Position numbers and translations under genes: made by a program. The notes under the pieces are model-generated. The model ran no database searches. It saw nothing but the letters and a program-made list of their open reading frames with translations, and was not told where the DNA came from. From Bacillota bacterium (GTDB lineage Bacteria > Bacillota > SHA-98 > Ch115 > JABLXJ01): DNA of 60,908 nt. Location of the stretch: NCBI GenBank assembly GCA_013178125.1, contig JABLXJ010000042.1, forward strand, positions 1-60,908, written 5' to 3'. Positions 1 through 60,908 of this stretch are shown here, piece by piece. The first letter of the stretch is position 1, and every line of letters starts with the position of its first letter.

Positions 1-2
1 CG

Positions 3-1040
3 GGACAGGGTGGGGCTATTGTCATCCTGGCATTTGAGACGTCGTGTGATGAGACATCGTGCGCGGTTGTAACCGGCAACGGCACTGTGAGGGCGGCGTC
101 CAATATCATCGCCTCCCAGGTCGAGCTCCACCAGAGATTTGGCGGCGTCGTCCCTGAGATCGCGTCGAGGAGCCATGTCGAAGCGATTATTCCCGTGCTC
201 GACCGCGCCCTCGCAGGCGCCGGCATCGAGCCGCACGAGGTAAACGCCATAGCGGCGACGTTTGGGCCCGGGCTTGTGGGGAGCCTCCTGGTTGGATTAT
301 CGGCTGGCAAGGCGGCTTCTTCTGCGCTCGGTGTGCCTCTTATCGGCATCAACCACATCGAGGCGCATATATATGCCAACTTCCTGGAGCACCCGGATCT
401 CTCCCCGCCCCTCGTGTGCCTGACTGTGTCCGGCGGCCACACAGATCTCGTGTATTTCAGAGACCACGGCGATTACGAGGTGATCGGGCGGACCCGGGAT
501 GACGCGGCCGGGGAGGCCTTTGACAAGGTAGCCCGAATGCTCGGGTTGGGATACCCTGGCGGGCCGGCCATAGATCGCCTGGCTGCATCGGGCGATCCCC
601 GGGCCATAAACCTCCCGCGCGCGTACCTGGAGGATGAGAGCTATGATTTCAGCTTCAGCGGCATAAAAACGGCCGTCTTGAACTATGTTAATGGGCTGAG
701 GCAGAGGGGTCGAGAGATCCCGGTCCAGGATCTCGCCGCGAGCTTTCAGGCCGCCGTGATCGAGGTGCTGGCCGAAAAGGCTATACGTGCAGCCACTGCA
801 TTTAGGGTCAGGCGCCTTGCCCTGTCCGGCGGCGTTGCGGCCAATAGGGCTTTGAGAAGGCTGCTCGAGGAGAGGTGCAGGGATGTGGGGCTCGAGCTCT
901 ATTACCCATCGATATCCCTTTGCACCGACAATGCGGCCATGGTTGGATGTGCAGGGTATTATCATTATACCAGGGGCAGGATCGGGGGGGGGCCGGTCAA
1001 TGCGGTTCCCGGAATCGCCCTGGGCCGGGTGGGATCGTGA
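3..1040 (+). CDS. tsaD: tRNA N6-adenosine threonylcarbamoyltransferase TsaD, 5' end cut by window
   Basis: TsaD transfers the threonylcarbamoyl group to A37 of ANN-decoding tRNAs, together with TsaB and TsaE in the cytoplasm. The frame is open from the first bases of the window, and the family N-terminus (ILAFETSCDETSCAVV) is read from about position 24, upstream of the first GTG at 87, so a start at 87 would remove essential sequence. The metal-binding HIEAH motif lies near position 355, and the C-terminus carries the sugar-kinase-like LSGGVAANRALR segment. About 345 codons are visible, close to the normal family length, so only a few residues are missing. The real start probably lies just outside the window. 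Confidence 0.96.
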   Translation, partial: GQGGAIVILAFETSCDETSCAVVTGNGTVRAASNIIASQVELHQRFGGVVPEIASRSHVEAIIPVLDRALAGAGIEPHEVNAIAATFGPGLVGSLLVGLSAGKAASSALGVPLIGINHIEAHIYANFLEHPDLSPPLVCLTVSGGHTDLVYFRDHGDYEVIGRTRDDAAGEAFDKVARMLGLGYPGGPAIDRLAASGDPRAINLPRAYLEDESYDFSFSGIKTAVLNYVNGLRQRGREIPVQDLAASFQAAVIEVLAEKAIRAATAFRVRRLALSGGVAANRALRRLLEERCRDVGLELYYPSISLCTDNAAMVGCAGYYHYTRGRIGGGPVNAVPGIALGRVGS

Positions 1041-1110
1041 CCGGATTGCTCAATTATGCGCAGGCCGCAGGCCGGGGGAGGGGCGTATTCTCAGGTTGGG
1101 GAAAGGCGCA

Positions 1111-1191
1111 TGTGGATAGTGTGAAAAAGGAGCTGTACATGGCTAAAACCCCGAGGATGGTTGTGGATAACCCTGTGGATAATGTGGATTA
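1111..1191. promoter_or_regulatory. Cluster of DnaA-box-like nonamers
   Basis: Two perfect TGTGGATAA nonamers (1162-1170 and 1174-1182; the reverse complement of TTATCCACA) are followed directly by TGTGGATTA (1183-1191), with TGTGGATAG upstream (1111-1119). TTATCCACA is the canonical DnaA box. All copies have the same orientation and lie in the 309-bp gap between tsaD and the LCP gene. No dnaA or dnaN is in the window, so this is more likely a DnaA-titration or regulatory site than oriC. The same bases also encode the end of a possible 17-codon ORF. Confidence 0.45.
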
Positions 1192-1192
1192 A
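1139..1192 (+). CDS. Possible 17-residue leader peptide
   Basis: An ATG preceded by AAAAAGGAG at seven-base spacing opens a 17-codon frame, MAKTPRMVVDNPVDNVD. The ribosome binding site is better than that of many real genes here. The repeated VDNPVDNVD is however what the tandem DnaA-box-like nonamers encode, so the frame may be an accident of that repeat. It lies between tsaD and the LCP gene and matches no family I know. Confidence 0.22.
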   Translation: MAKTPRMVVDNPVDNVD

Positions 1193-1202
1193 GGTTAATT
1201 CT

Positions 1203-1220
1203 GGGATATGAGGATATCCC
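1203..1220. repeat. Short inverted repeat upstream of the LCP gene
   Basis: GGGATAT (1203-1209) and ATATCCC (1214-1220) form a perfect 7-bp inverted repeat around a 4-base centre. It lies about 130 bp before the LCP start and could be an operator or a weak hairpin. There is no T-run, so a terminator is unlikely. Confidence 0.25.
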
Positions 1221-1349
1221 CGGTATAGTTATATATGCACTGGTAATGAAGTTTATGACAAGGAGTTTATGGAAGGAAAAAGAGGATAACCTGTCGAATA
1301 ATGCTAATCATGTTCCCGGCGTGAAGCAGCGGAATCGGAGGGAGAGTTT

Positions 1350-2291
1350 TTGAGAACGGGGGAATACGACTATCAAACTGGTGTACCCCTCGGCCTGAGG
1401 AGGCCGAGGAAAGGAAGGAGAGCCCGGAGGAGGGTCTTTGGCCTGATAGCCCTCACCCTTTGTCTTCTTCTGGCTATAGGGCTCGCTGTCGGGTGGACTA
1501 TATTCTGCCGGACCGTTGATATCCCAACGGCATTTGGCATTTCGGATAGGCCGGTGAATATCCTTATGCTCGGGAATGATGTTACCTACACAGACAATGG
1601 GCGTCCTGTAGAGGCTGCCACCAGGGCCGACACCATTCTATTTTTAAGCATGAATCCAAAGCTTGGATCAGTACACATCGTCTCAATTCCGAGGGATACG
1701 CGGGTGCGCATCCCCGGGCATGGGATCGGGAAGATAAATAGCGCACATGCCATCGGCGGCCCGTCCCTGACCATGGAGACCGTTAGTGAGCTTCTCGGGC
1801 TCCCTGTGGATCGCTATGTGGAGACGGATTTCAGGGGCTTCTCAGAGCTTATCGATATGATTGGTGGGGTGATCGTGAATGTAGAAAAGGATATGCATTA
1901 TGTAGATACGTGGGGCAAGTTATCAATCGACTTAAAGCAGGGTAGGCAGAAGCTGGATGGGGACAAGGCCCTCCAGTATGTGAGATTTCGTAATGACGCC
2001 CTCGGGGATATCGGGCGTGTGAGGAGACAGCAGGAGCTAGCCAGGGCTCTTGCCCAGCAGGTTCTCCAGCCATCCAACATCGCCAGGGCCCCCCAGCTGG
2101 TAGAGACCGCGATGAAATATGTAAAAACCGATATGACCTCGCGGGAGATGCTGGCTACAGGGTGGTTTGTGGGTAAAGTGGCGAGCGGCCACATAGAGAC
2201 CGCTACGCTGCCGGGCAATTTCGCCCCACGTTACTGGATGCCTGATGAAGATGGTATAAGAGAGCTGGTGAAAGGCATAACTGGGGAGTAG
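1350..2291 (+). CDS. LytR-CpsA-Psr (LCP) family cell-wall glycopolymer transferase
   Basis: LCP proteins attach teichoic acids or other anionic polymers to peptidoglycan on the outer face of the membrane. This 313-aa protein has a basic cytoplasmic tail (about residues 1-28), one membrane segment (about 30-52) and a complete LCP domain: RADTILFLSMN, the Arg-rich SIPRDTRV motif, KINSAHAIGG, and the C-terminal YVRFRNDALGDIGRVRRQQ that binds polyprenyl pyrophosphate. The TTG start at 1350 is chosen because GGAGGGAG lies just upstream. Length is normal for a single-domain LCP protein. It stands alone between tsaD and comB. Confidence 0.93.
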   Translation: MRTGEYDYQTGVPLGLRRPRKGRRARRRVFGLIALTLCLLLAIGLAVGWTIFCRTVDIPTAFGISDRPVNILMLGNDVTYTDNGRPVEAATRADTILFLSMNPKLGSVHIVSIPRDTRVRIPGHGIGKINSAHAIGGPSLTMETVSELLGLPVDRYVETDFRGFSELIDMIGGVIVNVEKDMHYVDTWGKLSIDLKQGRQKLDGDKALQYVRFRNDALGDIGRVRRQQELARALAQQVLQPSNIARAPQLVETAMKYVKTDMTSREMLATGWFVGKVASGHIETATLPGNFAPRYWMPDEDGIRELVKGITGE

Positions 2292-2319
2292 ACCCTGAAT
2301 TTATTTATAGGGGAAGATA

Positions 2320-2412
2320 TAGCTCGATGGGTTGGTAGATATAGGTAGACAGGCAGATAGATACAAGGTTATAGGATATAAGAAGGTAGATATATACAAG
2401 ATTGTAGATATA
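2320..2412 (+). repeat. GATA/AGGTAGA-rich degenerate repeat tract in the comB leader
   Basis: This stretch repeats the motif (g)gtagata with variation (ggtagatataggtagac, agatagatacaagg, aaggtagatatatac, attgtagatata). The comB frame stays open through it, but the comB ribosome binding site lies after it, so I read it as an untranslated leader. Similar tracts occur at 22.6 and 23.7 kb. Confidence 0.6.
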
Positions 2413-2460
2413 AAGTGTTGGCCGAAACTGAGGTGCGGGGGAATAAGGAGGCGTGCCCTG

Positions 2461-3195
2461 ATGAGGGTGGATGTTATTTTTCTACCGCAGGAGCTCGAGA
2501 CCCGGAGCCTTGACCAGGCAGTTGCTGTCATTATTGATGTCTTGCGGGCGAGCAGCACCATTGTCACAGCTATCGCCAACGGGTGCGAGGAGTTGATCCC
2601 AACCCAGACCGTCGAGGAGGCGGTCGAGATAGCCAGGAGCTACGGCAGGGGTGATTTCCTCTTGGGGGGAGAGAGGAAGGGGAATAAGATCGAGGGGTTC
2701 GACCTTGGGAATTCTCCTGCGGAATATGTCCCTGACCGGGTAAAGGGGAAGAAAATCATTTTTACTACAACGAATGGGACAGCGGCCATAAAAGCCGCAA
2801 GGGGAGCAAGTGCAATCCTCATCGGGTCGTTTTTGAATCTCGAGGCGGTGGCGCATTACGCTCTTGGGCTTGGCAGGGACATTGTCTTCGTCTGCGCTGG
2901 CGACGGAAGGAGATTTGCCCTCGAGGACGCAGCCTGCGCCGGCATGATGTGCGACCGTGTCTGCCGTGTGGGCGATAACGTGGTCGAGTCTGACAGCTGC
3001 ATTGCTGCCCGAAAGATATATGAGGGCTTCCGCGGGAAGGTGGCGGATGCCCTCGCCATGAGCGAACACGGTCGATACCTTGAAGGCATAGGATTGGGGG
3101 CTGATCTCGGGCTCTGCGCGCAGACCAACGTTCTCAACGTTGTCCCGTGCATGAGCGAGGGGCATATAGTGAGGAGGGCGCTTCAGGGGTCGTAG
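2461..3195 (+). CDS. comB: ComB-like 2-phosphosulfolactate phosphatase family protein
   Basis: The protein belongs to the ComB family (named for hydrolysis of 2-phosphosulfolactate in coenzyme M synthesis), which is widespread in Bacillota that make no coenzyme M, so its substrate here is unknown. Recognisable family segments are MRVDVIFLP at the N-terminus, VIIDVLRASSTIVTA, FTTTNGTAA and CAGDGRRFALEDAACAG. The start at 2461 is supported by AAGGAGG ten bases upstream. Starting further upstream would add about 43 residues encoded by a repeat tract. The product is 244 aa, normal for the family. The next gene starts 32 bp downstream, probably in the same operon. Confidence 0.88.
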   Translation: MRVDVIFLPQELETRSLDQAVAVIIDVLRASSTIVTAIANGCEELIPTQTVEEAVEIARSYGRGDFLLGGERKGNKIEGFDLGNSPAEYVPDRVKGKKIIFTTTNGTAAIKAARGASAILIGSFLNLEAVAHYALGLGRDIVFVCAGDGRRFALEDAACAGMMCDRVCRVGDNVVESDSCIAARKIYEGFRGKVADALAMSEHGRYLEGIGLGADLGLCAQTNVLNVVPCMSEGHIVRRALQGS

Positions 3196-3227
3196 CGCAG
3201 GGCAAAATAGCGGGAGGGTGAGGCTGC

Positions 3228-4112
3228 ATGGGGAAAAGATCGGGGGTAGCCATCACTCTGTGGGTTGTCATCGCCGCCCTTGTGGTCTTGTCTGCGGCCT
3301 TCCTGGCCGGGCGAGCCAGGTTTGTGAGGTTTTTTGAGGCGGCTAGGGAGAAAGAGGCGGCGGCCCGGGTTGAACATGCAATAAAGTCGACACTTGCCCT
3401 CACAAGGCTAAGGGTCACGGAGAAATTGTCATTCCCGTCATCAGATAAGCTCCTCAGCACCAGGGATGCGCGAGAGCTTGGAACGGGCCTCTATGAAAGG
3501 TCGATAGAGCTCGAGATACCACCAGCGGGCCCGGCAGGTTCAGCGACCCGGGGGATAAGGTTGCACTATAGCTCGGCCTCGGAGGATGCCAGCTTTGAGT
3601 CATACCTGGATGGGACCAGGATATTCTTCAGGGCTGGCACTATTGGTGGCCATGCCGGTGAGGCCAAGTGGGTCAAGATTGATGCCGGCGACCTGCCGCG
3701 TGTTTCAGGTGCCCTCGACGAGGCGGCGAGGGCGGAGATATCCTGGATGACGTCGGTCAGGGGCGTGGATTCGCTCTTGCCCAGAGGCATCGGAGGGGGA
3801 GCCCGCGTCGTTGCCTTACGAAGGGAAAGTGTAGATGGCGTAAGGTATATAGTAGCCGATCTGAGGACGCCGGATCTCGACGCGGAGTTCGCGAAGGGGT
3901 CGGGAAAGGGCGGTGCCCAGCCGGAGCCCATGCGCTATGAGGTGCGCGTCTGGGTTCCTGAGGCGGGGGAGGCTTATATAGCCAGGCTCGAGGAGGCTTA
4001 CGTTTACAGGATGAAGGAACAGGAGACCTATGATTACGTCATAAGTTCCAAGCTTCTTGAGCCTGATGAGAGGCTTGCGATCAAGCTGCCGGAGGATGGG
4101 CTTCTGCATTGA
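3228..4112 (+). CDS. Membrane-anchored protein of unknown function
   Basis: I do not recognise this 294-aa protein. It has a single hydrophobic segment at residues 8-27 after a short basic start, so it is probably anchored in the membrane with the bulk outside. The remainder alternates beta-like stretches (RSIELEIPP, GIRLHYSSA, TRIFFRAG, MRYEVRVWV) and no conserved cysteines, which could suit a lipocalin-like or LolA-like fold, but that is a guess. GGGAGG stands ten bases before the ATG. It follows comB by 32 bp and precedes hpt by 187 bp. Confidence 0.75.
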   Translation: MGKRSGVAITLWVVIAALVVLSAAFLAGRARFVRFFEAAREKEAAARVEHAIKSTLALTRLRVTEKLSFPSSDKLLSTRDARELGTGLYERSIELEIPPAGPAGSATRGIRLHYSSASEDASFESYLDGTRIFFRAGTIGGHAGEAKWVKIDAGDLPRVSGALDEAARAEISWMTSVRGVDSLLPRGIGGGARVVALRRESVDGVRYIVADLRTPDLDAEFAKGSGKGGAQPEPMRYEVRVWVPEAGEAYIARLEEAYVYRMKEQETYDYVISSKLLEPDERLAIKLPEDGLLH

Positions 4113-4160
4113 ATTATCGAGGAATTATCGAGTGAGCTTGCCGGGGACTTATTCATGAGC

Positions 4161-4190
4161 TTGTCCACGGGGACTTACGGGGTATATAAT
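4161..4190 (+). promoter_or_regulatory. Candidate sigma-A promoter for hpt-guaA
   Basis: TTGTCC (4161-4166) and TATAAT (4185-4190) are separated by 18 bases and lie 110 bp before the hpt start. The -10 box is perfect and the -35 box matches at four of six positions. The surrounding bases contain two imperfect duplications (ATTATCGAG twice from 4115, and GAGCTTG...GGGGACTTA twice). Confidence 0.5.
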
Positions 4191-4299
4191 GTTGCTGTGG
4201 CAAAAGTGGTTGTAACTATGTTGTAATATAGTGAGAGGGCCGGAGGGATACCCTTAGAGATGCCCTTTTCCGGCTCGCAGGGGGAAGGGAAGAGGAGCT

Positions 4300-4923
4300 T
4301 TGGAGGGGTTAAATCCGTTGCTTGACGACCTGGAAGGGATCCTGCTTCACGAGGACGAGATAAAAAGGCGTGTAGAGGAACTGGGCGAGCAGATATCTCG
4401 CGACTATTGCGGGAAAGAGCTTGTGGTCGTGGGGATTCTAAAAGGGGCGCTTGTATTCATGGCGGACCTTGTGAGACGCCTCTCAATCCCCGTGGTCATA
4501 GATTTCGTAGCTATATCGAGCTATGGGGCGGCGACCAAATCGTCGGGGGCGGTGAGGATACTGAAGGACCTGGATGCACCCGTAGAGAACAAGCATGTTT
4601 TAATTGTGGAGGACATCATAGACACCGGCCTCACCCTGAGCTACCTGGTGGAGAATCTGAGGGCCAGGAAGCCCCTTTCTGTGAAGATTTGCACGCTCCT
4701 TGATAAGCCGGACAGGCGGGAGATCAATATAAGGCCTGACTATAACGGATTCCAGATACCTGATAAGTTTGTTGTCGGCTACGGGCTCGATTACAGCGAG
4801 AAATACAGGAACCTCCCCTCTGTTGCGGTTTTGAAGCCCAGGGTCTATCAGGGTCGCAAGGGCGGTTCGCAGGCCAGTGATAGCAACAAAACCGGTTGCT
4901 ATGGCGCTGGCGGTAAGGGTTAG
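4300..4923 (+). CDS. hpt: Hypoxanthine phosphoribosyltransferase
   Basis: The enzyme salvages hypoxanthine and guanine to IMP and GMP using PRPP. The PRPP-binding motif LIVEDIIDTGLTL is at residues 101-113, GILKGALVF at 45-53 and the base-specificity loop PDKFVVGYGLDY near the C-terminus. TTG at 4300 is used as the start because AGAGGAG precedes it. The last 15-20 residues (GSQASDSNKTGCYGAGGKG) are an extra tail compared with typical 175-185-aa homologues. guaA follows by about 100 bp, so the two form a purine block with the permease on the opposite strand. Confidence 0.95.
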   Translation: MEGLNPLLDDLEGILLHEDEIKRRVEELGEQISRDYCGKELVVVGILKGALVFMADLVRRLSIPVVIDFVAISSYGAATKSSGAVRILKDLDAPVENKHVLIVEDIIDTGLTLSYLVENLRARKPLSVKICTLLDKPDRREINIRPDYNGFQIPDKFVVGYGLDYSEKYRNLPSVAVLKPRVYQGRKGGSQASDSNKTGCYGAGGKG

Positions 4924-5026
4924 AAAAGCCCGGCAGGCTATCGCGCACCGGCCCGGGTTGATGGGCTGGGATGGGAAGTAGAGAAGTAGCGAAGTAGAGA
5001 AACATTGGTCAGGGAGCGGTAGGAAA

Positions 5027-6577
5027 GTGGAAGGGCGAGATCAGGCGGTTTTGATTCTGGATTTCGGCTCTCAATATAGCATGCTCATAGCTCGCAAGGT
5101 CAGGGAGTGCAATGTCTACTGCGAGATCGTGCGTCATGACATCTCCGCGGGCGAGGTCGCGCGGCTCGCGCCCAGGGGCATTATTCTCTCCGGCGGGCCG
5201 TCGAGCGTCTACGGGGATGGGGCACCCGGATGTGATCCTGGCATCTTCTCCCTCGGCATCCCCGTTCTCGGCATTTGCTATGGTATGCAGTTGATGGCCA
5301 GGATGCTCGGGGGCAACGTAGGACGGGCTGAGCGGCGCGAGTATGGCAAGGCCGAGCTGGCGATCGATGATGATTCCGATCTTTTTGCGGGGCTCGGCGA
5401 ATCCACGACGTGCTGGATGAGCCATGGCGACTCTGTCACGGCTGTCCCGCCTGGATTCACAATTATCGCGCATACGCATAATACGCCGGTGGCGGCCATG
5501 CGGGACGGGAAGAGGCGCCTCTTTGGGATCCAGTTTCATCCCGAGGTGGCCCACACGCCAAGAGGGAAGGAAATCCTGCAGAATTTCCTCTACAGGGTAT
5601 GTGGGTGTTCACCATCCTGGACTGCGGCGGCTTTTGTGGAGGAGAGCACCCGGCGCATAAGGGATCAGGTCGGCGGTGAAGGTAGGGCCGTATGCGCCCT
5701 GAGCGGCGGGGTGGACTCCTCGACCGCGGCTGTGCTCGTGCACAGGGCTATCGGCCAGAGGCTCACGTGCATCTTCGTGAATAACGGGGTGCTCCGGAAG
5801 GGCGAGCCCGAGAGGGTTCTCTCGACATTCAGGGATCACTTCAAGCTCGATGTGATCTATGTGGATGCGAGGGAGCGTTTCCTGGCTACACTGCGTGATG
5901 TGCGCGACCCCGAGGAGAAGCGCAAGAGGATAGGCCACGAGTTTATTCGCATATTTGAGGAGGAGGCCAGGAAGCTCGGGAACGTGGAGTTCCTTGTCCA
6001 GGGGACGCTTTACCCCGATGTAATTGAAAGCATGGCCTCTGATACCGGCCCTGCCGCGCGTATCAAGAGCCACCACAATGTTGGAGGCCTGCCTGAGGAT
6101 ATGGAGTTAAAGCTGATTGAGCCCCTGCGTTACCTCTTCAAGGACGAGGTGCGCATTGTTGCGCGCGAGCTGGGCCTGCCCGAGGAGATAGTGGGGCGTC
6201 ACCCGTTCCCGGGGCCCGGGCTTGCCGTGCGCGTCATCGGGGAGGTGACCAGGGAGCGGCTTGATATCCTGCGCGAGGCCGATGCGATTGTTGAGGAGGA
6301 GATTCGCAGGGCGGGGCTTTACGATGAGCTGTGGCAGGCTTTCGCGGTATTGCCATCCATCCGGAGCGTGGGGGTGATGGGCGATGAGAGGACTTACGCC
6401 TACCCTGTGGCCCTGCGCGCGGTCACGAGCCAGGACGGCATGACGGCGGACTGGGCGAGGCTGCCGTATGATGTGCTCGAACGCATCTCTAACAGGATCA
6501 TCAATGAGGTGCACGGGGTTAACCGCGTTGTGTATGATATAAGCTCGAAGCCGCCGTCGACGATCGAGTGGGAGTAA
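5027..6577 (+). CDS. guaA: GMP synthase (glutamine-hydrolysing)
   Basis: GuaA makes GMP from XMP, ATP and glutamine. The class I amidotransferase domain has Cys84 (GICYGMQ), His171 and Glu173 (FHPEV). The ATP pyrophosphatase P-loop LSGGVDSS is at about 225-232, and the C-terminal dimerisation domain ends with the standard [11 protein letters not shown]. The 516-aa length is normal. GTG at 5027 is the first start in frame and has AGGAAA close upstream. No guanine/hypoxanthine riboswitch was seen before hpt, guaA or the permease. Confidence 0.97.
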
Positions 6578-6662
6578 AGAGGGGGCCGGCTGGCGGGACA
6601 GAGGGCGCGACAACCCACACGTATCATGTGGTGCAGTAGGGTACCCTGTGGGGGATGTAAGC

Positions 6663-6708
6663 AAGTAAGTCTGCTCGCTCAGGGGGCAATTCGCTCGCAG
6701 ACTTACTT
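6663..6708. terminator. Hairpin between convergent guaA and permease genes
   Basis: AAGTAAGTCTGC (6663-6674) and GCAGACTTACTT (6697-6708) form a perfect 12-bp stem with a 22-base loop. It lies between two convergent genes, so it may stop transcription from both sides. There is no clear T-run on either strand, so the mechanism is uncertain. Confidence 0.5.
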
Positions 6709-6751
6709 ACTCACCATATCTCGCGTAATGCTGATGCCATCTAATGTTCTT

Positions 6752-8098
6752 TTATCTTAGCATCATGAACCTGATGATGAAGAGGATCGCCAGGATATAC
6801 ATGGTCAGGCTTATATCCTTCGACTTGCCAGCAAGGAGCTTGATTACCACATAACCGAGCACCCCGAACACTAGGCCCTCAGCTATGCTGTAGGCCAGCG
6901 GCATCATGATTATCGTCAGGAACGCCGGTATCGCCTCCGTGAAATCCTCAAATTTGATCTTCACGACCGGCTCCATCATGAAGAGCCCGACCATGATGAG
7001 CGCAGGCGCCGTCGCCGCAGTGGGGATCAGCTTCACGAGGGGCGAGAAGAAGAGCGACAGTAAGAAGAGGACCGCAACGACCGCTGCTGTGAGCCCGGTT
7101 CGCCCGCCCTCGGCCACGCCGGACGCGCTCTCGATGTAGGTTGTTACCGTGCTTGTCCCAAATACGGCGCCGCCCACCGTGCCGATGGCGTCCGCCATGA
7201 GCGCCTGGCCGGACCTGGGGAGCTCGCCGTTCTTATCGAGGAAGCCTGCCTTGGTCGACACGCCGATAAGCGTGCCCACGGTGTCGAACATATCCACAAA
7301 GGTAAAGGTGAAGATGACTGTTAGGAGACCTATGTTCAACGCGCCCAGGATATCCATCTGCATGAATGTGGGAGCCAGGCTCGGCGGCATGCTGATAATA
7401 TCCTTGATCCCGTGCGGGTAGGGCGCGAGGCCGGTGATCATCCCGACGATGCTCGTGATCAGGATGCCCAGCAGGAGGGAGCCCTTAACCCTCCTCGCAA
7501 GGAGCAGGCCCATGACCGCGAGGCCAAAGAGCGCGAGGAGGATATTGGGTGATGTGATCTTGCCCAGGGATACCATCGTAGCGTCGTTCTTGACAATGAC
7601 CCCCGCCTCCTGGAGGCCGATGAAGGCTATGAAGAGCCCGATCCCAACGCCTGTTGCGAGCTTCAGCGTCATCGGGACGCTGTTGACGATCGCCTGCCGC
7701 ACCTTTGTAAGGGTCAGGAGGAGGAATATCACGCCATCGATGAAGACGGCGCCGAGGGCAACCTTCCAGCTGATCCCCATGCCGAGGACCACGGTGAACG
7801 CGAAGAAGGCGTTCAGGCCCATGCCCGGGGCCATGGCAAAGGGGTAATTAGCATAAAGGGCCATAACGAATGTGCCGAGCGCCGTGCCCAGGCACGTGGC
7901 AACCATGACGGCCCCGACGTCCATCCCAGCTTTGCCCAGGATGGAAGGGTTGACAATGATGATGTAGGCCATGGTCATGAATGTTGTTACACCTGCAAGG
8001 ACTTCGGTGCGGACAGTTGTCTTGTTTGCCGATAGTTTAAAGAGATTCTCGAGAAAGCCGGCATCCGCGCTGGCTGCAGCTTTGGTGGCTTGCGACAT
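6752..8098 (-). CDS. NCS2 (AzgA/PbuG-like) purine permease
   Basis: This 448-aa membrane protein belongs to the AzgA branch of nucleobase:cation symporters, which take up guanine, hypoxanthine or adenine. Family hallmarks are TEVLAGVTTFMTMAYIIIVN near the N-terminus, APGMGLNAFFAF, and FTFVDMFDTVGTLIGVS in the middle. About 12 membrane segments can be counted. The ATG at 8098 is preferred to the TTG two codons upstream, because GAGGGGG sits eight bases before the ATG but only one base before the TTG. Convergence with guaA and proximity to hpt fit a role in purine uptake. Confidence 0.93.
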   Translation of the reverse strand: MSQATKAAASADAGFLENLFKLSANKTTVRTEVLAGVTTFMTMAYIIIVNPSILGKAGMDVGAVMVATCLGTALGTFVMALYANYPFAMAPGMGLNAFFAFTVVLGMGISWKVALGAVFIDGVIFLLLTLTKVRQAIVNSVPMTLKLATGVGIGLFIAFIGLQEAGVIVKNDATMVSLGKITSPNILLALFGLAVMGLLLARRVKGSLLLGILITSIVGMITGLAPYPHGIKDIISMPPSLAPTFMQMDILGALNIGLLTVIFTFTFVDMFDTVGTLIGVSTKAGFLDKNGELPRSGQALMADAIGTVGGAVFGTSTVTTYIESASGVAEGGRTGLTAAVVAVLFLLSLFFSPLVKLIPTAATAPALIMVGLFMMEPVVKIKFEDFTEAIPAFLTIIMMPLAYSIAEGLVFGVLGYVVIKLLAGKSKDISLTMYILAILFIIRFMMLR

Positions 8099-8124
8099 TC
8101 TCAAACCCCCTCAAAGTAAATTTT

Positions 8125-8141
8125 CTAAGGTTTAACCTTAG
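8125..8141. promoter_or_regulatory. 17-bp perfect palindrome in the permease leader
   Basis: CTAAGGTT-T-AACCTTAG is a perfect inverted repeat with 8-bp arms and a single central base, 26 bp upstream of the permease ATG. Its size and position fit a repressor operator. It does not look like a PurBox or a purine riboswitch. Confidence 0.45.
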
Positions 8142-8334
8142 CTTCGCCGTCCATCTATATTCGACATCGGATGGTGCGGGACCTTCTCCTATAAGACAAA
8201 AAGAAGCACATGCAGATAAAATCTTCATAACGTCAGCACATCAGCAAGTTATAAACCAAACAAGGGAATAAGGGTAGTAAATGCAGTAGATCAGCAAATA
8301 TGAATAGTGCAAGGGCGGGCGTCAGCCCACCGCG

Positions 8335-9507
8335 CTATTTACGCAGGGCCTCATGCAGGGCCTCCACCATGAAATCCATGTCCTCCTCGCTCAAGCCGGG
8401 ATGCACCGGCAGGGAGAGGATGCTGGAGCAAACCCTCTCAGTCACAGGATACTCCTGGGCCGGGGCCGGCCGGGGGCCGAATCTCTCCATAAAGTACGGC
8501 TGCGCATACACCGGTACGGGATAGTGGACGGCAGTCTCAATGCCGCGCCGGCTGAGCCGGCAAGCTAGCTCGTCACGGTCGAAGCCCAGCTTTGTTTGAT
8601 CAACGAGGATTACATACTGGTGGTATGAATGCCTTACATAGCTCGCCTCATACGGCGTCGTGATCCCATCAATGCCCCGGAGCGCCTCGTTGAGCCGCCG
8701 GGCATTGTCCCGCCGGCTGCGCGTGAATTCCTCGATCAGTGGGACCTGCTCCCTCCCGATGGCGGCCTGGATTTCAGTCATACGGTAATTGTACCCCAGC
8801 ATAACGTGGTTATACTTACCACTCTGCCCTATATTGCGCAGCATCCGGAGCTTCTCAGCTATGGAATCCTCGTTGCACGCGATGAACCCACCTTCGCCGC
8901 TGTGGAGGTTTTTAGTGCAGTATGTGCTGAAGCAAGTGAGGTTGCCCGTGTTGCCCAGCTTCATGTCATGGTAAACAGCTCCAATGCCCTGCGCCGCATC
9001 CTCCACCACCCATAGCCCGTGCCGTCGCGCGATCTCATTGATGGCGTTCATCTCCGCCGGGTGGCCATAAAGATGGACGGTCTCGATCCCAACGGTGCGG
9101 GGGGTTATCCTCCCCTCTATGCTGGCAGGATCGATATTGTAGGTTTTCGGATCGATATCCGCGAACACGGGAATTCCACCGCAGTAAAGGATGGCATTTA
9201 CGCTTGAGGCAAAGGTAAATGGGGTTGTGATGACCTCATCGCCGGGCTTGATGCCGCTGGCGACGATGGCGAGGTGCAAGGCGGCTGTCCCGCTGCTTAC
9301 CGCCACCACGTGCCTGGCCCCGATGTAGCCCGCAAGCAGCCGCTCAAACTCGGCCACCACGGGGCCGCACACGAGGCGTCCTGAACGCATGACATTTAGG
9401 ACGGCATCCTCGATCTTTTCGCTATAAAATGGCTTCGCAATGGGGATTCTTCTTACTGGCTGTTCTGGCTGTCGGTTTGCCGATTGGCATGACGAACTTG
9501 TTTGCAA
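8335..9507 (-). CDS. DegT/DnrJ/EryC1/StrS family aminotransferase
   Basis: PLP-dependent sugar aminotransferases of this family make amino-sugars for polysaccharides or antibiotics. The Schiff-base lysine is Lys199 in STYCTKNLHSGEGG. The PLP-phosphate binding SSGTAALHLA and the aspartate of VVEDAAQGIGA (Asp170) are present. The 390-aa length is typical. The TTG start at 9507 has AAAGGGG 11 bases upstream. The first 18 residues (MQTSSSCQSANRQPEQPV) are a Ser/Gln-rich extension. No other sugar-nucleotide genes are in the window, so the substrate cannot be inferred. Confidence 0.9.
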   Translation of the reverse strand: MQTSSSCQSANRQPEQPVRRIPIAKPFYSEKIEDAVLNVMRSGRLVCGPVVAEFERLLAGYIGARHVVAVSSGTAALHLAIVASGIKPGDEVITTPFTFASSVNAILYCGGIPVFADIDPKTYNIDPASIEGRITPRTVGIETVHLYGHPAEMNAINEIARRHGLWVVEDAAQGIGAVYHDMKLGNTGNLTCFSTYCTKNLHSGEGGFIACNEDSIAEKLRMLRNIGQSGKYNHVMLGYNYRMTEIQAAIGREQVPLIEEFTRSRRDNARRLNEALRGIDGITTPYEASYVRHSYHQYVILVDQTKLGFDRDELACRLSRRGIETAVHYPVPVYAQPYFMERFGPRPAPAQEYPVTERVCSSILSLPVHPGLSEEDMDFMVEALHEALRK

Positions 9508-9643
9508 TTACATAGCTACCCCTTTCTCAGAAAAAATCAGCCTCAATTTCTGAATATACACCTTGGCGCCGCAACTGTGAAGGGGGTATAATTAATCTTG
9601 TCCAGCCAGTGCCCCGGTGTGCCCGGGCATGTAAGTATTTTCC

Positions 9644-9740
9644 AGTCAAGACTTGGGACAGTCAAGGCTTGGGATAGTTGAAATCTGTGATAGTTAAGAC
9701 CTGAGCCGGTCAAAACCTGAGTCGAAGCAAAACTTGAGTC
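9644..9740 (+). repeat. Six degenerate 16-bp tandem repeats upstream of pcrA
   Basis: Consecutive units start at 9644, 9660, 9676, 9692, 9708 and 9724 with a consensus close to agtcaagacytgggat. The first two differ at only two bases, the last is 17 bp. The array ends 26 bp before the pcrA ATG. I see no promoter inside it. Confidence 0.8.
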
Positions 9741-9766
9741 AAAGCTCGAGACCTTGGGGGTTGAAG

Positions 9767-12016
9767 ATGAGATCTCTGCTTGATGACCTGAATCCGAGGC
9801 AGCGCGAGGCGGTGTGCCATACCGAAGGCCCACTCTTGATTCTTGCCGGGGCCGGGAGCGGCAAGACCAGGGTGATAACCTACAGGATAGCCTATCTGAT
9901 CGGCGAGAAGGACGTCTTCCCCGGTAGCATACTCGCTGTGACTTTCACAAATAAGGCCGCGAATGAGATGCGCGAGAGGGTGGCGGGCCTCGTGGGCCCC
10001 TGGGCCCGGAGCGTCCATATAAGCACATTTCATTCATTCTGCGTCCGGGTCTTACGGTGCGACATCGACAGGCTCGGGATGACCAGGGATTTTACCATAT
10101 TCGATGCATCCGACCAGCAGGCCGCGGTCAAGCAGGCCCTACATGACTTGAATATCAATGACAAGCAGTTTACGCCCGCCGGCGTCCTGGGGACCATCAG
10201 CAACGCCAAGAATGAGCTCGTAAGACCGGCCGATTTTGCCGAGGCAGCCACGGGATTCTATGAAAAGACCGTTGCCAGGATATACGGGGCTTACCAGTCT
10301 ATTTTACAGAAGAACAATGCCCTCGATTTTGATGACCTCCTGATGGAGACGGTGGAGCTTTTCAGGGGGTTCCCCGAGGTGCTCGGGGGCTACCAGGAGA
10401 AGTTTAAATATATCATGGTGGATGAATACCAGGATACCAACCGGGCCCAGTACGTCATCGTCAGGCTCCTGGCCGCGAGGCACCGGAACCTGTGCGTGGT
10501 GGGCGATGAGGACCAGTCGATATATGGCTGGCGGGGCGCGGATATAAGGAATATCCTCGATTTCGAGGAGGATTACCCCGATGCCAGGGTCATCAAGCTG
10601 GAGGAGAACTACCGGTCGACCAGGGCTATCCTGGAGGCCGCGAACGAGGTTATAAAGAACAATCGGGAGAGAAAGGACAAGGCCCTCTGGACCCGGAACC
10701 CCGGGGGCGAGTTGATCAGGTGTTTCGCCGCCGCGGATCAACATGAGGAGGCCCGGTTTGTTGCGAATGAGATACTCAGGGAGCGCAGCGAGATGGGGAG
10801 GGGCTATAAGGATTTCGTCGTGCTCTACCGGATGAACGCCCAGTCCCGCGTCTTTGAGGATGTGTTCATGAGCCTCGGTATACCCTATAAGATCGTCGGG
10901 GGCCTCAGGTTTTATGAGCGCAAGGAGATAAAGGATATCATAGCCTACCTGCGCCTGATCCTGAACCCGGGCGATGGTGTATCCCTCCAGCGGGTGATAA
11001 ACGTGCCCAAACGGGGGATCGGCGATATCACCATCGAGAGGCTTGCGGCGTTTGCCAGGCAGGAGGATATCGGCATGTTCGAGGCCATGCGGAGGGCCGG
11101 CGAGATAGAGGCCATACCGGAGAGGACGAGGACGCAGGTTTCCAGGTTTGCGGGTATGATCGAGGAGCTTGTTGCGAAGCGCGACGAGCTTTCCCCTACA
11201 ATGCTGGTGAATGAGGTGCTCGAGAGGACCGGGTATTTGAGAGAGCTCGAGGCCGAGCGAACGGTCGAGGCGCTCGCAAGGATCGAGAACATAAAGGAGT
11301 TGCTCTCCGTGACCCGGGAATTCGAGGCGCGCCAGTCCGCATCCGGGGGGGAGGGCTCGCTCGCGGCGTTTCTGGAGGAGGTGGCGCTCATATCGGATAT
11401 CGATACCCTCAAAGAGGACGAGGAAGGCGTCACCCTGATGACGCTGCATTCGGCCAAGGGCCTTGAATTCCCCGTGGTGTTTATCGCCGGGATGGAGGAG
11501 GGGCTTTTCCCGCACGCCAGGGCGCTCATGGATGACGGGGAGCTCGAGGAGGAACGGCGCCTCTGTTATGTGGGGATCACCCGCGCTATGGAACAGCTCT
11601 ACCTCACCCGCGCCCGCAAGCGGATGATTTACGGAGAATCCTCGGATACGCTCCCCTCCAGGTTCCTTGCGGAGATACCCGTTGATCTGGTGGTGGACTG
11701 GCCCGGCTCGACGGGCGCGGGTGAGGGCGCGTACGCGCACGTTGATTCCGCCGGTTCTGCTAGCGCTGCTGGCTCTGCCGGTTCCGCGGATTCCATAAAT
11801 CCCGTCGATCTCAACAGTCCTGCTAGTTCTGCGAGGAGCACCGATGCCCGCAGGGCCTTCCGGTCCGGGGACAAGGTGAGGCATGAGAAGCTGGGGCACG
11901 GCACGGTTGTCAGTATAGAGGGGGAGGGGGAGGACGCTATTCTGACGATAGCCTTCCCGGGGCTCGGCGTGAAGAAGTTTATGCTCGGTTACGCCCCGAT
12001 TCATCACGCAGGCTGA
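9767..12016 (+). CDS. pcrA: ATP-dependent DNA helicase PcrA/UvrD
   Basis: A superfamily 1A 3'-5' helicase for replication-fork repair and excision repair. Walker A GAGSGKT is at residues 28-34, followed by TFTNKAANEMRERV, Walker B VDEYQDTN, GDEDQSIYGWRGAD, the VLYRMNAQSR motif and TLHSAKGLEFPVVF. The ATG at 9767 is supported by GGGGG six bases upstream and gives 749 aa. Between the helicase core and the C-terminal Tudor-like domain (FRSGDKVRHEKLGHGTVVSI) lies a Ser/Ala-rich linker of about 40 residues (SAGSASAAGSAGSADS) encoded by slipped repeats near 11750-11840. ligA follows, as in many Bacillota. Confidence 0.95.
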   Translation: MRSLLDDLNPRQREAVCHTEGPLLILAGAGSGKTRVITYRIAYLIGEKDVFPGSILAVTFTNKAANEMRERVAGLVGPWARSVHISTFHSFCVRVLRCDIDRLGMTRDFTIFDASDQQAAVKQALHDLNINDKQFTPAGVLGTISNAKNELVRPADFAEAATGFYEKTVARIYGAYQSILQKNNALDFDDLLMETVELFRGFPEVLGGYQEKFKYIMVDEYQDTNRAQYVIVRLLAARHRNLCVVGDEDQSIYGWRGADIRNILDFEEDYPDARVIKLEENYRSTRAILEAANEVIKNNRERKDKALWTRNPGGELIRCFAAADQHEEARFVANEILRERSEMGRGYKDFVVLYRMNAQSRVFEDVFMSLGIPYKIVGGLRFYERKEIKDIIAYLRLILNPGDGVSLQRVINVPKRGIGDITIERLAAFARQEDIGMFEAMRRAGEIEAIPERTRTQVSRFAGMIEELVAKRDELSPTMLVNEVLERTGYLRELEAERTVEALARIENIKELLSVTREFEARQSASGGEGSLAAFLEEVALISDIDTLKEDEEGVTLMTLHSAKGLEFPVVFIAGMEEGLFPHARALMDDGELEEERRLCYVGITRAMEQLYLTRARKRMIYGESSDTLPSRFLAEIPVDLVVDWPGSTGAGEGAYAHVDSAGSASAAGSAGSADSINPVDLNSPASSARSTDARRAFRSGDKVRHEKLGHGTVVSIEGEGEDAILTIAFPGLGVKKFMLGYAPIHHAG

Positions 12017-12029
12017 GCCAGCCGCATGA

Positions 12030-14240
<2,211 letters not shown>

Positions 14241-14367
14241 GGTCTCATTGAATTGGGAACCGGGGGATTGGGAATCGGGTCCTCATTGGATTGGGGATTG
14301 GGTCAGGTAGTCTAAACTGGTCAATTGAATCGGATAGAGCATAGGGCATGGTAAGGGGGTTTTATGT

Positions 14368-14661
14368 ATGCCCATAACGAAGCAGGATGTTGAGCATGTA
14401 GCGGCGCTCGCCAGGCTCGAGCTGAGCGAGGAGGAGAAGGAATCCCTCACCGACCAGCTCGGCAAGATACTGGAGTATGCGGACAAGTTGAAGGAGCTCG
14501 ATACGGAGGGTGTCCCTCCGACGGCGCATCCCCTGCCGGTCAAGAACGTTTTCAGGGAGGACAGGGTGCGCCCATCGCTGCCCGTTGACGAGGCGCTGGC
14601 CAATGCGCCCGAGCGGGAGGGCGACTTCTTCAAGGTGCCGAGGATCATGGAGGTAGATTGA
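14368..14661 (+). CDS. gatC: Asp-tRNA(Asn)/Glu-tRNA(Gln) amidotransferase subunit C
   Basis: GatC is the small subunit holding GatA and GatB together in the transamidation of Glu-tRNA(Gln) and Asp-tRNA(Asn). The 97-aa protein has all family segments: ITKQDVEHVAALARLELSEE, ILEYADKLKELDTEGV and the C-terminal REGDFFKVPRIME. gatA does not follow directly as it usually does: about 4.6 kb with three glycerol-phosphate genes intervene. The 127 bp upstream of gatC are an ATTGGG-rich degenerate repeat. Confidence 0.95.
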   Translation: MPITKQDVEHVAALARLELSEEEKESLTDQLGKILEYADKLKELDTEGVPPTAHPLPVKNVFREDRVRPSLPVDEALANAPEREGDFFKVPRIMEVD

Positions 14662-14903
14662 GCCGGTCCGCAAGCAAGGCTGAGTTGGTCTATAAGCAAA
14701 GTTAGGCCAGCCGGTGCCCAGGGCCGCGCGCCGGGTCTTTTCGAACTGCATTTTCGGACTACAATTGAGGTGATTTTTAGAGGATTTCAGACGGGGGTCG
14801 CGAATATTATTATTGATGGAGGATTATTATTGTTACAGGATTAACTAGTTGGGATTAACTGGTTACTGATCGGGCGTCTGGTTGCGGAACCGGAGATTTA
14901 TGG
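14662..14903. other. Gene-free leader with AT-rich slipped repeats
   Basis: No protein-coding frame is convincing between gatC and the hairpin at 14904. The stretch contains repeated elements: attattattg twice near 14800-14830, and ggattaact twice near 14838-14862. I see no strong sigma-A promoter, although transcription of the glp module must start here or read through from gatC. Confidence 0.4.
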
Positions 14904-14977
14904 AGAGTTCCGTCTGGCGCGGGTTTACCAGCTTAGTTTGTGCTGGTTTTGCCCCGCTGGCGGAACTCTAATTTTTT
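14904..14977 (+). terminator. Branched hairpin with T-run upstream of the glp module; candidate GlpP-controlled attenuator
   Basis: AGAGTTCCG (14904-14912) pairs perfectly with CGGAACTCT (14961-14969). Inside lie a second stem (GCGGG with CCCGC) and a third (CCAGC with GCTGG). ATTTTTT follows at 14971-14977. As an intrinsic terminator it would end transcription from gatC. Its position about 170 bp before a GlpA-like gene whose operon ends with the antiterminator glpP suggests that GlpP may allow readthrough when glycerol-3-phosphate is present, as known for glpD of Bacillus subtilis. The structure is seen; the GlpP link is inferred. Confidence 0.65.
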
Positions 14978-15030
14978 CTTAGCACTTATAACCCTTGGGA
15001 TGGGCGATGCCGGTGGCAGACACTATTCCC

Positions 15031-15076
15031 GGCGGACGATGCTGGTTTTAAACATCGTGTGGGGCGGACGATGCTG
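15031..15076 (+). repeat. 14-bp direct repeat upstream of the GlpA-like gene
   Basis: GGCGGACGATGCTG occurs at 15031-15044 and again at 15063-15076, 32 bp apart (three helical turns), with a related sequence just upstream. It lies in the untranslated leader about 75-120 bp before the GlpA-like start. It could be a paired protein-binding site or another slipped duplication. Confidence 0.55.
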
Positions 15077-15149
15077 ACATTTTAGTCGGTGATTTTCAGG
15101 CGAGGTAGCCGGCGGTTTTAAGTGAGGGCTGAAAAGGGGTTGATGAGAC

Positions 15150-16646
15150 ATGGGAACGGGGATCAGGAGCGCGGCCTGCGGGATTGCGGATATTGCCATA
15201 ATAGGCGGCGGGGTGGTTGGATGCTCCATAGCGCGCGAGCTATCCAGGTATGAACTGAATGTGGTGCTTATTGAAAAGGAGGCCGAGGTGGGCTTTGGGA
15301 CGAGCAAGGCCAATAGCGGCATCGTCCATGCGGGGTTTCACTCGGAGAGGGACACCCTGGAGGCCAGGCTCTGCGTTGAAGGAAACAGGTTGTTCGACGG
15401 ACTCTGCGGGGAGCTCTCGGTGCCCTTTAGGCGCAATGGCTCGCTCCTCGTCACAAAGACCGCTCGGGATATAGCCGAGCTCGAGCGCCTTCGCGCGCAG
15501 GGGATATACAACGGCGTGCCGGGCCTCGAGATCCTAAGCGGCCAGCAGGTCCTAGATCTGGAGCCCGGCCTCTCGCGCGAGGTTGTAGCTGGACTCTACG
15601 CCCCGACCGCCGGGGTTGTGTCCCCCTACGAGCTGACCATGGCCCTGGCCGAGAATGCCCAGGCCAACGGGGTGCGTTTCATGACGGGCTGCGAGGTATG
15701 GGGCATGATAATTGAGGATGGCGGCAATCTGAGTTCCAATCCGAGTTTGAACCGGAATCTGGGTTTGAAGCGGCTGAGGTCCTCGCGCGGGGACATAATT
15801 GTGCGTTATGTAATCAACGCTGCGGGGTTGTTTGGCGACGATGTGGCGGCGCTCGCTGGAGGGGAGCGCCCATTCCGGATCATCCCCCGGAAGGGGGAGG
15901 AGTACATCCTCGACCGGCGGGTCGGGGCGCTGGTCACCCGGACGATATTCCCGATGCCGACGCCCAACTCCAAGGGCATACTCGTGATCCCGACCGCGGA
16001 CGGGAATATCATGATCGGGCCCACCGCCGTGGAGGTGGAATCAAAGCACGATCTCGGGACGACGCGTGCCGGGTTTGATGAGATATTCAGGGCCACGCGC
16101 GACCTCGTGCCATCCATCGATTCCAGGGATATCATAGCCTCATTTGCAGGGTTGAGGGCGGCCTCGGACCGGCACTCCTTCATAATAGAGCGTTCGCCGG
16201 GCGTGAGGGGCTTCATGAACGTCTGCGGGATAGAGTCGCCCGGCCTCACGGCGTCGCCGGCCATAGCCAGGATGGTCGCCAGCATGATCGGGGAGGAAAT
16301 GGCCCTGAGGCCCAAGCGTTCCTTCAATCCGGAACGGCGCCCGGCGCCGGGGTTCCGGGAGATGAGCGCTGCGGAGAGAAGGGCAGCTATAGCGAGGGAT
16401 CCCGCCTACGGCCGGATCGTATGCCGGTGTGAGCTCGTATCCGAGGCCGAGGTCGTGGACACTATAAGGCGCGGGGCGCGCACCCTGGACGGGGTGAAAT
16501 TCAGGACGCGGGCGGGCATGGGCAGGTGCCAGGGCGGGTTCTGCACGCCGCGGGTGATGAGTATCCTGTCCAGGGAGCTGGGGGTTCCCATGGAGAGGCT
16601 CACGAAGCGCGGGGACGAGTCCTTCCTTGTTACAAGACGATATTGA
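15150..16646 (+). CDS. GlpA-like FAD oxidoreductase with C-terminal 2Fe-2S domain
   Basis: The protein resembles the anaerobic glycerol-3-phosphate dehydrogenase A subunit and the related L-2-hydroxyglutarate oxidase group. It has an N-terminal FAD-binding IIGGGVVGCS (residues 18-25), the substrate-region motif SGIVHAGFH, and a C-terminal BFD-like 2Fe-2S domain with Cys425, Cys427, Cys460 and Cys465 (CRCE...GRCQGGFC). A short Asn/Leu-rich insert (SSNPSLNRNLGLKRL, near residue 195) looks like a slipped-repeat insertion. The partner FAD protein follows 77 bp downstream. With GlpP in the same operon, glycerol-3-phosphate oxidation is the likely role. Confidence 0.87.
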   Translation: MGTGIRSAACGIADIAIIGGGVVGCSIARELSRYELNVVLIEKEAEVGFGTSKANSGIVHAGFHSERDTLEARLCVEGNRLFDGLCGELSVPFRRNGSLLVTKTARDIAELERLRAQGIYNGVPGLEILSGQQVLDLEPGLSREVVAGLYAPTAGVVSPYELTMALAENAQANGVRFMTGCEVWGMIIEDGGNLSSNPSLNRNLGLKRLRSSRGDIIVRYVINAAGLFGDDVAALAGGERPFRIIPRKGEEYILDRRVGALVTRTIFPMPTPNSKGILVIPTADGNIMIGPTAVEVESKHDLGTTRAGFDEIFRATRDLVPSIDSRDIIASFAGLRAASDRHSFIIERSPGVRGFMNVCGIESPGLTASPAIARMVASMIGEEMALRPKRSFNPERRPAPGFREMSAAERRAAIARDPAYGRIVCRCELVSEAEVVDTIRRGARTLDGVKFRTRAGMGRCQGGFCTPRVMSILSRELGVPMERLTKRGDESFLVTRRY

Positions 16647-16723
16647 AGGCATGCGAGTAAGGAAAAGTGTCGGTAATCTCGGACTCACACTTGGGTCAGT
16701 GAATTATAGAGGGGTGCCGTGAT

Positions 16724-18466
16724 ATGAATAATATAGTTGCCAAACCGGATATCGATGTCGCGATAATCGGGGGCGGCCCCGCGGGATTGGCCGCGGCGAT
16801 CGGGGCATGCAATGCCGGCGTTGATCCCGACCGAGTGCTCATCCTGGAGCGCGGCGAGCGCCTGGGGGGCATACTGCCGCAGTGCATCCACCACGGTTTC
16901 GGGCTTCACAGGTTCAAGGAGGAATTGACGGGGCCGGAGTATGCCGATCGCTTCATTAGAAAGGTGGAGCGCCTGGGGGTCAAGGTATTGCTCGACACAA
17001 TGGTCATCGAGCTGGGCGCGGATCGACACATCACGGCTGTGAGCGACAGGTATGGCCTGGTCAGCCTCGTGCCGGGGGCGGTCATCCTCGCCATGGGTTG
17101 CCGCGAGCGCACCAGGGCCCAGATCCGCATACCTGGCACCAGGCCGGCCGGTATATTCACGGCCGGAACCGCCCAGAGGCTGGTGAACATCGAAGGCTAC
17201 CTGCCGGGCCGGCGCGCCGTCATCGTTGGGTCCGGCGATATCGGTCTCATCATGGCGAGGCGGCTCGCCATCGAGGGGGTCGAGGTCGCGGGCGTATTCG
17301 AGATATTGCCCTATCCTGGCGGCCTCGTGCGAAACATCGTGCAATGCCTGGATGATTTCGGTATCCCGCTTTACCTCAGCCATACCGTAATCGAGATTCA
17401 CGGGAAGGACCGGGTAACCGGCGTGACCGTGGCCGAGGTAGATAATGGCGGAAACCCGGTCCCGGGGAGCGAGCGGTATATCCAGTGTGACACGGTTCTT
17501 CTTTCGGTCGGCTTGATCCCCGAAAACGAGCTCTCCCGGATGGCTGGCGTGGAGATCGACCCCCTGACGGGCGGCCCAGCCGTGACGGGGGACTTTCAGA
17601 CGAGCGTGAGCGGGATATTTGCATGTGGCAATGTCTTGCACGTCAACGAGCTGGTTGACGATGTAAGCGATGAGGGTGAGCGTGCCGGGCGTGAGGCAGG
17701 GCTTTATGCTATGGAGGCGACGCATGCCACGGAGGCGACACGCCCGCACTTGGGGGGCCGCCTGGAATTTGGCAGGCCGGGAATTCAGCAGGTCCAGCGC
17801 AGGCGCGTGGCTGCTAGGCTGAAGGCCAGGGCGGGGAGCGGTAGCAAGAGTAGTAGCATAGCAAGTAGCAGTAATAGCATAGCAGGTGGCATAGCGAGTA
17901 AGGCAGCGCATGGAGATTCCATGCAGGTCATATGCACCATCTGCCCCGTGGGGTGTGAGATAGAGGTCAGGAAGATGGCGACGGCGACGGCGATGCCAAC
18001 GGCGATGGCAATGGCGACGGCGGCTACAGCGGGGGAGGCGGCTGGCGCGCTGGCTGGCGCTGGCGCTGACGGCGGCGGCGAGACCGAAGGCCTCGAGGTA
18101 AAAGGGAATAAATGCAAGCGAGGTGTGGCCTATGCGATGGAGGAATTTACGGCTCCGAAGCGAACCCTAACTACGACGGTGCGGGCGAAGGTTGCGGGCG
18201 GCCCCGATGTGTTCATTCCCGTCCGGACGAGCTCGCCCATCCCCAGGGACCTCCTGTTGCCTGCAGCGCGTGAGCTGGCAAGGGTCGAGGTGAGGGAGCC
18301 GCTCGAGATCGGCGATATAATCGTCGGGGATATCCTGGGCTCGGGGGTCGATGTGATTGCAACTGCCAGCCTCCATGTTGGTCCTGGTCACGATCATGAT
18401 GTCGATATCGTTCCCGGCCATGCCGGTTACGATGGCATGGTTCCTGGGCATGAAGGAGCGCTGTGA
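16724..18466 (+). CDS. FAD-dependent pyridine nucleotide oxidoreductase fused to DUF1667
   Basis: Residues 1 to about 335 are a two-dinucleotide-domain flavoprotein (AIIGGGPAGLAAA, then VIVGSGDIGLIMARRL, and ACGNVLHVNELVDDV near its end). From Met400 follows a DUF1667 domain with a Cys-rich motif (CTICPVGCEIEV; C404, C407, C411) and KCKRG. In many Clostridia these are two adjacent genes. Here one unbroken 580-aa frame joins them through a Ser/Ala-rich linker (residues about 335-399). A second low-complexity insert (MATATAMPTAMAMATAATAG) splits DUF1667 itself. The GlpA-like gene upstream and glpP downstream suggest electron transfer from glycerol-3-phosphate. A re-initiation start at 17921 cannot be excluded. 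Confidence 0.85.
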   Translation: MNNIVAKPDIDVAIIGGGPAGLAAAIGACNAGVDPDRVLILERGERLGGILPQCIHHGFGLHRFKEELTGPEYADRFIRKVERLGVKVLLDTMVIELGADRHITAVSDRYGLVSLVPGAVILAMGCRERTRAQIRIPGTRPAGIFTAGTAQRLVNIEGYLPGRRAVIVGSGDIGLIMARRLAIEGVEVAGVFEILPYPGGLVRNIVQCLDDFGIPLYLSHTVIEIHGKDRVTGVTVAEVDNGGNPVPGSERYIQCDTVLLSVGLIPENELSRMAGVEIDPLTGGPAVTGDFQTSVSGIFACGNVLHVNELVDDVSDEGERAGREAGLYAMEATHATEATRPHLGGRLEFGRPGIQQVQRRRVAARLKARAGSGSKSSSIASSSNSIAGGIASKAAHGDSMQVICTICPVGCEIEVRKMATATAMPTAMAMATAATAGEAAGALAGAGADGGGETEGLEVKGNKCKRGVAYAMEEFTAPKRTLTTTVRAKVAGGPDVFIPVRTSSPIPRDLLLPAARELARVEVREPLEIGDIIVGDILGSGVDVIATASLHVGPGHDHDVDIVPGHAGYDGMVPGHEGAL

Positions 18467-18467
18467 A

Positions 18468-19049
18468 ATGACATGTTCTGTGGATGAATTCATATCCCGG
18501 CTGCGGGCGAACCCTGTCATCGCCGGTGTAAAGAGCTTGAAGGATGTCGATGTGGCCATCCGCTCGGGGCTGGATGTCATATTCCTTCTGACCGGCACGA
18601 TATTCGACCTCCGGGAGGCTGTGGCGCGCGCCAGAGCCGGGGGCAGGATCATATTCGGCCATGTCGACCTCATAGACGGGATCGGCAAGGATAAGGCCGG
18701 GATGCGGTTCCTCGCGGAGGAGATCGGCGTCGACGGCATCTTGACCACCCGCAATGCCCTGGTGAGGGCGGCCATGGCTGAGGGGCTCATCGCCGTGCAG
18801 CGGCTGTTCCTCCTTGACTCGGAGTCCCTCAAGACTGGGGTTAATGTGGTGCAGTCGACAAATCCCCACGCTGTTGAGGTGTTGCCCGGGCTCGTGCTGC
18901 CAGCCGTGGTTCATAGGCTCCCTGTTCGCGCCCTCCCTCCCTTCATAGGTGGCGGCCTCATCGAGACTCGCGAGGAACTTGATGCCGTCCTGGCCACCGG
19001 CGCACTGGGGGTCTCCACAAGCAAGAAAGCCCTCTGGGTGCGGGTGTGA
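18468..19049 (+). CDS. glpP: Glycerol-3-phosphate-responsive antiterminator GlpP
   Basis: GlpP binds leader mRNA and prevents termination when glycerol-3-phosphate is present. The 193-aa TIM-barrel-like protein shows the family segments NPVIAGVKSLKDVDVAIRSG, IFLLTGTIFDLREAV, HVDLIDGIGKDKAG, DGILTTRNALVRAA and a phosphate-binding GGGLIETREELDAVLATGA. The ATG at 18468 is chosen because AAGGAG lies nine bases upstream. It starts one base after the stop of the DUF1667 fusion gene, which indicates translational coupling. Confidence 0.92.
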   Translation: MTCSVDEFISRLRANPVIAGVKSLKDVDVAIRSGLDVIFLLTGTIFDLREAVARARAGGRIIFGHVDLIDGIGKDKAGMRFLAEEIGVDGILTTRNALVRAAMAEGLIAVQRLFLLDSESLKTGVNVVQSTNPHAVEVLPGLVLPAVVHRLPVRALPPFIGGGLIETREELDAVLATGALGVSTSKKALWVRV

Positions 19050-19254
19050 AAGCGGCCCTGATGCTTTGATCCTGACCAGAGAAGCCTCGAGCCCTGAAGC
19101 CTGCCACTCTACCGCTCTGTCATCCTGACTCGGAGCTTGACAAGCCCGCGAGTGAGCCGTATCTTGGATATAGTATCAATATAGTGTCAAGGTATAAGTG
19201 CCAGGTGATTTTCTGATTTTCGTGCTAGATTCTGGAAAGGGGGCCGGGTTCCTT

Positions 19255-20868
19255 TTGACATCAAGGCCGTTGAATGAGTTGAATGAATTCACCGCTCATG
19301 CCCTGCATGATATGCTCATCAGGGGGGAAATCAGCTCACAGGAGATAGTCCAGTCGGTCTATCGCAGGATAGATGAGGTCGAGCCGGACGTGAGGGCCTT
19401 TGTCACGTTGACCCGGGATGAGGCGCTCAACCAGGCGAGAGAGGCCGATGAAAGGATCCGGAGGGGCGAGGATGTGGGGCCCCTCACCGGAATCCCCGTT
19501 GCCCTCAAAGATAACCTGTGCACGCGCGGGGTCCGGACGACATGTTCCTCGAAGATACTGAAGGATTTCATTCCGCCATATGACGCCACCGTCGTTGAGC
19601 GCCTGAGAAGGTGCGGGGCTATAGCTATAGGGAAGACTAACTTGGACGAGTTTGCCATGGGGTCCTCGACGGAGAATTCCGGGTTCTTCACGACGCGAAA
19701 CCCCTGGGATCTCTCGAGGGTGCCCGGCGGCTCGAGCGGGGGAAGCGCAGCCGCCGTGGCGGCCGGTGAGACCATCGTGGCGCTGGGTTCGGATACAGGA
19801 GGCTCCATCCGGCAGCCCGCATCATACTGCGGCGTTGTCGGCCTCAAACCTACATACGGCGCCGTATCCCGGTATGGCCTTGTCGCGTTCGCGTCGTCCC
19901 TCGACCAGATCGGGCCGCTGACAAAGGACGTGAGGGATTGCGCGATCGTCATGAACGCCATCGCCGGGTATGATCCCTGCGATTCCACCTCGGTGGACAG
20001 GCAGCACCCGGATTATACGAGTTTCCTGGTGCCCGAGGTCAAGGGCTTGCGCTTCGGCATTCCAAGGGAGTATTTCGGCAAGGGGCTGGACGACGATGTC
20101 AGGGCTGCCATCGATAACGCGATAAAGACGTTTGAGGGCCTGGGCGCCATCCCTGTAGAGGTATCGCTCCCGCACTCTGAATATGCCCTTGCCGCGTACT
20201 ACCTGGTGGCGCCCGCCGAGGCGAGCTCCAACCTCGCCCGCTACGACGGCGTCAAGTACGGCTACAGGGCTCAGGGCCAGCCGGACTCGGTTACCATGAC
20301 CAGGCGCACGCGGCGCGAGGGATTCGGGGCAGAGGTGAAGCGCCGCGTCATGCTCGGAACTTACGCGCTGAGCTCGGGCTACTACGATGCATACTACCTG
20401 AAGGCTTTGAAGGTCCGCACGCTGCTGGTGAGGGATTTCGAGGCGGCCTTTGAAAAGTGCGATTTCATTATCTCGCCTACCTCGCCGACAGTTGCGTTTA
20501 AAATTGGAGAAAAAATGGACGACCCGCTGTCTATGTACCTGACTGACATCTACACAATCACGGCCAACCTAGTGGCCGTGCCGGGCCTTTCGATACCGTG
20601 TGGTTTTGGCAGCGATGAAATGCCCGTAGGGCTCCAGCTTCTCGGAAAACATTTTGACGAGGGCACCATCATCAGGGCGGCCTACGCCTTTGAGCAGGCA
20701 ACAGGTGGTGCCGGGATTCTTGCCGGGATTCTGGCGAGGCTCAAGAGGAGACGGCCTGCGGGTGTTGACGAGGGGACCCCGGACAGTGGGATACAGGACA
20801 GTAGGATACGGGATAGAGACGAGGATAAGGTCAGGGGCGGCGTAGGAGGTGGAATTCGCCATGAATAG
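19255..20868 (+). CDS. gatA: Aspartyl/glutamyl-tRNA amidotransferase subunit A
   Basis: GatA is the amidase subunit that releases ammonia from glutamine. The Ser-cisSer-Lys triad is visible as Lys85 (PVALKDN), Ser160 region ([11 protein letters not shown]) and Ser184 ([11 protein letters not shown]). TTG 19255 is preferred because AAAGGGGG lies 11 bases upstream. GTG 19198 or TTG 19270 are alternatives. After the normal end near [12 protein letters not shown] come about 35 extra residues ([18 protein letters not shown]) encoded by slipped repeats (gacagtgggatacaggacagtaggata). gatB starts inside the gatA stop region, eight bases before its end. Confidence 0.95.
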
Positions 20869-22471
20869 TGGCTTTAATAGCAGCAATAGCAGCGACAGCA
20901 GCGACACCGGCAGCGGCACGAACGTGATCGGCAGTGGCATCGGTACGGCCGTAGGATACAGTGGCAATGGAGAGTATGATGGAGAATACGGCGGAGATTA
21001 TGGCGGAGGAGAGTATGGCGAATATGAAGTGGTAATCGGGCTCGAGGTCCACGCCGAGCTTCAAACAGAGTCGAAGATGTTCTGCGGGTGCAGCACAAAA
21101 TTCGGCGCGGCCCCCAATTCCCATGTATGCCCCATCTGCCTGGGCATGCCCGGCGTCCTCCCGGTGATCAACCGGAAGGCCGTGGAGTTCGCCATTCGCG
21201 CGGGGCTCGCTTTGAACTGCGAGATCGCCGAGTTCAGCAAGTTTGACCGGAAGAACTATTTCTACCCCGATCTTCCTAAGAACTACCAAATATCCCAGTA
21301 TGACCTCCCCCTATGCCGGAATGGCTATATTGATATTTCTAGCGAGAGGAGAATCAGGATAAGGCGCGTTCACCTCGAGGAGGAGGCGGGGAAATCCATC
21401 CATGAGGGGCAGAATATACTCGAGTCCAGCTTCTCGTTGGAGGATTACAATCGCACGGGCATCCCGCTCCTCGAGATAGTGAGCGAGCCCGATATACGAT
21501 CGCCCAGGGAGGCGTATGTATATCTCAGTACGCTGAGGTCCATCCTGCAGTATATCGGCGTATCAGACTGCAAGATGGAGGAGGGGTCGCTACGCTGTGA
21601 TGCAAACATTTCGGTGCGGCCTCGAGGCAGCATCCAGTACGGGGCGCAGACCGAGCTGAAGAACCTTAATTCGTTCCGCGCCGTGGAGAGGGGCCTTGAA
21701 TTCGAGGCGGAGCGCCAGATAAACGCCCTGAGGCGAGGGGAGCGGGTCGTCCGGGAGACGCGGCATTGGGATGAGGCAAGGGGCGTCACCGTCCCGATGC
21801 GAAGCAAAGAGGAGGCGCATGACTACCGCTACTTCCCCGAGCCGGACCTCGTACCGATGGTCATTGGGCGCGAATGGGTCGAGCGGGTCCGCGGAGAGCT
21901 GCCCGAGCTGCCGGGCGCGCGTAAGGAGCGGTTCATCGTGGAGTACGGCCTCCCGGAGTATGATGCCGACCTCATAACGGAGTCCAGGGCCATGGCCGAC
22001 TTCTTCGAGGCGTGTGCCAGGAGCTACAGGGATCCCAAGGTCGTAAGCAACTGGATAATGGGCGAGCTATCGCGTCTCATGAATGAGTCCGGCAAGGATA
22101 TCAGCGAGGTGCTCATAACCCCGGAAGGCCTCGTCGAGATGCTGGAGCTCATTGATGATGGGGTCATCACCGGCAAGATCGCCAAGACCGTGTTCGAGGA
22201 GATGTTCAGGACGGGCAAGGCCGCCCGGGAGGTTGTGGAGGAGAAGGGCCTCGTGCAGATAGCCGATGAAAGCCAGCTTCTGGGCGTTATAGACCAGGTT
22301 ATAGCCGAGAACCCCGGGCCCGTAGCGGATGTCGCGTCAGGCAAGGACAAGGCGATCACCTTTCTGGTCGGCCAGGTTATGCGCAAGACCCGGGGGCGGG
22401 CCAACCCCCAAGTCGCGACGAGGCTACTGCGGGAGAGGCTCCAGGGCGGAAGCGGCGACAGCAGCGCGTGA
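20861..22471 (+). CDS. gatB: Aspartyl/glutamyl-tRNA amidotransferase subunit B with low-complexity N-terminal extension
   Basis: GatB is the tRNA-binding kinase-like subunit. The conserved protein starts at [13 protein letters not shown] (about residue 56) with the zinc-site region [10 protein letters not shown]...CPICLGMPG, and the C-terminal YqeY-like domain ends in [13 protein letters not shown]. Ahead of it are about 55 residues rich in Ser, Asn, Gly and Tyr ([32 protein letters not shown]) found in no GatB I know. The start at 20861 is fixed by AGGAGGTGG eight bases upstream and by overlap with the gatA stop, so the extension is probably translated. Confidence 0.95.
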
Positions 22472-22680
22472 TTCGCTATTCGCTGATGGAGTCTGCTATT
22501 CGCCAATATGGTGGCGGGTAATAAGAGGATACAGGCAGGCAATGGTGGATACGGGGTACAGAATGTGCGGAGAATATGAATATAGGGAGAGTGTGGATAT
22601 AGATAGATGATGGATAGATAGATGATAGATTATGCACAGGTAGAGAAGGCAAGGCATGGCAGGGGGGCAGCTAAAGGGGA
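22472..22680. repeat. Slipped-repeat spacer between gatB and the EamA gene
   Basis: The spacer contains degenerate repeats of gattcgctattcgc (22471-22505) and of gatagatgatg (22598-22634), with a GGGGGG ribosome binding site at its end. No gene or promoter is evident. Confidence 0.5.
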
Positions 22681-23685
22681 ATGAAAAAGGCCAGGGCATG
22701 GGCTGATGCCTCATTACTCATCGTCACATTAATATGGGGCTCGGCTTTTGTCCTGGTTAAAGACATTGTCCGGACTGTGCCGCCAATAGTGCTGGTCGCG
22801 ACGAGGTTTCTTGCCGCAACCGTGTTATTGGGCGCCGTCATGGCGCCGCGCCTCCGATTCATAAACAGGCGCCTTCTTGCCGCCGGTAGCCTTATAGGGG
22901 TGATCCTGTTTAGCGGGTTCATCCTACAGACCGTTGGCATTGAATATACATCGGCTTCAAAGGCCGCCTTCATAACAGCCCTTTCAGTTGTGATGGTCCC
23001 GCTCTTCGCCGCTCTCGTGTTGAAGCAGAAGCCTACGGCGTTATCTCTCATAGGGGCCGGCCTCGCCATGCTCGGCCTCGCGCTCCTGACCCTTCACCCC
23101 GGCCCGGGAGCGGGGGCCGGCGGCCATGCCGTGGGTGGGCTCCTCGTGAATGCGGGGGATATTATAATCTTCATGGGGGCTATTGCCTTTGCTCTGCACA
23201 TAGTCTTTGTAGGTAGATACGCCCCCTCCCTGGATGTGCCGCTGCTCGTCCTCATCCAGATGGCTACCGTGGCGATAATAAGCTGGGCCGAGATCGCTAT
23301 TGAGGCAGTCGTAGCGGCGATCATGTGGGATTCCGTACAGGGCTTGATGAGGGGCTTCGACAGGGGCCTCAACCTCCCTGACTTGCCGTGCAGGCTCGCT
23401 GGCTGGTGGGCCATGGACTTCAGGAGTGTCACCCCGAGGACCTGGGTGGCAATATTATTTCTGGGGGTTTTCGGCACAGCCCTGGCGTTTTTTATACAGA
23501 ACGCCGCCCAGAGGTTCACGACTCCGACGCGCGTGGCAATTATCTTCTCCACTGAGCCTGTATTTACCGCGATTTTCGCCCGTGTCTTCTTCGGAGAGGC
23601 GCTCGGGATGAGGGGGGTGCTGGGATCTATCCTCATCCTCGCCGGGACCATTGTGGCAGAGCTGCCGGCGAGGGGGGATGGGTAG
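22681..23685 (+). CDS. EamA/DMT-superfamily transporter
   Basis: The 334-aa protein has two EamA repeats and about ten membrane segments. The first half carries LIWGSAFVLVKD and FLAATVLLGAV, the second FLGVFGTALAFFIQNAAQ and TEPVFTAIFARVFFGE, which are typical drug/metabolite exporter motifs. The substrate cannot be told. It stands alone, flanked on both sides by GATA-rich repeat tracts. ATG 22681 has a G-run 8-13 bases upstream. Confidence 0.88.
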   Translation: MKKARAWADASLLIVTLIWGSAFVLVKDIVRTVPPIVLVATRFLAATVLLGAVMAPRLRFINRRLLAAGSLIGVILFSGFILQTVGIEYTSASKAAFITALSVVMVPLFAALVLKQKPTALSLIGAGLAMLGLALLTLHPGPGAGAGGHAVGGLLVNAGDIIIFMGAIAFALHIVFVGRYAPSLDVPLLVLIQMATVAIISWAEIAIEAVVAAIMWDSVQGLMRGFDRGLNLPDLPCRLAGWWAMDFRSVTPRTWVAILFLGVFGTALAFFIQNAAQRFTTPTRVAIIFSTEPVFTAIFARVFFGEALGMRGVLGSILILAGTIVAELPARGDG

Positions 23686-23728
23686 ATAGACAGATGGATA
23701 GATGGTTGGACTAGATGGATAGTGGTGC

Positions 23729-23756
23729 TTGGCAGGAATCCAGTTTGTGATATAAT
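23729..23756 (+). promoter_or_regulatory. Sigma-A promoter of the UroD-family gene
   Basis: TTGGCA (23729-23734) and TATAAT (23751-23756) are 16 bases apart, 69 bp upstream of the GTG start. Five of six -35 bases and all -10 bases match the consensus. Just upstream is a GATA-rich tract (23684-23722). Confidence 0.65.
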
Positions 23757-23824
23757 TTTTTATACTAGAGTTTTCGATAACTTTAGAGGAATCCTGTAAA
23801 CATTGGTGGGAGGGACGTTTCAAG

Positions 23825-24826
23825 GTGCGGTTAATAGACATTGTAAGGCAATCCCCGAGGCGTCTTGTCATTCCATTGATGGGCTATCCCGGTGCCCATC
23901 TCACAAACTCCACAATAAGACAAAACGAGTTCAACAGCGACCTTCACTACAGATCCGTCTACAAGTTGGTTGAGAGGTTCGACCCTGATGCCATCTTCTT
24001 CATGATGGACCTGTCCGTCGAGGCGGGGGCCCTCGGGCTCCAGGTCCGCTACCCGCTAAGCGAGTCGGCAACCGTAGAGCACCACCCTGTAAAAAGCGTC
24101 GCTGATCTCGAGCAATACCAGGTTCTCGATCCTTTATTTGACGCGCGAGTGAAATCTTATATCGAGACGATGAAGCTCATGGCGAGGAGCCTCGACCTGC
24201 CCAAAGGCGGCTACGTAATCGGCCCGTTTACCCTGGCCGGCCTCTTGATGGGCGCGGTCGAGATCGCCACGGCCACCATTACCGAGCCCGACCTGGTTTT
24301 ATCGGTGGTGAACTTTGCCGAGAACATCATCGTTCGTTACGCCAAGGAGCTAATCCGGGCTGGAGCGGACATGATCGCGATACTCGAGCCCACGGCAACC
24401 TTCCTCTCGCCGAAGGCGTTTTCCAGGTTCTCGGGTGCATCAGTGAGCAGGATCGTGAGGTTCCTTGATGCCATGACTATACTACACATCTGCGGGAATA
24501 CCACTCACTTGATTGAGGCCATGTGCGATACGGGGGTTCAGGGCTTGAGCCTTGATTCCGTGGTTGATTTCCCTGCAGTGGCCCCAAGGGTGAGGAGCGA
24601 TGTGGTGTTGATAGGCAATATCGACCCGGTCCGGGTGATGGTGAATGAGAAGCCAGATGGGGTTAAGAAGGCGGTGAATAACCTGCTTGAGGCGATGGAG
24701 CCCTATCCCAACTTCATCCTGAGCACAGGGTGCGACCTGCCGCTCGAGACGCCGCTCGAGAACATCCAGGCGTTTATGGAGGCGGGCAAGGCCTGGCGGC
24801 TGCGGAGGGCGGATAGCGCCGCGTAG
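23825..24826 (+). CDS. Uroporphyrinogen decarboxylase (MtaA/CmuA-like) family protein
   Basis: Members of this family are either HemE or zinc-dependent methyltransferases that move methyl groups from corrinoid proteins. This 333-aa protein looks like the methyltransferase type: it has the zinc-ligand pattern LHICGNTTHLIEAM followed by STGCDLPLETPLENI, and NIDPVRVM, and lacks the HemE N-terminal RQAGR motif. No corrinoid protein or partner methyltransferase is adjacent, so its substrate is unknown. The GTG start has GGGAGGGA at good spacing, and its own promoter is visible upstream. Confidence 0.82.
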   Translation: MRLIDIVRQSPRRLVIPLMGYPGAHLTNSTIRQNEFNSDLHYRSVYKLVERFDPDAIFFMMDLSVEAGALGLQVRYPLSESATVEHHPVKSVADLEQYQVLDPLFDARVKSYIETMKLMARSLDLPKGGYVIGPFTLAGLLMGAVEIATATITEPDLVLSVVNFAENIIVRYAKELIRAGADMIAILEPTATFLSPKAFSRFSGASVSRIVRFLDAMTILHICGNTTHLIEAMCDTGVQGLSLDSVVDFPAVAPRVRSDVVLIGNIDPVRVMVNEKPDGVKKAVNNLLEAMEPYPNFILSTGCDLPLETPLENIQAFMEAGKAWRLRRADSAA

Positions 24827-24918
24827 GAGGCGCTACGTGTCTAGGGAGCGCTGCGTAGAATGGGGGCTGCGTAGGATGGGATAGAAGTGCAGGCGGGCGC
24901 AGGGCTGATGATAGGTGA

Positions 24919-24941
24919 GCGGCGGGCTAATCGCCCGCCGC
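24919..24941. terminator. GC hairpin overlapping the stop of the P-loop gene
   Basis: GCGGCGGGC (24919-24927) and GCCCGCCGC (24933-24941) form a perfect 9-bp stem with a five-base loop. The loop holds part of the stop codon of the minus-strand gene. It separates two convergent genes and may act as a bidirectional terminator, although no T-run follows. Confidence 0.45.
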
Positions 24942-26057
24942 GGAAGAAGCCGGTGATACCTCAGCTGCATACCTCAATATGCGCGCCAGAATCTGTTCTC
25001 GCAGCTCCGTGATGCCATCGAAATCCATCGCCGGCGTATAGAAGGATTCCATCCGGTCGTGCTCGGTCTTTGCCTCACCAATGAAGCGGATTGCGCGGTT
25101 GAAGAGCCGCTCGAATATCTCGCGATCCTCGACCATTATCGATGAGAATCTGGTGGTTATGGACGGGGACAGGCACTCATTCATGTCGATTATAGTATCT
25201 TCAGGCGCAGGGGTGTAAGTATGCGGCTCGATCGATTTGGTCAGGGCAACTCCGAGGTCTGCGATGACGACATGCTCAACCTTCTCGGGGTTGAGTGGGC
25301 AGTGGTAGAATTCTACATCATGGCCCCGTTCTATAGCTGCGGTCGCAACCTTATAGAGGAGCGTTGATTTCCCGGTCCCGGGGTCGCCCTCGATAATGTA
25401 TTTCATCTGGCAGGTGCCGACGATCGTATCCAGGTAATTCATCAGGCCGTCCGGGGTTATGGCGCTGGCGAATAAATGCCTCGCCCGGCCAACTATGGAT
25501 GACGCAGGCCGGGTGCCGAAGATCTCCCTGATTATCTGCTCGGCCTTTTTATTTGCCTTTCCAAAATCCATCCCCTTGAGGTTGCATGCCTCCCAGTCGT
25601 CGTAAACCGCCTTGGCCGCCCTCAGGAACCGGTAGGCATGTTCAAAAAGCCTCGCTATATTCCCATTTGCTTCGAGAATCTCCTCCTTATGCTTGCGGAT
25701 CTGGGCCTCATCCCAGTAATCGCCCAGGTGGATGATCTCGTCGACGGCACCGGGCGTACGGGGGTCATATACATGTGGAGCTGTGCCATCGATCAGTGCC
25801 ACGCCGATGACCGGGATAACGACGCCATCGAGCGAGCCGTTGTCTGACGAACAGTGGTGCAACTCGACATCATATCCGCGGTCCACCATTGCTTCCGCTA
25901 TCTTGCGCATAAATGTGGACTTGCCGACGCCAGGGCCTCCCTTGATGACCAGTATGCGGGTTGCGTTTGGGGTAATGATCTGGTCGTAGAAGGAATAGAA
26001 CCCCTGGGGTGTATTGCCTCCAGGGAAGACCCTCTTGATGTAGCCCTTTCTTACCAT
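24927..26057 (-). CDS. Tandem P-loop ATPase of the PRK06851 type
   Basis: The 376-aa protein holds two copies of a P-loop domain. Walker A GGPGVGKST is at residues 40-48 and GDPGTGKST at 224-232. Each is followed by a similar block (YDVELHHCSSD...VVIPVIGVALIDG and HDVEFYHCPLN...VVIADLGVALTKS), so the gene arose by internal duplication. The family is found in spore-forming Bacillota and its role is not known to me. A conserved HHC/YHC in each half could bind metal. It is next to the cluster of tiny membrane proteins on the same strand. Confidence 0.8.
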   Translation of the reverse strand: MVRKGYIKRVFPGGNTPQGFYSFYDQIITPNATRILVIKGGPGVGKSTFMRKIAEAMVDRGYDVELHHCSSDNGSLDGVVIPVIGVALIDGTAPHVYDPRTPGAVDEIIHLGDYWDEAQIRKHKEEILEANGNIARLFEHAYRFLRAAKAVYDDWEACNLKGMDFGKANKKAEQIIREIFGTRPASSIVGRARHLFASAITPDGLMNYLDTIVGTCQMKYIIEGDPGTGKSTLLYKVATAAIERGHDVEFYHCPLNPEKVEHVVIADLGVALTKSIEPHTYTPAPEDTIIDMNECLSPSITTRFSSIMVEDREIFERLFNRAIRFIGEAKTEHDRMESFYTPAMDFDGITELREQILARILRYAAEVSPASSAAGD

Positions 26058-26453
26058 AGGCTGGTGCCAACCTCCTTATCCCACATTGGAGTCCCGATTT
26101 AGAGTCCCGATGGGATAGTTCCATAATATGGCTTTGAAGTCTAGGGAGTGCATATGCCAGGCGGGCGTTAACAAAAGTTTAACATCAGGCAGTATAGTAT
26201 AGTGCGCTGACTAGTTGCCTCTGATTGGTTGTTCCCGGGCTTACGGGATTCATTGGTACATGTTAAGCGTTTGGTAGATGTCAGGCGTGAGGGCCCACGC
26301 CTGCAAATGCATACTGCAGGCTGCATATTGCATATCCGCATACCGTTGGTATGGCCGGCCGGTTGCACCGCTGGTTCTACCCGGAGGCGCTTGAGGCGCT
26401 CACTGCGGGTCGAGCCCTATACTGCCGGCGTGGGCCCTGAGGTCACCCTGACC
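26058..26453. other. Gene-free region with several hairpins
   Basis: No convincing gene is seen. On the minus strand, the P-loop gene start is preceded by AAGGAGG. The stretch 26282-26442 is rich in inverted repeats: CAGGCGTG/CACGCCTG, CATACC/GGTATG with a 3-base loop, and a long-range pair AGGGCCCACGCC (near 26289) with GGCGTGGGCCCT (near 26429). The nested arrangement could be a structured RNA of about 160 nt on either strand. It carries no 6S, SRP, tmRNA or RNase P signature that I can recognise. Confidence 0.35.
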
Positions 26454-26582
26454 CTACCCCCTGGATGGCGCCGGGGCAGGGTTATTTGCTTCATCGCCCG
26501 GAGCCAGGAGGAATAGGAAGAAGAGTAATAGGATTAGGAGCAGGAAGAATATCAACTTATTACCCTGTTGAGCCCGGGGCAT
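26454..26582 (-). CDS. Small single-span membrane protein (42 aa)
   Basis: The predicted protein starts MPRAQQGNKL, has a strongly hydrophobic Leu/Phe segment (IFFLLLILLLFFLFLLAPG, residues about 11-29), and ends with a polar Pro-rich tail. The ATG at 26582 is supported by GGAGGAGGG eight bases upstream. No homologue is known to me. It resembles the very short membrane proteins often made during sporulation. Two more such genes lie on the same strand at 26738 and 27360, which raises confidence that it is real. Confidence 0.5.
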   Translation of the reverse strand: MPRAQQGNKLIFFLLLILLLFFLFLLAPGDEANNPAPAPSRG

Positions 26583-26737
26583 ACCGTGATCCCTCCTCCA
26601 GTGCAACATCCAGCGCTGGCCCGGTTGACAGCCAGGCGGCAACAAGTCCAGGCCTTCACCCAGGAAGCCAGATATAGGTAGGCAGCCGCGAGTTAAGGCG
26701 ATGGTCGATGGCTAAGGCAGCGATTGAGCAAAGTTTC

Positions 26738-26815
26738 CTAGAAGATCAGGAATAGGAGGAAAATGATGGCAAGTATCCATATCCACCACCAGAAGATCAC
26801 ACCCTTGGTTTCCAT
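26738..26815 (-). CDS. Tiny single-span membrane protein (25 aa)
   Basis: The frame METKGVIFWWWIWILAIIFL continues LFLIF and stops. A Trp-rich hydrophobic helix makes up nearly the whole peptide. AAAGGGGG stands seven bases before the ATG, a strong ribosome binding site that short random frames rarely have. A 20-bp palindrome and an 18-bp motif shared with the gene at 27360 lie 32-77 bp upstream. The peptide matches no family I know. Confidence 0.5.
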   Translation of the reverse strand: METKGVIFWWWIWILAIIFLLFLIF

Positions 26816-26846
26816 TGCCAGGCCCCCTTTACCTCAAGTATTGCCT

Positions 26847-26866
26847 GTGATCACTATAGTGATCAC
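26847..26866. promoter_or_regulatory. 20-bp perfect palindrome between divergent small genes
   Basis: GTGATCACTA-TAGTGATCAC is perfectly self-complementary. A further half-site-like GGTCACTA follows at 26875. It lies between the minus-strand 25-aa gene (start 26815) and the plus-strand 96-aa gene (start 26984), a typical place for an operator that controls both. Confidence 0.5.
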
Positions 26867-26874
26867 TACCATAC

Positions 26875-26892
26875 GGTCACTACATAATATGG
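26875..26892 (-). promoter_or_regulatory. 18-bp motif shared by the tiny-protein genes, copy 1
   Basis: Plus-strand GGTCACTACATAATATGG recurs with one mismatch at 27516-27533. Each copy lies 49-60 bp upstream of a minus-strand tiny membrane protein gene. On the minus strand it reads CCATATTATG..., and CATATT resembles the -35 element of sporulation sigma-E promoters, but I find no convincing -10 at the right distance. Confidence 0.45.
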
Positions 26893-26983
26893 CCTGGTGA
26901 CCCAGGAGGTTCCAGGCGTGACGCCTTTATCTTCTCATTCATAATATGTTTATGTAATAACCATAAAAAGGGGGGGCTATCTC

Positions 26984-27274
26984 ATGTGGATGCGGGATAC
27001 TCAGCAAAGCGTACCCACTGTCAGCCCTGCGTTGACCTACATTTTGGTGGGGGTGGCTGCCCTGTCAGCCTTCGATTCCTTCGTTTTGAGGCTCGGCTCG
27101 GGAAAGGAAGGCTCGGGGGGGAAACCGGAACCGGGCCAGCCAGCGGAGGCCGGTGGGTCAATTTCGGCCTCAGGGGGTGTAAAGGATTCTATAGGGGTAA
27201 AGGATTCCATAAAGGAAGAGGAACCAGGGAACGGTCCACAGGTTCCGCAGCCGGGGGCGAGCCCGGAATCGTAA
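26984..27274 (+). CDS. Small membrane protein of unknown function (96 aa)
   Basis: Residues about 14-36 are hydrophobic (PALTYILVGVAALSAFDSF), followed by a charged, Gly/Pro-rich tail that contains a slipped duplication (GVKDSIGVKDSI). GGGGGGG lies seven bases before the ATG. The stop codon TAA is inside the left arm of a 51-base hairpin. I do not recognise the family. Its position beside other small membrane proteins and before the ybaB-ger block suggests a sporulation-related role, which is inference. Confidence 0.55.
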   Translation: MWMRDTQQSVPTVSPALTYILVGVAALSAFDSFVLRLGSGKEGSGGKPEPGQPAEAGGSISASGGVKDSIGVKDSIKEEEPGNGPQVPQPGASPES

Positions 27275-27321
27275 GAAAGGACCGGCTCACGTCGATCCGA
27301 CGAGAGCCGGTCCTTTCTTAC
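27271..27321. terminator. 51-base near-perfect hairpin, bidirectional terminator
   Basis: GTAAGAAAGGACCGGCTC (27271-27288) pairs with GAGCCGGTCCTTTCTTAC (27304-27321). Inside, CGTCG/CGACG continue the stem around a 3-base loop, with a single A/A mismatch. It overlaps the stop codon of the plus-strand gene and lies 39 bp beyond the stop of the minus-strand 35-aa gene, so it separates convergent units. Confidence 0.75.
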
Positions 27322-27359
27322 CCGCGCACCTGATGGCATCCGGGGCGAAATCTCAAGCT

Positions 27360-27467
27360 TTATGGCTCCTTCGCCGTCTCGAGCGGGAAGAGGAAGAAGA
27401 AAAAGAAGAGAAAGAATATCACCAAGATGATAATCCAGAACCACCAATCAGGAGACATTGCCTTCAT
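27360..27467 (-). CDS. Small single-span membrane protein (35 aa)
   Basis: The frame MKAMSPDWWFWIIILVIFFL continues with a Phe/Leu-rich stretch and a short polar end (PLETAKEP). GGGAGG stands before the ATG. Like the 25-aa peptide at 26738 it combines a Trp-rich start with one hydrophobic helix, and both carry nearly the same 18-bp motif upstream. Too short for homology to be judged by eye. Confidence 0.55.
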   Translation of the reverse strand: MKAMSPDWWFWIIILVIFFLFFFFFLFPLETAKEP

Positions 27468-27515
27468 CTACGGGGCCTCCCTTCGTAAGCTTTTCGCCTG
27501 GTAGCTTTGTGCCCA

Positions 27516-27533
27516 GGTCAATACATAATATGG
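27516..27533 (-). promoter_or_regulatory. 18-bp motif shared by the tiny-protein genes, copy 2
   Basis: GGTCAATACATAATATGG differs at one position from the copy at 26875-26892 and lies 49 bp upstream of the 35-aa gene on the minus strand. Confidence 0.45.
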
Positions 27534-27738
27534 TGATGCTCGCTGAAGTGTGAGTTGCGTGATCTCCCGAATATAAATGGAGATAATCATTGCATCATGC
27601 CTGTGCGTGCCTGTGCGGTATGGTTTTACCGATGTTTTGAACGCTGCCGGGGCAACGTGGAAGGTACATAGAAGGTACATAAGATGGGGGGCGTGAATAT
27701 ACTCTAATGAACGGCCTAAAGGAGGGAGAGATAACCCT

Positions 27739-28068
27739 ATGAGTCAGGACTTGAGCAATCTTTTCTCGGGGATTCAGAAGATGCACGAGAACGCCTCCCA
27801 GCTCCAGAAGGATCTCCAGGCGAAGACAGTTGAGGTAGTAAGCGATGGTGGGGATGTCAGGGTCGTGGTAAACGCTTGCCAGGAGGTGGTTAGCATCGAG
27901 CTGAATCCTTCGATGCTTCGTACCAGGAGCGCGGCGGATATCCAGAAGCTGCTGGTGCATACGATCAACGAGGCCTTCATGAAGTCGCGAGTACTGATAG
28001 CCAACGAGGTGGGTAAGCTCTTTATAGGGAATGAAGTAGGGAAGCTCTTCTCAGGAAGCCCGGAATAA
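27739..28068 (+). CDS. YbaB/EbfC-family nucleoid-associated protein homologue
   Basis: The 109-aa protein follows the YbaB pattern: a helical N-terminus (GIQKMHENASQLQKDLQAKT), the beta strands VEVVSDGGDVRVVVNACQEV, and helix KLLVHTINEAFMKS. YbaB proteins bind DNA as dimers. The usual gene sits with dnaX and recR; this copy instead heads a cluster of small unknown proteins before a germination operon, so it may be a specialised paralogue. The C-terminus has a slipped duplication (NEVGKLFIGNEVGKLFSG). AAAGGAGGGAGA precedes the start. Confidence 0.78.
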   Translation: MSQDLSNLFSGIQKMHENASQLQKDLQAKTVEVVSDGGDVRVVVNACQEVVSIELNPSMLRTRSAADIQKLLVHTINEAFMKSRVLIANEVGKLFIGNEVGKLFSGSPE

Positions 28069-28110
28069 GGCCAGGGGAACAGGGTTAGAGTCATGCAGTG
28101 AGGGGGACGG

Positions 28111-28650
28111 ATGATGCCGGATGAGAATAACCGGAGCCTGATGGATATTCTTATGAGCCTTATGAATTCTCAAGCTCAAGGCACTCTGGATTCCGAGGTC
28201 CTGATAGGGGTCCTTGCCCTGCTCAACCTGCTGAGCATTGTGAGCTTTCTCAACACCGGGGCCCCGATGCGCAGCCAGGGCGCAGGGATAGATGCAGGTG
28301 CATGGACAGGTGCAGGGGCTGGGACTGGCCCCGCGGCTGCGGCGGTCCCCGGCTCCGTTGCTGCTGACAGTAAGCTACCGACCGACTTGAAGGCCCTGGG
28401 GGAGCTTATAGGGAATCTCGCGGGACGCGCCGGCCAGAGCCAGACACAGAGCCAGGCGCCTGATATGAGCGCTCTTATGAATATGCTTGCAAGCCAGCTC
28501 GGATCGAAGATAAATCCCAGCATGCTACCCGCGCTTATAAACCTTCTTTCCGCGTATATGAAACAAAAAGGCGCAGCAGGCTCCGGGCAGGGCCAGACGG
28601 CGGGTCAGGCGGCGCAGAAGGACCAGAAGGATTCGGGGGGAGAGGGGTAA
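28111..28650 (+). CDS. Unknown protein with hydrophobic core, small-protein cluster (179 aa)
   Basis: The N-terminal helix (SLMDILMSLMNSQ) is followed by a hydrophobic segment at residues 28-47 (DSEVLIGVLALLNLLSIVSF), an Ala/Gly-rich variable linker, a helical block (KINPSMLPALINLLSAYMK) and a Gln/Gly-rich tail. The hydrophobic segment aligns with residues 22-41 of the next protein. AGGGGG lies four bases before ATG 28111 and seven before ATG 28114, so the start may be the second. No known family. Probably one operon with ybaB. Confidence 0.65.
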   Translation: MMPDENNRSLMDILMSLMNSQAQGTLDSEVLIGVLALLNLLSIVSFLNTGAPMRSQGAGIDAGAWTGAGAGTGPAAAAVPGSVAADSKLPTDLKALGELIGNLAGRAGQSQTQSQAPDMSALMNMLASQLGSKINPSMLPALINLLSAYMKQKGAAGSGQGQTAGQAAQKDQKDSGGEG

Positions 28651-28656
28651 GCGGCG

Positions 28657-29151
28657 ATGGACAGTTCGGAACTATTGATGGCGCTCGAGATGCTCAAGAA
28701 GCTTGAGCAGGAGAGGGTTGATACGGGCCAGCTGCTGGTGACCCTGGGCCTCTTTGACTTGCTGGCAACAATGAGCATGCTCAGTGCACGTCTTGCGAAG
28801 GCTAGGGCATCCGCAGCCGCAGCGAAATCCGGAGCCACCGGGGCCGAGCAACTGTCCACGCGACGCGCACCGCAGCCGCAACTGCTGGAGATGCCGCGAG
28901 CGCGAGCAGCCGGTTATGAGCCTGAGGATGCCAGGCGTGTAAAAGAGCTGCCCCTGGATGCAGGCGGGCGCGAAGGGCGCTCGGTTGAAGGTGATGGGGT
29001 CGATGAGGGAGCGGGTGCGCTGGAGGGCACCCTGGAGAAGAAAGAGAGGCCGGCAGGCATCGGAGGGATAGCAGGCGAGGGTGACGGCGGGAAGAAGCTT
29101 GCGCGAAAGTCCCTTGACTGGCGGCGGCAATGGAAGCAGAGCGCGGGCTAA
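28657..29151 (+). CDS. Unknown protein, paralogue of its upstream neighbour (164 aa)
   Basis: An N-terminal helix (SSELLMALEMLKKLEQERV) precedes the hydrophobic stretch DTGQLLVTLGLFDLLATMSM, which matches the neighbour's DSEVLIGVLALLNLLSIVSF in the spacing of its Leu, Asp and Ser residues. The remaining 120 residues are charged and low in complexity. The gene begins seven bases after the upstream stop, with AGGGG nine bases before the ATG, so translation is probably coupled. Function unknown. Confidence 0.65.
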   Translation: MDSSELLMALEMLKKLEQERVDTGQLLVTLGLFDLLATMSMLSARLAKARASAAAAKSGATGAEQLSTRRAPQPQLLEMPRARAAGYEPEDARRVKELPLDAGGREGRSVEGDGVDEGAGALEGTLEKKERPAGIGGIAGEGDGGKKLARKSLDWRRQWKQSAG

Positions 29152-29240
29152 CTCGATCTGGCCTATTCGATTGGTGTCAGAGAAGGCCCGGTGGATTCTT
29201 ATAGATTAGTATGGAGACCAGTCTGGAGGGGGGATGCTTG

Positions 29241-29501
29241 ATGGCCCAGGCGATGAGTTCGGAAGAACTGGCGTTGGTGTCTGCTCTAAAACCCTTCGCA
29301 ACCCCGCATGGCCAGGCTCTCATTGATATGTTCCTAAGCCTGGTCGAGAAGCCTTCCGTAGCCTCAGAGCGCGGGACACTGGACGTGGCGGCGATGCGAG
29401 CCGAGGTCAACCAGCTTGTATCGCGCCAGGTAGAGAACCTGTTTGTCTTGTTTGTGCTATTCGCCCTATTATTCCTTCCACCTGGTCCGGTGGGCAAATA
29501 A
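29241..29501 (+). CDS. Unknown small protein with C-terminal membrane helix (86 aa)
   Basis: The start at 29241 is fixed by GGAGGGGGG seven bases upstream. The upstream in-frame ATG at 29211 lacks a binding site. The helix KPFATPHGQALIDMFLSLVE weakly resembles the C-terminal helix of the 179-aa protein, and residues 67-79 (LFVLFVLFALLFL) form a terminal hydrophobic segment. It is the last gene before a strong terminator, so ybaB and the three unknown genes look like one transcription unit. Confidence 0.6.
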   Translation: MAQAMSSEELALVSALKPFATPHGQALIDMFLSLVEKPSVASERGTLDVAAMRAEVNQLVSRQVENLFVLFVLFALLFLPPGPVGK

Positions 29502-29548
29502 ATTCACAAAGGGAATGCGCCAAGGGGAAATGGAAGAATAGCAGTAGT

Positions 29549-29587
29549 CTGGAGTCGGCAATGATAATATTGCCGGCTCCAGTTTTT
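29549..29587 (+). terminator. Intrinsic terminator of the ybaB/small-protein operon
   Basis: CTGGAGTCGGCAAT (29549-29562) and ATTGCCGGCTCCAG (29569-29582) form a 14-bp stem (one G-U pair in RNA) with loop GATAAT, followed directly by TTTTT. A textbook rho-independent terminator that separates this operon from gerA. Confidence 0.85.
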
Positions 29588-29676
29588 ATGAATATCGGGG
29601 CGGGACGCTCGACGGATGATCCCAAGGGGCTGGCACCCCGGAGCAGGAATTGAAGTTAAGTGCGGAGGCTTCATTG

Positions 29677-31374
29677 ATGGGAATTTGGGGTGGATTGAAG
29701 AAGTTAAGGAATAGGTTACCAGGTGGCGCGGGCAGGGGCGGGGGCAGACCGCCGGGTCAGACAGGAAAGCGGGCAGCACAGAGCGCTGTTAAGAGCGCTG
29801 CTATGTCCAGCAAGCACCAGGGGCCTCCACGGCCGCCTGAAAAGCTCACGGGAAATCTTGATAGGGACCTCCAGATGATCAAGGGCACGCTCGGCCGAAG
29901 CGATGATATCATAATACGCGTCCTGAATGTGGCGGGCCGCAAGGATGCAAGGGTTGCGGTGATCTCCGTTGACGGCATGACGGACCGGGCTGCCATGGAC
30001 CGCGATATCCTCGAGTCCCTGATGTACCGCGCGCGGGATGACAAGATCGCCAATGTGCCGAAGGAGGATATCCCCAAGGCGATTATGGATTACATCCTCC
30101 AGCTCTCCGAGGTCATGGAGCTCGAGTCCGTGAAGGATATCTTCGGAGATATACTCTCAGGGAACGCGGCCCTCATATTCGACGGCTACTCGAAGGCCGT
30201 GAGCGTTAACCTCAAAGGCTGGCAGCAACGCTCCGTCCAGCAGCCCATATCCGAGCCAGCGGTGCGCGGCCCGAGGGACGGCTTCGTCGAGAATATACGC
30301 ACAAATACCGCCCTGATCAGGCGGAGAATCAACGATCCCAATCTCATAATCCGCTCACTCAAGATCGGGTCGCTCAACCCTACGCATATCGCCCTGGTCT
30401 ATATCGATGGGGTTGCAGACTCAAATATTGTGTCCATGCTCGAGGAGAAGATCAAGGGAATCAAGGCCGACCAGGTCTTCGGGACCGGCTCCCTGGAGGA
30501 GCTCCTTACCAAGGGCTCCATGTCGCTCTTCCCCAAGGCGCTCTCCACCGAGCGGCCTGACAGGGTGGCGGGGGGGCTCCTGCAGGGGCAGATCTCCATC
30601 GTCATCGATAATTCGCCGTTTGTCCTGGTGGTGCCGGCCGTCCTGACGACATTCTTCCAGGCATCGGATGACTACTACCACCGCTCACCGATAGCGACAT
30701 ATATAAGGATCATACGGCTGGTAGGCTGGGCCCTCGGCCTCTTCCTGCCAGGCCTGTATGTAGCCCTCGCGGCGGTGAACCCCGACGTGATCCCGCTTGG
30801 AATGGCCATGGCCATCTCTGCGTCGCGCGAGGGGATACCTTACCCGGCGTTTGTTGAGGTGCTGATAATGGATATCGCCATGGAGCTGCTCTCGGAGGCG
30901 AGCACCAGGCTGCCAACATACATCGGCGCGTCCGCAACGGTCGTCGGTGGCCTTATCATCGGCACCGCGGCAGCCCAGGCGAGGATCATAAGCAATATCA
31001 TGATAATCGTAGTCGCCGCGACAGCTATAGGGATCTTCGTAACGCCAAATTACGAGCTTGCGCTCGCGTGGAGGATATCAAAGTTCCTTTTTACATTCTT
31101 CGCGGCCGTATTCGGTCTCTACGGGTTGAGTGCAGCCTTTATCTTCCTGCTGCTTTTTCTGGTGGCTCAAGATTCGTTTGGAGTGCCATATCTTACGCCA
31201 CTTGGCCCATTTAAGCCAGCCGATTTCATCAGGGACGTGTTCATACGCGCCCCATGGTGGAGCATCATCTCACGGCGGCCTCGGACGTTTCTTGCCCAGA
31301 CTGAGGAGGTCCAGGCCCGTAATCGCCCAGGGGCGGCCGGCGCACCGGAGGCGGGACGAAAAGGCAAGAGTTGA
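29677..31374 (+). CDS. gerA: Spore germination protein, GerA family A subunit
   Basis: This is the A subunit of a nutrient germinant receptor in the inner spore membrane. It has a basic N-terminal region, a soluble domain with RVLNVAGRKDARVAVISVDG and the conserved VEVLIMDIAMELLSEASTRLP region of the membrane part, with about five membrane segments. The ATG at 29677 is supported by GCGGAGG eight bases upstream and gives 565 aa. An early Gly/Arg-rich insert (PGGAGRGGGRPPGQ) is low complexity. gerB and gerC follow. Confidence 0.92.
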   Translation: MGIWGGLKKLRNRLPGGAGRGGGRPPGQTGKRAAQSAVKSAAMSSKHQGPPRPPEKLTGNLDRDLQMIKGTLGRSDDIIIRVLNVAGRKDARVAVISVDGMTDRAAMDRDILESLMYRARDDKIANVPKEDIPKAIMDYILQLSEVMELESVKDIFGDILSGNAALIFDGYSKAVSVNLKGWQQRSVQQPISEPAVRGPRDGFVENIRTNTALIRRRINDPNLIIRSLKIGSLNPTHIALVYIDGVADSNIVSMLEEKIKGIKADQVFGTGSLEELLTKGSMSLFPKALSTERPDRVAGGLLQGQISIVIDNSPFVLVVPAVLTTFFQASDDYYHRSPIATYIRIIRLVGWALGLFLPGLYVALAAVNPDVIPLGMAMAISASREGIPYPAFVEVLIMDIAMELLSEASTRLPTYIGASATVVGGLIIGTAAAQARIISNIMIIVVAATAIGIFVTPNYELALAWRISKFLFTFFAAVFGLYGLSAAFIFLLLFLVAQDSFGVPYLTPLGPFKPADFIRDVFIRAPWWSIISRRPRTFLAQTEEVQARNRPGAAGAPEAGRKGKS

Positions 31375-31437
31375 AGAATAAGGTGAGGCTCGGGGAATTG
31401 GGGACAATGTGTAATATGTAAGGAGGGTGAGGTAGAG

Positions 31438-32553
31438 GTGGATGGAGAGCGGCCAAGTAAAGGACAGCTGACCAGCTGGCAGGTGTTCTGGCTCTTCACT
31501 ATCGCAACGACATCCACGGTGGTGTTCGTCGCCCCTTCCGATACTTACCAGATACTAGGTTACGGCGGGTGGCAGCTCATCTTGGCCAGCTTCATAATCT
31601 CTGTTGCTGCCACGTTTCTGGCTGTGAGGCTAGGGAGGCGGTTTGGAGGCAGTACATATGTGGGGTGTAGCCGCCAGGCGCTGGGCCCGGCCCTCGGTTT
31701 TGTCGCCTCAGGCCTGCTAGCCTCCTGGTACACGCTCGCGGCGGCGACCGACAGCTTTCTCCTGGCGAGGGCTATGAAGGTCTCGCTTTTGACCGAAACG
31801 CCGTCTGAAGCTATATTCGCCGTTGGCGCCCTGAGCGTTATCTACGCGGTGTGGATCGGCGTTGAGAGGTTTGCGATGTTTGCGGAGATCTCCCTTCTAG
31901 TCCTCATCCCTCTTGTAATCTTCCTGGTGGTCGCACCGCTCGGTTGGGTTGAGGTTGGGAACCTTGCGCCGGTATTCACCTTTCCCATCAAAGCGTACGG
32001 GTCCCCCGCTTTCTGGCTTGCCGCTTTCATGCTGCGGGTGCACGCCTTCCTATACATTCTCTATCCATCATTTGTTAATGAGGAAAAGGCGAAAGTCATA
32101 TCCCTGGGCGCAGTAACGCTTGCGGGGACCTTTTTCGCGATCACCTTCGCGTATCCCGTTATGATCTTCGGGATGCCGGTTGCAAAGGTGCTGCTCTGGC
32201 CTTTCTGGGCTACGGTCCGGGTGGCCCGTTTCTCAGGGTTTCCCGTGGAGAAGCTCCTTTATTTCGCCACAGTGGCGTGGCAGCTCATGGGCACCATCAG
32301 CACCTCGCTCCTGGTTTACTGCGCGTCGGTATGCGTGGCCGAGATGTTTCACCTCAAGGATTACAGGGTTCCGCTTATCGCGCTCATCCCAATTATTATA
32401 ATACTCGCCGTAGCTCCGAGGTCATATACGGATTTCCATTTTTATTGGGTCCGGGTCTATTATCTCCTTGGATGGATAGCCACCATAATAGTGCCCGCGA
32501 TCACCCTGCTGGTGGCCGTGGTATCTGGCAAGAGGGGGAATCGCGGTGCATAG
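31438..32553 (+). CDS. gerB: Spore germination permease, GerB family
   Basis: The B subunit belongs to the amino acid-polyamine-organocation transporter fold and forms the membrane part of the germinant receptor. The 371-aa protein has about ten membrane segments, starting at LTSWQVFWLFTIATTSTVVF. GTG 31438 is the start, with AAGGAGG about 11 bases upstream. Its last codons overlap gerC by eight bases. Confidence 0.9.
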   Translation: MDGERPSKGQLTSWQVFWLFTIATTSTVVFVAPSDTYQILGYGGWQLILASFIISVAATFLAVRLGRRFGGSTYVGCSRQALGPALGFVASGLLASWYTLAAATDSFLLARAMKVSLLTETPSEAIFAVGALSVIYAVWIGVERFAMFAEISLLVLIPLVIFLVVAPLGWVEVGNLAPVFTFPIKAYGSPAFWLAAFMLRVHAFLYILYPSFVNEEKAKVISLGAVTLAGTFFAITFAYPVMIFGMPVAKVLLWPFWATVRVARFSGFPVEKLLYFATVAWQLMGTISTSLLVYCASVCVAEMFHLKDYRVPLIALIPIIIILAVAPRSYTDFHFYWVRVYYLLGWIATIIVPAITLLVAVVSGKRGNRGA

Positions 32554-33805
32554 GGTAGCAGCACGCAGGGTGCGCCTCCTGGGGCTCTGCAGTCTCCTGG
32601 TCTTGCTGCTGGTCACTCTCTCGGGGTGCTGGGACGTGGTGGAGATCGATCACAGGGCGTTCGTAACAAGCCTCGGGGTTGACATGACCGATGATGGCAA
32701 GATTGAGATCATAGCACACTCACCTATCCCAAGGGGTATCGCGGGAGGCGGCACCATGGGCGGGGGTGGAGGAGGAGGGCCGGCCTTTGCGCTCTATTCG
32801 GCCAAAGGTTCGACCGTTGCTCAGGCTATAGGGGCGCTGGGGGAGACAACTGATAAGAACGTAGACCTGGGCCATCTCCGCGAGATCGTGCTCGGAGAGG
32901 GTCTTGCCCGGAGGGGGGTCGGCCAGGTGCTGGACGATATGTTTAGGACCAGTCTGGCGGATGTCACTGCCATTATCCTGGTTTCAAAGGGCAAGGCCAG
33001 GGATCTCATGGGGGTAAACCCGCCGTTGGAGATTTTCCCAGTTGTTTATGTGGAACGATATCTGTACAAGGATGGGCTTGATTTGACCACCTCAGCGAGG
33101 GTCGAACTCTGGGATGCTTATAGCATGGCCTGGAATCCAAGCAGGGAGCTCTTCCTGCCGCGTATTATCGGCGTCAAGGGCAAGCCCCCCAAGGGTGGCC
33201 AGGGCGGGGGCGGCGGCCAGGGGGGTGGAGATTGGGGTAGCAAGGGGCCCCAGAGCCCCGAGAGCCAGGATAGATTCATAATATCCGGGTTCGGCATCTT
33301 TAGGAACGATAAGCTCGTAGGCTGGCTGGAGCGAAGCGATGCAACGGCATTTATCTGGACCATGGGCCTCGGCAAGGGAGGCTATATCGTCGTCGACATA
33401 TCAGACGAAATCCCCGGGAAGAAGGCTACAATAATGATGACCTATGTCAAGGTCGCGAAGAAGGTCTGGAAGGAGGGCGGTAATTACAGAATCCGTCTCA
33501 CATTCAAGGTGGTTGGCAATCTCCAGGGGACGGAGGGGATTCACCTCGTAGTCAATGGCCGTCGTGGGTATGAGATCCACGAGTTGATAAAAGAGCGAAC
33601 TGAGAAGAAAATTAAGCTCATGGTCGAATCCATGATTCACAAGCTTCAGAGGGAGCTCAAATCCGATGCGGTAAGTTTCGGCGAGCTGGTCCGGCGAACC
33701 TACCCGCGCGAGTGGTCGCCCAGGACATGGGATGAAATATTTCCCGGCGTCGAGGTGGATGTCAGGGTGTCGGCGCAGGTTACCGAGCTGAACGTCCTGC
33801 ACTGA
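32546..33805 (+). CDS. gerC: Spore germination lipoprotein, Ger(x)C family
   Basis: The C subunit is a lipoprotein on the outer face of the inner spore membrane. A signal sequence ends in the lipobox LSGC at about residue 27, followed by the family start WDVVEIDHRAFVTSLGVD. A Gly-rich loop (GGQGGGGGQGGGDWG) in the middle is low complexity. The C-terminal domain (DAVSFGELVRRTYPREW...VDVRVSAQV) is complete. GTG 32546 overlaps the gerB stop. 419 aa, slightly longer than usual because of the Gly-rich insert. Confidence 0.92.
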   Translation: MHRVAARRVRLLGLCSLLVLLLVTLSGCWDVVEIDHRAFVTSLGVDMTDDGKIEIIAHSPIPRGIAGGGTMGGGGGGGPAFALYSAKGSTVAQAIGALGETTDKNVDLGHLREIVLGEGLARRGVGQVLDDMFRTSLADVTAIILVSKGKARDLMGVNPPLEIFPVVYVERYLYKDGLDLTTSARVELWDAYSMAWNPSRELFLPRIIGVKGKPPKGGQGGGGGQGGGDWGSKGPQSPESQDRFIISGFGIFRNDKLVGWLERSDATAFIWTMGLGKGGYIVVDISDEIPGKKATIMMTYVKVAKKVWKEGGNYRIRLTFKVVGNLQGTEGIHLVVNGRRGYEIHELIKERTEKKIKLMVESMIHKLQRELKSDAVSFGELVRRTYPREWSPRTWDEIFPGVEVDVRVSAQVTELNVLH

Positions 33806-34005
33806 GCCGCTCAGCCATCTCCAGCCGTCGCGATCGCGGGGGGTACCTGGCTGGAAATGAATCAGGTCTACAGGTCTACCCGGCTTGTAATAGAGGTGTG
33901 CCACCTCGCGTATATTTTTACTGGCGGTCCAACGTCCAACCACGCCAACTATCGCCAACCATCAACGACGTAACCGCCGCATGCCCGGATGAAGGGGGAG
34001 GGACC

Positions 34006-34233
34006 GTGAGATTCTGGAGGTTCTTCCGGAATACCCTCGTGGCGCTTGCTATATTCTGGGCCCTCGGCTACATCAATACAATAAACACCCCTGTTGCGCA
34101 GCGGGTCAGGGGATATGTGGTTTATGCCCTCACGGCGGAGGTGGATTTCAAGGCGTCGCTGGACACCCTGCGGGACCTGGCAATGAGGTTCCTAGGATCA
34201 CCAGGATCCAACGGGATCGGGCAGACGAGATAA
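34006..34233 (+). CDS. SpoIVFA-like mini protein without peptidase domain (75 aa)
   Basis: One membrane segment (TLVALAIFWALGYIN, residues about 10-24) is followed by VAQRVRGYVVYALTAEVDFK, which resembles the region between membrane helix and M23-like domain in clostridial SpoIVFA homologues. The protein then stops, so the peptidase-like domain is absent. GTG 34006 has GGGGGAGGG just upstream. It stands 17 bp before the SpoIVFB-type protease, where SpoIVFA normally sits, which supports a role as partner or regulator. The 200 bp upstream contain slipped repeats (cgtccaacgtccaacc). Confidence 0.6.
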   Translation: MRFWRFFRNTLVALAIFWALGYINTINTPVAQRVRGYVVYALTAEVDFKASLDTLRDLAMRFLGSPGSNGIGQTR

Positions 34234-34250
34234 CCCGGGCAGATAGGGCG

Positions 34251-35132
34251 ATGGTGCTCGCTAAGGCCTTCGGCGTCCGCATCATCCTGAATAATTTCTT
34301 CCTGCTGCTTCTAGTTACCTATGGCTTCCTCGGCCTCCTCCCCGAGACTATTATACTCTTCTCGCTAGTCCTCTTCCATGAGATAACCCATGTCATAGTC
34401 GCAGCCGGACTCGGGCTGAAAGTTAGGGAGATTGAGCTTCTTCCCGTGGGCGGCGTCGCCAGGTTTGAAGATTTAATTGAGCTCGACCCCGCCATCGAGG
34501 CCAGGGTGGCCGTCGCAGGCCCCGCCAATAACCTTATTCTTGCCATGATCGTGTCCATTTTAGGACGCGATGGGGAGCTCGACCCGGGCCTCGCGTCCTT
34601 CATCATCCAGGGAAACCTGGCCATGGGCATCTTCAACCTGCTGCCGGTGCTCCCCCTCGACGGCGGGAGGATTTTTCGCGCCATCCTCGTCAGGCGAATG
34701 GGCTACAAGGGTGCGACCGATTTTACTATCACCCTTGGCAGGACGCTCGCGCTTCTCATGGCCGCCGGCGGAGCGGTGGGCGCCTACCTCGGTCGCTGTA
34801 ACATAATCGTGGCGGTGCTCGCGGTCTTCCTTTATCTCTCGGCCGCAAGGGAGAAAGCGACTGTGGCCTATGTAATCATGCGCCAGCTTGCCCGGAGGAA
34901 GTCGGATCTCAGGTCAAGGGGGGTGATGCCTGTTCATGACCTGGTCGCCGTGGGGGATGTGCCGCTGAAGGATATCATGAGACATTTCCTGCCCGGGAAG
35001 TACCACCGTGTTGTTGTGCTAGATGAGAGATGGGGCGCTGTGGGGACGCTTACGGAAGATGACATAATAGATGGACTGGTAGAGTATGGGATTGATGCCC
35101 CCGTCAGCACCCTGCTCAGGGTGAAGAAATAG
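34251..35132 (+). CDS. spoIVFB: SpoIVFB-type M50 site-2 protease with CBS-like domain
   Basis: SpoIVFB cleaves pro-sigma-K in the outer forespore membrane. The zinc ligands are His43 and His47 with Glu44 as catalytic base (FHEITH), and Asp137 in the third motif LPLDGGR. About six membrane segments precede a C-terminal CBS-like domain (YHRVVVLDERWGAVGTLTED). 293 aa is normal. Immediately downstream of the SpoIVFA-like mini protein, as in other sporeformers. Confidence 0.88.
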   Translation: MVLAKAFGVRIILNNFFLLLLVTYGFLGLLPETIILFSLVLFHEITHVIVAAGLGLKVREIELLPVGGVARFEDLIELDPAIEARVAVAGPANNLILAMIVSILGRDGELDPGLASFIIQGNLAMGIFNLLPVLPLDGGRIFRAILVRRMGYKGATDFTITLGRTLALLMAAGGAVGAYLGRCNIIVAVLAVFLYLSAAREKATVAYVIMRQLARRKSDLRSRGVMPVHDLVAVGDVPLKDIMRHFLPGKYHRVVVLDERWGAVGTLTEDDIIDGLVEYGIDAPVSTLLRVKK

Positions 35133-35302
35133 CGGTCTAGGGGCGGTCAGGGGCATTGTATATTGGACGTTAAATGCCTATACTACTAATTAGGGTGAAT
35201 GCCGCGTCCCCGCGCCACCCAATGTGCACCTTCCTGCCTGGCGGGATAGAGGTGACCCGCCCGTCAGGCCGGCGTACGATAAGGAGAGGACGTGCTATCT
35301 AA

Positions 35303-37321
35303 GTGCTCGACCAGGAGATGGGCGCTGGGATCCCAGAAACCGGGATTCCGGCATGCAGTAATATCGCATGTAGTAATATCTCAGGCGTCAGGATCAATGC
35401 CGCACCAGGTACCAGTGGAGCCAGTAAAGCAAGCACACCGCTTGATGCCTCAGCATTACGTGGGATCCTGAATCGTGTTGTCAGGCCGGCGCGCTACCTT
35501 GATAACGAGCTGAATGCCGTGCATAAGGACCACAGGGGCGGGTTTGTCAAGGTCCTTCTGGCGTTTCCCGATGTTTATGATATCGGCATGTCTCACCTGG
35601 GCTTGAGGATTCTCTATCACATCCTGAACAGGCGCGATGACACCCTGGCCGAGAGGGTCTTTGCTCCCTGGGTGGACATGGAGCGGGAGATGAGGGAGAG
35701 AGGACTCCCGCTCTATGCCCTGGAATCCCTTGTACCTGCCCGGGAGTTCGATATAATCGGGTTTACCCTCCAGTATGAGATGAGCTATACAAATATCCTG
35801 AATATGCTCGACCTCTCGGGCCTGCCGATCAAGGCCTCCGGGAGGCGCGACGGCGACCCGCTCATCATAGCGGGCGGGCCCTGCGCCTATAACCCCGAGC
35901 CCCTGGCCGATATATTTGACTTCTTTGTGATAGGCGAGGGGGAAGAGGTCATCGGCGAGATCATCGACGCCTACAAGGAAGGCAGGAGCAGGGGCAGGAA
36001 CCGCCGCGATTTGATCCGGGCTATGGCGGATATACCCGGGGTTTATGTTCCATCCCTCTATGAGGTAACATATCATGCAAATGGAACAGTTGCAAAGGTG
36101 GAGCCCAGGGTCCGGGGTATACCACCGGTTGTGCAAAAACGCGTTGTAAAGGATCTGGACCTGGCCGCCTTCCCCGGGGAGCTCGTGGTTCCTTTCCTGG
36201 AAACCGTCCATGACCGGATCTCGCTCGAGGTGTTCAGGGGCTGCACGCGCGGGTGCCGCTTCTGCCAGGCTGGCATGATCTACAGGCCGGTGAGGGAGCG
36301 GAGCCCCGAGAGGCTGCGGGAGCTTGCAGACAGGCTGGTGGAAAGCACTGGTTACGACGAGATATCGCTCATGTCCCTGAGCACGATGGACTATTCCATG
36401 ATCGCTGAGCTCCTGCGGGACCTTGACGAACGCTACCACAACCGGGGGGTGAGCGTTTCCCTCCCCTCGCTGCGCGTTGACTCGTTCTCGGTCGACCTGG
36501 CCAGGGATGCAGGCAGGGACAGGGTGCGCAAGTCGAGCATCACCTTTGCGCCGGAGGCGGGCACCCAGAGGCTGCGCGACGTGATCAATAAGGGCGTCAC
36601 CGAGGAAGACCTCATCAATGCAGTAACCGCGGCATTCAGGTCCGGCTGGTCCTCAGTCAAGCTTTACTTCATGGTCGGCCTGCCCACGGAGACGGAGGAG
36701 GACCTCGACGGCATAGTAGATATCTCAAAAAAGGTCCTGTATATAGGGAGAGATGTGCTCAAGGAGCGCAGGGAGGGCCGCCCGGTGAAGGTGAGCGTGA
36801 GCGCCTCCTCGTTTGTTCCCAAGGTCCACACGCCATTCCAGTGGCATGGCCAGCCGGCGATCGAGGAACTGGAGGAGAAGCAGGACTACCTGAAGCGCAA
36901 CCTGAGGGGCAGGGGGTTGTCCTTCAGCTGGCATGATGCGCGCACGAGCTTCCTCGAGGCTGTGTTTTCCCGGGGCGACAGGCGCCTGGGCGAGGTCCTG
37001 GTGCGGGCCTGGGAACTCGGGTGCAGGCTTGATGGCTGGTCCGAGGAGTTCAGGTTCGATCTGTGGCTCCAGGCCTTCCGCGAAGCCGGCCTGGACCCGG
37101 CTTTCTACGCTAACAGGGAGCGACCCTATGATGAGGTCCTCCCATGGGATCATATCAGCACAGGGGTGAGCAAGGGATTTCTTATTCGGGAGAATGAGAG
37201 GGCCAGGGCGGGCATAACGACGCCGGACTGCAGGGTGGGCCGGTGCGAGGATTGTGGCGTGTGCCCTGATCTCTGCGTTGCGCGGCGCATAGCAGGAAGG
37301 CGCATGGCAGGAACATATTAG
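35303..37321 (+). CDS. TIGR03960-type radical SAM protein with B12-binding-like domain
   Basis: The protein has a cobalamin-binding-like N-terminal domain (LLAFPDVYDIGMSHLGLRIL, GFTLQYEMSYTN, GGPCAYNPEPLADIFD) and a radical SAM domain with the cluster motif CTRGCRFC. It ends with a Cys-rich tail (CRVGRCEDCGVCPDLC). The family always occurs beside a DUF2344 protein, as here, and its reaction is unknown to me. The first 45 residues (ACSNIACSNISG and following) are a low-complexity extension before the conserved start LNRVVRPARYL, so the true start may be later than GTG 35303. Confidence 0.9.
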   Translation: MLDQEMGAGIPETGIPACSNIACSNISGVRINAAPGTSGASKASTPLDASALRGILNRVVRPARYLDNELNAVHKDHRGGFVKVLLAFPDVYDIGMSHLGLRILYHILNRRDDTLAERVFAPWVDMEREMRERGLPLYALESLVPAREFDIIGFTLQYEMSYTNILNMLDLSGLPIKASGRRDGDPLIIAGGPCAYNPEPLADIFDFFVIGEGEEVIGEIIDAYKEGRSRGRNRRDLIRAMADIPGVYVPSLYEVTYHANGTVAKVEPRVRGIPPVVQKRVVKDLDLAAFPGELVVPFLETVHDRISLEVFRGCTRGCRFCQAGMIYRPVRERSPERLRELADRLVESTGYDEISLMSLSTMDYSMIAELLRDLDERYHNRGVSVSLPSLRVDSFSVDLARDAGRDRVRKSSITFAPEAGTQRLRDVINKGVTEEDLINAVTAAFRSGWSSVKLYFMVGLPTETEEDLDGIVDISKKVLYIGRDVLKERREGRPVKVSVSASSFVPKVHTPFQWHGQPAIEELEEKQDYLKRNLRGRGLSFSWHDARTSFLEAVFSRGDRRLGEVLVRAWELGCRLDGWSEEFRFDLWLQAFREAGLDPAFYANRERPYDEVLPWDHISTGVSKGFLIRENERARAGITTPDCRVGRCEDCGVCPDLCVARRIAGRRMAGTY

Positions 37322-37368
37322 TAAGGCGCATGGCAGGAAGGCAAAAAGAGCGGGAGGGTGAGGCCTCA

Positions 37369-38301
37369 GTGGGAGCGAGGGAGCGGATCAGGGCGAGGCT
37401 CGAGAAGGGGGATTCTATTCGGTATATCTCCCATCTCGATTATATCAGGGCGATCGACCGCGCCGTGAGGAGGGCGAAGATTCCTATCGCTTATTCGGAG
37501 GGCTTTCACCCGCACGCGAGGATATCCTTCGGGCCGGCCCTGGCGGTCGGCATAGCAAGCGTGGCGGAATTTGCGGATTTTGAGCTCCTGGACTGCCTGG
37601 GCGCTGGGGAGTTCCTGTCGAGGATGAATTCGGCTTTGCCTGCAGGGCTTTCGATCCTCGAATCTCGCAGTATCCCGGCGGATTGGAGGCCCCTTTCTGT
37701 GGCGATTGTGGCGGCATCTTATAGGCTGCTCCTCGGGGCAGGTAGCATCGTCGCCACGGAGCGCGGGCCTGGGGCGCTGGAGCGCGCCATCAAGGAGATT
37801 CTCGGGGCGCGCAGCTTGATCGTTCGCAGGTCGGGGGAGCGCGGCCCGGAGCGTCCGAGGCGACTGGAGCCCCTGGAGCACCTAGAGGGGTCGGTGGAGG
37901 CGGAAGGCCTGGGAGGGCCAGGAAGGCCGGGAGGGCGCGAAGTCGGAGTGAAGGAGCATGACGTTGATATACGCCCGTCCCTCCTTGGCTTGCGGGTCGC
38001 CAGGGTTGCCGGCGGCGCGGCCGGGGATAGCGGTATCACGCCGGAGGAGAGGGACGGTATCGCACCGGGCGGCGGCATCGCGCTGGATATGCTCGTGAGG
38101 ATTGGGGGCGGAGGCGGGGCTGCGGCGCGGCCGGATGAGATTCTATCTGTTATAGCCATGTACGGTGGGATCGCCCGGGGGATGGAGCCGGCCTCCATCA
38201 TACGCACGGGGCTTTATGTGTCTAAGGATGGGCGCCTTTTCTCGCCCATGGAATGCGAGGGTGATATGTCTTCCCCACAGGGGACTTATTGGGAGGAATG
38301 A
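37369..38301 (+). CDS. DUF2344 (TIGR03936) protein
   Basis: The conserved N-terminal half (IRYISHLDYIRAIDRAVRRA, YSEGFHPHARISFGPALAVG) identifies DUF2344, partner of the upstream radical SAM protein. GTG 37369 is chosen because GGGAGG precedes it. An ATG at 37330 lies in a repeat (aaggcgcatggcagga twice) and has no binding site. A Gly/Pro/Glu-rich insert (residues about 155-190) interrupts the second half. RNase G begins five bases downstream, so the three genes are one operon. Confidence 0.85.
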   Translation: MGARERIRARLEKGDSIRYISHLDYIRAIDRAVRRAKIPIAYSEGFHPHARISFGPALAVGIASVAEFADFELLDCLGAGEFLSRMNSALPAGLSILESRSIPADWRPLSVAIVAASYRLLLGAGSIVATERGPGALERAIKEILGARSLIVRRSGERGPERPRRLEPLEHLEGSVEAEGLGGPGRPGGREVGVKEHDVDIRPSLLGLRVARVAGGAAGDSGITPEERDGIAPGGGIALDMLVRIGGGGGAAARPDEILSVIAMYGGIARGMEPASIIRTGLYVSKDGRLFSPMECEGDMSSPQGTYWEE

Positions 38302-38305
38302 TAAT

Positions 38306-40075
38306 GTGCATAGTGTGTCGAAGGAAATCATTGTAAACGTTGAAAACGCCGAGACTCGCGCCGCTGTGCTCGAAAACGGCAAGCTCGTGGAGATTCAGAT
38401 AGAAAGGCCAAATAACCAGAGATATGTCGGGAATATATACAAGGGGCGCGTTGAGAATGTCTTACCTGGAATGCAAGCCGCCTTTGTGAATATAGGGCTC
38501 GAGCGAAACGCATTTCTCTACGTGGAGGATGCGGTATCTGTTCGCAATGGCAAGGATGCTGACCTGGAGGATCTCCCTCCCCTGCGCGGGCGGTCAATCG
38601 AGGATGTCGTGAGGGAGAACCAGGAGATAATAGTCCAGATAACCAAGGAGCCAATAGGCACGAAAGGGGCGAGAGTGGTCACGCAGGTAACCCTCCCCGG
38701 CAGGTATGTGGTATTGATGCCGACTGTTGAGTGGGTCGGGGTGTCGCGCCGTATAGAGAGCGAGGAGGAGAGGGCGCGCCTGAAACGGATAGCCCAGGCT
38801 GTCAGGCCGCGCGGGATGGGTCTGATCATCCGGACTGTCGCAGAGGGCAGGGACGAAAAGGACCTGGCCCAGGAAGTCGGGTTCCTGGTGAAACTGTGGA
38901 GGAAGATACAGGCCCGGGCTCGAAGGCTCAGGGCTCCAGTGCTCCTTCACCAGGATTACGACCTCATATACAGGTTCATACGCGATCTTTTTACAGAGGA
39001 TGTCGATCACTTCGTCATAGATGACGTCGATGAGTACAACAAGGCGATAGAGCTCTTGAATCTCATCTCACCTCACCTCATTGATCGCGTTGAGCTCTTC
39101 AAGAAGAGGGAGGAGGTTTTCGATTACTACGGGATCGAGGAAGAGATCGAGAAGGCCTTGAGGCGTAAGGTATGGCTCGACTGCGGCGGCTATCTCATAT
39201 TCGACCAGACTGAGGCTCTTACCAGCATCGATGTGAATACCGGGCGCTTCATCGGGAGCACTAATCTTGCTGATACAGTCCTCAAGACCAATCTCGACGC
39301 CGCGGCTGAGATAGCCCACCAGCTCAGGCTGAGGAATATAGGCGGGATAATAGTCATCGACTTTATAGATATGGAGTCCGAGAGCGACAGGCAAAAGGTC
39401 ATCCAGCGTCTCGAGGATGAGCTGAAGAAGGATAAGACGAAGGCCACGGTCCTGGGATTCACCCACCTCGGGCTTGTTGAGATGACCCGCAAGAAGACGA
39501 AACAGGGCCTCATAGACCTCCTGCAGCGTTCATGCCCTTACTGCGACGGCAGGGGGCGGATTCTCTCCGAGGAGACGCTTGCGCTCAAGGTCGAGCGAGA
39601 GATAAAGAGGATCGGGCGGGAGACGGATGCGGAGGCCATGCTCATCGCCGTCCACCCATCGGTGGCCTCCCTGGTTATCGGGATCGGGGGCAGCAATCTC
39701 GCGAGGATCGAAGAAGAGACGGGGAAATCCATATTTGTGAAGGGGAGCCTGGATCTCCATACGGAGGAGATTGATGTAATCGCCTTGGGGACGCGGGGTG
39801 AGATAGAGCGGAAGGCGCTTCCTGTGAGCGCCGGCGACGTGATCGATGTGGAGGTGGAGGAGCCGCATGCCACCAATGCCAACGACGGCATAGCCCGCAT
39901 TGAGGGGTATATAATAGACATAGATGGCGGTGGCAAGATGGTTGGTAAGCGCATAAGGGTTGAGATTACGAAGGTCTTCAGGACTTACGCCAGGGCGCGG
40001 CTTTGCGCCACGGAGCCGGCGACACCGTCAGCGTCGCAAGCATCGCAAGCGCCGCAGGCGTCGCCGGCGTCTTGA
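38306..40075 (+). CDS. rng: Ribonuclease G/E family endoribonuclease
   Basis: The enzyme processes rRNA and mRNA. It has an S1 domain (IYKGRVENVLPGMQAAFVNI), the catalytic DNase I-like part with LTSIDVNTG and IIVIDFIDME, the zinc-link motif RSCPYCDGRG, and a C-terminal TRAM-like domain (DGIARIEGYIIDIDGGGKMV) typical of clostridial members. GTG 38306 is supported by GGGAGGA eight bases upstream. 589 aa. The last 20 residues (PATPSASQASQAPQASPAS) come from a slipped gcgtcgcaa repeat. The stop overlaps the -35 box of the rplU promoter. Confidence 0.93.
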   Translation: MHSVSKEIIVNVENAETRAAVLENGKLVEIQIERPNNQRYVGNIYKGRVENVLPGMQAAFVNIGLERNAFLYVEDAVSVRNGKDADLEDLPPLRGRSIEDVVRENQEIIVQITKEPIGTKGARVVTQVTLPGRYVVLMPTVEWVGVSRRIESEEERARLKRIAQAVRPRGMGLIIRTVAEGRDEKDLAQEVGFLVKLWRKIQARARRLRAPVLLHQDYDLIYRFIRDLFTEDVDHFVIDDVDEYNKAIELLNLISPHLIDRVELFKKREEVFDYYGIEEEIEKALRRKVWLDCGGYLIFDQTEALTSIDVNTGRFIGSTNLADTVLKTNLDAAAEIAHQLRLRNIGGIIVIDFIDMESESDRQKVIQRLEDELKKDKTKATVLGFTHLGLVEMTRKKTKQGLIDLLQRSCPYCDGRGRILSEETLALKVEREIKRIGRETDAEAMLIAVHPSVASLVIGIGGSNLARIEEETGKSIFVKGSLDLHTEEIDVIALGTRGEIERKALPVSAGDVIDVEVEEPHATNANDGIARIEGYIIDIDGGGKMVGKRIRVEITKVFRTYARARLCATEPATPSASQASQAPQASPAS

Positions 40076-40101
40076 CAGCCCGGGGATGCCTGTGTTAAAA
40101 T
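40072..40101 (+). promoter_or_regulatory. Sigma-A promoter of rplU-rpmA
   Basis: TTGACA (40072-40077, overlapping the rng stop codon) and TAAAAT (40096-40101) are 18 bases apart. The -35 is perfect and the -10 has five of six matches. Confidence 0.75.
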
Positions 40102-40104
40102 ATG

Positions 40105-40243
40105 GAGCGTGCAGGCGGCCCGCGAGCTTCAATCTCCCGGGGCCTGCCTGCTTGCCGCACGGTGAGGGCTCCACTTCGAGAGAAACGCACCAATATGTGC
40201 GTGCCCTTCTCCGGCGAGTCTGAGATTCAGGGGGCACCCTATC
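40105..40243 (+). promoter_or_regulatory. Structured 5' leader of rplU (candidate L21 leader)
   Basis: After the promoter come two hairpins: GCAGGC-GGCCC pairing with GGGCC-t-GCCTGC (about 40111-40152), and GAGAA/TTCTC enclosing CGCAC/GTGCG (about 40179-40212). Bacillota often carry an L21 leader RNA here for autoregulation. I judge by position and structure, not by a matched consensus. Confidence 0.5.
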
Positions 40244-40576
40244 ATGTATGCAGTAATCGAGACGGGTGGAAAGCAGTACAGAGTCCAGGAGGGCGATATC
40301 ATCAGGGTAGAAAAGCTCGACGCCCCTGTCGGCGAGTCAATTGAGCTGGATAAAGTCCTCCTTGTAAGCGATCAGGGCGACAATGGCGAGGCGAGGGTTA
40401 TGGTCGGAAAGCCGGTCCTTGAAAACGCGAAGGTCGCCGCCAGGGTCCTGGATCACGGCCGGGCAAAGAAGATCCTGGTATTCAAGTATAAGGCGAAGAA
40501 GAACTATCGCAGGCGCTATGGACACAGGCAGCCTTTTACGGAGCTGCGCATCGAGAAGATCGAGGGCCCGGCCTGA
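40244..40576 (+). CDS. rplU: 50S ribosomal protein L21
   Basis: L21 is a core 23S rRNA-binding protein. The start [20 protein letters not shown] and the RNA-binding [20 protein letters not shown] are fully conserved. 110 aa. rpmA follows after 172 bp with no gene between, whereas many Bacillota have the protease gene prp (ysxB) at this place. Confidence 0.97.
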
Positions 40577-40748
40577 TGGTAACTGGGTAGATCCAGCTGG
40601 CTAGATCGAGAGGAACCAGAAGCCGATCAAGAGGAACCAGAAGCCATAGAAGCCATGACAAAGCGCACAGAAATCCTGTAATAAGGCGAAGAAATCATAG
40701 AATCAGAGGGAATTCATCGAATTCATCAAGGATAAGGTGGTGACATCC
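40577..40748. repeat. Slipped-repeat spacer between rplU and rpmA
   Basis: The spacer is built of near-repeats: agaggaaccagaagcc twice (40610-40645), and cgaattcatc repeated near 40718-40727. No gene is present. The rpmA ribosome binding site AAGGTGGTGA is at its end. Confidence 0.55.
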
Positions 40749-41018
40749 ATGGCTCATAAAAAGGGAGTGGGAAGCTCCAGGAACGGGCGAGATAGCCGGT
40801 CGAAGCGCCTTGGGGTAAAGAGGTATGGCGGCCAGTTTGTAACGGCCGGGAGCATACTGGTGCGCCAGCGCGGCACGAAGATCCAGCCAGGAATGAATGT
40901 CGGGCTCGGCAAGGACGATACCTTGTTTTCCAGGATAGATGGCTACGTCAGATTTGAGAGAAGCGGCAGGGACTCAAAAAAGGTGAGTGTCTACCCCAGC
41001 GAAACGGTTGTTGCGTGA
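40749..41018 (+). CDS. rpmA: 50S ribosomal protein L27
   Basis: The mature N-terminus [16 protein letters not shown] begins directly at the ATG, and the remainder is canonical ([20 protein letters not shown]). In many Bacillota L27 carries a cleaved extension of about nine residues (ending in F before AHKKG) removed by Prp. Here the extension is absent, and prp is absent from the neighbourhood too. GGTGGTGA is five bases before the ATG. 89 aa. Confidence 0.96.
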
Positions 41019-41154
41019 TTTCGCGATCTCTCCTGCCCCCGGACATCACCCTGGCGGGCATTGCATTACCCGGACACCAGCGCACCAACAGTCCCCTCGA
41101 TCCCCCGTTCGCGATGGGTCTGCGGCGGCGGTCGCGGGGATGTTTTTATATTGA

Positions 41155-41235
41155 GGCATACTATAGCCTATAGTCTGTAGCCTATAGCCGCATACTATAG
41201 CAGAATACTATAGCCGTATACCTATACCGTATGGC
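41155..41235. repeat. TATAGCC-type degenerate repeat upstream of obg
   Basis: Variants of catactatagcc(ta) repeat six to seven times between 41155 and 41230. The tract is AT-rich and contains several TATA-like hexamers. I see no clear -35 box. Confidence 0.6.
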
Positions 41236-41250
41236 CGGAGTGGTATGATT

Positions 41251-42321
41251 ATGTTTATCGATACCGCTAAGATCTATGTCAAGGCGGGCGATGGCGGCCC
41301 GGGGTGCGTGAGTTTCAGGCGTGAGAAGCATGTTCCGCGAGGTGGACCTGACGGTGGCGATGGAGGTGCCGGGGGAGATGTTATCCTCCTTGTCGACCCG
41401 GGGCTCGCGACGTTGATGGACTTCAAATATAAGCGCCATTACAAGGCAGAGCGGGGCCAGCGCGGGATGGGGTCCAGGATGAGCGGCCGGGATGGAGACG
41501 ATCTTGTCATTAAGATCCCGCCGGGCACGGTTATCCGGGATGCCGGGACGGGCGAGGTGCTGGCCGACCTCGTCGCAGCGGGCGATAGCGCCGTCGTGGC
41601 CCGGGGAGGGCGCGGCGGGAGGGGCAATGCCAGGTTTGTCACGTCTACCCGCAGAGCTCCTAGGATGGCCGAGGAAGGGGAGCCGGGCGAGGAGAGATGG
41701 TTCTTCTTGGAGTTGAAGCTCCTTGCCGATGTAGGCCTTGTTGGATTGCCGAATGCCGGGAAGTCCACCATCATTTCCAGGATCTCCGCCGCCAGGCCCA
41801 AGATAGCTGATTACCCCTTTACAACGCTCGTGCCCAATCTCGGTGTCGTGGCGCTTGAGGATGGGAGAAGCTTTGTCGTCGCGGATATGCCCGGACTGAT
41901 CAGCGGCGCGCATAAAGGGGCGGGCCTCGGACATGAGTTCTTGCGGCATGTTGAGCGCACCAGGGTCCTCGCTCATGTGCTTGACCTTTCGTGCCCATCC
42001 GGTCGCGACCCGGTAGAGGATTTCAATGTTGTAAATAACGAGCTCGTGCTGCACGACCCCGAGCTGCTCAAGCGGCCGATGGTGGTCGTGGGAAACAAGC
42101 TTGATATGCCCGGGGCGGCCGAAGCCTTTGAGAGAGTGAGGGGGTATTGTACCGGCAGGGGATTTGAGGTTTACGGGGTTTCAGCTCTCACGGGGGAGGG
42201 CTTGAGGGACTTTCTTTACGGTGTGGCCAGGCTGCTGGAGGCCGGACGCCAGGAGCCGGATGAAGGGAAGCCAGTTGATGCGACGGGTAATAAGATTGAA
42301 GAGGTGATGCGGGGTAAATGA
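41251..42321 (+). CDS. obg: GTPase Obg/CgtA without C-terminal OCT domain
   Basis: Obg is a ribosome-assembly and stress GTPase. The Gly-rich Obg fold ([30 protein letters not shown]) is followed by the G domain: [26 protein letters not shown] and NKLD. The protein ends after 356 residues, soon after the G domain, so the OCT domain present in Bacillus Obg is missing. ATG 41251 (MFIDTA) fits the family start and has GGAG ten bases upstream. ATG 41245 is an alternative. The stop overlaps nadD. Confidence 0.95.
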
Positions 42322-42962
42322 GTGGTGGGGGAGAAGACAAGGGGAAGGGAGATACGAGCGTCGGCATCATGGGGGGCACATTTGATCCGATCCACTACGG
42401 GCACCTTGTGACGGCTGAGGCTGCCAGGTGCGAATTCAAGCTTGATGTGGTCGTCTTCGTCCCATCCGGCCAGCCGCCGCACAAGAAGGGGTATGAGGTT
42501 TCCTTGCCGAGGGATAGGTATATCATGACCTCGCTCGCTGTGGCGACAAACCCCTATTTCGAGGTCTCATCGATTGAGATCGAACGGGAAGGGCCTTCGT
42601 ATACGATCGATACGGTGCGGGCCTTCAGGGGGAAATATGGGGAGGATGCCAGGCTTTTCTTCATCACCGGGGCCGATGCCACCCTCGAGATACTTACCTG
42701 GAAGGATGCGAATGAGCTTCTCAAACTCTGTAGCTTTATAGCTGCCACCAGGCCCGGCTATGGGTTATCCAGGATACAGGCAGGGGTGCGCGAGCTCCAA
42801 AGCCGGTCCCCCAACAGGGTTTATACACTTGAGGTGCCGGCTCTGGCCATCTCGTCGACGGATATAAGGAGGCGGGTGAAGGAGGGTCGCCCCATCCGCT
42901 ATCTCCTCCCAGAGAGTGTAGAAAACTATATCATGAAGATGAGGTTGTATAAAAGGGTGTAA
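42318..42962 (+). CDS. nadD: Nicotinate-nucleotide adenylyltransferase
   Basis: NadD joins nicotinate mononucleotide to AMP in NAD synthesis. The nucleotidyltransferase motif [12 protein letters not shown] is near residue 19, with [22 protein letters not shown] and [21 protein letters not shown] following. The ATG overlaps the obg stop (ATGA), so translation is coupled. 214 aa. The first 14 residues ([14 protein letters not shown]) are an extra tail. Confidence 0.94.
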
Positions 42963-43396
42963 ATGCTGGGAATGAAGCCAAAGTTGCCCTTTTTTGAACT
43001 TTCAATATACCAGTTATTATGATATAATTACTATGCGATTATAATTATGAGTATTGCGCTAGGCGCGGGAGAGTTATATTATTGGAGAGTTATATGGAGA
43101 ATAGAAGCCCGGTGTCTTACATAAACTAGCATTACCCGGGTGACGACTCTACATATACATAAATGTATCAATACCTCACAGCCGTGCCGGGTCTTATCTT
43201 ATGTTAGGAAATATCATGGCCAGAGCTATAATGGCCGGGCTAGGTTATACGGCTTTTGTGTTATACGCTCTTGTAAGGTCTGCGTTTCCTTGGATTCCGT
43301 GGTTCTACTGCGTTGCGTCCTGTTCAAGTCGGGGATACCCACACTGTTCACTTCCTGACCTGCAGTTCGAACCGGATAATGTGCGGAAGAGCCAGG
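42963..43396 (+). promoter_or_regulatory. Long leader of the RRM gene with own promoter
   Basis: No gene is convincing here. A TATAAT box (43023-43028, preceded by TGA) has only a weak -35 (TTCAAT at 16 bases). GGAGAGTTATAT is repeated twice 16 bp apart near 43068-43096. From about 43035 a leader of some 420 nt would run to the RRM start. It contains GTTCGAACC near 43374, which looks like a tRNA T-loop, but no tRNA can be folded. A possible weak terminator for nadD (GCCAAAGTTGCCC then TTTTTT) is near 42978. Confidence 0.4.
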
Positions 43397-43427
43397 ATTC
43401 GAGGTTCCCGCCAGGACCTCGAATTTT
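43397..43427 (+). terminator. Hairpin with T-rich tail 30 bp before the RRM start; candidate attenuator
   Basis: ATTCGAGGT (43397-43405) and ACCTCGAAT (43416-43424) form a perfect 9-bp stem followed by TTTCATTCTTT. Because it stands inside the leader of the RRM gene, it would stop transcription before the gene unless prevented, which is the arrangement of an attenuator. Confidence 0.55.
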
Positions 43428-43457
43428 CATTCTTTGGCTGAGAAAGGGGGGGAGCCA

Positions 43458-43715
43458 GTGACAAAGACTCTTTATGTTGGCAATCTACCATGGAAGGTTA
43501 CCGATGACGACTTGGCAAGGGCCTTTTCCGCCCACGCCGAGGTTATCAACAGCAGGGTGATCGTCGACAGGGAGACGGGACGCTCCAGGGGATTTGGGTT
43601 TGTCGAAGTTGATGACCTGGATGCCGAGAAGGTCATCCGGGAGATGAACGGGTCTCAGATCGACGGCAGGACGATAGTTGTCAACGAGGCGAGACCGCGC
43701 CAGGCCAGGATTTAA
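43458..43715 (+). CDS. RRM-domain RNA-binding protein
   Basis: The 85-aa protein is a single RNA recognition motif: RNP2 is LYVGNL (residues 4-9) and RNP1 is RGFGFVEV, with DDLDAEKVIREMNGSQIDGR between. Similar single-RRM proteins are known in cyanobacteria and scattered other bacteria, often linked to cold response. GTG 43458 has GGGGGGAG at three-base spacing. It is inserted between nadD and yqeK, which are usually adjacent. Confidence 0.9.
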   Translation: MTKTLYVGNLPWKVTDDDLARAFSAHAEVINSRVIVDRETGRSRGFGFVEVDDLDAEKVIREMNGSQIDGRTIVVNEARPRQARI

Positions 43716-43922
43716 CAACCCGGTTCTGGATGGGTCCTGGCGAGGGCTTCGCGTTATGACAGGTGATAGAGGGCAACCTCCCTTACTTGCCGGGGGCGCA
43801 CCCCGCTGGGGTTGACGGTTGGCTGGGACATCTTGGGGGCCCCGGGGCGGGGAGGCCCGGGCTGGCCGGTAATGGTAATGGGAGGTTGTCATCCCTTTAA
43901 AAGATGTGAGAGGTGTGCCTGG

Positions 43923-44525
43923 TTGCTTTCGGAAGATGAGATAAAACGGCGCCTCGAGAAGATGATATCGAGGCGCAGGTTGATACATTGCCTTGGTGTC
44001 CAGACTACAGCGGTTAAACTTGCGAGGCTCCACGGGTCCGACAGGCAAAAGGCCAGTATTGCCGGGCTGGTGCATGATTGTGCCCGGGACTTATCTCATG
44101 ATACCCTTATTGAAATGGTTGAGAGATTTCGTATAGTTGCAGATGAGATCGAGCTTGGAGAGCCGGCTCTGCTGCATGCGCCGGTGGGCGCAGAACTGGC
44201 GAGGGTGGAGTTTGGCATCGATGACGAGGAAATCCTGAGTGCGATCCGGCTTCATACCACGGGGGATAGTGGGATGTCCTTGCTGGATAAGATAATCTAC
44301 CTTGCGGACTATATCGAGCCCGGGCGCTCATACGCAGGCGCCGGAAAGCTCAGGCGTCTTGCCATGGAGGATTTTGGCCGGGCCCTTATTGTGGCTACTA
44401 ACCAGACGATCGCGTATGTCATCCGGAGGGGGGGTCTTATTCATCCTCGCACTGTAGATGCCCGCAATTTCTTCATAACCGAAATGAGGGGCAGGGCCGG
44501 GGAGCTGACCAGTATTTTCGAATGA
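43923..44525 (+). CDS. yqeK: YqeK-type HD-domain hydrolase
   Basis: YqeK proteins hydrolyse Ap4A symmetrically. The HD motif is in GLVHDCARDL, with RLIHCLGVQTTAVKLARLHG upstream and IIYLADYIEPGR downstream, all in family order. The start is not certain: TTG 43923 has GAGAGG nine bases upstream, while ATG 43878 would add 15 residues (MGGCHPFKRCERCAW). The usual obg-nadD-yqeK-rsfS order is kept, apart from the RRM gene. Confidence 0.9.
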   Translation: MLSEDEIKRRLEKMISRRRLIHCLGVQTTAVKLARLHGSDRQKASIAGLVHDCARDLSHDTLIEMVERFRIVADEIELGEPALLHAPVGAELARVEFGIDDEEILSAIRLHTTGDSGMSLLDKIIYLADYIEPGRSYAGAGKLRRLAMEDFGRALIVATNQTIAYVIRRGGLIHPRTVDARNFFITEMRGRAGELTSIFE

Positions 44526-44617
44526 TCTTATAGGTGGGTAACCCGGATGGCTCCGGTGATTAATATAGCTAATTCATCTAATACATCAGGTAATAGTAAT
44601 AGGTGGTGATAAGTCGG

Positions 44618-44968
44618 ATGGGGAAAGACCCCTTACAGGTTGCCAGTCTGGCTGCCATGGCCGCAAACGATAAGAAGGCATACAACCCCGTTATCCTCGA
44701 CGTCCAGGGGTTGACCCAGGTGGCAGACTACTTCGTTATAGTGAGCGGCACGTCCTCTGTTCACCTCAATGCCATAGCCGAAGCTATAGTTGAGGAGCTC
44801 GAAGAGAGCGGCGCTAGATTGCTGCACAGGGAGGGTTTAGCCGAGGCCGGGTGGATTTTGCTCGACTACGGCCACACCGTCGTCCATGTTTTTCGTCAAG
44901 AAGAGAGGGAATTCTACGACCTCGAGCGACTGTGGAGAGGGGCAAAGGCGGTAGGCCTGGATACATGA
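44618..44968 (+). CDS. rsfS: Ribosomal silencing factor RsfS
   Basis: RsfS binds L14 and blocks subunit joining when nutrients are short. Conserved segments: DVQGLTQVADYFVIVSGTS, GLAEAGWILLDYGHTVVHVF and FYDLERLW at the end. ATG 44618 is supported by AGGTGGTGA eight bases upstream. 116 aa, normal. Confidence 0.94.
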   Translation: MGKDPLQVASLAAMAANDKKAYNPVILDVQGLTQVADYFVIVSGTSSVHLNAIAEAIVEELEESGARLLHREGLAEAGWILLDYGHTVVHVFRQEEREFYDLERLWRGAKAVGLDT

Positions 44969-44989
44969 CGCAATCTCGGCTGGCGTGGC

Positions 44990-45018
44990 TTGACGTACAT
45001 TCTATATGGACGTAAAAT
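44990..45018 (+). promoter_or_regulatory. Sigma-A promoter of the HTH regulator gene
   Basis: TTGACG (44990-44995) and TAAAAT (45013-45018) with a 17-base spacer, about 93 bp before the ATG. Five of six bases match in each box. Confidence 0.7.
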
Positions 45019-45110
45019 GGTGATAGCAGATTTGGTATTTGATAGTAAATAAAGATGCTTTAAGTAAAGGCGCTTTGAGCTTTTGGGTCTCTTGGGAGGC
45101 AGGTTTATTT

Positions 45111-45818
45111 ATGTCTTTAACAAGACGCCGGAAGGAGTTTCTCCTAGAGGTAAAGAAGGTCTATGATGAAACCCGCGAACCTGTCCACTATGCTATGCTT
45201 GCCAGGGCCCTCGGTGTCAGCAAGTGGACAGCCTACGATATGTTGAAGGAGCTCGAGAAACAGGGTTACGTTAGGGCAGAATACGTAGTCAACTCCTATG
45301 AGCGGGCCCCCGGCCGGTCGATGGTGGTTTTTGTTCCAACGAAAAAGGCCCGGATTTTTGTGGAGACGAATTCAACGCCTGATGCCGGCAAGCTTGATGA
45401 TGATTGGGGTCATATAAAAGAAACCGTCTTGAGGCTCCTGGATGACCTCCGCAGGTCAGGACCTGCGAAGGCTATAGATAGATTGGGCGAGGATCTGGCG
45501 AAGATGGAGCTAGATCTGCCCCTGATGTTTTGCGCGCACATCATCGGCATGCTTGTTGTATGCATCAAGGTTGTGAGCGTAGGCGATGTCGGCACTGTAG
45601 CCAAACTCTTATCCATGGCCCAGGAGCCCGAGCTCGGGTTGAGCTTGCTTGCTGGCACGGTCCTCGGGATAACCGCATTGAAGGCAACAGGTAACCTCGA
45701 TCTGGCAAGGCGCTTGAGCCCGTACCTTGGGAGGTATCAGAGGTACGTCTCCCAGATCAGCTCCGAGGAACGCAAGCTCTTGCTTGATTTCGCCAGGGAG
45801 GCGCTTGGTGCTAGTTAG
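45111..45818 (+). CDS. Winged-helix transcriptional regulator of unknown target
   Basis: The N-terminal 60 residues form a winged helix-turn-helix (PVHYAMLARALGVSKWTAYDML then a wing with YVVNSYERAPGRS). The remaining 170 residues are helical and unfamiliar. The start ATG 45111 has GGGAGG 11 bases upstream; an in-frame start at 45039 lacks one. 235 aa. It precedes the phasin-like/UbiB pair and may regulate it, but no operator was identified. Confidence 0.75.
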   Translation: MSLTRRRKEFLLEVKKVYDETREPVHYAMLARALGVSKWTAYDMLKELEKQGYVRAEYVVNSYERAPGRSMVVFVPTKKARIFVETNSTPDAGKLDDDWGHIKETVLRLLDDLRRSGPAKAIDRLGEDLAKMELDLPLMFCAHIIGMLVVCIKVVSVGDVGTVAKLLSMAQEPELGLSLLAGTVLGITALKATGNLDLARRLSPYLGRYQRYVSQISSEERKLLLDFAREALGAS

Positions 45819-45938
45819 TCTTGCAGCAGTGATAGCGTTGAGTAGTTAATGATGCTGATAATGCTGGCAGTGAAGATAGCTCATAGTATTCACAATAATA
45901 ATGACTGAAATAATGACTGATAAAAGGAGGTGCCTTAT

Positions 45939-46229
45939 GTGGACGACCCCGTCAATAAGGTTTTGAATCTAGGTATCGGAGTTTGCCTTGCGGCAAAAGA
46001 GGCCTGTGAGAAGCTGGTAGACGATCTGATGAAGCACGGGGATAGCTCTTGCGCCGGTGCCAAGCGTATCGTGGATGACCTCATAAGAAAGGGGGAGGAA
46101 GGGCGAAGAGATATTCGGAAGGCGGTGTTCAACGGCGTCGACCGGCTGGCCGACATGGCAGGCCTGGCCACAAAGAAGGATATTGAACAGCTCGAGCGGA
46201 AACTCAATGCCACGCGAGAGGGAGCGTAA
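45939..46229 (+). CDS. Phasin-like helical protein
   Basis: The 96-aa protein is almost wholly helical and charged: a short hydrophobic patch (VLNLGIGVCLAAKEA), two amphipathic helices and a C-terminal coiled coil (ATKKDIEQLERKLN). This layout matches PhaF/PhaI-type phasin-family proteins, which in Clostridia often stand beside a UbiB kinase, as here. AAAGGAGG lies eight bases before GTG 45939. The ubiB-like gene starts five bases after the stop. Confidence 0.75.
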   Translation: MDDPVNKVLNLGIGVCLAAKEACEKLVDDLMKHGDSSCAGAKRIVDDLIRKGEEGRRDIRKAVFNGVDRLADMAGLATKKDIEQLERKLNATREGA

Positions 46230-46234
46230 GGCTA

Positions 46235-47944
46235 TTGCACTTCTACCTTCTCAGGAGCGCGAGACATCTTGGCCGGGCGAGGCAGATAGCCAACGTCCTT
46301 GTGAAACACGGCTTTGGCTTTGTGGTGGACCGGCTGGGTGGGGTGGTCATCTTCTCTATCCCTAGAAGGGCTCTCAGGCGAAAGGCCCTCGAGAGGGAAG
46401 GAGGAGCGGGAGGCCCCGGCGCTGGCGAAAAGGCCGGGTGGGAGAGGGTAAGGCTCGTTGCCGAGGATCTCGGTCCCACGTTCATCAAGCTCGGCCAGCT
46501 TCTCAGCACGCGACCCGATGTGGTCCCCAGGAGCCTCGTGACCGAGCTGATGAAACTGCAGGACGAGGTTTCACCTATCAGCTATGCTGAAATCGCTACC
46601 GTGATCGCAAGCGAGCTCGGGTCAAAGGTTGAAGACCTGTTTACGTTCTTTGACCCGGAACCAATAGCAGCCGCCTCCATAGGCCAGGTTCACAGGGCCA
46701 TTTTGACGACCGGCGAGGAGGTCGCCATCAAGGTCCAGAGGCCGGGCATTGAGAGAACAGTGCAGTTGGACCTGGAGATATTAGAGGACATCGCCCAGCT
46801 GGCTGAGGGGCGTTTCGCGTGGGCCGAATTGTACAAGCCCTCTATCATTGTGAGGGAATTTGCTGATACGCTTCGAAGGGAGCTGGATTACACCACCGAG
46901 GCACATAACGCTGACGTGTTCGCACGAAACTTCGCCAATGACCCGTCTGTTCGCATCCCGAGGGTTTTCTGGGAGTTTACGAGCCGGAGAGTGCTCACCC
47001 TCGAGTATATACGCGGAATCAAGGTCAACGACCTGCAGGGGATCGATGTAAGGGGCTGGGATAGGCGTAAAATAGCCGAGAATCTGGCACGGTCCATGTT
47101 TAAGCAGATCATCATTGATGGGTTCTTTCATGCGGATCCTCACCCCGGAAATATCACCGTGGTCGGCGATGGGACGCTTGCATTCGTGGACTTCGGCATG
47201 GTTGGGCGCCTCGACGAGGAGACCAGGGATAAGGCGATTAACTTCTTGCTCGCTATCGTTGGCCGGAGGGCTTCAGACGTTGTCAGGGCTATGCTTGACC
47301 TCGGCGCCGTCAGCCCCGGCATCGACGTGAAGCAGCTCGAGCTGGAAATCCAGGATATCCTGCAGAAGTATTATGATACGCCGCTCAATAAGATCAACGT
47401 CGGAGAGGTTATTGAATCCACTATGGATTTAGCCTTCAGGTACAGGATCAGGATGCCGAGCAATCTCGCCCTCCTGGTGAAATGCCTTGTGACCCTTGAA
47501 GGGATCGTCGACCAGCTCGACCCCTCTGTATCGCCGATGGAGATAGCCGAGCCCCTGGGGAGGCAGCTCCTCCGCGAGAAGTATGCGCCCGAGGCGCTCG
47601 CGAAATCCTTTGTCCGTGGTCTCGTGGGTTATCTCGGTGACCTTAGGATATTGCCGGAGAAAATCATTAGCGTGCTTAGTTTGATGCAAGAAGGAGAATT
47701 GAAGCTAAAGCACGAATACAGGGAATTGGAACGAGCTATATCGAAGTTGACCAGTGCTTTCAACCGCTTGTCCTTCAGCATAGTAGTTGCCGGGATCCTG
47801 GTCGGTTCGGCGCTGGTCGCCCAGCGGTCGACGGGTACAGGTTCGATCATCGGCAAGCTCCCCCTGGCCGAGCTGGGGCTGGGGATTGCCGCAGCACTGG
47901 GTATGTGGCTTCTTATTTCAATAATCCGTTCTGGACGACTCTAG
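46235..47944 (+). CDS. UbiB/ABC1 (AarF) family atypical kinase
   Basis: UbiB proteins are membrane-bound atypical kinases or ATPases involved in quinone and lipid metabolism. Seen here: LGPTFIKLGQLLSTRPDVVP (the KxGQ motif), AAASIGQVHRA, VAIKVQRPG with the ATP lysine, HADPHPGNI and VDFGM. Two membrane helices at the C-terminus (FSIVVAGILVGSALVA and GIAAALGMWLLISII) anchor it. 569 aa, normal. TTG 46235 has GGGAG ten bases upstream. It forms an operon with the phasin-like gene. Confidence 0.93.
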   Translation: MHFYLLRSARHLGRARQIANVLVKHGFGFVVDRLGGVVIFSIPRRALRRKALEREGGAGGPGAGEKAGWERVRLVAEDLGPTFIKLGQLLSTRPDVVPRSLVTELMKLQDEVSPISYAEIATVIASELGSKVEDLFTFFDPEPIAAASIGQVHRAILTTGEEVAIKVQRPGIERTVQLDLEILEDIAQLAEGRFAWAELYKPSIIVREFADTLRRELDYTTEAHNADVFARNFANDPSVRIPRVFWEFTSRRVLTLEYIRGIKVNDLQGIDVRGWDRRKIAENLARSMFKQIIIDGFFHADPHPGNITVVGDGTLAFVDFGMVGRLDEETRDKAINFLLAIVGRRASDVVRAMLDLGAVSPGIDVKQLELEIQDILQKYYDTPLNKINVGEVIESTMDLAFRYRIRMPSNLALLVKCLVTLEGIVDQLDPSVSPMEIAEPLGRQLLREKYAPEALAKSFVRGLVGYLGDLRILPEKIISVLSLMQEGELKLKHEYRELERAISKLTSAFNRLSFSIVVAGILVGSALVAQRSTGTGSIIGKLPLAELGLGIAAALGMWLLISIIRSGRL

Positions 47945-48074
47945 AGGGGAATATATCTATTTTGAAACGTGGATTTGCCATGAACTTATCTCCCCGCGAA
48001 ATTGGTTTATATCCGTGCCTATGAGAAGTTGAAATAAATAAATAGAATAATCTTTTGGGTCTTTTGGGGCATCA

Positions 48075-48150
48075 TGCCCGGTAAAGAGCCCTCATGCTGG
48101 AGGTGAGGGAAGTAGAGAGGCTCATCGAGTTAGCTCTGGTGAAACCTGAA
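48075..48150 (+). promoter_or_regulatory. Structured leader of the radical SAM gene
   Basis: Within the 295-bp gap after the UbiB gene, GGGCATCATGCCC forms a small hairpin (about 48067-48079). GAGCC/GGCTC enclose CCCTCA/TGAGGG (about 48087-48124), and GAGTTAGCTC follows. The remainder of the gap is AT-rich without a gene. I could not match this to a known riboswitch consensus. Confidence 0.3.
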
Positions 48151-48239
48151 CGTCGGCCTTTTGTCTTCTATATTTCACGTTATTTCATGTTTCGCTTATG
48201 ATTCGCCCAGGATGAAAGAAGACCGGGAGGGAGACTTGA

Positions 48240-49646
48240 ATGGGTACATACAACCTCATGAAGAAGTATCTTGCAACGCAGATTATGGAGCAGATGCTGA
48301 ACCTCATTGCTCATAACCCTGAGAAGAATCTTGTTACGTTGTTTCGCATAGGCGAGAAGATCGCCTTTACCGATAGCTACAGGAGACAGGCAGCGGGCAT
48401 CAGAAGGGTCCTCGAGAACCCGTCCCACCCGACCACCCAGATGGTTGTCAGGGCGCTGCGAGAGATGCACCCCAACTGCCGGAACAAGGGCATTGTCAAC
48501 TTCTTTATAAATGCCTTGCTCCTGGGGCAGAAGGAACGAATGGACTTCCAAGCCAGGGAGAACGTGCACGTCCCATTCCTGGTGGTCATCAGCCCGACGA
48601 TGAGATGCAACCTGCGCTGCATCGGATGCTATGCAGGAAACTATGAAAAGCAGGAGGGCCTGGATTTCGAGACGATAGACCGCATAATCACCGAGGCCAA
48701 GAAGATGGGCATCCACTTCATCACAGTAAGCGGCGGGGAGCCCTTCATTAGAGAGGACCTCTTTGATATATACAAGAAACATGATGACGTTGTATTCATG
48801 ATCTACACGAATGGGACACTGATAGATAAAGCGGTTGCCAAGAAGATAGTAGAGCTTGGCAATGTGACTCCAGCCATAAGCGTCGAGGGGTTCGAGGCGG
48901 AGACGGATGCGCGTAGGGGGAAGGGCGTTTTCGCTCGCATCATGGAGGCTATGGACAACCTGAGGTCCGAGGGGGCCGTCTTCGCGTTCTCGGTGACGGC
49001 GACGCGCAACAACATTGACACGATAACGAGCGATGAATTCATGGATATGCTCATATCGAAGGGAGCGGTCTATGGTTGGTACTTCACGTTCGTGCCGGTG
49101 GGCAAGGATGCGGATCCCGAGCTCATGCCAACCCCTGAGCAGCGCAACAGGCTCAGGGAGAGGGTCAATTATTTCCGGACCTATAAACCAGTATTTGTGG
49201 CCGACTTCTGGAATGACGGGCCGTTTGTCGGTGGGTGCATCGCCGGCGGCAGGTCATACCTCCATATCAACTCGAATGGGGATATAGAACCCTGCGTATT
49301 CACGCATTTCGCCGTGGACAACATCAAGGACAAGACGCTCCTTGACGCGCTAAGGTCGCCGTTCTTTGCGGCGATTCAAAAGAGGCAGCCCTTCAACAAG
49401 AATCACCTCCGCCCGTGCATGATCATTGACAACCCGCACATATTGAGGGAGGTTGTGCGGGAGACCGGGGCGCACCCGACGCACGAGGGGGCAGACACGG
49501 TGGTGACGAAGCTGGCGGATGCCCTCGACAACTACGCCGAGGCTTACGGGCGGGTGGCCGACCCCGTGTGGGCGGCGGAATACCCCGAGGGCCGGGAACA
49601 GGCGCGTGCGGCCCAGCAGGCGCTGCAGGCGAGCGCTGGTAAGTAG
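48240..49646 (+). CDS. Radical SAM protein with SPASM-like C-terminal region
   Basis: The SAM cluster motif is Cys123, Cys127, Cys130 (CNLRCIGCYAGNY), followed by VSGGEPFIRED and ISVEGFEAETDARRG. A later Cys-rich part (GGCIAGGRSYLHINSNGDIE, then EPCVFTHFA) fits an auxiliary cluster. The protein resembles HpnH-type and heme-related radical SAM enzymes in layout, but I cannot name the substrate. 468 aa. The ATG follows GGGAGGGAG by six bases. It stands alone before the tRNA. Confidence 0.87.
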   Translation: MGTYNLMKKYLATQIMEQMLNLIAHNPEKNLVTLFRIGEKIAFTDSYRRQAAGIRRVLENPSHPTTQMVVRALREMHPNCRNKGIVNFFINALLLGQKERMDFQARENVHVPFLVVISPTMRCNLRCIGCYAGNYEKQEGLDFETIDRIITEAKKMGIHFITVSGGEPFIREDLFDIYKKHDDVVFMIYTNGTLIDKAVAKKIVELGNVTPAISVEGFEAETDARRGKGVFARIMEAMDNLRSEGAVFAFSVTATRNNIDTITSDEFMDMLISKGAVYGWYFTFVPVGKDADPELMPTPEQRNRLRERVNYFRTYKPVFVADFWNDGPFVGGCIAGGRSYLHINSNGDIEPCVFTHFAVDNIKDKTLLDALRSPFFAAIQKRQPFNKNHLRPCMIIDNPHILREVVRETGAHPTHEGADTVVTKLADALDNYAEAYGRVADPVWAAEYPEGREQARAAQQALQASAGK

Positions 49647-49674
49647 AAGGCGGCAGGGTGGCCAAGAGATGGTA

Positions 49675-49698
49675 AAGCGGCGAAGCGGCGAAGCGGCG
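49675..49698 (+). repeat. Three exact copies of AAGCGGCG
   Basis: Three adjacent exact 8-bp units lie between the radical SAM gene and the tRNA promoter. This is the last slipped-repeat tract seen before the tRNA. Confidence 0.8.
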
Positions 49699-49708
49699 AA
49701 TAAATGAG

Positions 49709-49737
49709 TTGACATCGACCTATTAATCTTCTATAAT
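49709..49737 (+). promoter_or_regulatory. Consensus sigma-A promoter of the tRNA-Ala gene
   Basis: TTGACA (49709-49714), a 17-base spacer and TATAAT (49732-49737), all perfect matches. It is 55 bp upstream of the mature tRNA 5' end. Confidence 0.88.
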
Positions 49738-49792
49738 AGACATCGTGATGGCGAAAGCCTCATATAGCAGACAAAAAAAGACTGTCAGGGTT

Positions 49793-49868
<76 letters not shown>

Positions 49869-50260
49869 TTTTTTCTTTCTCCTTTAACTAACTTCTTTAT
49901 AGTTCACTTAACCGACGTTCCTCCCCCTTACTGCGGAAAATTAATTTAGTCGGAAAAGCTATAAACACCATAGCACTCGGGCCTCTCCTCTGATGAAACC
50001 CTCGTAAGAATTCATCATCCGTGCCTCCGAATGGATCATTCCGATGGGTAATAAAGGCCTTCGCACCCTATGAACCCCTAATAAGCGTTGGATCGAACTC
50101 TTCTGCAGCCGCGCTGGCATCTGGTCTACACGCAAATTCCTTCGCCTGTATCTCCTTAGCTGCTATGGTCAGATTCTCTTGTAGCTGTTCAATCTCACAG
50201 GAGACCCCAGAAAATGTCCCCCTACACCCCTGAGGGGTGCGAAATGTACGCTGTGAAATG
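49869..50260. other. Gene-poor stretch, possible remnant of a nuclease gene on the minus strand
   Basis: No intact gene is present. On the minus strand about 50 codons up to 50068 read like the end of a PD-(D/E)XK helicase-nuclease (ENLTIAAKEIQAKEFACRPD), but with no start or context. CACCCC/GGGGTG (50225-50239) forms a small hairpin. Confidence 0.25.
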
Positions 50261-50283
50261 AAAACCCCGGGTCGCTCCGGGGT
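50261..50283 (-). terminator. Intrinsic terminator of the Rpn-family gene
   Basis: On the minus strand ACCCCGG and CCGGGGT (50277-50283 and 50264-50270) form a 7-bp stem with a six-base loop, followed by TTTT. It lies 24 bp after the stop of the Rpn gene. Confidence 0.65.
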
Positions 50284-50306
50284 CTGCACTTGTTTATGGT
50301 GCAATA

Positions 50307-51242
50307 TCAAGATAGGTACTGGTCGAGGTCTTCCAGCTTCTCGATCTCGAATATGTTCTCGGCGATCGTTTCAAGGGTGAGCACATCCTGAGATTTGATT
50401 TTCTCAAGGTATTCGGGTGGGAGTTTTTTGAATTTCCTACGGAGTTGCCGCAAGGTCATCTCAGAAAGGGCTTCCCTTTTACCTTTCTCTATACCTTTCT
50501 CTATACCTTTCTCTATGCCTTTCTCTATGCCTTCTTGAATGCATTCCTCTCTGATTAACTGATATCCCGTAGACTGCTTGATATCAAACATGTTTCCGAC
50601 CTCCCTGAAGATTTTCTGGATAATTGTCCTCCCAAATGCGAGACCCGCGAATATCTCCGCCCGTACAAGGGTTTCCTGCCTTTCTTGAAGGCTCATAAGA
50701 GGGCTATTTACGATATCGTTTACGCATTCCCTCAAAAACCTGTCGGGTTCTTTTTTGCGGCTTTCCCTCTCGGCAAGAGGTAAAAGCGCATATAATTCAG
50801 GTATTCCTGATGCCTTAAGGGAATTTCGCGTTAATGAACCGATATCCAGTAATTTGTACTGATAATCGAGCCTGCCGAGTTCACCCCTGTGATATGACAA
50901 GCTGTTCTTCATGCGGGGTGGGGAAGACCCAAGGTAGAGTAAAACCTGATACGGGAAATCCCCGTATAAGTCACATATTTCGGTCGCATAACGTAGCATT
51001 CTTAAATGCATCTTCGAGTCATCCGTTGTCTGGAACTCTATGTGGCAAATAACCGGCCCTGTTACTGTTGACCCCCTTACCACCAGGTCAGATGACCTTG
51101 CTTCAAGGCGTTTGAATTCTACATTAAGGGGTTCGGCATCCTCTAAGGCTATGCCGCTGAAATATTCTATTAATGCCTCCTCGCTGCCTGAGAATAAATC
51201 CTTGATGGTTACATCGTATTTCTGTCCTGTCTGCTCCGGCAA
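50307..51242 (-). CDS. Rpn-family PD-(D/E)XK nuclease / putative transposase
   Basis: Rpn proteins promote RecA-independent recombination and often act in phage defence. The nuclease core is seen as KDLFSGSEEALIEYF, LVVRGSTVTGPVICHIEFQT (the E-x-Q part of the active site) and YQVLLYLG. The C-terminal third has four copies of EKGI (residues about 238-253), a length-variable repeat usual in this family, and a helical tail. TTG 51242 has GGGAGGG six bases upstream. 311 aa. It is the first gene beyond the tRNA, on the opposite strand. Confidence 0.87.
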   Translation of the reverse strand: MPEQTGQKYDVTIKDLFSGSEEALIEYFSGIALEDAEPLNVEFKRLEARSSDLVVRGSTVTGPVICHIEFQTTDDSKMHLRMLRYATEICDLYGDFPYQVLLYLGSSPPRMKNSLSYHRGELGRLDYQYKLLDIGSLTRNSLKASGIPELYALLPLAERESRKKEPDRFLRECVNDIVNSPLMSLQERQETLVRAEIFAGLAFGRTIIQKIFREVGNMFDIKQSTGYQLIREECIQEGIEKGIEKGIEKGIEKGKREALSEMTLRQLRRKFKKLPPEYLEKIKSQDVLTLETIAENIFEIEKLEDLDQYLS

Positions 51243-51538
51243 ATTAAACCCTCCCGACCTGGTTCTAGTTTTAGTCTACCACATTTATGCAGAAGTCTCA
51301 ATCTGCTCCGAATGGCCTGAAGCATTGAAAGTAGCTGGGAAAAGACGCGGGGGCGGTGCACGGAGGTGAGATGAAGACAGTGATCGGGGCGGTCGGGTAG
51401 TCTTTTTTCGCCATGGCGGGGGGCTGGAGTTGTTCTGATGGCTATGAGAGATAGCTAGGGCGGTTCTGAGGGGGAAGGAGAATAGACCTGCCGAAGCGGG
51501 ATTGCATTGTGCAATCTTGCAGTCAAGTAACTATCATG
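51243..51538. other. Gene-free spacer before the fold-back element
   Basis: No coding frame is convincing. A 7-bp perfect hairpin (GATTGCA-TTG-TGCAATC, 51500-51516) lies 22 bp before the element. Confidence 0.4.
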
Positions 51539-51665
51539 GAGGCCGTTGACTTTTCCCACTAGCTACCAGATATTCTGGCTGGCAATGGTTATAACGGAAC
51601 TATTTACATGTAGACTGCGCCTATAAACTCTACCTATCATAAGACAAGATAAGCCATATCTCCAT
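51539..51665 (+). repeat. Left arm of 127-bp inverted repeat
   Basis: Begins GAGGCCGTTGAC and ends CATATCTCCAT. Exactly complementary to 51964-52090. Outside it the flanks diverge at once. Confidence 0.93.
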
Positions 51666-51695
51666 AAAAACCTCTATTCTAGGAGTGGATATCTG

Positions 51696-51992
51696 GTGAT
51701 CGGACTGCGGAGTATCACGATGTCAGCATATGAGAAACTGCTTACTACCTTCGGTATAGTCAAGAAGGATAGCTTGTTCTATGCCTTCAGGGAGCTCATC
51801 CTCCCTCTTGTAAAAGACGGGGATTTTAGCTCATTCTATAACCTGAACAAGGGCCGCGATAGTGTATCTCCGGCGCTTCTCAGCCTTGCTCTGATTCTGC
51901 AAAGGATTCTGGGCTATTCTGACCGGGAGATGGCCCGCGCGATCAGGGTAGACCTCGAGGTCAATGGAGATATGGCTTATCTTGTCTTATGA
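51696..51992 (+). pseudogene. Truncated IS1182-like transposase, N-terminal part
   Basis: The frame (SAYEKLLTTFGIVKKDSLFY, then LNKGRDSVSPALLSLALILQ and GYSDREMARAIRVDLEVN) matches the N-terminal DUF772-type region of IS1182/IS5-like transposases. Homology ends near position 51960, and the last codons (GDMAYLVL) are read from the right inverted-repeat arm. The DDE catalytic core is missing, so the protein cannot transpose. An ATG at 51720 is a possible start. Confidence 0.7.
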
Positions 51993-52090
51993 TAGGTAGA
52001 GTTTATAGGCGCAGTCTACATGTAAATAGTTCCGTTATAACCATTGCCAGCCAGAATATCTGGTAGCTAGTGGGAAAAGTCAACGGCCTC
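51964..52090 (-). repeat. Right arm of 127-bp inverted repeat
   Basis: Exact reverse complement of 51539-51665. It covers the final codons and stop of the truncated transposase frame. Confidence 0.93.
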
Positions 52091-52250
52091 AAGTACATGG
52101 CACTTACATTATACTACAGAATTTTGAAAAATACCTACCCTTTAAGCCCTGAAACCCGCAATATTAAGGGGTCGCCACCCTGGGATTTGCCTCAAAACTG
52201 TTCAAAACCAGCCCAAGGGAAACGGTGAGGGGGATTAGATTAGCCCGAGC

Positions 52251-52344
52251 GATGAAAAATTACAATTCTCCCCGGTGAAAAAGTGCATTTTCTGCCGGTG
52301 AAAAATAGCATTTTCTGGGCGGTGATTAATTACATTTCCCGAGC
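52251..52344 (+). repeat. Four direct 23-24-bp repeats, IS21-type end
   Basis: Units start at 52251, 52274, 52297 and 52321 and follow the pattern GGTGAAAAAtagCATTTTC plus about four bases. The middle two are the most alike. Multiple terminal repeats of about this size and composition are typical of IS21-family ends, where the IstA transposase binds. No istA or istB gene is recognisable nearby, so this is an orphan end. It is not a CRISPR array: there are no unique spacers. Confidence 0.55.
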
Positions 52345-52544
52345 GGCGTTGACAGTGGCTGCCAGTATCTTGACCAACCTTAGATTTGTTGAGGTTATCT
52401 ACGTATGCACTGCATCTACTATAAAGCAGGGTAAGCTGTTCTGCGATCACAGAAAACGGCCTATGTCAGGCGGCGCAAGCAGGAAATTCTTCGATTTACA
52501 GATTTCCGCGCCCCTGCTCTAGAGGGTCCACTCGGCATTCTGGA

Positions 52545-52795
52545 TTAATGAAGGGTTTATATACAATCTAGCGAACCGGACCATGATATGCCCAGCAAGA
52601 CGAGTAAGACTAAGTGGTATAGGCTGACCGGGAGATCACGGTTTTCGAGTTCACAGGTAGGATATGCAAGCTCTACTCGAGGACCAATGGGCACATAGAC
52701 AATAACGACGGGTGACCGCATCCTTTAGTTTGTATAACAAGGAGTATCAGGAATCGACAAACGTATTGATATAGCAAGAGTCATATAGGATAATG
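52545..52795 (+). pseudogene. Decayed transposase fragment (IS1182-like middle/C-terminal part)
   Basis: Short pieces in different frames read like an IS1182-type transposase: GFIYNLANRTMICPA, then KTKWYRLTG, then VFEFTGRICKLYS, then LYNKEYQEST. Several frameshifts and stops separate them. The order of the pieces matches the family (the ICPAGK and Cys-rich region, then the yxxELQEA segment). It ends where the serine recombinase gene begins. Judged by eye only. Confidence 0.4.
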
Positions 52796-52831
52796 TAGGT
52801 GGAGCAGGGAACAGATTCGGAGGCGAACGCA

Positions 52832-53575
52832 ATGCGCGTAGCAGCATACCTGCGGGTGAGCACGGAGGAGCAGGCGAAGGGCTTCGGCCTTGAGGAGCAG
52901 CGGGACAAGCTTTTGGCCTACTGCCAGTTTCGGGGCTGGACTAAAGTAACGTGGTATGAAGACCCGGGATATTCAGGAGGCGACACGGATCGGCCTGGCT
53001 TAACCGCTTTGTTGGAAGCTGTCAGAGCGGGAGCAGTGGACGCAGTCCTCACCTACAAGGCTGACCGCCTTTCCCGCAAGCTTAAAGACCTTCTGGTGCT
53101 GATAGAAGACGAACTGACCCCCCGCGGTGTTGCTTTCGTGAGTGCGACCGAGGACTTCAACACCAGCACGGCCAGCGGCAAGGCTTTTCTTTCCATGCTG
53201 GGCACCTTCGCCGAGTTCGAGCGAAACACGATTCGCGAGCGCACTATGGGGGGAATGAAACAGAAGGCGCGGCAAGGCGGTTACGCGGTCGGGGAGCCAC
53301 CGCTAGGGTACAGGGCAAGAGAGGGGCATTTGGAGGTAGACCCGACGCAGGCGTAGATTGTGGCGAAAATCTTTGCCATGAGGGAGGCCGGGGCGACCCT
53401 GGAAGAAATAGCGGCTGAGCTGAACAAAGAAGGCGTGCCCACCAAACGGGGAGGAAGGTGGTATGCTGCTACAGTCCGGTATATCCTTCAGAACCCGAAA
53501 TACCGGGGGATCCTGCGGCAAAGCTTTCAAGGCGAAACATTTGAGGCAGAGTCCCCGGCCCTGCGGATAGCCTGA
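52832..53575 (+). pseudogene. Serine recombinase interrupted by an in-frame TAG
   Basis: The resolvase domain starts MRVAAYLRVSTEEQ with catalytic Ser10 and includes YKADRLSRKLKDL and FAEFERNTIRERT. At 53354-53356 a TAG follows DPTQA, then the same frame continues IVAKIFAMREAGATLEEIAA and NPKYRGILRQ, the Recombinase (DNA-binding) domain, to a TGA at 53573-53575. Removing the single TAG gives a normal product of about 247 residues. GGAGG lies eight bases before ATG 52832. The 174-residue upstream product keeps the catalytic domain but lacks the main DNA-binding part. Confidence 0.85.
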
Positions 53576-53587
53576 GGGGGGAGACAC

Positions 53588-53788
53588 ATGAAGAAGAAGG
53601 CGCTGTCGCCCGAAGAGGTCGCCGAGCTTTTGGGAGTGAGTCGGACGACCATATACAGGGAAATGAGCCGGGGGAGGCTATCGAGCATGAAGGTCGGAGC
53701 GCGCAGGCTTATCATGCTGCCTGATCTGGAAGCCTACCTGGGGAAGGAACGGGCCAGAGTATTGGTCAGCGATGACGCTTTAGATTAA
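53588..53788 (+). CDS. Excisionase-type helix-turn-helix protein
   Basis: The 66-aa protein begins MKKKALSPEEVAELLGVSRT and continues TIYREMSRGRLSSMKVGARR, the MerR-like winged helix of excisionases (HTH_17). It starts 13 bp after the recombinase frame with GAGGGGGGAGA upstream. A recombination-directionality role beside the serine recombinase is likely. The gene itself is intact. Confidence 0.85.
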   Translation: MKKKALSPEEVAELLGVSRTTIYREMSRGRLSSMKVGARRLIMLPDLEAYLGKERARVLVSDDALD

Positions 53789-53879
53789 TAGATTGAAGGC
53801 GGGAGCCTGGAGGATCTCCTACAAGACCCCGCCTTCAACCGCGCCGTCAAACTCTCTTTGCCAGCCTCCGAAGAGGGGG

Positions 53880-54128
53880 ATGAATTCCAAAAAAGAGGAG
53901 GTGAAGGAGAAGCTCTACGCAGAGACAGGGGGTCAGCCTGGGCTGGTCAATGAGGTATGCAAGCCCCTGGTCGAGCGCTTCAACTGGGTCGACGGGGTGA
54001 TCGACTATAAGGAAGACCCCGAATCCCACCAACTCTACGTCAGATTTGCCTGCCCCATCTATTAGAGGAAGTTATATGCCTACTTTAGGCCTGACCTCGG
54101 CCCGGAGCAGAAAAACTACCTCTTGTGA
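53880..54128 (+). pseudogene. Remnant of an AAA-type ATPase gene with an in-frame TAG
   Basis: The segment EKLYAETGGQPGLVNEVCKP matches the TGGQPxLVN region of AAA ATPases common in thermophilic Bacillota and archaea. The frame stops with TAG at 54063-54065 (FACPIY*), then continues RKLYAYFRPDLGPEQKNYLL to TGA at 54126-54128. The Walker motifs are absent. Just upstream, in another frame, GGSLEDLLQDPAFNRAVKLS also looks once-coding. Clearly degraded. Confidence 0.5.
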
Positions 54129-54259
54129 ATCCATTGAGAAGGAATTCTACAATAGATGTCGAAATAATAACTTATGTAGCTTTAGTCATACCATAATATC
54201 TTAGTATTAAATGGCTCATCTTGGCACGGGCAAGAGACCGTGCGAAAGGAAGAGAGTCT

Positions 54260-54691
54260 ATGAGGGTCTATCTTCATAAGGATTTTCACGGTGCTTTGAG
54301 TTGTGGTTTCCAGTATCTCAAGGACCAATATGGGATGGATGCCCTCAAGAGTTACTGGAAGCAGGTCGCAAGAAATTGTTATTTCGGGCTTTCCAGGGCG
54401 CTCCGGGAGGAGGGTCTTCTTGCGCTTGAGGAACACTGGCGGAGGATCTTTGGCATTGAAGGGGCGGACTTTGAGCTCTCCTACCAGGGGGAAACTCTCG
54501 TCCTCGAGGTAAAGCGCTGCCCTGCAATCTCCCATATGAAGGACAACGGCTACCCCATCGCCGAGGATTTCTGTGAACACACGCGCGTGATAAACGAGGA
54601 GGTCTGCCACAGGGCAGGTTATAAGGCCTCCTGCTCCTATAATCAGGAGGCCGGAAGCTGTGTCCAAAGATTCTGGAAGCAGGAGGAATAA
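54260..54691 (+). CDS. ATC-hydrolase-like (L-2-amino-thiazoline-4-carboxylate hydrolase family) protein, copy 1
   Basis: The 143-aa protein has helical GFQYLKDQYGMDALKSYWKQ, a beta part FELSYQGETLVLEVKRCPAI, and conserved cysteines (RCPAI, FCEHT, VCHRAG, SCVQRF). The layout resembles the ATC hydrolase family, small proteins often found in amino-acid or sugar-acid clusters. I assign the family with moderate trust and no specific reaction. ATG 54260 is preceded by GGAAGAGA. A second, diverged copy follows 69 bp downstream. Confidence 0.55.
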   Translation: MRVYLHKDFHGALSCGFQYLKDQYGMDALKSYWKQVARNCYFGLSRALREEGLLALEEHWRRIFGIEGADFELSYQGETLVLEVKRCPAISHMKDNGYPIAEDFCEHTRVINEEVCHRAGYKASCSYNQEAGSCVQRFWKQEE

Positions 54692-54760
54692 GTCCCGTTT
54701 AAGCTTCCCTCCAATGTTTGAGGACAGGTACCTTGGTATGTGAATGGTGGTGTATGAGAT

Positions 54761-55189
54761 ATGATTTCGTGTACGGAGTTCATTCTCGCCTACAACGAGA
54801 TCTTTAAGTTCCTCAAGGAACTGGGCGGCCAGCCGGCATTGGATGACTTCTGGCGTAACATTTCCCAGAAATACCTTCTAAACCTCGAGGAACTCGTTTC
54901 CCGTGATGGGATAAGGGGGATGGAGGCCTACTGGAGGCATACCCTCGAGGAGGAAGCGGCTGATTATGAGATGACTGTCACGGATGATACCTTCCTCATC
55001 GATATGAAACAATGTCCTTCCGTGGACCTTCTGAACAGAAGCGGCGTTGAGAAGTGCGACTCCTACTGCGCCCACTGCGAGGCCCTCTATGAGCCCATAA
55101 TCGAGAGATATGGTTACAGCTTCAGGATGGAGCTCCTAGACCCAGATAAGGGCGTCTGCAGGCTCATAGTCAGACGTAACAGGAGTTAG
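54761..55189 (+). CDS. ATC-hydrolase-like family protein, copy 2
   Basis: The 142-aa protein parallels its neighbour: EIFKFLKELGGQPALDDFWR, LEELVSRDGIRGMEAYWRHT (compare ALREEGLLALEEHWRRI), then MKQCPSV and a Cys-rich CDSYCAHCEALYEPI. The two are diverged tandem paralogues with about the same length and order of motifs. It precedes the DapA/NanA-like gene by 41 bp, probably in one operon. Confidence 0.55.
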   Translation: MISCTEFILAYNEIFKFLKELGGQPALDDFWRNISQKYLLNLEELVSRDGIRGMEAYWRHTLEEEAADYEMTVTDDTFLIDMKQCPSVDLLNRSGVEKCDSYCAHCEALYEPIIERYGYSFRMELLDPDKGVCRLIVRRNRS

Positions 55190-55230
55190 GGCTTTCTTTC
55201 ATAGACACGTCATGGCAGAGGTGAAGAAAG

Positions 55231-56139
55231 ATGCTTAAACTTGGGGGTGTAATCCCGCCCATGGTGACCCCCCTGGACCGTAATGGGAAGGTGGACGAGG
55301 CTTCTACCAGGAGGCTTGTGGATTTCATTCTGAACGCCGGGGCGGACGGGTTATTTCTTCTAGGGACCATGGGAGAGGGTATGGCACTCCAGAACTCGGA
55401 GAAGACCCGGCTTGTGGAGATTGTCCTGGATGAGGTGAGGGGGAGGTGCCCTGTGCTCGCCGGGGCGGGGGATATCTCATTCCCGAGGGCTCTCGAGAAT
55501 AGCTTCAAGTTACAGGAACTTGGGGTTGACGCTGTAGTCCCGATGCAACCCTCGTTTTTCAGAGGGCTTTCCGGGGCGGAGATTGAAGGCTACTTCGTGG
55601 GGATCGCTGAAAGGCTTGATATCCCGGTGGTCATCTACAACAATCCTGGACTTGCCGGGAATACGATACCCCTTGAGACCCTGGCGCGGCTTTGCTCCCA
55701 TCCGAAGATCATAGGGACCAAGGACTCCACGGGAGACTTCGCGTATTTCGTCGAAAGCCTTTTGATTAAGGCCCGTTGTAACAAGCCCTTCAGCGTGCTT
55801 CAGGGAAACGAGTGGAGCATAGCTCCTTCAGTCCTATGTGGAGCCGATGGGGTCGTCCCGGGGATAGGGTCGCTTGCTGGGAAGCTCGTGAAGCGGATCT
55901 ACGAGGAAGCCAGGCTCGGGCATCCCAATGAGGCGATGGAATTGCAATTCACCTTAATGGAGCTCTTTCACGGAATCTATGGGAGTGACAGGAGCGACTG
56001 GCTCCGGGGCCATAAGGAAGCCCTCGCATACCTCGGGATAATAAGCAGCCCGACCACCCTCCCCTTCAGGCCCATGAGCGAAGAGGGAAAGGCACGGGTG
56101 AGGAGTTGCGTGGATAGGCTGAAGGACTATCTTCTTTAA
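55231..56139 (+). CDS. DapA/NanA-family (beta/alpha)8 aldolase
   Basis: The family includes dihydrodipicolinate synthase, N-acetylneuraminate lyase and sugar-acid aldolases. The Schiff-base lysine is Lys164 (IIGTKDSTG) and the catalytic tyrosine Tyr136 (VIYNNPG). The substrate loop GTMGEG (45-50) differs from the GTTGE of typical DapA. The context (FCD regulator, binding protein, sialidase-like protein) argues for a catabolic lyase such as NanA rather than lysine synthesis. 302 aa. Confidence 0.88.
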   Translation: MLKLGGVIPPMVTPLDRNGKVDEASTRRLVDFILNAGADGLFLLGTMGEGMALQNSEKTRLVEIVLDEVRGRCPVLAGAGDISFPRALENSFKLQELGVDAVVPMQPSFFRGLSGAEIEGYFVGIAERLDIPVVIYNNPGLAGNTIPLETLARLCSHPKIIGTKDSTGDFAYFVESLLIKARCNKPFSVLQGNEWSIAPSVLCGADGVVPGIGSLAGKLVKRIYEEARLGHPNEAMELQFTLMELFHGIYGSDRSDWLRGHKEALAYLGIISSPTTLPFRPMSEEGKARVRSCVDRLKDYLL

Positions 56140-56177
56140 CAGGCATTGATTCTTGAGATCTCAGGTGGTGGCTGGGG

Positions 56178-56924
56178 ATGCTCAGGCGTTTAAGGAAGGA
56201 TAACCTCTACGAGCGTGTGGCTGAGGAGATAAAGACATATATCATAAACAATAACCTCAACCCAGGTGACCGCCTGCCTCCGGAGCGGGAACTCGCGGAG
56301 ATCCTGGGCGTAAGTCGTACCTCGATCCGGGAAGGGATAAAGCTCCTTCAGACCTTTCAACTAGTACGCGTGAGGCCCAAGGAAGGGATAACGGTAAAGC
56401 GGCTGGAGTTAGGGCCCCTGATTGAACAGGTTTCCTTTCGCCTGTTGCAGGATAAACCGAAGTTCCGCGAGCTTGTGGAGGCCCGTAGGATCATCGAGAT
56501 GGACATCTTGAAGCTTGCTGTGGAGCGTGCGACCGCTGATGACCTTGCTGCCATGGCCCGAAGCACGGAGCGGATGAAGAAGAAGGCAAAAAGGCTCGAA
56601 AGTTACCTCGATGAGGAGCTCGCCTTCCATGAGGCTATCTTAAGGGCGGCGAAGAATCAGGTCCTCGTGGGCTTTAGGGGGGTACTCTCCGAATTCTTCA
56701 AAGCCCTGCCTGAGCTAGACCTTGATTTCGGTGACAGGTTTGAGCTCACGCTTGAGGAGCACCTCGAGATCTACCAGGCGATATGCGAGAGGGACCAGGC
56801 CAGGGCGCTTAGAGTCATGGAAAGACACCTTGCGCGTTACGGGGGGATATTGGGACGTCTGCCAGAGGCGGGTGGAGAATCCGTTTTGCTGGGGGGTGGG
56901 AGTTCCAAGGACATAAAGGCTTAG
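56178..56924 (+). CDS. FadR-subfamily GntR regulator with FCD domain
   Basis: The N-terminal winged helix-turn-helix (LYERVAEEIKTYIINNNLNP, DRLPPERELAEILGVSRTSI) is followed by an all-helical FCD ligand-binding domain with the metal-site residues of LAFHEAIL and EHLEIYQAI. Such regulators commonly sense sugar acids and repress their own catabolic operon. 248 aa. Located between the lyase and the binding-protein genes, so it probably controls this cluster. Confidence 0.92.
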   Translation: MLRRLRKDNLYERVAEEIKTYIINNNLNPGDRLPPERELAEILGVSRTSIREGIKLLQTFQLVRVRPKEGITVKRLELGPLIEQVSFRLLQDKPKFRELVEARRIIEMDILKLAVERATADDLAAMARSTERMKKKAKRLESYLDEELAFHEAILRAAKNQVLVGFRGVLSEFFKALPELDLDFGDRFELTLEEHLEIYQAICERDQARALRVMERHLARYGGILGRLPEAGGESVLLGGGSSKDIKA

Positions 56925-56983
56925 TGCCACGGAATCTAATGGATACCTGGGTAGCTGAGATGTAGCTAAAAGGGAGGCGGTTC

Positions 56984-58876
56984 ATGATGATGGGTTTCAA
57001 AAGGTCCTCTATGGCCATCATTCTAGCCATCGGTCTGATTTTCGCGTTGACCCCGAGCACGGCCCTTGCAGGCCAGGGCTACCGTGAGGCCCCGATGCTT
57101 TCAGAGCTCGTAAAGCAGGGGAAGCTTCCTCCGGTGGAGAAGCGACTTCCGGAGAAACCCGCGGTTGTAAAACCTGTTGAAGAGGTCGGCCAGTATGGCG
57201 GCGTCTGGCGGAGATACCACATTGGCGCAGGCATCGGGACGATAGTCTTTAATATGCTGGTCTATGACCCCATTGTCCGCTGGGGGTTAGACGGCGTGAG
57301 CGTCGAACCTAACTTGGCCGAAAGCTGGGAGTTCTCACGAGACGCGAAGAGCCTTGTGCTTAGGCTCCGTAAGGGGGTGAAATGGTCGGATGGCCAGCCC
57401 TTTACTGCCGACGATATAGCCTTCTGGTACAGGGATATAATCCTGAACAAGGAGATTACCCCTCAGATCCCCTCCTGGATGATCTTAGGCGGTGAGGTCA
57501 TGAAGATCGAAAAGCTGAATGATTATGCGGTGAAGCTCGAATTCGCCAAGCCGTATCCTCTAATCCTGGAGAACCTCGCAACCTACGGAGTGATCTTCGC
57601 CCCCAAGCACTACCTGAAGCAGTTCCACCCGAATTACGTTTCGGTTGAGAAGCTCTCAGAGAAGGCCAAAGCCGAAGGATTTCAGGGCTGGTGGCAGCTT
57701 TTCATGGCCAAGAACGATATGTTCACCACCCCTGAGCGGCCGACGATCTTCGCCTGGCAGCTCAAAAACGCCTGGGGAGCCAACAAGGTGACGGCCGAAA
57801 GGAACCCCTACTACTGGAAGGTTGATACAGCCGGAAACCAGCTCCCCTACATCGATAGGATAAGCATGGATTACGTTCAGAATTGGGATCTGGCCATGCT
57901 CAAGGCCATGTCTGGTGAGGCCGAGATGCAGGAAGTCGGCCACAGGCTCGGAGACTATACCCTCTATATGGAAAATGCCAAGAAGGGTGGCTACAGGGTC
58001 ATAACCTGGCCGGGGACATATCCGGGTGAGCCTACGATGATGCTAAATCAGACGCACAAGGACCCGGTCCTGCGCAAGATCTTCAGGGATGTGAGATTCC
58101 GGCGAGCTCTGTCATTGGCGATAGACAGGGAAGCCATAAATGAGATCGTCTACCTTGGGATTTGCGAGCCTTGTACCCCGACAATCACCCCTGAATCGCC
58201 GTTCTATGACGAGAAATTTGCCAGGGCCTATGCCCAGTACGACCCCAAAGAGGCAGGGCGGATCCTTGATGAGATGGGGCTCAAGTGGGATGCGAACAAG
58301 AAGTGGCGCCTAAGACCCGATGGGAAGCCCCTTAGCATCACCATCCTGGCAAGGCACCCTCTTGAGTGGATCGACGTGGCCGAGATGGTCAAGGACTACT
58401 GGGAAAAGGTTGGCGTAAAGACCGAAGTTCAGACCGTGGAGGCCACCCTGTGGAACACGCGAGTCAATGCGAACGAGTTCGATGTGGTCACCCAGGGCTT
58501 TTCCACCCATCCACTGCTGGTAGGGCCGAGTGCCTTTACCATGACAGGGTGGACTGCCTGGGCTTCAGAGTGGGCTCGCTGGTATGCGTCCGAGGGGAAG
58601 GCAGGCGAGAAGCCCGAAGGGGACGCCATGAAAGTAATCGAGCTCTGGGAGGCCTATAAGTCAACCCCTGACCCCAAGGAGAGGATAAAGCTCGGGAAGG
58701 CGATAATGGAACTCCACGCAAAGAACCTGTGGATAATCGGGGCTGGCGGGGGAAGGCGTCCCTATATCTTTCTCGTGAAGAACAACTTCAGGAATTTCCC
58801 AGAGAAGGCCGTGATGGATGCGGTCCGCAGCATCGGTTACACCTACCCGGAGCAGTACTTCATAAAGCAAGATTAA
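56984..58876 (+). CDS. ABC transporter substrate-binding protein, family 5
   Basis: A secreted binding protein of the oligopeptide/nickel type (SBP_bac_5). The signal peptide covers about residues 1-29 and ends in STALA|GQ with no lipobox cysteine. Family motifs: LVLRLRKGVKWSDGQPFTAD, VTAERNPYYWK, FRRALSLAIDREAINEIVY and DPKEAGRILDEMGLKWD. 630 aa. GGGAGG stands six bases before the ATG. No permease or ATPase genes follow, which is unusual. In this context the ligand may be a glycan or sugar acid rather than a peptide. Confidence 0.92.
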   Translation: MMMGFKRSSMAIILAIGLIFALTPSTALAGQGYREAPMLSELVKQGKLPPVEKRLPEKPAVVKPVEEVGQYGGVWRRYHIGAGIGTIVFNMLVYDPIVRWGLDGVSVEPNLAESWEFSRDAKSLVLRLRKGVKWSDGQPFTADDIAFWYRDIILNKEITPQIPSWMILGGEVMKIEKLNDYAVKLEFAKPYPLILENLATYGVIFAPKHYLKQFHPNYVSVEKLSEKAKAEGFQGWWQLFMAKNDMFTTPERPTIFAWQLKNAWGANKVTAERNPYYWKVDTAGNQLPYIDRISMDYVQNWDLAMLKAMSGEAEMQEVGHRLGDYTLYMENAKKGGYRVITWPGTYPGEPTMMLNQTHKDPVLRKIFRDVRFRRALSLAIDREAINEIVYLGICEPCTPTITPESPFYDEKFARAYAQYDPKEAGRILDEMGLKWDANKKWRLRPDGKPLSITILARHPLEWIDVAEMVKDYWEKVGVKTEVQTVEATLWNTRVNANEFDVVTQGFSTHPLLVGPSAFTMTGWTAWASEWARWYASEGKAGEKPEGDAMKVIELWEAYKSTPDPKERIKLGKAIMELHAKNLWIIGAGGGRRPYIFLVKNNFRNFPEKAVMDAVRSIGYTYPEQYFIKQD

Positions 58877-58973
58877 GGGGCTCCAAGCATATCCACGGAG
58901 GCCCACAGGGGACCACAAGTTGCCTCTCTGTTGGCCTCCGGTTTGAGGATGGCGGAAGGAGGGAAATGGGCTA

Positions 58974-60038
58974 ATGGATCCCAAAGGGGCGATAGAGAAG
59001 GTGCTCGAGCTTGAGCCGAGCGAGGGCAATCCCAGGAATTCGGAGGGAGCCATCATCGAACTTGGGGACGGGAGGCTTCTTCTGGCATACACCCATTTCT
59101 ACGGAGGGGCTTCCGATGACGCCCCGGCGTATATCGCAGGGAGGTATTCAAATGACAGGGGGAGGAGCTGGGATAAAGAGGATATCATCATCCTCGAGAA
59201 CGAAGGCAGCCAGAATGTCATGAGCGTGAGCTTCCTCAGGCTCGATTCCGGTAGATTGGGCCTATTCTATGCCATCAAAAACTCCTGGGGAGACTTGCGA
59301 CTTTTCCTCAGGGAATCAGGTGACGAGGGGGCAAGCTGGGGAGAGAAGATCTGCTGTACCCCTCAAGAGGGCTATTTTGTCGTAAACAACGACCGGGTGG
59401 TTAAGCTTGCAAACGGCAGGATCATCGTGCCTGTAGCCTACCATCGGTGTCCAGATAAGACCAGGGAAACCTGGAGCCACCGTGGCATATCCATGTGCTT
59501 CTTCTCGGACGATGGGGGCAAGACCTGGCGCAGGAGCGAAACCGAACTTTCGGCTCCAGAGGAGAGCAACTCTGGGCTCCAGGAACCGGGGATTATTGAG
59601 CTTAAGGACGGCTCACTCATGATGTGGAGCAGGACGGACCTCGGCTCGCAGTATGTTTCCTATTCCTGCGACGGGGGGCTTACCTGGAGCAGGCCCGGGC
59701 CTTCCAGTCTCGTGTCCCCTCTTTCGCCCGCGAGCATAAAGAGGATCCCCTCAACCGGAGACCTTCTTTGCATATACAACGACCATTCGGGCCGTTTTTC
59801 ATACATAACTGGAAAGAGAACACCTCTTGTAGCGGCCATATCCTCTAATGAGGGAAGGAGCTGGAGGAACCACAAGCTCATAGAAAGCGACCCCGATGGC
59901 TGTTATTGCTATACCCTCATTGCCTTCGTGGACGATACCATTCTCCTGGGCTACTGTGCAGGCGATACCAGGGTCGGTGGCCTCAATCGCCTTCGGGTGG
60001 TCCGGGTCGGGCTTGGCTGGTTTTATCGGGAGGATTGA
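58974..60038 (+). CDS. Sialidase-like BNR-repeat protein, cytoplasmic
   Basis: The six-bladed beta-propeller is marked by at least five Asp-box-like repeats: SNDRGRSWDKE, SGDEGASWGEK, SDDGGKTWRRS, SCDGGLTWSRP and SSNEGRSWRNH. An Arg/Asn-Pro start (NPRNSEGAIIEL) fits the family. No signal peptide is present, so it acts inside the cell on imported substrate, unlike classical secreted sialidases. 354 aa. Substrate uncertain: similar intracellular proteins act on several acidic sugars. Confidence 0.82.
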   Translation: MDPKGAIEKVLELEPSEGNPRNSEGAIIELGDGRLLLAYTHFYGGASDDAPAYIAGRYSNDRGRSWDKEDIIILENEGSQNVMSVSFLRLDSGRLGLFYAIKNSWGDLRLFLRESGDEGASWGEKICCTPQEGYFVVNNDRVVKLANGRIIVPVAYHRCPDKTRETWSHRGISMCFFSDDGGKTWRRSETELSAPEESNSGLQEPGIIELKDGSLMMWSRTDLGSQYVSYSCDGGLTWSRPGPSSLVSPLSPASIKRIPSTGDLLCIYNDHSGRFSYITGKRTPLVAAISSNEGRSWRNHKLIESDPDGCYCYTLIAFVDDTILLGYCAGDTRVGGLNRLRVVRVGLGWFYRED

Positions 60039-60135
60039 TGCGACAGGAGACCTCCATTAAGAAGGGGAAGTAAGGTCTTTGGTTGAATAATTACCATTTG
60101 AGTCAGAAGCGTTTTCCGGGGGAGGCTGTAGCGAA

Positions 60136-60644
60136 ATGAAGATCGATGCCATCTGGTTTCTCGGTCCGAGGTGTGTTGGCGTCCGGCAGGTGGAGGTGGG
60201 AGCGCCGGGGCCTTTTGAGGTACAGGTAGAGGTAAAGGCCTGCGGAATATGCATGGGGGATATCTTTACTTTCTCAGGCAAGGAAGAGAGATCCTATCCT
60301 TTTATAGCGGGGCATGAAGGGGTCGGCGTCATAACGGAGGTTGGGAGTGAGGTCCGCGGTTTTGCCTGTGGGGATAAGGTAGCCCTATCTGAGGGAGGGT
60401 AATTTGTCCGACTTATGAACCTACCTGCCACAAGGATATACAGGCTCCCTGATGATGTGGCCAAGTGGCATGAGTGGATGGTTGAGCCCGTGGCCTGTGT
60501 GGGTGTGGTGAATGGCTTGAATTTTGCGCGTGCCCTGGCGGGGGATTATGTGGCTCTGGTGGGGTGCGGGTTTATGGGTCTCCTTCTTGCCAGGGCTTGG
60601 CGAGAACCATGGCATCAGAGGTAGTTGCAGTGGATGTGGGGGGG
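60136..60644 (+). pseudogene. Broken zinc-dependent alcohol dehydrogenase (MDR family)
   Basis: The N-terminal GroES-like domain is clear (VEVKACGICMGDIFTFSG, GHEGVGVITEVGSEV). A TAA at 60400-60402 then interrupts (ALSEGG*), after which the same frame continues MNLPATRIYRLPDDVAKWHE and the Rossmann start VALVGCGFMGLLLARA. Near 60596 the frame shifts (TMASEVVAVDV is read in another frame), and homology is lost by about 60645. So one nonsense codon, one frameshift and a truncation. It was probably the dehydrogenase of the adjacent sugar-acid cluster. Confidence 0.85.
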
Positions 60645-60645
60645 G

Positions 60646-60908
60646 GTGTTATATCTCACTTTCTTTTATCTATTTTTTGTGTATTCTGGTCATTTTCTTT
60701 GAATATGGGGCATCCGATTTGCGCAGAATATCTGGAGTCTGGCGGTTTCAATCTGTGATATTCAATCAGTCAAATTTTAATGGGGAGACAGCCAAGTTGC
60801 CATCTCCCCGCAAGGTGCGTGAACCCCATAGCCAGGATCCACGAGTTTAATATATCCGTCGCTGGATATTATGAACAGGGCAAGGACAATTTATTCCCCG
60901 ATCTTTAT
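60646..60908. other. AT-rich sequence at the window end, probably a mobile-element border
   Basis: The dehydrogenase homology ends abruptly at a G-run and changes to AT-rich DNA. GGGGAGA (60781-60787) and TCTCCCC pair around a 14-base loop. On the minus strand some 37 open codons (ISSDGYIKLVDPGYGVH) occur, but no family is recognised. An insertion that removed the end of the dehydrogenase gene is the simplest reading. Confidence 0.3.

Follow-up and report, generated by a model that had tools for sequence, protein, structure and literature searches.

What is a YbaB homologue doing among tiny one-helix proteins and unnamed proteins, directly before a gerA germination operon? In the window (the whole 60,908-nucleotide stretch of Bacillota DNA analysed here), the gene unit occupies positions 26122-29582, is preserved in all three relatives examined from its taxonomic order, and almost certainly represents a gene set that has no name yet is widely conserved among spore formers. 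Gene order and reading frames of the set are retained across the order of the window (four genomes, two families), and the core that recurs across the phylum is YbaB2, p179 and p86. The frames named in a preliminary description of this DNA were all found, at 42, 25 and 35 aa on the minus strand and 96, 109, 179, 164 and 86 aa on the plus strand:

24927-26057, minus strand: PRK06851-type double P-loop ATPase (NF005320, E 1.2e-106, under the curated cut-off)
26454-26582, minus strand: t42, one-helix protein of 42 aa, weakest member, very hydrophobic, strong ribosome binding site
26738-26815, minus strand: t25, one-helix protein of 25 aa (METKGxIFWWWI), conserved across two families (four genomes), dN<dS
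26984-27274, plus strand: m96, protein of 96 aa with a single hydrophobic stretch, conserved within the genus (51% over 74 aa)
27272-27320, no strand assigned: inverted repeat of 17 bp without mismatch, between m96 and t35, read from the sequence, terminator-like on the minus strand
27360-27467, minus strand: t35, one-helix protein of 35 aa (MKxxxPDWWFWIIIL-poly-F), conserved in four genomes
27739-28068, plus strand: YbaB2, second YbaB/EbfC-family protein, 109 aa (PF02575, E 2.3e-17; paralogue clade)
28111-28650, plus strand: p179, unnamed family with a helical hairpin and an NPxxLxxLxNLL segment, in 77/299 phylum genomes
28657-29151, plus strand: p164, p179-like paralogue with C-terminal LDWRRQWK (p179 profile, E about 1e-3)
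29241-29501, plus strand: p86, unnamed family with an LKPF-P-GQ-LID hairpin and a C-terminal membrane helix, in 87/299 phylum genomes
29549-29582, plus strand: intrinsic terminator (15 pairs, then T5) at the end of the unit, ahead of gerA

The preliminary description made its reading depend on conservation of the tiny frames: t25 and t35 are conserved, and t42 is not, having no counterpart in the sister species of the same genus (L032). Frame, start and promoter of t25 and t35 are retained in four genomes of two families (the t25 promoter was compared in two), and dN is below dS in each pair with estimable dS; judged from these comparisons, both genes are conserved and under purifying selection. 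The strong ribosome binding site claimed for each tiny gene is present at t42, which may lie on one transcript behind t25, and gives way to a weaker one (AAGGGGG) at t25 itself. The poly-F tails of the tiny proteins are low-complexity sequence. Such tails, together with the unconserved t42, are what one would expect if the tiny frames were chance frames in pyrimidine-rich DNA and the larger genes alone were real; we give this reading scarcely any credence, as starts, METKG and PDWWFW ends, ribosome binding sites and promoters are conserved in four genomes with dN<dS, and paralogues built on the same plan occur elsewhere (those of t35 within the same genomes).

Neither t42, t25 and t35 nor ten of their relatives matched the Pfam and NCBIfam tiny-membrane-protein models. 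The YjcZ/SscA-type tiny membrane proteins of Bacillus spores (TIGR01732, PF09680) have 25-40 aa and a single hydrophobic helix and occur in spore formers; the tiny proteins of our set are likewise short one-helix proteins of spore formers, but carry other motifs (FxLFLILILLLLGD; WWWWIIII-FFFFF-P). In B. subtilis, yjcZ belongs to the σK regulon (PMC517825). SpoVM, an amphipathic helix of 26 aa, was considered as a comparison on grounds of length only.

The larger proteins are equally without a name. No member of the p179 and p86 families has a match in Pfam, NCBIfam or the PDB by profile search, in agreement with the preliminary description of the 179-, 164- and 86-aa proteins as of unknown family; searches of Pfam, NCBIfam, PHROGs and the PDB yielded no functional assignment for p86 or p179, and the same holds for p164, m96 and the tiny proteins in those searches that included them. 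Structure prediction was weak (pLDDT 59 for p179 and 70 for p86) and gave helical outlines only. In the sister family, which has one p179 only, this protein terminates in the LDWRRQWK motif of p164. A broad alignment of p86 is highly variable, and the conserved peptidase of the neighbourhood served to retrieve named genomes. The frame of m96, described earlier as a membrane protein, is confirmed, with hydrophobicity amounting to a single moderate stretch only, and m96 has no family match in Pfam and NCBIfam profile searches; homology to p179, suggested by an alignment, was rejected, being unsupported by the p179 profile. The inverted repeat following m96 is likely, from its sequence, to be a two-way terminator.

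Five promoter-like sites point to common control of the set:

26122-26149, minus strand: σK-like promoter of the ATPase gene, AC-N17-CATATTATG (sequence ACTCCCTAGACTTCAAAGCCATATTATG), conserved within the genus
26883-26910, minus strand: σK-like promoter of t25, motif match
26921-26948, plus strand: σK-like promoter of m96, motif match, conserved in the same-genus relative (L032)
27524-27551, minus strand: σK-like promoter of t35, AC-N17-CATAnTATG in 4/4 genomes of the order
27677-27703, plus strand: promoter-like site of ybaB2, AC-N17-AATATACT, spacing and −10 identical in 4/4 genomes

The textbook −10 element of σK is CATAnnnTA. A −35 AC, a spacer of 16-17 nt and a −10 CATAnnnT were found at t25, t35, m96 and the ATPase gene, ending in TG and not TA; the −10 element of this order, CATAnTATG, thus departs from the textbook form, and that of the YbaB2 site (AATATACT) is divergent. 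AC-N17-CATAnTATG occurs four times in the 61-kb window against 0.05 expected, and 13 times genome-wide against 3 for a reversed control. Across families, a σK-type site precedes 17/23 lead tiny genes and 17/31 p86 genes, compared to 13/190 other genes, 0/16 sleB genes and 0/37 p179 genes (Fisher p 1e-12 and 1e-4); YbaB2 genes elsewhere have a site of their own in 3/17 cases, a scarcity to be expected only if the p86 promoter reads them. In C. difficile, σE and σK share the −10 element and differ at −35, with ATA for σE and AC for σK (PMC3789822). As AC at −35 is the σK signature, it identifies, together with the counts across families, a probable late-sporulation set of the mother cell, and we consider control by mother-cell σK very probable from these motifs. 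An intact sigK scores above the curated cut-off in 4/4 genomes of the order (348 bits on TIGR02846 in genome G000, cut-off 298.65). From the common promoter type, the ATPase gene is a possible additional member of the regulon.

Carriers of the set are spore formers almost throughout. Of 299 sampled genomes of the phylum, 77 carry p179 and 87 carry p86, both being present in 68 of the 77; Moorella is among the carriers. SpoIVA was found in 74/77 carriers of p179, and in 68/68 of high quality (hypergeometric p 5e-6, uncorrected for kinship), and YpeB in 74/77 compared to 199/299 overall (p 2e-12, likewise uncorrected for kinship). In f3, a sister family belonging to the same class, SpoIVA is present and p179 and p86 are absent; the set is therefore dispensable for sporulation. 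Tiny genes occur in tandem copies in other genomes and are also found apart from YbaB2, and the membrane helix of p86 corresponds there to a free-standing tiny gene. It could be argued from the tandem copies, the length of 25-42 aa and the single helix that the tiny frames encode type I toxins or another sort of small lytic peptide; σK-type promoters, near-confinement to spore formers, and fusion and fission with p86 make this very improbable.

A sporulation role, earlier proposed from position, now has independent support from spore-forming carriers, sleB-ypeB adjacency and σK-type promoters; a general tie to gerABC has none. GerA (PF03323, E 2.6e-160) does follow the unit, with GerB and GerC behind it, and the strong terminator reported directly before it is present at 29549-29582, its stem retained in the same-genus relative (L032) despite base changes; this conserved terminator puts the set outside the gerABC transcription unit. 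In L033 and L035, from the order's other family, the set is flanked by different genes, and in most other genomes it lies beside sleB-ypeB or elsewhere, so that adjacency to gerABC does not hold as a general rule. A mechanism based on the gerA operon was rejected on account of the terminator and the altered neighbourhood in the sister family. The members could still be inner spore membrane proteins that aid the GerA receptor or SleB-YpeB in germination: p179 lies within 5 kb of YpeB/sleB-ypeB in 34 genomes of nine family-level groups, frequently as SleB-YpeB / p86-YbaB2-p179, and gerABC adjoins the set in f1 and in G049 (L082). Nevertheless, the sleB-ypeB cortex lysis operon, a frequent neighbour, is a separate unit, usually on the opposite strand and with no σK-type site before sleB (0/16); the promoters of the set are of mother-cell type, the gerA link is broken by the terminator and missing in the order's other family, and the inner membrane is hard to reach for mother-cell proteins. 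We therefore hold a germination module to be improbable.

YbaB2 is distinct from the housekeeping YbaB/EbfC encoded in dnaX-ybaB-recR. The housekeeping copy of genome G000 is on contig 16, adjoining a RecR-like gene and a DnaX-like gene of 456 aa, which bears out the earlier remark that the homologue in the window lies away from dnaX-recR. Both have the PF02575 domain (in YbaB2, residues 12-95 at 63.4 bits, curated cut-off 25.5, i.e. domain-level membership; PDB relatives 1ybx, 5yrx and 1pug), whereas YbaB2 scores 41.4 bits on the equivalog model TIGR00103, under its cut-off of 49.45, belongs to a fast-evolving clade nearly apart from housekeeping YbaB (2 label changes vs. 19.6 in shuffles), and has a σK-type promoter in the order and spore-forming carriers. 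A literature search on YbaB in sporulation gave no paper bearing on the set. The retained PF02575 domain implies that YbaB2 may bind DNA, and DNA binding is reported for YbaB/EbfC of E. coli and Haemophilus (PMC2720974); YbaB2 could accordingly be a nucleoid or regulatory protein of the mother cell in sporulation, with small neighbours that are unrelated late genes sharing promoters, as the intact domain and the tiny genes apart from YbaB2 would allow. This is fairly unlikely in our estimate: YbaB2 adjoins p86 and p179 in numerous families, although gene order varies and sleB-ypeB may or may not be there, and the low equivalog score and the fast-evolving clade of its own also argue against it.

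We lean towards a different explanation, in which the set encodes hydrophobic proteins of the spore envelope, together with YbaB2 as the partner dedicated to their assembly. From their σK-type promoters, the tiny genes, m96 and the YbaB2-p179-p164-p86 operon would be transcribed after engulfment, and the sequence strongly suggests expression as a unit apart from gerA. The tiny proteins, p86 and the hydrophobic p179 and p164 would then form small, abundant parts of an outer layer of the spore or of the outer forespore membrane, close to the site of later cortex opening by SleB-YpeB; location in the spore envelope is, on balance, probable. YbaB2 would no longer have a nucleoid duty and might serve as a dimeric scaffold or chaperone that solubilizes very hydrophobic partners and hands them over for assembly. 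A possible parallel is EspL, a YbaB-domain protein of mycobacterial ESX-1, which stabilizes EspE, EspF and EspH and affects transcription little (PMC6319747); the YbaB domain is common to both, but organism, pathway and partners differ, and the proposed analogy is functional only. That YbaB2 is an assembly partner and not a DNA-binder is for us nearly an even call, leaning slightly to the negative. Rather doubtful is the further idea that an ancient YbaB paralogue became the chaperone of a hydrophobic spore layer (tiny proteins, p86, p179) in many Clostridia-type spore formers, with no counterpart in the B. subtilis coat.

Because searches set out from genes of B. subtilis, they have missed the coat and envelope proteins of most spore formers outside Bacillus. 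In the present set, neighbourhood, distribution and promoter link a YbaB paralogue to two families without a name and to tiny membrane proteins of several kinds, providing new candidate spore proteins for roughly one in four of the phylum genomes sampled, Moorella included; spores of M. thermoacetica are the most heat-resistant known in food spoilage (PMC8745062). Our analysis also raises the question of whether protein assembly is among the functions of the widespread YbaB fold. Tiny sporulation genes can be found via promoter and neighbourhood, not via length; one copy of the motif outside the window precedes another tiny membrane gene.

The genes that precede gerA, within positions 26122-29582 of the window, constitute a real, conserved and unnamed late-sporulation gene set. 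All reading frames of the preliminary description are present in the sequence where it placed them; its YbaB is a genuine PF02575 protein (hereafter YbaB2) and does lie away from dnaX-recR, the ordinary copy being on contig 16 and adjoining RecR-like and DnaX-like genes. The same-genus genome L032 retains the order t25, m96, t35, YbaB2, p179, p164, p86, terminator and gerA (t, one-helix proteins on the minus strand; m and p, plus-strand proteins; numbers, lengths in aa), and the strong terminator reported ahead of gerA is kept there, with base changes that preserve the stem. In two genomes of the order's other family (L033 and L035), divergent t25 and t35 have as neighbours YbaB2, one gene in place of p179 and p164, and p86; gerA is absent from the stretch read. 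As this single gene combines a p179-like start with a p164-like end (LDWRxQWK), p179 and p164 appear to stem from a duplication or a split. For t25 and t35, dN is below dS in every pair with estimable dS; no equivalent of t42, the weakest member of the set, occurs in L032. The m96 and t35 genes converge on a perfect inverted repeat of 17 bp (27272-27320), probably a two-way terminator.

In a sample spanning the phylum, the p179 profile matches 77/299 genomes and p86 matches 87/299; both occur in 68 of the 77 p179 carriers, some p86 matches being through the membrane helix only. Named carriers are:

Moorella mulderi, M. stamsii, M. sulfitireducens, Thermanaeromonas, Desulfovirgula
Desulforamulus aeronauticus, Desulfotomaculum copahuensis, Desulfotruncus arcticus, Desulfoscipio, Ammonifex

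SpoIVA is found in 74/77 p179 carriers, the three exceptions being 61-75% complete genomes; with kinship ignored, it is present in 68/68 high-quality carriers vs. 229/267 overall, and YpeB in 74/77 carriers vs. 199/299 sampled genomes. When the coordinates of the p179 and YpeB matches are compared, the two genes lie within 5 kb of each other in 34 genomes, drawn from 9 family groups, where fewer than one is expected by chance (kinship again ignored). Usually sleB-ypeB occupies one strand and p86, YbaB2 and p179 the opposite one, with a conserved trypsin-like peptidase near. The sister family f3 within the class has SpoIVA and is without the set. The preliminary description was correct about the oddity of the set and its sporulation link; its tie to the germination operon was too narrow.

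The motif AC-N17-CATAnTATG occurs four times in the window (0.05 expected), only before t25, t35, m96 and an ATPase gene, and L032 retains the AC-N17-CATA spacing at all four genes (t25: CATATAATG). In the four genomes of the order, the t35 site is kept in all, and YbaB2 carries AC-N17-AATATACT in all. Genome-wide there are 13 matches vs. 3 for a reversed control; one of the nine other matches lies upstream of a 37-aa tiny membrane gene (GGWWIWVIILAVF; L210:1683-1796, contig 1 near 434.4 kb). Across families, AC-N16/17-CATAnnnT, sought in the 150 bases upstream of each gene, precedes 17/23 lead tiny genes (six of them from the window's own order, where the motif was first noticed) and 17/31 p86 genes, vs. 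13/190 other genes at the same loci, 0/16 sleB and 0/37 p179. In C. difficile, sigma-E and sigma-K have a common −10 element and differ at −35, ATA for sigma-E vs. AC for sigma-K (PMC3789822). Given this difference, the AC at −35 here points to sigma-K, which acts late in the mother cell; the sigK gene is present and intact.

At the level of sequence, these comparisons establish a conserved set, separate from gerA and with one promoter type. We strongly infer that the mother cell would express the set late in sporulation. Because proteins made in the mother cell arrive at the spore from outside, those of the set would probably end up in its outer layers. Less certainly, YbaB2 would serve as an assembly partner, for which the YbaB-domain protein EspL is a precedent: its loss depletes EspE, EspF and EspH and alters only one gene's transcript (PMC6319747). 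The M. thermoacetica spore proteome, in an analysis restricted to orthologues of known spore proteins, reported YpeB (PMC8745062).

On a tree from a short alignment, YbaB2 splits from housekeeping YbaB with two label changes (19.6 in shuffles, 0/500 as low), so YbaB2 may have a single ancient origin. At E 0.01, no member of p179 (0/32) or p86 (0/22) matches Pfam or NCBIfam, and neither profile matches the PDB. The low-confidence predicted structures (p179, helical hairpin 5-48; p86, helices 7-15, 22-36 and 49-78) tentatively fit helical membrane or scaffold proteins. The p86 proteins carry an LKPF-P-GQ-xID hairpin, and those of many genomes end in a helix, NPFxLFLILILLIL. In other genomes this helix occurs as separate tiny genes directly adjoining p86; this fusion-and-fission pattern suggests that the parts work together.

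Two kinds of tiny protein stand out. The MA..RxFLxFLILILLLLGD kind, frequently adjoining p86 or p179, occurs in 85/299 genomes in up to 12 copies and is not in the window's genome (G000), G001 or G002. The second kind, to which t35 belongs, starts W-rich and ends in a poly-F tail; more copies of it lie elsewhere in the order's genomes. The order's WWWW-IIII-FFFFF-P paralogues (L227, L228, L229, L230, L231, L232 and L234) have a full ribosome binding site in 7/7 and an upstream AC-N17-CATA site in 4/7. In Ammonifex thiophilus (L188:7524-8933), four different tiny one-helix genes surround YbaB2 and the trypsin-like peptidase.

The trypsin-like peptidase that frequently neighbours the set (L079:4039-5190, L082:7827-8831, L119:1495-2517 and others) has invariant NNH and GDSG motifs, ~50% identity across families and, in part (21/80), a sigma-K-like site; in the window's order it is located elsewhere, near a Veg-like gene. 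Desulfotomaculum-type p179 (L203:15157-16029, L159:14732-15442, L096:6586-7221) ends in LKWxxxL, which resembles the LDWRRQWK ending of the window's p164; the two are possibly one interaction motif.

A conserved in-frame TGA separates the soluble part of p86 from its membrane helix in four genomes of Moorella type, of which three are named Moorella and the fourth belongs to the same family group:

L132:12575-12900, p86 with in-frame TGA
L145:12722-13050, p86 with in-frame TGA
L137:12730-13050, p86 with in-frame TGA
L099:6928-7260, p86 with in-frame TGA

In these four, a hairpin (loop ~18 nt past the TGA) and then T7 come after the TGA, and the downstream codons look to be under purifying selection; M. 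sulfitireducens p86 (L134) is without the TGA. Candidate explanations are readthrough (perhaps selenocysteine) or initiation at an internal start combined with a −1 slip at T7.
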